This document shows positions 1 to 24,830 of a stretch of DNA of 24,830 bases, piece by piece. Where the stretch lies: IMG/VR virus record IMGVR_UViG_3300011114_000333, positions 1-24,830 of that record; one strand, given 5' to 3'. Source of the DNA: a virus. The notes beneath the pieces were generated by a model that made no database searches, was not told the origin of the DNA, and saw only the letters and a program-made list of their open reading frames with translations. A program made the position numbers and the translations under genes. Each line of letters opens with the position of its first letter. The first letter of the stretch is position 1.

Positions 1-120
1 GGCAAGATGCTGAATGAGCCGATAGATGCTTTTAACCACCTCATAGATCCTTTGAGGTATGTGGCATTGAATAAGTTAGCATCTAAGATTAAACAAGAAT
101 ATTCATTTGATTGGAACTAA
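1..120 (+). CDS. terL: Terminase large subunit, C-terminal end (partial)
   Basis: This is the last 39 codons of a gene that begins before the window; the frame is open from base 1 to a TAA at 118-120. The translated end reads NEPIDAFNHLIDPLRYVAL, which matches the short conserved helix at the C-terminus of many phage large terminases, where an Asp/Asn-His-x-x-Asp pattern follows the RNase H-like nuclease domain. The enzyme pumps DNA into the prohead and cuts concatemers. None of the ATPase motifs are inside the window, so the call rests on this tail and on the portal gene that follows immediately. Confidence 0.8.
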   Translation, partial: GKMLNEPIDAFNHLIDPLRYVALNKLASKIKQEYSFDWN

Positions 121-121
121 A

Positions 122-1564
122 ATGGGCGTATTTTCTAAAATATTCAAGGCTGATATAGAGAAAGCAGCTACAAGTCAACTCGAGGCTTTAATGCCTGGAC
201 TTCAACAACAGATAACCGCTAACCTTTATAACCAGAATGTATTTGGATGGATAGGCAACAATCAGGTTATAGTTGATTTTGAGGACAAAGTAAAATTTGT
301 TGAGGAGGGATTTAAGAAAAACGCTGACATATATACCTGCATTGATATAATATCTAAGAAAATAGCTGAATGCGCTTATTGCTTGTATGAGGTTAAGGAT
401 GGCGTTACTAAAAAGGATCTAAAGGTATTTGAAAATATGTCAATGGCTGAGGGTGCAACGGCTAAGATGCGATCACTGCAACTTAAAGAACAGATGTTTA
501 ACGAGGTAGAAAGCAATCCTATTCTGGACTTACTGGCTAGACCTAATCCGCAACAAACATACGAGGAATGGATGACTGATTTAGCAGGGTTTTTCTTGTG
601 TACAGGTGATGGTTATATATTCGGCAATGGTAAGGATCCTGCAATGACCGAAAAGCAAATTTGGTCACAACTGTATTCTTTGCCATCACAGTTTATAGAG
701 ATTATCTCAGGTGGAATGTTTGAGCCTATAAAAGGTTATCAAATGCGGTCAGTTTATATGACCGAAGTGCCTATACCTGCAAATCAAGTAGCTCACTTTA
801 AATCCTTTAATCCAGACTTTACTTTGACAGGTGCTCAATTATACGGACAATCACCTATCAAGGCTATTTATCGGAACGTATTAAAAGAGAATGAGGGCGA
901 TAACGAGTTATTAAAGCAAATCCGTAATGGAGGTGCTTATGGTTTTATCTCACCAGATGGACCGGGTGCAACGCTGACTAAAGATCAGATGAATGTGCTA
1001 AAAGAAAAGTTTGTAGAGGCAAAGCGTGGTGAAACTTTGATGGATCGTATATTCCCATCATCCGGTCCGCTAAAATGGACTCAGATAGGAATGCCGTCTA
1101 CTGATTTGCAGTTAATAGAATCGCTTAACATTGACACTAGGAAAATTTATGCAGCTTTTCACGTTCCTATACAGTTTTCAGGTAGCGAAGCCGCATCAAC
1201 CGATAATAACATGGGTTGGGCATCTAAACAGTTAATCTATAACGCAACTGCGCCACTATCTCGCAAGATTAGGGATGCGATAAATAAGTTTGTTTGTGAG
1301 CCATACGCTAAAGCATACGGCAAGAAATACTACTTTGATTTCGATTTTAGTAGCTATCCTGAGATGCAAGAGGATATGGAGCGCCTTACTGCATGGTTAA
1401 ATCAGTCATATTGGATTACTCCAGATGAGAAGCGTATTGCTCAGGGTTATGATAAGATAAGCAGTCCAGAGATGCAGAATATTTATGTACCTGCTAATCT
1501 GGTGCCTATTGAGGAGTTGTCGCTAGATCAGGCTTATAACAATGCAACCATAAATGGCAAGTAG
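122..1564 (+). CDS. Phage portal protein (HK97/SPP1-type)
   Basis: About 480 residues, the usual length for a siphovirus portal. The dodecameric portal sits at one capsid vertex, docks the terminase and later the connector. Supporting segments include the early ADIYTCIDIISKKIAECAY helix, LDLLARPNP, the FHVPIQFSGSEAASTDNN segment of the crown/stem region and a C-terminal WITPDEKRIAQGY stretch typical of portals. The frame is also open from a TTG at 107 inside the terminase gene, but the ATG at 122, one base after the terminase stop, is the better start. It overlaps the next gene by 11 bases, so the two are probably translationally coupled. Confidence 0.93.
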   Translation: MGVFSKIFKADIEKAATSQLEALMPGLQQQITANLYNQNVFGWIGNNQVIVDFEDKVKFVEEGFKKNADIYTCIDIISKKIAECAYCLYEVKDGVTKKDLKVFENMSMAEGATAKMRSLQLKEQMFNEVESNPILDLLARPNPQQTYEEWMTDLAGFFLCTGDGYIFGNGKDPAMTEKQIWSQLYSLPSQFIEIISGGMFEPIKGYQMRSVYMTEVPIPANQVAHFKSFNPDFTLTGAQLYGQSPIKAIYRNVLKENEGDNELLKQIRNGGAYGFISPDGPGATLTKDQMNVLKEKFVEAKRGETLMDRIFPSSGPLKWTQIGMPSTDLQLIESLNIDTRKIYAAFHVPIQFSGSEAASTDNNMGWASKQLIYNATAPLSRKIRDAINKFVCEPYAKAYGKKYYFDFDFSSYPEMQEDMERLTAWLNQSYWITPDEKRIAQGYDKISSPEMQNIYVPANLVPIEELSLDQAYNNATINGK

Positions 1565-2387
1565 TGTCAAATACCACAAGACCTATTTAAAACTTCATAA
1601 AGAATATGAGGCGTATGCTTACCCTATTATCAAGAAGGCTTTAGATGATCAGACCGGCGTAGTGGCTGATTTTGTGAATGAAGATACGTTTGATAACATC
1701 GAGTTATATATACAGTTCTTAGTTCAGCAGAAACCTTTGTATAACGGATTAGAAAAGATATACACAAAGGTTGGCGTATCCGCTGCGACATTTTCATACG
1801 ACTGGATTCGCAATTCAGTACCTAAAAAGAAAAAGGATTTTATAATTGATTTTTTTAATGCTGCCTGGTATGAGGAGATGGTAAACTACTTTAGACTGAT
1901 TGGAGGTACTAAAGTTACAGGCATTGATAATACAACTAGAGATATTATTAATAACTTATTAGCTAATATTTTAGGACAAAATTTGTCCAGAAGAGAACAG
2001 GCTAAACTATTTGAGGAAACACTAAACGATCCTGCCTTTAATAGGGCAAGGTCTTTAGTTATAGCTCGGACTGAATCAACTACTGCAGCAAACTTTGGTA
2101 TTAATATGGGCGCTGAGAGTTCTGATTATGAGGTGCAAAAGTTTTGGATTAATACAAAGGATAAAAGGACAAGGCGAAGTCATTTGCTGATGACACAGGA
2201 TAGGATAGCAATTAATCAGCCTTTTATAGTTGGTGGAACTCCAATGATGTATCCTGGTGAAGTTGGCGCACCTGCCGCTGAGGTTGTTAATTGCCGATGT
2301 GTAATGGCTACCGAAGCAATAAAGGATGCAGATGGGTTACCAATACTAAAACCGAGAACGCCTGACTATCTAAGAAAAGATAATTAA
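1554..2387 (+). CDS. Mu F-like minor head / head morphogenesis protein
   Basis: 277 residues. The C-terminal third carries the Mu F / SPP1 gp7 signature: ARTE (171-174), a Trp at 198, DKRTRRSH (203-210), PGE (234-236) and the terminal NCRC (246-249). Proteins of this family are minor head components that bind the portal and are injected or help DNA ejection. The N-terminal half is helical and not conserved in the family. Position between portal and protease is standard. After its stop there is a 21-base gap that contains a promoter for the protease gene. Confidence 0.9.
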   Translation: MASSVKYHKTYLKLHKEYEAYAYPIIKKALDDQTGVVADFVNEDTFDNIELYIQFLVQQKPLYNGLEKIYTKVGVSAATFSYDWIRNSVPKKKKDFIIDFFNAAWYEEMVNYFRLIGGTKVTGIDNTTRDIINNLLANILGQNLSRREQAKLFEETLNDPAFNRARSLVIARTESTTAANFGINMGAESSDYEVQKFWINTKDKRTRRSHLLMTQDRIAINQPFIVGGTPMMYPGEVGAPAAEVVNCRCVMATEAIKDADGLPILKPRTPDYLRKDN

Positions 2388-2396
2388 AAAAATTAA

Positions 2397-2404
2397 TATA
2401 TTTG
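2397..2404 (+). promoter_or_regulatory. Bacteroidota-type -7 promoter element before the prohead protease
   Basis: The octamer TATATTTG fits the Bacteroidota -7 consensus TAnnTTTG. Only four bases separate it from the ATG at 2409, so the expected transcription start falls at or next to the start codon. I do not see a good TTTG at the -33 position. Confidence 0.6.
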
Positions 2405-2408
2405 TATT

Positions 2409-3116
2409 ATGAAAGGATTACTGGAGTATAAAAACTTTAGCGCAGAGATCAAAGACCTAGACGCTGAAAGGATGACCGTTACTGGCTACTTTGCTAGTTT
2501 CGGTAATGTAGATTATGATGAAGATATTATAGCCTCAGGCGCAGCGACTAAAACAATCGCAGAACGTGGTCCGATGGGATCTAATGAAATATTCTTTTTA
2601 AATCAACATAACTGGTCGCAACCGCATGGCAAACCAACAGTATTAGAGGCGCAGGAAAAGGGAATATATTTTGAAAGTTCTATTGCACCTACAAGCTATG
2701 GCAAAGATGCAATGGTATTATATGCAGAGGGGATTGTTGTTCAGCACTCAATCGGGTTTAGTACTGTTAAGGCAGACTATGACCAGAAGACAGGCATCAG
2801 GACAATAAAAGAAATTAAGTTATACGAGGGATCGAATGTCACTCTGGGTGCTAATCCAGAAACTCCATTTACAGGATTCAAGTCCTTGACAATGGCAGAG
2901 ATAAACGATCAGGTGGCAAAAATGATTAAGCTATTAAAAGATGGTAGCTTAACAGACGAGGGCTTTGGCAGGTTGGAAATAGCATTAAAGCAATTCCAAC
3001 TAGAGGCTTTCAATTTAGGTAAAAATTCACTATCGGATGCAGAGCCGACATTAGTCACTCCAGAGCAAGATGAGCCGAATATATTAACAGAATTAATAAA
3101 ACATTTAGAAAGATAA
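2409..3116 (+). CDS. HK97-family prohead protease (peptidase U35)
   Basis: 235 residues. The N-terminal 130 residues match the HK97 gp4 protease: a TVTGYFASFGNVDYDEDI strand region (23-40), the catalytic His in FFLNQH (His67), and the catalytic Ser in VQHSIGF (Ser114), followed by an EGSNVTLGANP strand. It cleaves the scaffold (delta) domain from the capsid protein and then itself during prohead maturation. The 100-residue C-terminal part is helical and probably a scaffold or self-targeting tail. A promoter octamer ends four bases before the ATG; the next gene, its substrate, starts four bases after the stop. Confidence 0.93.
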   Translation: MKGLLEYKNFSAEIKDLDAERMTVTGYFASFGNVDYDEDIIASGAATKTIAERGPMGSNEIFFLNQHNWSQPHGKPTVLEAQEKGIYFESSIAPTSYGKDAMVLYAEGIVVQHSIGFSTVKADYDQKTGIRTIKEIKLYEGSNVTLGANPETPFTGFKSLTMAEINDQVAKMIKLLKDGSLTDEGFGRLEIALKQFQLEAFNLGKNSLSDAEPTLVTPEQDEPNILTELIKHLER

Positions 3117-3119
3117 TAA

Positions 3120-4322
3120 ATGGAAAATTTAGAACAAAAGGCTCAGGAGTTGCTAGACGCAAACAAAGCCAAAACATTAGATGAGGCAAAGAGCATCATC
3201 GCAAACGCAATCAGCGAAGCTACTAAAGCAGTTGATGCAAAGTTAGAAGATGCAGTAAAATCTGCAAATGTACGTATTGACGAAATGGATAAAGCATTGC
3301 TTGAAGCGAAATCAGAAAACAACAGAATTAAGATGGATGTTCAAAGTAAAGCGCCAGTTTCTTTCAATCAGGCATTTTCAACTGCAATGGATGAGAACTC
3401 TGATAACTTAGAGAAATTCAAGAGAAAAGAGATCAAGCAATTTTCAATGGAGTTGAAAACAGTTGGTGATATGTCATTGGCTAACATTACTGATCTTGCA
3501 GCTGCAAACGTTCAGATGCTACCGGGTATCATTCCTGCTGCACCACGTAAGTTGCACATCAGAGCATTACTTCCAACAGGCGTTATGACTACTTCTGCAA
3601 TTCACTACTTACAGGAAACAGGATCAGAGGGATCGGTTGCTGCATGGGCGGATAATTCAGGTACTAAATCTCAAATTGATTATGATTTGACAGAAGAAGT
3701 TGCACCATCTGAGTTTATCGCAGGTTTCTTGCGTATCACTCGCAAGGCTTTAGATGACATCTCTGCCATGCGCTCTTATCTTCAATCTCGTTTACTTGAG
3801 CAGTATTTAGATGCTGAGGATAATCAATTACTTAATGGATCTGGAGTATCTCCAAATCTAGGTGGTTTGATTACCAACGCTGAGGCTTACTCAGGTTTCC
3901 GTACTATTCAGGTAGAGAAATTGCTAGATTCAGTTGCACAAATTGAAAGCAACAATCACTCTGCAAATGGTATCTTGTTAAGTCCAGAGCAGTTCTATGC
4001 TTTGATGCTTACTAGAGGTACTACAAATGATTACACCCTACCAGGCGGAGTTGCAGTTGATCTAGTTAATGGTCAAATGTTCATATCTGGTGTGCCTATC
4101 TTTAAGTCTACTGCAATGAGCGATTCTAAATACTTAGTTGGTGACTGGTCAAAAGGTGCGCAACTATTTGTACGTGAAAATCCGATTGTTAGATTCTTTG
4201 AGGAGGATGGTACAAACGTAAGAGAAAACAAGATTACAGTTCGTGTTGAAGGTCGTATTGCACTACCTATCTACTACACTGATGCATTCGTGACTGGTTC
4301 ATTGAACGCTAATCCAAGCTAG
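3120..4322 (+). CDS. Major capsid protein, HK97 fold, with N-terminal scaffold domain
   Basis: 400 residues. Residues 1 to about 75 are Glu/Lys/Ala-rich and coiled-coil-like, as expected for a delta (scaffold) domain removed by the upstream protease; the junction is probably near residues 72-80. The rest reads as an HK97 gp5-type capsid: LPGIIPAAPRK and IRALLPTG near the E-loop, RITRKALDDISAM along the spine helix, LLNGSG, and the A-domain stretch GVAVDLVNGQMFISGVPIF, closing with VRVEGRIALPI. It is the last gene of the head transcription unit; a strong terminator follows 18 bases after its stop. Confidence 0.95.
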   Translation: MENLEQKAQELLDANKAKTLDEAKSIIANAISEATKAVDAKLEDAVKSANVRIDEMDKALLEAKSENNRIKMDVQSKAPVSFNQAFSTAMDENSDNLEKFKRKEIKQFSMELKTVGDMSLANITDLAAANVQMLPGIIPAAPRKLHIRALLPTGVMTTSAIHYLQETGSEGSVAAWADNSGTKSQIDYDLTEEVAPSEFIAGFLRITRKALDDISAMRSYLQSRLLEQYLDAEDNQLLNGSGVSPNLGGLITNAEAYSGFRTIQVEKLLDSVAQIESNNHSANGILLSPEQFYALMLTRGTTNDYTLPGGVAVDLVNGQMFISGVPIFKSTAMSDSKYLVGDWSKGAQLFVRENPIVRFFEEDGTNVRENKITVRVEGRIALPIYYTDAFVTGSLNANPS

Positions 4323-4340
4323 TTTTTTTGGTTTAATGGG

Positions 4341-4373
4341 AAAAGCCTGTCATTAATTTGGCAGGTTTTTTTT
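4341..4373 (+). terminator. Rho-independent terminator after the capsid gene
   Basis: AAAAGCCTGTC (4341-4351) and GGCAGGTTTT (from 4360) form a hairpin with a six-base GC-containing core (one G-T pair) extended by A-T pairs, with an eight-base loop, and it ends in a run of eight T residues at 4366-4373. It separates the head genes from the glycosylation cassette. Confidence 0.8.
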
Positions 4374-4397
4374 ATTTAATTATGTTAATTAAATAAT

Positions 4398-4405
4398 TAT
4401 ATTTG
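4398..4405 (+). promoter_or_regulatory. Promoter of the glycosyltransferase cassette (-7 element)
   Basis: TATATTTG matches the Bacteroidota -7 consensus TAnnTTTG. A TTTA at 4375-4378 lies 19 bases upstream, at the place where a -33 TTTG is expected (three of four match). The ATG at 4409 follows after only three bases, predicting a leaderless transcript. It directly follows the capsid terminator, so the cassette is its own transcription unit. Confidence 0.7.
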
Positions 4406-4408
4406 CGT

Positions 4409-4585
4409 ATGTTCAAAGCCAACTTTATAGGTCAAGCAGGGTTATACAAAAACCAAGAGTATGTTATCTGTATTGGCGTTATAAATGGATGGATTCATGT
4501 GCGTAGAAAGTGCGGTGCAGGTCGTATGAATTACCCATCAATTTTAGACTTCCTAAGAGATTGGGATTATATTAGAAAACAATGA
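4409..4585 (+). CDS. Small hypothetical protein, first gene of the cassette
   Basis: 58 residues, not recognised. It is mostly predicted beta strand with a basic middle (HVRRKCGAGR) and an aromatic C-terminus (LRDWDYI), which suggests a small SH3-like barrel rather than an enzyme. The open frame could start at a TTG at 4403, but that TTG is inside the promoter octamer, so the ATG at 4409 is used. Its stop overlaps the next start (ATGA), coupling it to the first glycosyltransferase. Function is unknown; because it leads the cassette it could be an accessory or regulatory factor for glycosylation. Confidence 0.65.
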   Translation: MFKANFIGQAGLYKNQEYVICIGVINGWIHVRRKCGAGRMNYPSILDFLRDWDYIRKQ

Positions 4586-5496
4586 GAATATTCCACTTAG
4601 GTTTAATGGTAGCACCACCGCCAAACGATTCAGCACGTAAAGCCTTTATGGCTAACTGCACAGATTACATAGAGTTATCAACAGGCGTAAAGGATGTAAA
4701 CCAAGAAGCGGTTAGGATTGCCAGAGAATTTAGACCGGATATTATCTTTATGCAGATACAGGCTCAAAATATAATCCATATAGAAACTGTCAAAGCTATG
4801 CGAGAAACAGGGGCGTGGATCTGCAACTGGAATGGCGATATAAGAAATGAAACGCCAGGATGGATGATACAAATGGCACCGCATATAGATAAGACTTTGT
4901 TTAGTAATATGAGGGATGTTAGGAACGTAGTGAATGGAGGTTATTTAGAGATAGGCTACGATCCTGAGATTTATAAGCCAGATGGGCAGATAGGTAATTG
5001 CAAAGAGATTTCATTCTTTGGTAATAATTACGGAGGTGATCGCTTTCCGTTAAGCAGGTTAAGAATAGAAATGAATACAATGCTACATAAGCACTTTGGC
5101 GATAAGTATGGCGTTTACGGCAATAACTGGTTTAACGTGGCAGGTAATTATAACCATTCTCAAGCTGAGGAATCAAAAGCATATAGAGCTACAAAGATAG
5201 CAATTAACTTGAGCCATTACGATGAGGATTCATATAGTTCGGATAGGATATACAGGATATTAGGCTCTGGAGCGTTCTGTTTATGCAAAGCCTATCCAAA
5301 TATGCCTTTTATTGATGGTGTTCATGTAAGGACATGGAATAGTCTTTATGATTTAATGGTACTATTAAGATATTATCTGGATGACCATAAAGAGGAACGA
5401 GATTTGATAGCAAAACAAGGCAATAAGTTTGTCAAAGAGAATTATACATTTGATCGAATGGTAAAAAATTTAATAGGTATATATGAGCAAAATTAA
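4582..5496 (+). CDS. CgeB-like GT-B glycosyltransferase
   Basis: 304 residues. The C-terminal half has the CgeB / group-1 glycosyltransferase pattern: an EISFFGNNYGGDR strand-loop (142-154), SQAEESKAYRATKIAINLS (193-211), then SSDRIYRILGSGAFCL (219-234) followed by PFIDGVHV, the region that contacts the sugar-nucleotide donor in this family. The N-terminal half looks like a Rossmann acceptor-binding domain (RPDIIFMQIQ, 51-60; CNWNGDIRN, 81-89). It transfers a sugar from a nucleotide donor to an unknown acceptor in the cytoplasm. It overlaps its upstream neighbour by four bases and its downstream neighbour by 14. Confidence 0.8.
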   Translation: MRIFHLGLMVAPPPNDSARKAFMANCTDYIELSTGVKDVNQEAVRIAREFRPDIIFMQIQAQNIIHIETVKAMRETGAWICNWNGDIRNETPGWMIQMAPHIDKTLFSNMRDVRNVVNGGYLEIGYDPEIYKPDGQIGNCKEISFFGNNYGGDRFPLSRLRIEMNTMLHKHFGDKYGVYGNNWFNVAGNYNHSQAEESKAYRATKIAINLSHYDEDSYSSDRIYRILGSGAFCLCKAYPNMPFIDGVHVRTWNSLYDLMVLLRYYLDDHKEERDLIAKQGNKFVKENYTFDRMVKNLIGIYEQN

Positions 5497-6232
5497 AGTT
5501 TTAGGTTTTATGACTATTCATTATGCAGGGGATTACTTGCGTGAAGCTCTTATGTCGGTTGTAGATCATGTAGATAAAATGGTTATAGCTTATAGCATGA
5601 TGCCAAGTCAAGGACATGGAACGCTATTGCAATGTCCAGATTCAGAGGGTTATATTTATAGTATTTGCCAAGACGTTTTAAAAGATAAATTAATCTGGGA
5701 CCGAGCCGAAAGGTATGGAGCTGAAAGTGAGCATAGGGCGGTTAAATATAAATACTCAGATGGCTATGATTTGGTATTGACAGTAGATTCAGATGAGGTT
5801 TATAAATCAGATGAGTTGCAGAAGTCATTTGAGTATGCTTATTGGGGCATAGATAGATTTTATGGCATTGATGGCTTTGTTAATTTTTGGCGTTCTTTTA
5901 ACTATGCTTGTTATGATGGATTCAGACCGATTAGATTAGAAAACCTGCACAGAAAAGAACATACTCAAGATTTAAAGTTAAAGCAGACTATCTATCATTT
6001 TAGCACCTGTCAACCTCAACCTATTATGGCTTATAAATATAATGTATTTGGTCATGCCCACGAAGTGCGCAAAGACTGGCTAAAAAAATGTTACTATAAA
6101 TGGAAACCCGAAAATCAGTTTGATGATGTGCATTGCGTTGCGTTAAATCTATGGAATCCTGTGCCATTTGATAAATCGGTATTACCTAGCTATTTAAAGA
6201 GCCATCATAATTATAACAAAGAGTTAGTATGA
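5483..6232 (+). CDS. GT-A (family 2-like) glycosyltransferase with DxD motif
   Basis: 249 residues. The N-terminus (KVLGFMTIHYAGDYLREAL, then VDKMVIAYS) is the nucleotide-binding beta-alpha unit of GT-A enzymes, and LTVDSDEVYKSDEL contains the metal-binding DxD motif at residues 102-104. Such enzymes move a sugar from a UDP-, GDP- or TDP-sugar to an acceptor using a divalent metal. The C-terminal half is rich in His, Tyr and Trp and resembles family-2-like proteins that recruit cell-surface glycans. It ends in an ATGA overlap with the next gene. Donor and acceptor cannot be read from the sequence. Confidence 0.75.
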   Translation: MSKIKVLGFMTIHYAGDYLREALMSVVDHVDKMVIAYSMMPSQGHGTLLQCPDSEGYIYSICQDVLKDKLIWDRAERYGAESEHRAVKYKYSDGYDLVLTVDSDEVYKSDELQKSFEYAYWGIDRFYGIDGFVNFWRSFNYACYDGFRPIRLENLHRKEHTQDLKLKQTIYHFSTCQPQPIMAYKYNVFGHAHEVRKDWLKKCYYKWKPENQFDDVHCVALNLWNPVPFDKSVLPSYLKSHHNYNKELV

Positions 6233-6795
6233 ATGCAGCTATAATAGTAGATGATCGTGAAGATGTGGCTCAGGAAGCAATCGAAAGGCATAAAAGGTTT
6301 ATACCCAAATCATGGGATTTGCTACATATTCAACCGCCTTATGCCGGAGGGATTTACTATATAAAAACTCCAAGAGAATATAACTCTATATTGACTAATC
6401 CTAACTTTTGGCGAGGCTTAAAATATGATAGGGTGTTAGTTTTTCAGCATGATTCTGGATTATTGAAAGAGGGTATTGAGCATTTTCTGGAATGGGATTT
6501 TATCGGATCGTGGATTAAAAATATACCGGGTTGCTTGAATGGAGGTCTAAGCATTCGCAATCCTGAGCTGATGTATGAAATTTGCTCAAACCATCCATAT
6601 AAAGGCATGGCAGTAGATGGTAACGAAGATATTTACTTTTGTAACAAGATGCGAGAGTTAGGCTATAAGTTACCTGATAAGATAACTTGCAATAAGTTTG
6701 CCGTAGAAACAGAATTTGAATATGGTTCAGTAGGTTATCATGCAATAGATAAATACCATAAAAATTATAATCTTTTACTAAATCAATATGATTGA
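6229..6795 (+). CDS. DUF5672 family protein (GT-A-like)
   Basis: 188 residues. It carries the ordered motifs of the DUF5672 family: VLVFQHDSGLL (69-79), DFIGSW (90-95), NGGLSIRNPELM (104-115), NEDIYFCNKM (132-141) and a late FAVETEF. The family has a GT-A-like core and occurs with glycan-synthesis genes, so it is a probable glycosyltransferase; this is family knowledge, not direct proof here. The HD pair in FQHDS would occupy the metal-site position. It overlaps the previous gene by four bases and the methyltransferase gene by eight. Confidence 0.75.
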   Translation: MNAAIIVDDREDVAQEAIERHKRFIPKSWDLLHIQPPYAGGIYYIKTPREYNSILTNPNFWRGLKYDRVLVFQHDSGLLKEGIEHFLEWDFIGSWIKNIPGCLNGGLSIRNPELMYEICSNHPYKGMAVDGNEDIYFCNKMRELGYKLPDKITCNKFAVETEFEYGSVGYHAIDKYHKNYNLLLNQYD

Positions 6796-7342
6796 TAAAA
6801 TATTAAAAGTAACGGCAGAGGAGTTAAACCAGATTAATCTGTCTAAGTATTTAAAGAGTACGGATGATCTGGGATTTCCTAAAGGTTGGTTTTATATGGA
6901 TGCAGGGATTGAGCATTACAGGTTACTAGCTTTTATCAGTAAGTTATACAATGGAGTTACTCTGTTAGATATTGGAAGCTATCAGGGAAGCTCAGCCATT
7001 GCCTTATCGTTTAATAAAAAGAATAAGGTTATCAGCTATGACATAGAGCATCAGCCAGAGATAGCCGATATTAAAATACCGAACATAGAATTTATCAAAG
7101 GTAATGTATTGATGCATGAGATTTCAGCTCCATTTATTATGCTAGATACTTTTCACGATGGCGAGTTTGAGCAGGAGTTTACAGATCATTTGCTAAAGAT
7201 TAAATATAAAGGTTTGGTTATGTTTGATGACATCCATCTAAACAATGAGATGAGTAATTTCTGGAATGGATTAAAAAACGAAAAATATGATTTAACAGAG
7301 ATAGGGCATCATACAGGTACAGGCATAGCAATTTATGGTTAA
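6788..7342 (+). CDS. Class I SAM-dependent methyltransferase (Methyltransf_24-like)
   Basis: 184 residues. SAM-binding motif I is LLDIGSYQGSSAIAL (59-73); the acidic residue that holds the SAM ribose is Asp85 in ISYDIE; LDTFHDGEFEQEFTDHLL and GLVMFDDIHLN (142-152) are characteristic of the Methyltransf_24 / cephalosporin-hydroxylase-like group, which often methylates sugars. Within a run of glycosyltransferases an O-methyl cap on a glycan is the most likely activity; no DNA target-recognition region is visible, so a DNA methylase is unlikely. It overlaps both neighbours by eight bases. Confidence 0.8.
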   Translation: MIDKILKVTAEELNQINLSKYLKSTDDLGFPKGWFYMDAGIEHYRLLAFISKLYNGVTLLDIGSYQGSSAIALSFNKKNKVISYDIEHQPEIADIKIPNIEFIKGNVLMHEISAPFIMLDTFHDGEFEQEFTDHLLKIKYKGLVMFDDIHLNNEMSNFWNGLKNEKYDLTEIGHHTGTGIAIYG

Positions 7343-7940
7343 TCTTTTTACTTCGATATATACGGATAAAAGCGCAGTTAGGCAAAAGGAATTAATCTAT
7401 TGCTTAAATAAAAACATAGATAATCCTCATATTAATAAAATTTATTTGTTTGTTGATGGATTTGTAGAGTTGCCAAAAAATGACAAATTAATTACAATAG
7501 AATTTCAGCGACCTACATACAGGGACTTTTTTAACCTTATTGATAGGACCGTAACGTCTAGAGAGGACATTTCAATAGTCGCAAATACGGATATTTATTT
7601 TAACAATACGCTGAGTAACTTAAGTTTATATGAAAGGCAATGCATAGCGTTAAGCAGATGGGATGATAAGATAGGAGGTTTAAAATTACACAATGAGCGG
7701 TTTAGTCAAGATGTATGGGTATTTAGAGGCAAGATTCGAAATGTTAATTTCTGTGACTTTTATTTAGGCATACCGGGTTGCGATAATAGGATAGCGTATG
7801 AGTTGCATAGCGCAGGTTACGCACTCTATAATCCTGCTAGTCGAATACAAGCTATTCATTACCATAGAAGCAATCTGCATAATTACGATGGCAGAACATT
7901 GAAGATACAAAGACCTTATCTGTTTATACCTGTTACATGA
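7335..7940 (+). CDS. Compact GT-A-like glycosyltransferase candidate
   Basis: 201 residues. The pattern fits small GT-A-like proteins found in viruses and glycan loci: IVANTDIYFNNTL (81-93) at the place of the DxD motif, then SQDVWVFRG (124-132), LGIPGCDNRIA (144-154), and a C-terminal IHYHRSN with two His residues. The N-terminus (FTSIYTDKSAVRQKELIYCL) has the usual first strand and helix. No formal family is certain to me. The ATGA overlap with the following glycosyltransferase and the eight-base overlap upstream tie it to the cassette. Reaction unknown. Confidence 0.62.
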   Translation: MVNLFTSIYTDKSAVRQKELIYCLNKNIDNPHINKIYLFVDGFVELPKNDKLITIEFQRPTYRDFFNLIDRTVTSREDISIVANTDIYFNNTLSNLSLYERQCIALSRWDDKIGGLKLHNERFSQDVWVFRGKIRNVNFCDFYLGIPGCDNRIAYELHSAGYALYNPASRIQAIHYHRSNLHNYDGRTLKIQRPYLFIPVT

Positions 7941-8881
7941 AAATCCTATTAAGTCCAGGCATATACTTACCTCATCAAAGAGCAGGATCTGAAATTTATC
8001 TGCATAGGGTTGTTAAATACTTAATGAACAAAGGGCATCAAGTTAAGGCGGTTACTAGATGCCCTGAGAATTACAAGTATGAGGGCATACAGGTTTACAA
8101 GGCTAAAGACAATTACAAGCAATGCCATAATGATTTATGGGACTGGGCAGATTTGGTTTTCTGTCAACTGTCTGGGACTTACTACGCAATGAACAAACAG
8201 AGGCTAAAAGCTAAAAAGGTAATTAACTTTGCGCATAATAACGTAGGTTATCCACAGGTAAATATTAGACCGAATGTGTACACAGTTTATAACTGCGAAA
8301 ATACAAAGCGAGAATTAAACTATAAGCAGGAAACCTACACTTTGTACGCACCAATTAATTACAGGGATTACTCAACAGATAGACCAGAGGCTGAGTACGT
8401 GACGCTGATAAACCATAACGAAAACAAAGGAGGTCAGATATTAATTGAGATAGCAAAGCGAATGCCTAAAACAAAGTTCATGGCGGTGCAAGGTGGTTAC
8501 TATCACCAGATCAAGGATGAAAAAGTTAGGAATATAAAATACGTTCCTTTAATTGATGATGTGCGTAAATATCTGGCTATGACTAGAGTGCTGATAGCAC
8601 CATCAGAGTATGAAAGTTATGGTATGGCTCAAATAGAAGCCTTGTGTTGCAATATTCCTGTTATCTGTTCAGATATACTAGGTTTCAGAGATAGTGTCTC
8701 AGATGCAGGGATATTCGTCAATAGGAATGATATACAAGGTTGGATTGATGCTATTACTAATATTGATACTATACAGACTAAGAAAACGCCTCTGGAAAGA
8801 GCAAAAGAATTAGATCCTATTAAGGAATTAGTTAAGTTTGAAAATTGGTTAAATAAAATTAGTAATTTAGCGATTATATAA
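7937..8881 (+). CDS. GT-B glycosyltransferase, GT4-like
   Basis: 314 residues. The N-terminus has the GT4 pattern (ILLSPGIYLPHQRAGSEIYL, with the Gly-Ser loop at 17-18). NHNENKGGQILIEIAKRMP (159-177) opens the second Rossmann domain, and the donor-site E-x7-E motif is ESYGMAQIE (Glu226 to Glu234), followed by PVICSDILGFRD. This is a retaining sugar transferase using a nucleotide sugar. It is shorter than typical GT4 enzymes (about 350-400 residues), mainly in the acceptor domain, as is common for phage copies. It ends the cassette; the head-tail connector gene starts 45 bases later. Confidence 0.88.
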   Translation: MKILLSPGIYLPHQRAGSEIYLHRVVKYLMNKGHQVKAVTRCPENYKYEGIQVYKAKDNYKQCHNDLWDWADLVFCQLSGTYYAMNKQRLKAKKVINFAHNNVGYPQVNIRPNVYTVYNCENTKRELNYKQETYTLYAPINYRDYSTDRPEAEYVTLINHNENKGGQILIEIAKRMPKTKFMAVQGGYYHQIKDEKVRNIKYVPLIDDVRKYLAMTRVLIAPSEYESYGMAQIEALCCNIPVICSDILGFRDSVSDAGIFVNRNDIQGWIDAITNIDTIQTKKTPLERAKELDPIKELVKFENWLNKISNLAII

Positions 8882-8926
8882 TGGAAAAAAAAGAGTATCT
8901 AAAACAACCTTTTAAACCTAAAGAGA

Positions 8927-9427
8927 ATGGACCAGTTAAATGTAGTGAGCCTAGCGGATGCAAAGATGTACCTAAGACTAGACCTAGACTATACAATAGA
9001 AGATGGCTTAATTACATCATTGATAAAATCTGCGGTAAATCAAGCTGAACAATTTACGCTACAAGTATTATGGCAAAGGCAACTAAGTTTAATTACGCCT
9101 GTTTCTGGTGCGGTTAAAATATATGAGTACCCTTTGATTTCGATTGAAACTGTTGTAGATCCTGATATGGATGTGCTGACTTTTGAAACAATCGAAACGC
9201 AAGGCTTTACAGAGGTTATATCAGATACGGCAGGATTTAATACTGTTACATTTGTTGCAGGTTATGGATGGAATTATGAGGGTGGCTCAGATGTGCCAGA
9301 TGATATTGAAACGGCGATAAAAGAAATGATAGCGTATTATTATGAAAATAGAGATAATCCGGTTGTCGGGATGCCTACGATTGCAACTCTTTTACTATCG
9401 CCTTACAGACGCATAACTCTATTCTAA
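8927..9427 (+). CDS. Head-tail connector protein (HK97 gp6-like)
   Basis: 166 residues. The N-terminus has the gp6-like pattern SLADAKMYLRLDLDYTIEDG followed by LITSLIKSAVNQAEQFT, an all-helical fold that forms a ring under the portal. The C-terminus, with AIKEMIAYYYENRDNP, is also typical. It restarts the morphogenesis order that the sugar cassette interrupts. AAAGAG just before the ATG can serve as a weak ribosome binding site. Its stop overlaps the next start (TAATG). Confidence 0.85.
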   Translation: MDQLNVVSLADAKMYLRLDLDYTIEDGLITSLIKSAVNQAEQFTLQVLWQRQLSLITPVSGAVKIYEYPLISIETVVDPDMDVLTFETIETQGFTEVISDTAGFNTVTFVAGYGWNYEGGSDVPDDIETAIKEMIAYYYENRDNPVVGMPTIATLLLSPYRRITLF

Positions 9428-9765
9428 TGAATCCAGGCAGATTAGATAAGCGCATTACATTTGGCACGTTCACATCGGTTGAAAACGCCTATCAGGATTA
9501 CGTAATTACGTTTGTGCCTGTATTAGCTACATGGTCAAATATAAAGCCGTATGATGGTAATAGGCAGTTACAAGCGCAAGAGCAGGTTATAAATCAAACC
9601 TTTAGATTTACAATTCGTTATAGAAAAGACTTTGCACCTACAAAGGATATGAGGATACTGTATGAGTTAAATTTTTTCACTATTCATTCAATTAGGAATG
9701 TAGATGACACATTCAGGTTTTATGAGATATTGGCATCCGTAACGGATGATAACAATGGCGTCTAA
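9427..9765 (+). CDS. Head closure / head-tail adaptor (SPP1 gp16-like)
   Basis: 112 residues, the family's usual length. It shows the head-tail joining pattern: GRLDKRITF at the N-terminus, VLATWSNIKPYDGNRQLQAQ in the middle, then FRFTIRYRKDFAPTKDMRI and a final FFTIHSIRNVDDTFRFYEI. This small beta protein closes the filled head and accepts the tail. It overlaps the preceding stop by one base and the following gene by 11 to 20 bases depending on that gene's start. Confidence 0.88.
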   Translation: MNPGRLDKRITFGTFTSVENAYQDYVITFVPVLATWSNIKPYDGNRQLQAQEQVINQTFRFTIRYRKDFAPTKDMRILYELNFFTIHSIRNVDDTFRFYEILASVTDDNNGV

Positions 9766-10288
9766 AATAAATATCTCTAAACTTTTATCTCAGATTTCAG
9801 CCTTTGGTTACGATGCTAACAGGTCGGCAGTTTCGGTTACTAATTCAACTGCTGAGAATATTGCTAATCAGGCTAAACTAAGAGCGCCAGTAGATCAGGG
9901 ACAGTTAAGACAATCCATAGGTAAAACAACTGCTAGAGTCGGTTATAATGTTTCCTTTATTTTTGCTAATACACCTTATGCTGCATTCGTAGAGTTTGGG
10001 ACTGGTGCAAGAGTATCAATACCTAAAGGATTTGAGCAAATGGCAGCTGAATTTAGAGGTAAAAAAGGCGGTAATTTTGATAGTTTTTTAGATGCCATAA
10101 GAGGTTGGTGCCAAACTCATGGTATAGATCCAAAATTAGCTTACATCATCGCAGTTTCAATTCTAAGAAAAGGATTAAAACCACAACCATATTTAATACC
10201 TAGTTACTTAGAGGGCATTCAGCAATACCCTAAAACTTTACTAAAAGTATTGGAAGTTGAAACACGAAAATATAATGCAAAAAAATAA
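9755..10288 (+). CDS. HK97 gp10-like neck / tail completion protein
   Basis: About 177 residues. LRAPVDQGQLRQSIG and TPYAAFVEFGTGAR are the hallmark segments of the HK97 gp10 family, which forms part of the neck. A roughly 60-residue segment after GTGAR (including WCQTHGIDPKLAYIIAVSILRKGLKPQPYL) is the helical part seen in longer members. The ATG at 9746 is an alternative start giving three more residues; 9755 is preferred because it gives MASKINIS and a shorter overlap. A promoter octamer for the next gene lies two to nine bases after its stop. Confidence 0.85.
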   Translation: MASKINISKLLSQISAFGYDANRSAVSVTNSTAENIANQAKLRAPVDQGQLRQSIGKTTARVGYNVSFIFANTPYAAFVEFGTGARVSIPKGFEQMAAEFRGKKGGNFDSFLDAIRGWCQTHGIDPKLAYIIAVSILRKGLKPQPYLIPSYLEGIQQYPKTLLKVLEVETRKYNAKK

Positions 10289-10289
10289 T

Positions 10290-10297
10290 TACATTTG
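10290..10297 (+). promoter_or_regulatory. -7 promoter element before the tail terminator gene
   Basis: TACATTTG fits TAnnTTTG and sits four bases before the ATG at 10302, the same spacing as before the protease gene. No -33 element is evident. It would let the tail genes be transcribed independently of the cassette upstream. Confidence 0.5.
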
Positions 10298-10301
10298 AGA
10301 A

Positions 10302-10724
10302 ATGAAAGATGCTAACCTAGCGATACTGAATGCGTATAAGAGTACACTAGCTAATTTAATAGTTGGTGGCGTTACTATACCTGTTTACAGTAAATCAGCA
10401 CCTTTAAAGAATGTCCCGGCTAAATACGTAATACTAAGTAGCCAGACAAGATTGCAAGAATTAACAAAGTGCGGTTATTGGTATTTATGCACTATTAACG
10501 TGCAGATAGTAACTAGATACCCGAATGGTAATGGCGATTTAAGTTTTGCAATGGTAATTAGCGAGGAGATACAAAACTTGATACAAGTTACTAACTTAAC
10601 TTTGTCTAACTTTATAAATGTTGAGACCTTACAACTATTAACAAATGAGGTAACACTAGAGACAGAAACAGAAAACATATTTCAATATATACTAACTTTT
10701 CAACACAAATTAAATAGAGATTAA
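10302..10724 (+). CDS. Tail terminator / tail completion protein (gp17 / DUF3168-like)
   Basis: 140 residues. The order ILNAYKSTLANLI, VTIPVYSKSAPLKNVPAKYVIL, CTINVQIVTRYPNGNGD and a C-terminal IFQYILTFQHKLNRD follows the compact alpha/beta tail terminator family, which caps the tail tube and joins it to the neck. Position directly before the tail tube gene agrees. Similarity to DUF3168 is moderate, so the family label is less sure than the role. Confidence 0.75.
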   Translation: MKDANLAILNAYKSTLANLIVGGVTIPVYSKSAPLKNVPAKYVILSSQTRLQELTKCGYWYLCTINVQIVTRYPNGNGDLSFAMVISEEIQNLIQVTNLTLSNFINVETLQLLTNEVTLETETENIFQYILTFQHKLNRD

Positions 10725-10726
10725 TT

Positions 10727-11197
10727 ATGGCAGCAGAACAATTTTATGCAGGAAGTCTATTCATGCTCTACATACGCACAGGTGGCGCATGGAAGCCAGT
10801 AGCGTGTTTAACTTCAAACGGAATCAGCGAATCATGGGATTTTGCTGAAACAGTAACTAAATGCGATCCGGGTGTAACCAGACGCAAACCGACAACCTAT
10901 TCTTTTGAGATACCTTTTGAGGGTGTTTTTACAGATACAGTTGGTGCAGGTGGCGATACGGCAAAAGCATCATGGGATCGTATTAGTGCAATAGCAAGGG
11001 CAAAGACTTTGACTGAGTTTCAAGTAGCTTTGCTTAAAACAGATGGCACAGAAGATCCTAACTTTGCAGAGCAGTATGGATATGCTTACTTTAGCGCTTT
11101 AGAGATTACAGGCGCTGAGGGCGAGTTTATTACCTTTACAGGCACTTTGTTAGGCGATGGCGATATTACAACAACTGATCCATATCCTGGCTACTAA
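10727..11197 (+). CDS. Major tail tube protein
   Basis: 156 residues, rich in beta strand, the size of a short siphovirus tube subunit. Landmarks are MLYI (13-16), PVACLTS (24-30), YSFEIPFEGVFTD (58-70) and the C-terminal ALEITGAEGEFITFTGTLL (124-142). It stacks in rings along the tail. The same landmarks recur in the two small genes at 16395 and 16732, which shows that the fold was duplicated. Next gene starts one base after its stop. Confidence 0.85.
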   Translation: MAAEQFYAGSLFMLYIRTGGAWKPVACLTSNGISESWDFAETVTKCDPGVTRRKPTTYSFEIPFEGVFTDTVGAGGDTAKASWDRISAIARAKTLTEFQVALLKTDGTEDPNFAEQYGYAYFSALEITGAEGEFITFTGTLLGDGDITTTDPYPGY

Positions 11198-11551
11198 ATG
11201 GAGGGACATTTAACGTATAAAATAGGTGAGGTTGATAGGCAGATGTTCTTTGGCAATTATGCTTTAGAGCAGACGCTTACTCACTTTGACGCATCGGTAA
11301 CTGATTTATCTACTTTGTTAGGTAAGCAATTACTGCCGTTCCTTAGAGTGTTTATTTATCATGCATCGGCTTACCCTATATTAAAGAAAGGCGAGATATT
11401 AGACTTTACGGAGTTTGATGTACATGATTGGATTGATAATTCTGGAGGCTCAGGTGGTGAGTTTATCTTAACAGTTTCTAAAGAAGTCTTTAGGGTGCTA
11501 GGGTTAAATACAGAGGTAACAGAACAAAAAAAAAGCAAAGCGGAAAGTTAA
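11198..11551 (+). CDS. Tail assembly chaperone, G part
   Basis: 117 residues. It lies between tail tube and tape measure, where lambda gpG-like chaperones are found, and has their acidic helical character plus a Lys-rich end (EQKKSKAES). I do not recognise a named family. Near its 3' end an A9 run at 11526-11534 offers an A AAA AAA slip site in this reading frame; a -1 slip avoids the TAA at 11549-11551 and continues into the open frame encoding the next domain, giving a product of about 220 residues. Both products coat the tape measure during tail assembly in the lambda model. Confidence 0.75.
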   Translation: MEGHLTYKIGEVDRQMFFGNYALEQTLTHFDASVTDLSTLLGKQLLPFLRVFIYHASAYPILKKGEILDFTEFDVHDWIDNSGGSGGEFILTVSKEVFRVLGLNTEVTEQKKSKAES

Positions 11552-11583
11552 ATTGGAATAAAGATGTGTTGACCTTTGCTTTT
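11526..11583 (+). promoter_or_regulatory. Putative -1 programmed ribosomal frameshift site
   Basis: Nine A residues (11526-11534) place A AAA AAA in the zero frame of the G gene. The -1 frame is open from 11494 to the stop at 11857-11859. A perfect 10-base inverted repeat, AAAAGCAAAG at 11531-11540 and CTTTGCTTTT at 11574-11583, flanks a 33-base loop and could form the stimulatory stem; its GC-containing core starts one base after the slip heptamer, closer than the usual five to nine. Slippage by RNA polymerase on A9 would give a similar fusion. Confidence 0.65.
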
Positions 11584-11859
11584 GGAGAAATGGGAATGAT
11601 GCCCGATGAGTTTTACGCCTTGACATGGAATCAATACATTCTAAAGTGTCAAGGCTTTTTTAATAAAGAAAAAAAAGACTGGGAACGGATAGGATGGTCA
11701 ACGTGGAACGGAATGAGAGTTCATGTAAATAAAGGGATGCCTAGTTTTAAAAAGTTCATGTCTTTTATCTATGAGAATGATGAGATAGCTGACATGGATG
11801 TAATCAAAGATCAAATGAATAAGGCGATGCTTAAATATTTAGAAGATGCAAGGAATTGA
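11566..11859 (+). CDS. Tail assembly chaperone, T part (expressed by frameshift)
   Basis: The open frame contains LTFAFGEMGMMPDEFYALTW and ILKCQGFF followed by a Trp/Lys-rich stretch and a helical acidic C-terminus, consistent with the T domain of G-T chaperone pairs. The first possible initiator is a GTG at 11566 with no ribosome binding site, and the frame stays open through the A9 slip site upstream, so it is more likely made as the C-terminal part of a fusion with the preceding gene. It overlaps the tape measure start by 14 bases. Confidence 0.7.
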   Translation: MLTFAFGEMGMMPDEFYALTWNQYILKCQGFFNKEKKDWERIGWSTWNGMRVHVNKGMPSFKKFMSFIYENDEIADMDVIKDQMNKAMLKYLEDARN

Positions 11860-13891
11860 GATACCTATTGGCGCACCTTTAGGGCAATTAGATAAAGATT
11901 TAAAAGGTGCTGAAAGCAAATTAAAAGGATTTGCAGCTGAAGCGTCTAAGACTGCCGGAGTTCTGGGCGGATCAACTGTCAAAGGCGCAAACTCCGCTGC
12001 TTTTGCTATGCAAAATTTAGGCAGGGTTGCTCAGGATGCTCCATTTGGATTTATAGGTATTCAAAATAACTTAAATCCGTTATTAGAATCCTTCCAAAGA
12101 TTAAAAGCAGAAACAGGAGGCACAGGATCAGCGTTAAAGGCATTAGGTCAGTCTTTAATAGGTCCTGCAGGATTAGGTATTGCTTTATCGGTTGTATCAG
12201 CAGCCGTTTTATTTTATACACAATATCAGCAAAGAGCAAATAAAGGAGCAAAAGAGGCAGTTGATGCTAACAAAGAATTAGCAGATAGTATAAAATCAAT
12301 TTCAGAAGTTCAAACAGAAGGCAGATCAAATGCATCTAAAGATTTATCTCAATTACAAAGTCTTTATAATGCTACTCAAAACGCAAATATTCCTGCAAAA
12401 GAAAGATTAAAAATTGCTGATGATTTAATTAAGAGATACCCTAAATATTTAGCAGGATTAACTGCCGAGCAAGTTTTAGCAGGTAAAGCAGCCTCAGCTT
12501 ATATTTCATTAACAAATGCTATACTAGCAAAAGGATATGCTCAAGCAGCAGAAGAAAATAGGCAAAAATTAATCAATCAACAACTTAATGCAAAAGTAGA
12601 AATAACAAAAGAACAAGCAGCATTAGATAAATCTGCGGCTGAATTATCAAAACGTACTGCGCAAAAACAAGCTACTTTAGATATACAAGGTCAAGCAGCT
12701 TTAGAGGGTGGAATTAGTAAAACATCAAAAGCAGTTGAAAATAGCAAAAACAAAATAAATGAATTAAATCAAGTTTATAAAAATGCTGCTAGTGAAATTA
12801 AAATACTTGATGATGTTACACAAGGATTAATAAAAACTTTTGGTGCTGATGTTGTTATAGATCCTGAAAAAATAGATAAATCTAATAAGGATTTAAAAAC
12901 TCAGTCTGATATATTAAAAGCATTAGATATTGATTATAAGCAGATAGCAGCAGATCAGCAATTAATAGGCAGTGATGTATTTACAGAGAAAATAAAAGCA
13001 ACTAAAAAAGCATTAAATGATTTAATTGGTATTGGTGTTTCTACTGATAGCGGAATAATAAAAAAGTTACAAAGCGATTTAGCTACTTTAAATCAAGCAG
13101 CTTTTACATTTAATTTAAAACCTCAAGCAGACAAATTTTCTGAGCAGTTGAGACTTACATTGATTCAATTTAAGGTTGATGCTGCATTGATAGCTGATGA
13201 GGCAAAGTTAAAATTAGATTTTATTGATCCTGATCAAATTGATGCGGCAGTAAAATTTGCTGAAAATGCAGCTAAAAGAATAGTCGATGCTTTTGCACCA
13301 ATAAAAGGACCACAACAACAAAGTTTAATCCAATTTCAATTTCCTAGTATTGAAGAAAAGTCTGCCCTAGTTATTAAAGAACTTTTAAATTTTAATAGTC
13401 AAGCAAGTGAGATAATTAATAATGGCTTAGTTCAAACATTTGCAGGTATAGGTAATGCTATTGGAGATTCACTTGCAAATGGTACAAATTTAGCGCAAAA
13501 TTTAGGTGCCTCTTTATTAAATTCTTTAAGTTCTGTTTTATCTCAGCTAGGTCAATTAGCTATTGCCACTGCTGTAGGTATTGAAGGAATAAAAATATCA
13601 TTAAGGACATTAAATCCTGGTCCTGCTTTACTTGCAGGAATTGCGCTATTAGCTCTTGCAGGTGGCGTAAGAGCATTGGGTAATAAGGTAGGAGGTAGTG
13701 GCGAAGCAGGTAATAAAGGTGGTGGCAATTTTTCAGCACCTATACCACAGGCATCATCAACAATCAGCACAAGTGCCGCAGGATCGGCTCAGGACTTTGG
13801 CGGTGGTCGTGTTGTATTTGAGATTTCAGGTACTAACTTAATTGGAGTATTAAACAGAGCAGGTGCTAAATTACAGAGGTTCGGACCATGA
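11846..13891 (+). CDS. Tail tape measure protein
   Basis: 681 residues. The N-terminal part (GAPLGQLDKDLKGAESKLKG; FAMQNLGRVAQDAPFGFIGI; NNLNPLLESF) is typical of tape measures in Bacteroidota phages. A hydrophobic segment at about 105-125 and another near the C-terminus (about 560-620, Ala/Leu/Gly-rich) flank a long Lys/Gln/Ala-rich helical rod. It sets tail length and is ejected with the DNA; at about 1.5 angstrom per residue it would predict a tail near 100 nm. The stop overlaps the next start (ATGA). Confidence 0.92.
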   Translation: MQGIEIPIGAPLGQLDKDLKGAESKLKGFAAEASKTAGVLGGSTVKGANSAAFAMQNLGRVAQDAPFGFIGIQNNLNPLLESFQRLKAETGGTGSALKALGQSLIGPAGLGIALSVVSAAVLFYTQYQQRANKGAKEAVDANKELADSIKSISEVQTEGRSNASKDLSQLQSLYNATQNANIPAKERLKIADDLIKRYPKYLAGLTAEQVLAGKAASAYISLTNAILAKGYAQAAEENRQKLINQQLNAKVEITKEQAALDKSAAELSKRTAQKQATLDIQGQAALEGGISKTSKAVENSKNKINELNQVYKNAASEIKILDDVTQGLIKTFGADVVIDPEKIDKSNKDLKTQSDILKALDIDYKQIAADQQLIGSDVFTEKIKATKKALNDLIGIGVSTDSGIIKKLQSDLATLNQAAFTFNLKPQADKFSEQLRLTLIQFKVDAALIADEAKLKLDFIDPDQIDAAVKFAENAAKRIVDAFAPIKGPQQQSLIQFQFPSIEEKSALVIKELLNFNSQASEIINNGLVQTFAGIGNAIGDSLANGTNLAQNLGASLLNSLSSVLSQLGQLAIATAVGIEGIKISLRTLNPGPALLAGIALLALAGGVRALGNKVGGSGEAGNKGGGNFSAPIPQASSTISTSAAGSAQDFGGGRVVFEISGTNLIGVLNRAGAKLQRFGP

Positions 13892-16398
13892 GTTATTCAC
13901 AAAGATATTATTTTACTTTTTATTCGGACAGAGATACTAGAAAGGTCGATTGCTTTCCAGATGAGTATCTGTGCAGTATCTCGCAGTTAGATTATGCAGG
14001 TGCGTCTGAAGAAATACAAGCACAACAAAATCCAATACAGATTAATTATCAGAATACGGCAAGTAATAAGCTAGAGCCTATTATAGGTTCTGAGGCTACG
14101 CTAAACCTAATAGCAACTGAGGACTTTCAGCTAGAGGATTTATACACCGAGAATGAACGTGAGTTTATGGTGCAGATTTATCGCAAGGAAAAGCCATGTA
14201 CCTTGACTGTTAATTGGGACATGAGTGAGGTCGCTGCTGAGATGGATTTAGAAATATTTGTCAATGGCGTAAGCGAGGTTTTACAGTTTACGACTGGATC
14301 TGGCTCATTTGAGATAAATAACGGCGATACAGTTTTAATAAAGCCTTTTGCAGCAGGACCATCGGCAGGTGGAATACCGGGTATGAATTTAGAGATTACT
14401 GGATTGCCTACGCAAAGGACAACTACTTATCCGTTTTCAATAGATGTAAGTTTAGTGCCGACAACTGACATATTTATAGAAACTTATACGACCTATTCAG
14501 CCACAACCTATACGGCACTCCGTTCTGCGGTGTTTGAAACTTCATGCGCATCAGGCGAGGGTTCTTTAGAGGTTTTTACTAAGAATTATAATAGCGTTAC
14601 AAGTCAGGCAGCGGCTCAGGCTTTGGCAGATGCTGATAGTGGATTTACGGCTGAGGGACAAGCCTATGCAAATGCATCAGGTGTTTGTTATGCAAGTCCT
14701 GGTGGCTTTGAGGATTTAATCTGGCAGGGGTTTATCATCCCAGATGGATGTCAAGAGTCTTTTACTTTTGCGCCTTATGTTATCTCTGTTAATGCCGTTG
14801 ATGGAATAGGGTTGCTTAAAAACTTAAGCTATGTTCAGAATGATGGTAATTTCTATTTAGGTAAGCAAAGTTTTATAGAGGTTATACAGGCGTGTTTAGT
14901 GAGGTTAGAAGCACCTGCCTTAATCTTAAATACGTGCGTTAATATCTATGAAGATAGCATGACGCAAGGCGATACATACGATCCGCTAGATCAGTCTTAT
15001 GTAAGTAGTGAACGCTATTTAAAAGATGATCAGTTTACGCCTATGAATTGCGAGGAGGTTCTGAGGTCAATACTAGAGGAGTGGACTGCGGTAATGATAC
15101 AAAGCTCTGGTGAGTGGTATATTTATAGACCGACAGAGTTAGCGGTAGATGGCGATTTAGTATTTAGAAGATATTTAGAGGGTTATAGGATTTATGATCA
15201 GCCAACAGTTACGGAGCATTTAGATTTAGTTCTAGGTGGTGAAAGTGAGGGCATTATAGCCTCACCTTATTTCCACATCAATACAGATCAAATGAAAATG
15301 ATTGACAGACCATATAAAAATGCGTCGATGTCTTATCTGTATGGAGAATTGCAGAATCCTTATGAAAAGCTAGACAATCCTAATTTCTTTGGCACTCTGG
15401 GGTGTGTGCCTACTCCTGTAGGACCATGCGATACAATTACTATTTCGGGATGGACTAAAACAGGTGTAATGTATGTTGGATTATGGCCAACAGGAGGTAT
15501 AATTTTTTATGATGAGGCTGATCCATTTGATCCGCCAAACATTACTAACTATTACGAAAACAATAATTTAATACCTTTAAATTTTAGCGCAACAAATAAA
15601 GAGAGATTAAAGGTAGTGGTTACTTATGAAAATCCAGATCCTGATTTCTTTGCTTACATGAATTTTTCAATCACTCTGGATGCATCGGGCAATATTTATT
15701 ATTTGCAGCAGAATGGAAGTTGGCAATTAGCAGGTGCAGGAATTTCAGATTATTACCAGGAAGCCTCAACAGTTGGAGTGGGTGGCGATGCTATAATTTT
15801 ATCAGATCCTGCACCTTTGGATGGCGATATAACATTTAGAATTTTAGCACCTACGGCAACTGGCAATAATATAATTTATACTAATATATCGGCTTTTATA
15901 TTTTTAGATTTTGGCGACCAGATAGGTGAGATGCATACGGCTACTCAGGTAGGTAAGTTTACTTTTGTACCGGAAACAGTCAATGTGTTTAATGGCGATA
16001 GCGCCAATGAATTATTTGTCGGTGCAATATTTGGTCCCGATCAAACAACGCTAACAACTTTATGGACAAGGCGAGGTATATCTGAGAGCATATTAGCGCT
16101 TCCTTATGCAGAAAGTAAAGCGTTTTTACGGATTGCAGTTGAAGAAAAACAAAGACTTTATGCAGGACCATTTGTTAGATTTGAGGGATCTATATTTGGA
16201 TACTTTAATCCGTTACAGAGGTGGTCAATTAATTTAATTGATGGTTATTTTATGAATTTAAGCCTTAACTATGATTTGCAGCAGAACATTTGTAAAGCGG
16301 TCATGGGTAGGATAGTAGATGATGAGATTGCTTTGGTTTATACATTAGTTCCTGATTACGGCGCTACGACTAGAGTAACAGTAAAAGGAACGCCATGA
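13888..16398 (+). CDS. Large tail tip / hub protein with inserted DUF5977-like module
   Basis: 836 residues. Core segments at 1-102 (ending REFMVQIYRKEK) and from about 275 (LIWQGFIIPD, APYVISVNAVDGIGLLKNL) are those of tail tip/hub proteins in Bacteroidota siphoviruses that sit after the tape measure and mediate host contact. About 170 residues are inserted between them: a beta-rich Ig-like part (about 103-200) and a DUF5977-like repeat (about 215-268: FETSCASGEG, SVTSQAAAQALADADS, GQAYANASGVC). The C-terminal half (about 480-700) is beta-rich with a possible carbohydrate-binding jelly-roll look (WTKTGVMYVGLWP), then a final FNPLQRWSINLIDGYFMNL. The domain labels beyond DUF5977 are by eye. 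Confidence 0.78.
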   Translation: MSYSQRYYFTFYSDRDTRKVDCFPDEYLCSISQLDYAGASEEIQAQQNPIQINYQNTASNKLEPIIGSEATLNLIATEDFQLEDLYTENEREFMVQIYRKEKPCTLTVNWDMSEVAAEMDLEIFVNGVSEVLQFTTGSGSFEINNGDTVLIKPFAAGPSAGGIPGMNLEITGLPTQRTTTYPFSIDVSLVPTTDIFIETYTTYSATTYTALRSAVFETSCASGEGSLEVFTKNYNSVTSQAAAQALADADSGFTAEGQAYANASGVCYASPGGFEDLIWQGFIIPDGCQESFTFAPYVISVNAVDGIGLLKNLSYVQNDGNFYLGKQSFIEVIQACLVRLEAPALILNTCVNIYEDSMTQGDTYDPLDQSYVSSERYLKDDQFTPMNCEEVLRSILEEWTAVMIQSSGEWYIYRPTELAVDGDLVFRRYLEGYRIYDQPTVTEHLDLVLGGESEGIIASPYFHINTDQMKMIDRPYKNASMSYLYGELQNPYEKLDNPNFFGTLGCVPTPVGPCDTITISGWTKTGVMYVGLWPTGGIIFYDEADPFDPPNITNYYENNNLIPLNFSATNKERLKVVVTYENPDPDFFAYMNFSITLDASGNIYYLQQNGSWQLAGAGISDYYQEASTVGVGGDAIILSDPAPLDGDITFRILAPTATGNNIIYTNISAFIFLDFGDQIGEMHTATQVGKFTFVPETVNVFNGDSANELFVGAIFGPDQTTLTTLWTRRGISESILALPYAESKAFLRIAVEEKQRLYAGPFVRFEGSIFGYFNPLQRWSINLIDGYFMNLSLNYDLQQNICKAVMGRIVDDEIALVYTLVPDYGATTRVTVKGTP

Positions 16399-16739
16399 TG
16401 TTATACATAAACGATATGCCTGTTGGGTGTTTAAGTTCTGTGAGCAGATCAGAGCAGATTTCTTTTATAGGAACGTGCAAGACAACACAGTCAGGCGGTC
16501 AGACGCAATTAGGGAGGCTCTACACCTACTCAATACCATTTGAGGGTGTTATGACTACCGACAGTAATATAATGTCGTGGACAGGCTTAAAATCGCTTGA
16601 AAGAGTTAAGATTGACTGGGAAATTACAGGCGATGGCATAGAGGGTGAGCAAGGACAGGGATTTATTGAGAATTTAGAGATAGTGGGTGAGGTGCAGGAT
16701 TTTATTAAATTTAGTGGTAATATAACAGGCTATGACTGA
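16395..16739 (+). CDS. Small tail protein, paralogue of the tail tube (copy 1)
   Basis: 114 residues. The protein follows the tail tube protein along its length: MLYI (2-5), PVGCLSS (9-15), TCKTT, YTYSIPFEGVMTTD (43-56) and ENLEIVGEVQDFIKFSGNI (92-110), against MLYI, PVACLTS, IPFEGV and ALEITGAEGEFITFTGTL in the tube protein. It lacks the tube protein's first ten residues and has a shorter middle. It lies between the tail tip and the tail fibre, so it probably forms a terminal ring or collar joining the two. ATGA overlap upstream, eight-base overlap downstream. Confidence 0.72.
   Translation: MMLYINDMPVGCLSSVSRSEQISFIGTCKTTQSGGQTQLGRLYTYSIPFEGVMTTDSNIMSWTGLKSLERVKIDWEITGDGIEGEQGQGFIENLEIVGEVQDFIKFSGNITGYD
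16407..16432 (+). repeat. Direct repeat, copy 1 (start of tube-paralogue genes)
   Basis: A 26-base stretch encoding INDMPVGC with flanking bases is repeated at 16753-16778 with a single mismatch. It is the best conserved DNA between the two paralogous genes. Confidence 0.85.
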
Positions 16740-17187
16740 TTTAATGCTTTATATAAACGATATGCCAGTTGGGTGTTTGCTAAGTAATAATTTGGCTGAG
16801 AGTATTAGTTTTATTAAAACTTGCAAAAGTACGCAAAATATGGCTCAGACTCAGTTACCACAGTTGCATTCTTATTCAATAAGTTTTGAGGCGGTTTATG
16901 CGACAGATCAGGCGATTATAGGATGGAATGAGTTAAAAGATTTAGGCAGGTCTAGGATTATGATGGACTGGTCAATGATTAATACCGATACGAATGAGGG
17001 CGATGCAGGTGAGGGTTTTCTGGAATCTTTAGAGATTAGCGGAAGTAGTGAGGATTTTGTTAAATTTACAGGAGTTATCACAGGCTATGGGGCGATAGTA
17101 GATGCAGAGATTAGCTACTATGTATGGGCGCAGAATGCAGGTGTTTATGTGGATAACGGCGGAGATGAATATGTATTTGTAATTTAA
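16732..17187 (+). CDS. Small tail protein, paralogue of the tail tube (copy 2, extended)
   Basis: 151 residues. It shares LMLYINDMPVGCL (4-16) with copy 1, then TCKSTQ, SYSISFEAVYATD (47-59) and LESLEISGSSEDFVKFTGV (97-115), so it is the second tandem copy of the tail-tube-like fold. It has an extra 35-residue C-terminus rich in Tyr, Val and Asp (ISYYVWAQNAGVYVD), absent from copy 1, that could bind the fibre encoded next. Its key IPFEGV segment has drifted to ISFEAV. The fibre gene starts six bases after its stop, with AAAGGAT as ribosome binding site. Confidence 0.72.
   Translation: MTDLMLYINDMPVGCLLSNNLAESISFIKTCKSTQNMAQTQLPQLHSYSISFEAVYATDQAIIGWNELKDLGRSRIMMDWSMINTDTNEGDAGEGFLESLEISGSSEDFVKFTGVITGYGAIVDAEISYYVWAQNAGVYVDNGGDEYVFVI
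16753..16778 (+). repeat. Direct repeat, copy 2 (start of tube-paralogue genes)
   Basis: Matches 16407-16432 at 25 of 26 bases; the one difference (CCAGTT against CCTGTT) is silent in Pro. Evidence of a tandem duplication. Confidence 0.85.
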
Positions 17188-17193
17188 AAGGAT

Positions 17194-19647
17194 ATGCCAG
17201 TAATTAACGGAGTTTATTTAAAGGATTTTACTGCATTACCAGGAGCGGTTGCAGATGCTAATATAATACCTATTGCCATAACAGGCGATCAGGTAGCTTA
17301 TAGAACAACAGTAGCAGGAATAGTTACGGATGCCAGAATAACGGCAAAGCTATTGACAGGCTTATCAGTCACAGGTGGTGCAGTAGTGGCGGCTGATACT
17401 ATTTTAGCGGCATTTGGCAAGGTCCAAAACCAGATTAATGGAAAACAGGGTACGATCACGCTAACTACCACAGGCACAAGTGGCGCAGCTACCTTTAGTG
17501 CTAATACGTTAAATATTCCTCAATACGCTGATGCCTATGTTGGCACAGTTACTTCGGTCGCTGCTTTGACTTTAGGTACTACGGGTACTGACTTATCATC
17601 CACAGTTGCAAATGGTACGACAACGCCTGTAATAACGCTACAAGTACCTACGGCATCAGCATCTAATCGTGGTGCATTGAGTTCAGCTGATTGGAGTACT
17701 TTTAATAATAAAGCTGCCGCTTTAAGTGGTACTATTAACACAATAGCGTATTGGGATAGTGCCACAACGATAGCGAGTTTAGCTTTAGCAACCTATCCAT
17801 CACTTACGGAGTTAAGCTATGTTAAGGGTGTTACAAGTGCTATACAGACACAACTAAATGCCAAACAAGCGACTATCACTTTAACCACAACAGGTACAAG
17901 CGGTGCTGCTACCTTTAGTGCAAATACGCTAAATATTCCTCAATATCAAGCGGCAGGGACTTATGTAACATCAGTTACAGGAACAAGTCCAATAGTTTCA
18001 AGCGGTGGTACAACTCCTGCTATCTCTATTCCTGTCGCTACGACTTCTGTAAATGGCTATTTATCATCTACCGATTGGACTACATTTAATAATAAACAGG
18101 CGACAATCACTTTGACTACTACAGGTACAAGTGGTGCAGCGACATTAGTAGGCTCAACATTGAACGTGCCTAATTATGCAGATGGTGGTGTATTGTCATT
18201 ATCAGCTATTGGAGGTACTGCAAACGCAAATGCAGCAACCATCACAGGGACTGTATTAAATCTTCAACCTGCTTCCGCTTCATTTGGTGGGGTGGTTACT
18301 ACAGGAACACAAACTTTTGCAGGGAATAAGACATTTAATAATGATATTTACGTAATAGGTGGGGCGCAAGTTTACGGATTATCAGCCATTGGTGAGTATG
18401 ATGGGGGTGGGCAAATACCACCTGCTTATGGCGGTAATTATGCTTTGACTTTAGGTAGTGGTTTAACTTCAAACGGATTAAGCCTTTATACAACAGGTAA
18501 AGGGTATTTTGTCGGTCAATTACGATTAGATTCAACAATCACAAACGGAACATATACATATACTTTACCGAGTGCAACAGGAACAATAGCTTTAGTAGGT
18601 GGAGCAGGTGTAGGAACGGTTACAAGCGTAGCTGCTATTACTTTAGGTACAAGTGGTACTGATTTATCATCTACTGTTGCAAATAGTACAACAACTCCTG
18701 TAATTACTTTAAATGTACCAACTGCGAGTGCAACAAATAGAGGTGCATTATCAAGTGCGGATTGGACAACATTTAACAATAAGCAAAGTGCTTTAACTAA
18801 TCCTGTAACAGGCACAGGAACAACGAACTACCTACCTAAATTCACAGGTGCAAGTACAATAGGGGATAGTGCGATTACAGATGTTAGTGGTATTATTAAA
18901 ATAGGAACAACCGCATCAACAACTTATGGTACTTTAACTATTGTTCAACAATCAGTTGCTGCTCCTTCTTTTGTAAGAGGTATTCAATTAGTTCATCCAA
19001 ATGGAACAGGAGTAACAGGTGGGTATATTGGTATTAGTGTATCGGGTCAAAAGCAAGGACAAATTCAAGTAGGAGATGATTCAAATAGTGGAGATTTAAT
19101 TATTAATCCTGCAGGAGGCAATGTCGGTATAGGAACTACAAGTCCAAGCTATCAACTTCAATTATCAACTGATAGTGCAGCAAAACCAAGCACAAATACG
19201 TGGACTATTTCATCCGATAGTAGAGTGAAAGAAAACATTACGCCATACACAAAAGGGTTATCAGCAATAATGGCTATCAACCCTGTAAATTATGACTATA
19301 ATGGTAAGGCAGGATTTAGTGTAATAAAGGGTAATATAGGACTGATAGCTCAGGATGTTTTAGAAATATTGCCCGAATCGGTATCAACTTACAAAACAAA
19401 GTTAGAGGAAAGCGATGCAGAAGATACAGAGTTGTATAATTTTAACTCCCACGCTTTGACTTACATTTTAATTAATGCTATAAAAGAACTTAAAGCCGAG
19501 ATAGATTTATTAAAAGGAATAGCACCTATTGAGCCTGAGCCTATTGAAGAAGTTGAGCCAATAGTTGAGCAGATAGTACCAGAAGTTACGCCTCAAACAG
19601 AACCTGAATCTGAGCCGATAATACCGACTGATAATAATTTAGAATAA
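17194..19647 (+). CDS. Tail fibre with modular repeats and C-terminal S74 chaperone domain
   Basis: 817 residues. Residues about 85-530 are built from two alternating modules: a 26-residue type (TLTTTGTSGAATFSANTL) three times and a type of up to 57 residues (GTVTSVAA ... SSADWTTFNNK) three times, followed by a GGNVGIGTTSPSYQLQL segment that is usual before S74 domains. The S74 intramolecular chaperone starts at SSDSRVKENI; the self-cleavage dyad is Ser674 and Lys679, five residues apart as in phage endosialidases. GLIAQDVLEILPE and the last helix (YILINAIKELKAEIDLLKG) belong to the domain. A Glu/Pro-rich 35-residue tail follows it, which is unusual. The trimeric chaperone would be released after folding the fibre, which binds the host surface. 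Confidence 0.88.
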   Translation: MPVINGVYLKDFTALPGAVADANIIPIAITGDQVAYRTTVAGIVTDARITAKLLTGLSVTGGAVVAADTILAAFGKVQNQINGKQGTITLTTTGTSGAATFSANTLNIPQYADAYVGTVTSVAALTLGTTGTDLSSTVANGTTTPVITLQVPTASASNRGALSSADWSTFNNKAAALSGTINTIAYWDSATTIASLALATYPSLTELSYVKGVTSAIQTQLNAKQATITLTTTGTSGAATFSANTLNIPQYQAAGTYVTSVTGTSPIVSSGGTTPAISIPVATTSVNGYLSSTDWTTFNNKQATITLTTTGTSGAATLVGSTLNVPNYADGGVLSLSAIGGTANANAATITGTVLNLQPASASFGGVVTTGTQTFAGNKTFNNDIYVIGGAQVYGLSAIGEYDGGGQIPPAYGGNYALTLGSGLTSNGLSLYTTGKGYFVGQLRLDSTITNGTYTYTLPSATGTIALVGGAGVGTVTSVAAITLGTSGTDLSSTVANSTTTPVITLNVPTASATNRGALSSADWTTFNNKQSALTNPVTGTGTTNYLPKFTGASTIGDSAITDVSGIIKIGTTASTTYGTLTIVQQSVAAPSFVRGIQLVHPNGTGVTGGYIGISVSGQKQGQIQVGDDSNSGDLIINPAGGNVGIGTTSPSYQLQLSTDSAAKPSTNTWTISSDSRVKENITPYTKGLSAIMAINPVNYDYNGKAGFSVIKGNIGLIAQDVLEILPESVSTYKTKLEESDAEDTELYNFNSHALTYILINAIKELKAEIDLLKGIAPIEPEPIEEVEPIVEQIVPEVTPQTEPESEPIIPTDNNLE
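17449..17526 (+). repeat. Tail fibre module A, copy 1
   Basis: 78 bases encoding a 26-residue unit (TLTTTGTSGAATFSANTLN). Copies 2 and 3 lie at 17869-17946 and 18100-18177. Copies 1 and 2 are almost identical as protein but differ at many third codon positions. Confidence 0.85.
17542..17712 (+). repeat. Tail fibre module B, copy 1
   Basis: 171 bases encoding 57 residues from GTVTSVAALTLG to SSADWSTFNNK. It is nearly repeated as protein at 18613-18783, and in shorter form at 17959-18096. Confidence 0.85.
17869..17946 (+). repeat. Tail fibre module A, copy 2
   Basis: 78 bases; same 26-residue unit as copy 1 apart from the first residue (Ala for Gly), with frequent synonymous differences. Confidence 0.85.
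17959..18096 (+). repeat. Tail fibre module B, copy 2 (shorter variant)
   Basis: 46 residues from TYVTSVTGTSPIV to STDWTTFNNK. It keeps the opening VTSV and the closing DWTTFNNK of module B but has a shorter middle. Confidence 0.75.
18100..18177 (+). repeat. Tail fibre module A, copy 3 (diverged end)
   Basis: 78 bases; the first 15 residues match copies 1 and 2 and the last 11 have changed (LVGSTLNVPNY). Confidence 0.8.
18613..18783 (+). repeat. Tail fibre module B, copy 3
   Basis: 57 residues almost identical to module B copy 1 (GTVTSVAAITLG ... SSADWTTFNNK) about 1.1 kb downstream, with many silent differences. Confidence 0.85.
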
Positions 19648-19648
19648 C

Positions 19649-19656
19649 TATATTTG
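19649..19656 (+). promoter_or_regulatory. -7 promoter element before the lysis module
   Basis: TATATTTG, starting two bases after the fibre stop codon and 15 bases before the ATG at 19672. Here a short leader is possible, unlike at the other copies. No clear -33 element. Confidence 0.55.
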
Positions 19657-19671
19657 ATAAACCAAAAACAC

Positions 19672-19866
19672 ATGAAAACCAAAGAAGAAGAAGTAAAAAC
19701 AGAACCAGTAAAGTTAAAAGTTGAATTAACAGTACAAGAATGGGAGGCTATTTTAGCAGTCATTGAGCAAAGCACAAGTCCTCACATTCAGGTAAAAGCA
19801 GTATCAGCAGAATTAATTAAACAGTTACAACCACAGATTAAAGATGACAAACCACAGCCTAGCTGA
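19672..19866 (+). CDS. Small hypothetical charged protein
   Basis: 64 residues, unrecognised. The N-terminal 20 residues are Glu/Lys-rich, the middle is one amphipathic helix-like stretch (VQEWEAILAVIEQSTSPHI, then VKAVSAELIKQL), and the end is polar. No membrane segment. A TTG at 19654 would extend it but lies in the promoter octamer, so the ATG at 19672 is used. It overlaps the small membrane-protein gene that follows by 23 bases, which suggests coupled expression with the lysis genes. Confidence 0.6.
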   Translation: MKTKEEEVKTEPVKLKVELTVQEWEAILAVIEQSTSPHIQVKAVSAELIKQLQPQIKDDKPQPS

Positions 19867-20017
19867 TTCAGCAACCATAGTAAGCATTTCAAGTGCTTTG
19901 CTAAGCATAGCCAATTTCCAACCTTTAGTAACTTTGATAGCCTCATTGGTAGCCATAATTTCGGGAGGTTTTGCGATTAGGTATTATTACAGGGCAACTA
20001 AAAACCTAAAGAAATGA
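19844..20017 (+). CDS. Small membrane protein, candidate holin
   Basis: 57 residues (MTNHSLADSATIVSISSALL at the start). Residues about 8-24 form a Ser/Ala-rich semi-hydrophobic helix, 26-47 a clear membrane segment (PLVTLIASLVAIISGGFAI), and the end is basic (RYYYRATKNLKK). Size, topology and position among lysis genes suit a holin, which permeabilises the inner membrane so that the endolysin can reach the wall. It overlaps the upstream gene by 23 bases in another frame and the downstream start by four (ATGA), which supports real translation. No sequence family is recognised. Confidence 0.6.
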   Translation: MTNHSLADSATIVSISSALLSIANFQPLVTLIASLVAIISGGFAIRYYYRATKNLKK

Positions 20018-20601
20018 AAAAAATAATTATAGCCGTAGCCATAATAGCGACAATAGCTGCTATTTATTTAACTCAAGACAAGCCAAAGACCGAGAAAGCG
20101 TTAGTATTAGTGAAAGGCAAGTTTGCTTTTTGCGGTGCATCTGGAGCTGAATTAACAGGGCGCACAATAGAAGTGCAAGGCAAAAAGTTCTTAGAGGGCA
20201 AATCAATCTGTCCTGTATTAGATGGGATTTCAATGGCTAACACAATGCTAGTCGGCAATCCATCAATCACGCCAGATAGTACCGATAAGACTGTATGGTC
20301 TTATTTTTGGTACTTTGATAGCGTTCCTCAAGCTCCGACGTGGGATAAATTAGCAACTGTTAATCGGTCATTCGTTATAACTAAAACTCAAGGTATGTCT
20401 AATATGTTTTGTATGCCCTGCAAGGTCTTAAAAGATAAAGTTAATGGAGTTACCTTAGCAGAGTGTTTTGGTCCGTTAAACGAAGCCGCAGTGCCTTTAC
20501 GGAGGGCGTTAAGAGTAGTTGAGGGTGAAACATCAATAACACAAGCACCAGAGGGTGCATCATATCCGGTAGGTACAATCATACCGGTACAAGGATTATG
20601 A
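20014..20601 (+). CDS. Membrane-anchored or exported protein with five cysteines, unknown
   Basis: 195 residues. An N-terminal hydrophobic segment (KKIIIAVAIIATIAAIYLT, 2-20) with a Lys pair before it predicts a signal anchor or uncleaved signal peptide, so the rest is periplasmic. Cysteines are at 40, 66, 133, 136 and 151, with FCMPCK forming a CxxC pair. There is no lipobox and no long coiled coil, so it does not look like a classical spanin, although a role in envelope disruption fits its place between two candidate holins. ATGA overlaps on both sides. Not assigned to a family. Confidence 0.65.
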   Translation: MKKIIIAVAIIATIAAIYLTQDKPKTEKALVLVKGKFAFCGASGAELTGRTIEVQGKKFLEGKSICPVLDGISMANTMLVGNPSITPDSTDKTVWSYFWYFDSVPQAPTWDKLATVNRSFVITKTQGMSNMFCMPCKVLKDKVNGVTLAECFGPLNEAAVPLRRALRVVEGETSITQAPEGASYPVGTIIPVQGL

Positions 20602-20789
20602 AAGTAGGAATCGCACATTATTACAAGCCAACACCTGTTAAAATTAGAAAATTAGCAGATGGATTGACTGCCGTATCGGTGGCAGCAGGTAGCCTGGCAT
20701 TTGCTCAGGATAACAAAACAGTATCAGTTATCATCTTGATTACCGGAATACTAGGTAAGCTATTGTCAAACTTATTTGCTGCTAAGTGA
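20598..20789 (+). CDS. Holin-like protein with two hydrophobic segments
   Basis: 63 residues. A conserved-looking basic start (MKVGIAHYYKPTPVKIRKLA) is followed by two hydrophobic segments, about 23-36 and 43-61 (VSVIILITGILGKLLSNLF). Small proteins of this shape lie directly before the endolysin in Bacteroidota phages and are usually taken as holins. It overlaps its neighbours by four bases on both sides. With the 57-residue gene upstream it could form a holin/antiholin pair; which is which cannot be told. Confidence 0.65.
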   Translation: MKVGIAHYYKPTPVKIRKLADGLTAVSVAAGSLAFAQDNKTVSVIILITGILGKLLSNLFAAK

Positions 20790-21235
20790 AATTATCAGAG
20801 CATTTAGAGCTATCTGAGGTCATTAGGTCTGAATCTGCAAAGCGTAACGGCATATCAAATATGCCTACGCCAGAGCATATAGAAAACTTTAAGATACTAG
20901 CTACTAAAGTATTTGAGCCTATTAGGGAGCATTTTGGAGTGCCTATCAGGATAAGTTCTGGTTATAGATCAGCAGAGCTAAATAAATGTGTTGGCGGATC
21001 TGCAACCAGTCAGCATTCTAGCGGTGAGGCGATTGACATAGATCAGGACCAGACTACTATAACCAATAAGCAGGTATTTGAGTACATCAGGGATAATCTA
21101 GTCTTTGATCAGCTTATCAATGAGTTTAATTATGCATGGGTTCATGTAAGTTATAAAGCAAATGGTAAGCAAAGAGGCGAAGTGCTAGAGGCTTATAAAC
21201 TAGGTGTAGTAACTAAATACAGATTAATTAAATAA
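20786..21235 (+). CDS. Endolysin, peptidase M15 family (D-Ala-type carboxypeptidase/endopeptidase)
   Basis: 149 residues, a single M15A catalytic domain. Zinc ligands are His77 and Asp84 in SQHSSGEAIDID, and His120 in WVHVSY; RISSGYRSAELNKCVGG (55-71) is the conserved substrate-side segment. It cuts peptide cross-links in peptidoglycan. The start is a GTG at 20786 whose last two bases overlap the upstream TGA; no nearby ATG fits. No signal peptide, so it depends on a holin for release. Confidence 0.92.
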   Translation: MKLSEHLELSEVIRSESAKRNGISNMPTPEHIENFKILATKVFEPIREHFGVPIRISSGYRSAELNKCVGGSATSQHSSGEAIDIDQDQTTITNKQVFEYIRDNLVFDQLINEFNYAWVHVSYKANGKQRGEVLEAYKLGVVTKYRLIK

Positions 21236-21239
21236 TTTG

Positions 21240-21247
21240 TATATTTG
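21240..21247 (+). promoter_or_regulatory. -7 promoter element before a 54-residue gene
   Basis: TATATTTG begins five bases after the endolysin stop and ends four bases before the ATG at 21252. This repeats the spacing seen before the protease and tail terminator genes. Confidence 0.6.
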
Positions 21248-21251
21248 TGCT

Positions 21252-21416
21252 ATGTATAAAGAAATTTTAAACAAGCTAAAAGTCGCTGAATCTATAAATG
21301 TGATCTCGCATTTTCAAGTATGGCGTAATAACGCATCGCAGTTACGTAAAGAAACAGGCAGAGTGTTTCATATCAGGGAGGTAAAAGATCAATGCCTTAT
21401 TATCCGTATATTGTAA
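21252..21416 (+). CDS. Small hypothetical basic protein
   Basis: 54 residues, not recognised (starts MYKEILNKLKVAESINVISH). It is mixed alpha/beta with a basic middle (VWRNNASQLRKETGRVFHIR) that has the look of a small DNA- or RNA-binding protein; the end is hydrophobic (CLIIRIL). A promoter octamer sits four bases before its ATG. It stands alone: an A+T-rich gap of about 110 bases follows. Confidence 0.55.
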   Translation: MYKEILNKLKVAESINVISHFQVWRNNASQLRKETGRVFHIREVKDQCLIIRIL

Positions 21417-21477
21417 AATTGTTGTTACATTAAAAATATATTTTTTATTTCTTGGATTATTAAAATAACTTTTCTTA

Positions 21478-21485
21478 TATATTTG
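21478..21485 (+). promoter_or_regulatory. -7 promoter element in an A+T-rich gap
   Basis: TATATTTG preceded by about 60 bases of nearly pure A+T that include a 14-base palindrome (AAAAATATATTTTT, 21432-21445). A CTTG at 21451 may be a distant -33 element. The ATG at 21525 is 39 bases downstream, so this promoter has a true leader. Confidence 0.55.
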
Positions 21486-21510
21486 AATAGCAATTCAATA
21501 CAGGGTTGCA

Positions 21511-21527
21511 CAAAACTTGCAAAAATG
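21511..21527 (+). repeat. Leader direct repeat, copy 1
   Basis: CAAAACTTGCAAAAATG ends at the ATG of the 66-residue gene. It matches 21810-21826 at 15 of 17 positions, and that copy ends at the next gene's ATG. Confidence 0.7.
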
Positions 21528-21725
21528 ACAAACGTTGAAAAATTTATTCAGGATGAATTTAAAAGAAGAACTGATTTAATTAATAACGAAAATTTTAGAA
21601 TTAAATGCATTGAGGTTGCTAAACAAATGGGAATTACTGCAAAAGAATGGAACGAAAGTAAAGGCATAATAATTCTGCATTTAGCTAATGAGGTTTGCGG
21701 ATTAGAAAATAAATTAAATAGATAG
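21525..21725 (+). CDS. Small hypothetical protein
   Basis: 66 residues, helical, unrecognised (VEKFIQDEFKRRTDLI; CIEVAKQMGITAKEWNES). The segment around AKQMGITAKEWNE is faintly like a helix-turn-helix but too short to claim. The frame could start at a TTG at 21483 inside the promoter octamer; the ATG at 21525 is preferred. Downstream lies the structured element at 21727-21806. Confidence 0.6.
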   Translation: MTNVEKFIQDEFKRRTDLINNENFRIKCIEVAKQMGITAKEWNESKGIIILHLANEVCGLENKLNR

Positions 21726-21726
21726 C

Positions 21727-21806
21727 ATTCCTGTTCCTGCAAGTCAGGAATATGCCACCTCGCTTGATCAGTCAAGCGGGGATTTGGCAGTACCGGGATG
21801 TTCCGG
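21727..21806 (+). ncRNA. Structured intergenic element, possible regulatory RNA
   Basis: Three potential hairpins lie in 80 bases. First, ATTCCTG (21727-21733) or the adjacent TTCCTG (21734-21739) can pair with CAGGAAT (21745-21751), giving two alternative stems. Second, TGCCA / TGGCA, a three-base bulge, then CCTCGCTTGA / TCAAGCGGGG closed by TCAG (21753-21789), about 15 pairs. Third, CCGG / CCGG with a six-base loop (21793-21806). It is much more G+C-rich than its surroundings and has no U-run, so it is not a standard terminator. It ends just before the next gene's start. Confidence 0.5.
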
Positions 21807-21809
21807 ATT

Positions 21810-21826
21810 AAAACTTGCATAAAATG
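21810..21826 (+). repeat. Leader direct repeat, copy 2
   Basis: AAAACTTGCATAAAATG, matching 21511-21527 at 15 of 17 positions and likewise ending exactly at a start codon. Confidence 0.7.
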
Positions 21827-22081
21827 AGTGTACTAAAAGAAATTAAAACAAAGTACCCAGACTGCTATTATGATGCAGACATGGATGCTATTTATTGGAA
21901 TGATCAGACAATAGCTGAGGATGCTAAGGATCTGATGCACGATCATTACAAAGGGCGTAAAACCTGGACTAGCGCTAAGTCGGGAAACCCAGAAGATGAG
22001 ACAATGGAAATATGCTCAGGCGAAGATTACATTATTGCAGAATTAAACGATGATTATCACTACGCATTCGAACAGATATGA
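21824..22081 (+). CDS. Small hypothetical acidic protein
   Basis: 85 residues, unrecognised. Strongly acidic with many Asp and Tyr (DCYYDADMDAIYW; EDETMEICSGEDYIIAEL). Acidic, aromatic small phage proteins of this kind are sometimes DNA mimics or host-enzyme inhibitors, but nothing here proves that. The ATG at 21824 is chosen over a TTG at 21815 that lies within the direct repeat. It overlaps the next gene by four bases (ATGA). Confidence 0.6.
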   Translation: MSVLKEIKTKYPDCYYDADMDAIYWNDQTIAEDAKDLMHDHYKGRKTWTSAKSGNPEDETMEICSGEDYIIAELNDDYHYAFEQI

Positions 22082-22299
22082 GCCTACTAGAAAGAATGAG
22101 CCAAGAACATTTAGAGATGTTAAAGGCTGAGGAGCAAAGATTCCCAAGTACGATTAAAAATCTACGCACAGAATTAGCATATACTAAGCATTGGATTGAG
22201 TTGAGTTATCAAAGTATTCATACTTTATATTTACATTTAGATTTAAAGGATTATTCACCAACATCAATTAGTAAATTATTCGATAATGTTAGCAGTTAA
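22078..22299 (+). CDS. Small hypothetical coiled-coil protein
   Basis: 73 residues, unrecognised. The first 50 residues form a long charged helix (LLERMSQEHLEMLKAEEQRF; IKNLRTELAYTKHWIEL), likely coiled coil. Overlaps the upstream gene by four bases and the downstream gene by 14. Confidence 0.55.
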   Translation: MSLLERMSQEHLEMLKAEEQRFPSTIKNLRTELAYTKHWIELSYQSIHTLYLHLDLKDYSPTSISKLFDNVSS

Positions 22300-22519
22300 A
22301 TCAACAGTTTACCCGGATGGATTCAGAATCCTATGGGTAAATGGAATGCCAAAGCATCATGAGTTAATAATGGATAGTCAGTTATATAATCGATGGGCAT
22401 TGTATGTTCACAATATGGTCTTTAATATCAAAGGCGTTAACAAGATTAGATCTGGAGGCGTTTGCTATTCAGATGGGCAGGACTCAGCGCTAAGGTTAGC
22501 AAAGGAGATACTAAGATGA
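22286..22519 (+). CDS. Small hypothetical protein
   Basis: 77 residues, unrecognised; mixed strands and helices (VYPDGFRILWVNGMPKHHEL; GGVCYSDGQDSALRLAKEIL). Start ATG at 22286 lies inside the previous gene's end. Its TGA overlaps the ATG of a 30-residue membrane protein gene. Confidence 0.55.
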   Translation: MLAVKSTVYPDGFRILWVNGMPKHHELIMDSQLYNRWALYVHNMVFNIKGVNKIRSGGVCYSDGQDSALRLAKEILR

Positions 22520-22608
22520 TTAAGTTCTGGCTCATTATGGTAGCCATGTCATTAGTGGCTATCGTATTCATTATTGAATTATTTATCATGTTTTATTTGA
22601 TTTTATAA
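22516..22608 (+). CDS. 30-residue single-span membrane protein (candidate)
   Basis: A very short frame (MIKFWLIMVAMSLVAIVFII at the start, then ELFIMFYLIL) that is almost entirely hydrophobic, with one Lys at the N-terminus and one Glu in the middle. Its ATG overlaps the upstream TGA, the same ATGA coupling used throughout this genome, which argues for real translation. Function unknown. Confidence 0.45.
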   Translation: MIKFWLIMVAMSLVAIVFIIELFIMFYLIL

Positions 22609-22626
22609 ATTATTATATTAACTTTA
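22596..22626 (+). promoter_or_regulatory. Promoter of the recombination operon
   Basis: TTTG at 22596-22599 and TAACTTTA at 22619-22626 (seven of eight matches to TAnnTTTG), separated by 19 bases, is the standard Bacteroidota -33/-7 layout. The start point would lie about 22630, giving a leader of about 80 bases before the ERF gene. Confidence 0.55.
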
Positions 22627-22631
22627 CAACA

Positions 22632-22742
22632 ATGTCCACATTCATTAACCAAAAAAACGTAGCGTATAGCCTGATAGGAGTGGACACCTTGAGGGCATAC
22701 GCTTTTTCATTATGGAAAAATCAGAAACCATTACAAGCCTAG
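22632..22742 (+). CDS. Possible leader peptide, 36 residues
   Basis: A frame starting MSTFINQKNVAYSLIGVDTL begins at the ATG five bases after the -7 element and runs through the attenuator-like hairpin into the first 31 bases of the ERF gene in another frame. Ribosomes on it would disrupt the hairpin. No homologue is recognised, so it may be a chance frame. Confidence 0.3.
   Translation: MSTFINQKNVAYSLIGVDTLRAYAFSLWKNQKPLQA
22633..22707 (+). promoter_or_regulatory. Attenuator-like / pseudoknot leader of the ERF gene
   Basis: AGCGTAT-A-GCC (22661-22671) pairs with GGCATACGCT (22694-22703), ten pairs with one bulged A, and is followed by a run of five T (22703-22707), so it resembles a terminator five bases before the ATG at 22712. 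The 22-base loop contains GTGGACA (22680-22686), a perfect complement of TGTCCAC at 22633-22639 near the predicted RNA 5' end. This permits a pseudoknot or a mutually exclusive antiterminator fold. Confidence 0.5.
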
Positions 22743-23242
22743 CGAAAGCCTTAATAGACTTTCAGGGCAGAGTAGCAAAGATTTCAAAGGATGCTAAAAA
22801 TCCATTCTTCAAATCTAATTACGCATCACTATCAAACATTCAAGATGCAATCAGCAAACCATTATCAGAGTCAGGTCTGGCTTATTCCCAGATGCCTAGC
22901 GCAGTTAACGGATTATGCACTATTTTAATTCATGCCGAATCAGGCGAGTATTTAATGGAAACCTTTATTATGCCAGTCAGTAAGCAGAACGATCCACAGG
23001 CAGTAGGCTCAGCCATTACCTATGCGAAGCGTTATGCTTTAGCCGGAGTATTAGGTCTTAACATAGATGATGATGATGATGGTAATAAAGCGGCTGAGGA
23101 TTCAAGACCATGGCTTAATCATAATACGGATAAATGGCAGTCAGTTGTAAAGGCTATGAAAGAGGGTTACACTCTGGATGTCATACTAAAGAAATACAAG
23201 ATCAGCAAAGAAAATGAAACTAAATTATTAAGCGAATTATGA
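22712..23242 (+). CDS. erf: ERF-family single-strand annealing recombinase
   Basis: 176 residues. ERF hallmarks are clear: NPFFKSNYASLSNIQDAI (30-47), LSESGLAYSQ, the Gln/Gly-rich DPQAVGSAITYAKRYALAGVLG (94-115; key GSAITYAKRY), and the acidic DDDDDGN (119-125) that ends the core. The C-terminal 50 residues vary in the family. It anneals complementary single strands in phage recombination and replication. It is the first main gene behind an attenuator-like leader and overlaps the next start by four bases. Confidence 0.92.
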   Translation: MEKSETITSLAKALIDFQGRVAKISKDAKNPFFKSNYASLSNIQDAISKPLSESGLAYSQMPSAVNGLCTILIHAESGEYLMETFIMPVSKQNDPQAVGSAITYAKRYALAGVLGLNIDDDDDGNKAAEDSRPWLNHNTDKWQSVVKAMKEGYTLDVILKKYKISKENETKLLSEL

Positions 23243-23688
23243 TAAGTTCAAAAGATTTATTCTTCGACATGAGGTCTGAAGAAATGCAATATGCGCCTGA
23301 TTTCAATAAGAAACAGGCTGAGCAAACAGGTATAGATTTGATTGATAGAATGTTTGCAGATGGCAATAAAACGCCAGTTCAGTTTTATTCTAATATTGCC
23401 CGGTTAAAGGCAGTAATAGATTCAGCCGATAAGGCGTTTAGAGATCGTGTAAACCTACCTGCGGTTGATAGTTATAATGGTGTTACGTTTACTCCTAAGA
23501 GCGGCGCAGAGAGCCTTAATTACGCTGAGGATGATATATGCGTATTGCTAGAAAATAAGCTCAAGCAAAGGCAGGAACTGCTAAAGGTGGCTAGTAAAAC
23601 CGATGAGATTATATTTGATGCTCAGGGTTGCGAAGTTCCAAAAGTAAGCATTAAAGTTAATAAATCATCAATAGTAATTACATTTTAA
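23239..23688 (+). CDS. Hypothetical protein downstream of the recombinase
   Basis: 149 residues, unrecognised. A helical N-terminal region, a central segment YNGVTFTPKSGAESLNY, then a helix ICVLLENKLKQRQELL and a beta-rich end. Its ATGA overlap with the ERF gene suggests a partner in DNA recombination, for example a nuclease inhibitor or single-strand binding accessory, but no catalytic motif is visible. Confidence 0.6.
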   Translation: MISSKDLFFDMRSEEMQYAPDFNKKQAEQTGIDLIDRMFADGNKTPVQFYSNIARLKAVIDSADKAFRDRVNLPAVDSYNGVTFTPKSGAESLNYAEDDICVLLENKLKQRQELLKVASKTDEIIFDAQGCEVPKVSIKVNKSSIVITF

Positions 23689-23700
23689 TAACATAAAAAA

Positions 23701-24522
23701 ATGGAAACTTTAGAAATTACAAAACAATTAATTACGCCAAGTATTGCTAAAAAGTATTTGGAGCAAAATGTTAAGAATAGAAGATACTCTCAGCCTGTTT
23801 TATTGCGCTATACTGCTGACATGATTAATAATAAATGGAAGCAAGATACTGGCGAATGTATTAAAATTTCAAAAACCGGTAGAATATTAGATGGGCAGCA
23901 TAGGCTTAAAGCAGTCATACTATCAAATTGCTCATTATATTTTTATGTGGCACATAATATTGATGATAATGTATTTGATGTTCTGGATACAGGTAAGTCT
24001 AGGAACTCTAGCGATTGTTTTTATGTTGCCGGAATAAAGGCAAGTAATACAATTCCATCAATGATTAGTTATTATAACTTACTTAAAGATAATAAAAAGG
24101 AGGGAGTGCAAATTAATCAAAAATCAACAAATGCAAATCTTTTAGAGCAATATTATAAGGATGAATTATTTTGGGATAATATTGCAAGAAGCTCAAATTC
24201 TTGGTATATAGCATTTGCTAAAATTTTAAAACCATCAATGATAGGAGGCTTTTATGCTCATTTTTATAAACTAAATTCAAATAAAGCAGAAGCGTTTATG
24301 AATCAGCTTTGCACTGGATCAGAAATAAGTAATTCTATAATTAATTTGTTAAGAAATAAATTAATGCAGGATAAGATGTCGCCACGAAAAATGCCAACAA
24401 ATTTAAAAATGGCTTTAATAATCAAAGCATGGAATCATTATATAAATAATAATAATGTCAAGATATTAAAATTTGATACAATTCGGGATGATTTTCCTAT
24501 TGCAATTAAAGGGTGTATTTAA
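23701..24522 (+). CDS. ParB-like phage protein with DGQHR motif
   Basis: 273 residues. The N-terminal 110 residues follow a ParB/sulfiredoxin-like fold: ITPSIAKKYLEQNVKNRRYS, RYTADMINNKWKQDTGECI, the nucleotide-site signature LDGQHRLKA (63-71), and VFDVLDTGKSR (91-101). Members of the ParB/Srx group can bind CTP or act as nucleases or kinases; which applies here is not visible. The C-terminal 160 residues are helical and more A+T-rich at DNA level than neighbouring genes. ParB-like phage proteins of this type are common next to replication genes; their role is unsettled. Confidence 0.7.
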   Translation: METLEITKQLITPSIAKKYLEQNVKNRRYSQPVLLRYTADMINNKWKQDTGECIKISKTGRILDGQHRLKAVILSNCSLYFYVAHNIDDNVFDVLDTGKSRNSSDCFYVAGIKASNTIPSMISYYNLLKDNKKEGVQINQKSTNANLLEQYYKDELFWDNIARSSNSWYIAFAKILKPSMIGGFYAHFYKLNSNKAEAFMNQLCTGSEISNSIINLLRNKLMQDKMSPRKMPTNLKMALIIKAWNHYINNNNVKILKFDTIRDDFPIAIKGCI

Positions 24523-24535
24523 AATAAAATTATAA

Positions 24536-24733
24536 ATGAAATATTTAAAGATCCCAAATAAAGACCGAATTGCTTTAGCTTTGGAAATGGTATGCGGCAG
24601 AAATTTAAGTCCAACAGAAGCAGCCGTATTGCTAGACATTCCTAATGCTTCAATATGCGGATGGATGACTTGTTACTGGTTTTATAAGAGACCAGATAAA
24701 CCTATAATTATAACCTTAAAATCAAAAGTATGA
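24536..24733 (+). CDS. Small helix-turn-helix-like protein
   Basis: 65 residues. A likely helix-turn-helix runs from about 24 to 45 (LSPTEAAVLLDIPNASICGW), preceded by a helix (KDRIALALEMVCG) and followed by a basic, beta-like end. Probably a DNA-binding protein controlling early genes. Its stop overlaps the next start (ATGA). Confidence 0.6.
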   Translation: MKYLKIPNKDRIALALEMVCGRNLSPTEAAVLLDIPNASICGWMTCYWFYKRPDKPIIITLKSKV

Positions 24734-24830
24734 ATACTAAAATTAGCAGAGTCCAGGCATATTTTATGACCGGGTACCCATTAACAGTATTAGATTGTTT
24801 TAATGAGTTTAAGACCTTTGAGCTGCGCAA
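24730..24830 (+). CDS. HTH_39-like small DNA-binding protein (partial at window end)
   Basis: The first 33 codons are visible; the frame is open to the window edge. The sequence (ISRVQAYFMTGYPLTVLDCF, then NEFKTFELR) resembles the helix-turn-helix fold in small phage proteins of the HTH_39 type, with a first helix, a PLT turn and a second helix ending in a Leu-Arg pair. Its start overlaps the upstream stop by three bases. Confidence 0.55.
   Translation, partial: MNTKISRVQAYFMTGYPLTVLDCFNEFKTFELR

Follow-up and report, generated by a model that had tools for sequence, protein, structure and literature searches.

A capsid-adjacent cassette of probable glycosyltransferases with an exchangeable methyltransferase slot in a lineage of probable Bacteroidota phages

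Virion glycosylation in tailed phages has been documented in few systems, and a phage genome that carries a series of glycosyltransferase genes directly beside the gene for its capsid protein raises the question of what these enzymes modify. Such a cassette is present in the 24,830-nucleotide stretch of DNA analysed here (IMG/VR record IMGVR_UViG_3300011114_000333, positions 1 to 24,830, which make up the whole of that record; hereafter 'the window'), where seven overlapping genes on the plus strand (4409-8881) encode a protein of 58-60 amino acids, five probable glycosyltransferases (GTs) and one SAM methyltransferase (MT). The cassette is flanked on the left by an HK97-type major capsid protein (MCP; 3120-4322, plus strand; Pfam Phage_capsid 1.4e-25, PHROG major head protein 4.7e-42), which is a candidate acceptor, and on the right by a head-tail connector (8927-9427, plus strand; Phage_connect_1 1.4e-8, PHROG head-tail adaptor 5e-16). 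The gene count leaves out a 55-residue ORF (8881-9048) that overlaps the connector in a different frame. The original prediction had described a seven-gene GT and MT block between capsid and connector, and this block is confirmed at its position and recurs in related phages. Neighbouring genes overlap by 4, 14, 4, 8, 8 and 4 bases in order; these overlaps fit the translational coupling that had also been claimed, but do not prove it.

Three of the five GT assignments are based on Pfam matches, one of them to a family of formally unknown function, and two on predicted fold. GT1 (4582-5496, plus strand, 304 residues) is a GT-B-type enzyme that matches Pfam Glyco_trans_1_2 (6e-13) and could be aligned with 22 relatives, and GT5 (7937-8881, plus strand, 314 residues) is a GT4-family GT-B enzyme (Pfam Glyco_trans_1_4, 2.2e-15). 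GT3 (6229-6795, plus strand, 188 residues) matches DUF5672 (2.6e-24) well above the Pfam cut-off (86.2 versus 24.4 bits) and retains invariant QHDSGLL and NGGLS motifs among its relatives; although DUF5672 has no formal function, GT3 is probably a compact GT-A enzyme. The remaining two, GT2 (5483-6232, plus strand, 249 residues) and the compact GT4c (7335-7940, plus strand, 201 residues), have no Pfam match. In GT2 the motif D102-S-D104-E is invariant across 22 sequences; the AlphaFold2 model has a mean pLDDT of 60, with most of the first 120 residues between 70 and 96, and its best Foldseek matches are TarS (4.9e-5), SunS, TarP and SpsA. GT4c carries an invariant N84..D86-I-Y-F motif, and in Foldseek its model (pLDDT 72) weakly resembles TarI/IspD and GT-A enzymes, among them the chlorovirus A064R-D1 domain (2p72). 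Comparison with GT families by structure prediction had been proposed as a check on the original assignments, and it bears them out in part: GT2 and GT4c are probably GT-A-type enzymes by fold, in models of low-to-moderate confidence. No sequence relation is detectable between the two. Profile searches of PDB sequences with GT1, GT2 and GT4c yielded nothing useful; the GT1 matches were response regulators and were set aside as a Rossmann-like coincidence. A scan of genome contigs with GT4c returned two cellular homologues and no prophage, and cellular GT4c homologues sit inside polysaccharide gene clusters.

The seventh enzyme, the MT (6788-7342, plus strand, 184 residues), is optional. Its Pfam matches to methyltransferases are weak and below cut-offs; it has the class I SAM-binding motif, with a motif I of the LLDIGSYQGSSAIAL type that is invariant among relatives, and resembles O-methyltransferases (profile match to 3tr6, 4e-4). 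Its homologues in Synechococcus phages lie amid nucleotide-sugar epimerase and GT genes, and the protein is probably a sugar O-methyltransferase. Across 53 loci the slot between GT3 and GT4c holds the MT in 29 and is empty in 19; in the others that lack the MT (24/53 in all) it is occupied by a hexapeptide acetyltransferase or a GP88 gene and, in the single deep relative L211, by an extra GT. Alternation of a methyltransferase with an acetyltransferase and an added GT would be expected if the function of the slot were sugar decoration. Two elements of the original prediction are not supported by this comparison: a fixed 'methyl-capped' glycan is at odds with the frequent loss or replacement of the MT, and a gene order that mirrors sugar addition and ends in the methyl cap is at odds with a variable slot in the middle of the cassette.

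The junction between capsid and cassette carries signals of its own, a conserved terminator and a promoter-like box, which the original prediction had overlooked. An intrinsic terminator lies at 4335-4376 on the plus strand (-16.1 kcal/mol, z -5.6, with none of 200 shuffles equally stable), and its hairpin and T-run are visible across the aligned junctions of relatives, from which row L007 was disregarded, while the loop sequences vary. It is followed at 4398-4405 (plus strand) by a TAnnTTTG box (TATATTTG), a -7 element of the Bacteroidota sigma-A type, 3 nt upstream of the ATG of the first gene. The box occurs in 26 of 33 junctions and, where the gap measures 75-103 nt, always immediately 5' of the start codon. 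The motif by itself occurs often in the window (55 times against 33 expected), and the evidence for the box is therefore its position-specific conservation. A scan for sigma-70-type promoters was discarded, as sites were rarer than expected by chance. The first gene, g0 (4409-4585, plus strand), encodes 58 residues from the ATG at 4409, the more likely start, or 60 from a TTG at 4403. Its homologues occupy the same position in most relatives, and it has no match in Pfam, PHROG, NCBIfam or the phage collection, the last of which did not bear out the idea of a widespread phage protein.

How firmly the cassette belongs to these phages can be judged from their relatives, with and without the block. 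The five GTs are present in identical order in all 30 distinct IMG/VR loci that span MCP to connector, whereas the syntenic relative L230 has no cassette and its MCP adjoins the connector, as it does in most Cellulophaga-type relatives. These arrangements support an insertion between capsid and connector, in agreement with the earlier claim that the cassette replaces a direct capsid-to-connector step. The cassette genes are under purifying selection on a par with head and structural genes (dN/dS ~0.04-0.11), and in this respect the cassette behaves as a core part of the phage. Accessory genes gather between MCP and GT1, between GT2 and GT3 and in the MT slot, and one could imagine that the whole cassette is no functional unit but a random accumulation of morons at a hot spot of recombination. 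Since the same gene set and order recur over dozens of independent contigs with low dN/dS, and the five GTs never vary, we regard this explanation as highly improbable.

Our preferred reading, which we hold with somewhat more confidence than doubt, is that the enzymes of the cassette act one after another in the cytoplasm to glycosylate a virion protein at the expense of host sugar nucleotides, and that the glycan carries an exchangeable methyl or acetyl decoration. Late in infection five soluble GTs would draw nucleotide sugars from host pools; the original prediction had likewise expected host pools to be used, and a scan of the non-structural ORFs of four long relatives supports it, having found no sugar-nucleotide genes. 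One GT would start the chain by attaching a sugar to an amino-acid side chain of a virion protein encoded in the same operon, the likeliest acceptors being the MCP and the tail proteins, and the other GTs would lengthen it into a short oligosaccharide. In those members of the lineage that have a slot enzyme, here the MT and elsewhere an acetyltransferase or extra GT, this enzyme may then decorate one sugar, so that the surface glycans would differ between related phages. With its own terminator and promoter-like box the cassette would not have to express catalytic enzymes at the level of the capsid protein. Its purpose may be virion shielding or the tuning of adsorption. Gene content and order, their conservation, the exchangeable slot, the junction signals and a syntenic relative that lacks the block are direct observations; activities, acceptor, sequential action and purpose are inferred. 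We entertain more tentatively, and with more doubt than belief, the further idea of a modular, capsid-linked glycan-writing system of tailed phages, in which an invariant five-GT core would make an oligosaccharide common to all members on the virion, and a slot that swaps MT, acetyltransferase and extra GT between close relatives would generate something akin to antigenic virion types.

The absence of a predicted membrane helix from every cassette protein, together with the position in the head operon, fits cytoplasmic protein glycosylation better than lipid-linked modification of the host envelope, and separate GTs occur at head-gene positions in Streptomyces phage TurkishDelight and the Cellulophaga phages as well. 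Adjacency to the MCP is only circumstantial evidence for the acceptor, because morons in late operons can act elsewhere. The main rival is an alteration of host LPS or capsule that blocks superinfection or keeps progeny off debris. In cells and cyanophages, the homologues closest to GT4c and MT do lie in polysaccharide or nucleotide-sugar clusters, and LPS modification was named first for the phi18:1 GT by its authors (PMC11946311); however, the cassette includes neither a flippase nor a polytopic or membrane-anchored partner such as the membrane flippase and polytopic GT of serotype-converting gtr clusters (GtrA/GtrB/Gtr), and its place among head genes implies late expression. Late expression, and Pfam families listed for four relatives that include no integrase, make lysogenic conversion unlikely. 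On balance we consider envelope modification unlikely, while noting two observations that count against the virion: if they act in any such pathway, the closest cellular and cyanophage homologues do so within clusters for surface polysaccharides, and the phage-collection matches include no homologues of known virion-glycosylating phage enzymes.

Other targets appear more remote. Modification of a small molecule, nucleotide or other protein of the host, for example to inactivate a defence signal, is suggested by one of the weaker Pfam matches of GT5, GT4-conflict (4.9e-6), and by a tetrahydrobiopterin glucosyltransferase as one structural relative, but five co-conserved GTs and an exchangeable methyl or acetyl decoration point to an oligosaccharide rather than a single transfer, and we deem this improbable. 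Transfer of sugars onto hydroxylated bases of the phage DNA as a protection against restriction is less probable still. GTs of this kind are known from T-even and other phages (PMC12619734, and Pyle 2024 as cited there). The cassette, however, is located among head genes, and the Pfam families shown for the same four relatives include no hydroxymethylase, thymidylate-synthase-like, TET/JBP or other base-hypermodification family. To our knowledge, five GTs and a sugar-type MT also exceed what known DNA glycosylation employs.

By capsid, the Cellulophaga phages are the closest isolated relatives (33% MCP identity), and the connectors of the window and phi17:1 align at 28% identity. Phages phi18:1, phi17:1 and their genus encode a GT inside the structural module, reported without assigned function (PMC11946311), and the assertion that no equivalent had been described in a Bacteroidota phage was too strong, even though the gene set is different. 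These phages infect Bacteroidota, as the phage of the window probably does, and have a genus-conserved MT and GT pair in the head module, but the GT is a single gene of another family (TOD1_MUCI70) and the pair lies between MuF and protease, with the MCP followed directly by the connector. Because the similarity of the window MT to phi17:1 gp41 is not significant, the pair is best regarded as an analogue, with homology not shown. GT5 has a homologue in TurkishDelight gp20 (25% identity, hhalign 5e-24), which sits between the MCP and the major tail protein but is one gene with two GT4 domains and no multi-GT cassette. Synechococcus phages S-SSM7, Sf-FS3 and S-SKS1 share homologues of the MT (38% and 36%) and GT4c (35%), in clusters that differ by their epimerases and dehydrogenases and that, in the stretches seen, are not beside the MCP.

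Tailed phages with their own GTs and glycosylated virions are found among the mycobacteriophages, with Che8 and Rita as examples; their glycans are demonstrated or suggested to sit on the capsid and tail tube subunits (Freeman 2023, through PMC11256854 and PMC12619734). Their F1 relative Maravista carries its GTs close to the 3' end of its genome, whereas those of the window adjoin the MCP, and the phage-collection search gave no mycobacteriophage match to the five cassette GTs. With no such match, the cassette may work like the Che8-type GTs, yet is not assigned to that set. We know of no exchangeable MT or acetyltransferase slot in mycobacteriophage virion glycosylation. A parallel in gene content is the capsid glycan of PBCV-1, made by virus-coded GTs and sugar O-methyltransferases (enzymes A064R, A061L, A111/114R), for which antigenic variants arise when a GT or MT domain is lost (PMC9614988); PBCV-1 differs in being a eukaryotic virus with multidomain proteins, an N-glycan and an unrelated type of capsid protein, and no sequence homology has been shown.

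A whole lineage of uncultured phages, represented by dozens of environmental contigs, seemingly depends on five capsid-adjacent GTs while freely swapping the enzyme that would decorate the glycan. Should the sugars be attached to the virion, natural variants that have or lack the methylation or acetylation step would permit a direct test of the role of the sugar coat, for which adsorption, defence evasion, grazing and stability are candidates. The phages that the cassette defines are probably siphovirus-like, virulent and infect Bacteroidota, and one of the four long relatives scanned carries a 127-bp terminal repeat.

The window, 24,830 bases long, is an entire IMG/VR virus record and encodes portal, MuF, protease, tail, tape measure, M15 peptidase and ERF recombinase genes and a tail fibre bearing an S74 chaperone domain. 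The interval between its major capsid protein (MCP, 3120-4322) and connector (8927-9427) genes is filled by seven co-directional genes, each running 4-14 bases into the next. This cassette (4409-8881) comprises a small protein (g0), the glycosyltransferases (GTs) GT1, GT2 and GT3, a probable SAM methyltransferase (MT), and the glycosyltransferases GT4c and GT5. GT1, GT3 and GT5 match the Pfam families Glyco_trans_1_2, DUF5672 and GT4, respectively, and MT has weak methyltransferase matches. Pfam searches returned no match for GT2 and GT4c, at cut-offs that overlook divergent enzymes. A DSDE motif is invariant in GT2, and the confident N-terminal part of its structural model (mean pLDDT 60) matches the fold of the GT-A enzymes TarS, SunS, TarP and SpsA; the GT4c model (mean pLDDT 72) gives weaker matches, to GT-A-type nucleotidyl- and glycosyltransferases. 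At the level of fold, we infer that both are GT-A-type enzymes.

Judged by its conservation, the cassette belongs to the core of a phage lineage. The five GTs occur in identical order in 30/30 distinct loci spanning MCP to connector, and the cassette genes have dN/dS values of ~0.04-0.11 against five relatives, a range shared by portal, protease and MCP. IMG/VR scans returned 60 loci encoding GT1, 90 encoding GT2, 130 encoding GT4c and 101 encoding MCP, counts that tally the distinct loci these queries recovered and do not measure prevalence; the loci are metagenomic contigs, many of them fragments. In some relatives the MCP is 97% identical to that of the window while GT1 and the connector are each only 66% identical, a contrast suggestive of recombination close to the MCP/cassette boundary.

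Accessory genes are also found among the relatives (contigs denoted by L-numbers). A PAPS-reductase-like gene (PF01507, 2.6e-10) is an optional insert between MCP and GT1 in ~18 loci (e.g. L040:208-1029). The GT2-GT3 gap holds a small conserved ORF, mostly of 54 aa, in 34 loci, a feature of many more-distant relatives (e.g. L053:6422-6652), and a different ORF of 58-71 aa with weak CarG-like similarity in six further loci. L205 carries a GIY-YIG endonuclease ORF within its cassette (L205:3204-3800), and the GT4c-GT5 gap contains an N6/N4 DNA methylase ORF in L009 and a similar ORF in L013.

The position between GT3 and GT4c varies among the 53 distinct loci compared: it holds MT in 29 (one with an added N6 methylase gene), is empty in 19, and contains a hexapeptide acetyltransferase in two, a GP88 gene in two and an unassigned small ORF in one. 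L205 has an acetyltransferase here, and the deep relative L211 an acetyltransferase plus an extra Glyco_trans_1_2 enzyme. Mapped onto the GT4c tree, MT presence and absence require 10 changes by parsimony, at least five on strongly supported branches. MT is optional and exchangeable. The MT family recurs in Synechococcus phages, flanked by nucleotide-sugar epimerase and GT genes, phage S-SKS1 has a GT4c relative beside a nucleotide-sugar epimerase, and others lie in polysaccharide clusters of one Chitinophagaceae and one Geobacteraceae genome. The simplest reading is that a methyl or acetyl enzyme swapped within a GT array would decorate one sugar of a glycan. Since this slot sits mid-array, gene order need not match the order of sugar addition, as the original prediction had suggested it may.

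Directly after MCP lies a predicted terminator at 4335-4376, made up of a strong hairpin and a T-run (-16.1 kcal/mol, z -5.6). Next comes a predicted -7 box, TATATTTG (4398-4405), which fits the Bacteroidota -7 consensus TAnnTTTG and lies three bases 5' of the first-gene ATG (4409). The T-run is present in 33/33 distinct short MCP-cassette junctions examined, and the hairpin, with the same stem and a changed loop, in those that were aligned. The box occurs in 26/33, always just 5' of the start codon where the junction is 75-103 nt; the motif alone is frequent in the window (55 sites vs 33 expected from shuffles). Together the hairpin, T-run and conserved box argue that the cassette probably has its own predicted promoter and that full capsid-level transcription probably stops upstream of it at the predicted terminator; both elements are new relative to the original prediction. 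Several other TAnnTTTG sites are intergenic (e.g. 2397, 10290). Three relatives carry tRNA-like sequences between MCP and cassette (L055:9647-9762, L039:3227-3331 and the MCP-g0 gap of L087, the last identified by eye only). Their acceptor, D and T arms are intact and the anticodon region is abnormal; Rfam tRNA scores are 39.3 bits for L055 and 22.8 bits, under the gathering score, for L039, and ARAGORN called no tRNA in either.

In the favoured reading, the enzymes would glycosylate a virion protein, the candidate acceptor, in the cytoplasm and would draw on host nucleotide sugars. This reading is suggested by the absolute linkage to the capsid gene, by enzymes that are soluble and free of membrane segments, and by the absence of integrase, sugar-nucleotide synthesis and base-hypermodification families among the Pfam families shown for four relatives (the 25 best-populated); glycosylation of DNA is unlikely. 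Precedents are the mycobacteriophages, with glycans on capsid and tail tube (Freeman 2023, cited in PMC12619734), and chlorovirus PBCV-1, which combines GTs with a sugar methyltransferase (PMC9614988). The main alternative is modification of the host envelope, in keeping with nearest homologues that belong to surface-polysaccharide pathways. We infer a Bacteroidota host from the TAnnTTTG box, the family content and a tape measure resembling those of Flavobacterium, Bacteroides and Cellulophaga phages.

The original prediction called for a comparison of relatives with and without the block. Set against the MCP-to-connector loci that carry it, the 36.6-kb contig L230 is syntenic with the window from the portal gene to the tail gene that follows the tape measure (protease 56% and MCP 38% identical), but its MCP-connector interval holds one 93-aa ORF, and no GT was found among 25 of its 29 Pfam families or by direct PF13524 search. 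In the closest isolates, Cellulophaga phages phi17:1 and phi18:1 (MCP 33% identical), and in several contigs that group with them, the connector lies directly 3' of MCP, unlike in the window; L225 and L227, of the same group, have several small non-GT ORFs in this gap, and some members carry a different MT and GT pair upstream of the protease. PMC11946311 describes the phi18:1 GT as conserved within the genus, assigns it no function, and takes the methyltransferase of the phi18:1 structural module for a DNA methylase. Because the phi17:1 counterpart falls in Pfam Methyltransf_24, a sugar methyltransferase is no less likely there. In the Streptomyces phage TurkishDelight, gp20, a GT5 homologue, is placed between MCP and tail genes. 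Cassette, Cellulophaga pair and gp20 together indicate that phage head modules have acquired sugar enzymes on more than one occasion, at differing positions. The phi17:1 pair gp41-gp42 (L170:2265-3937), in the head module and annotated as DNA methylase and putative glycosyltransferase, matches Methyltransf_24 and TOD1_MUCI70 and may be a sugar methyltransferase with a GT, which is testable as phi17:1 is in culture.
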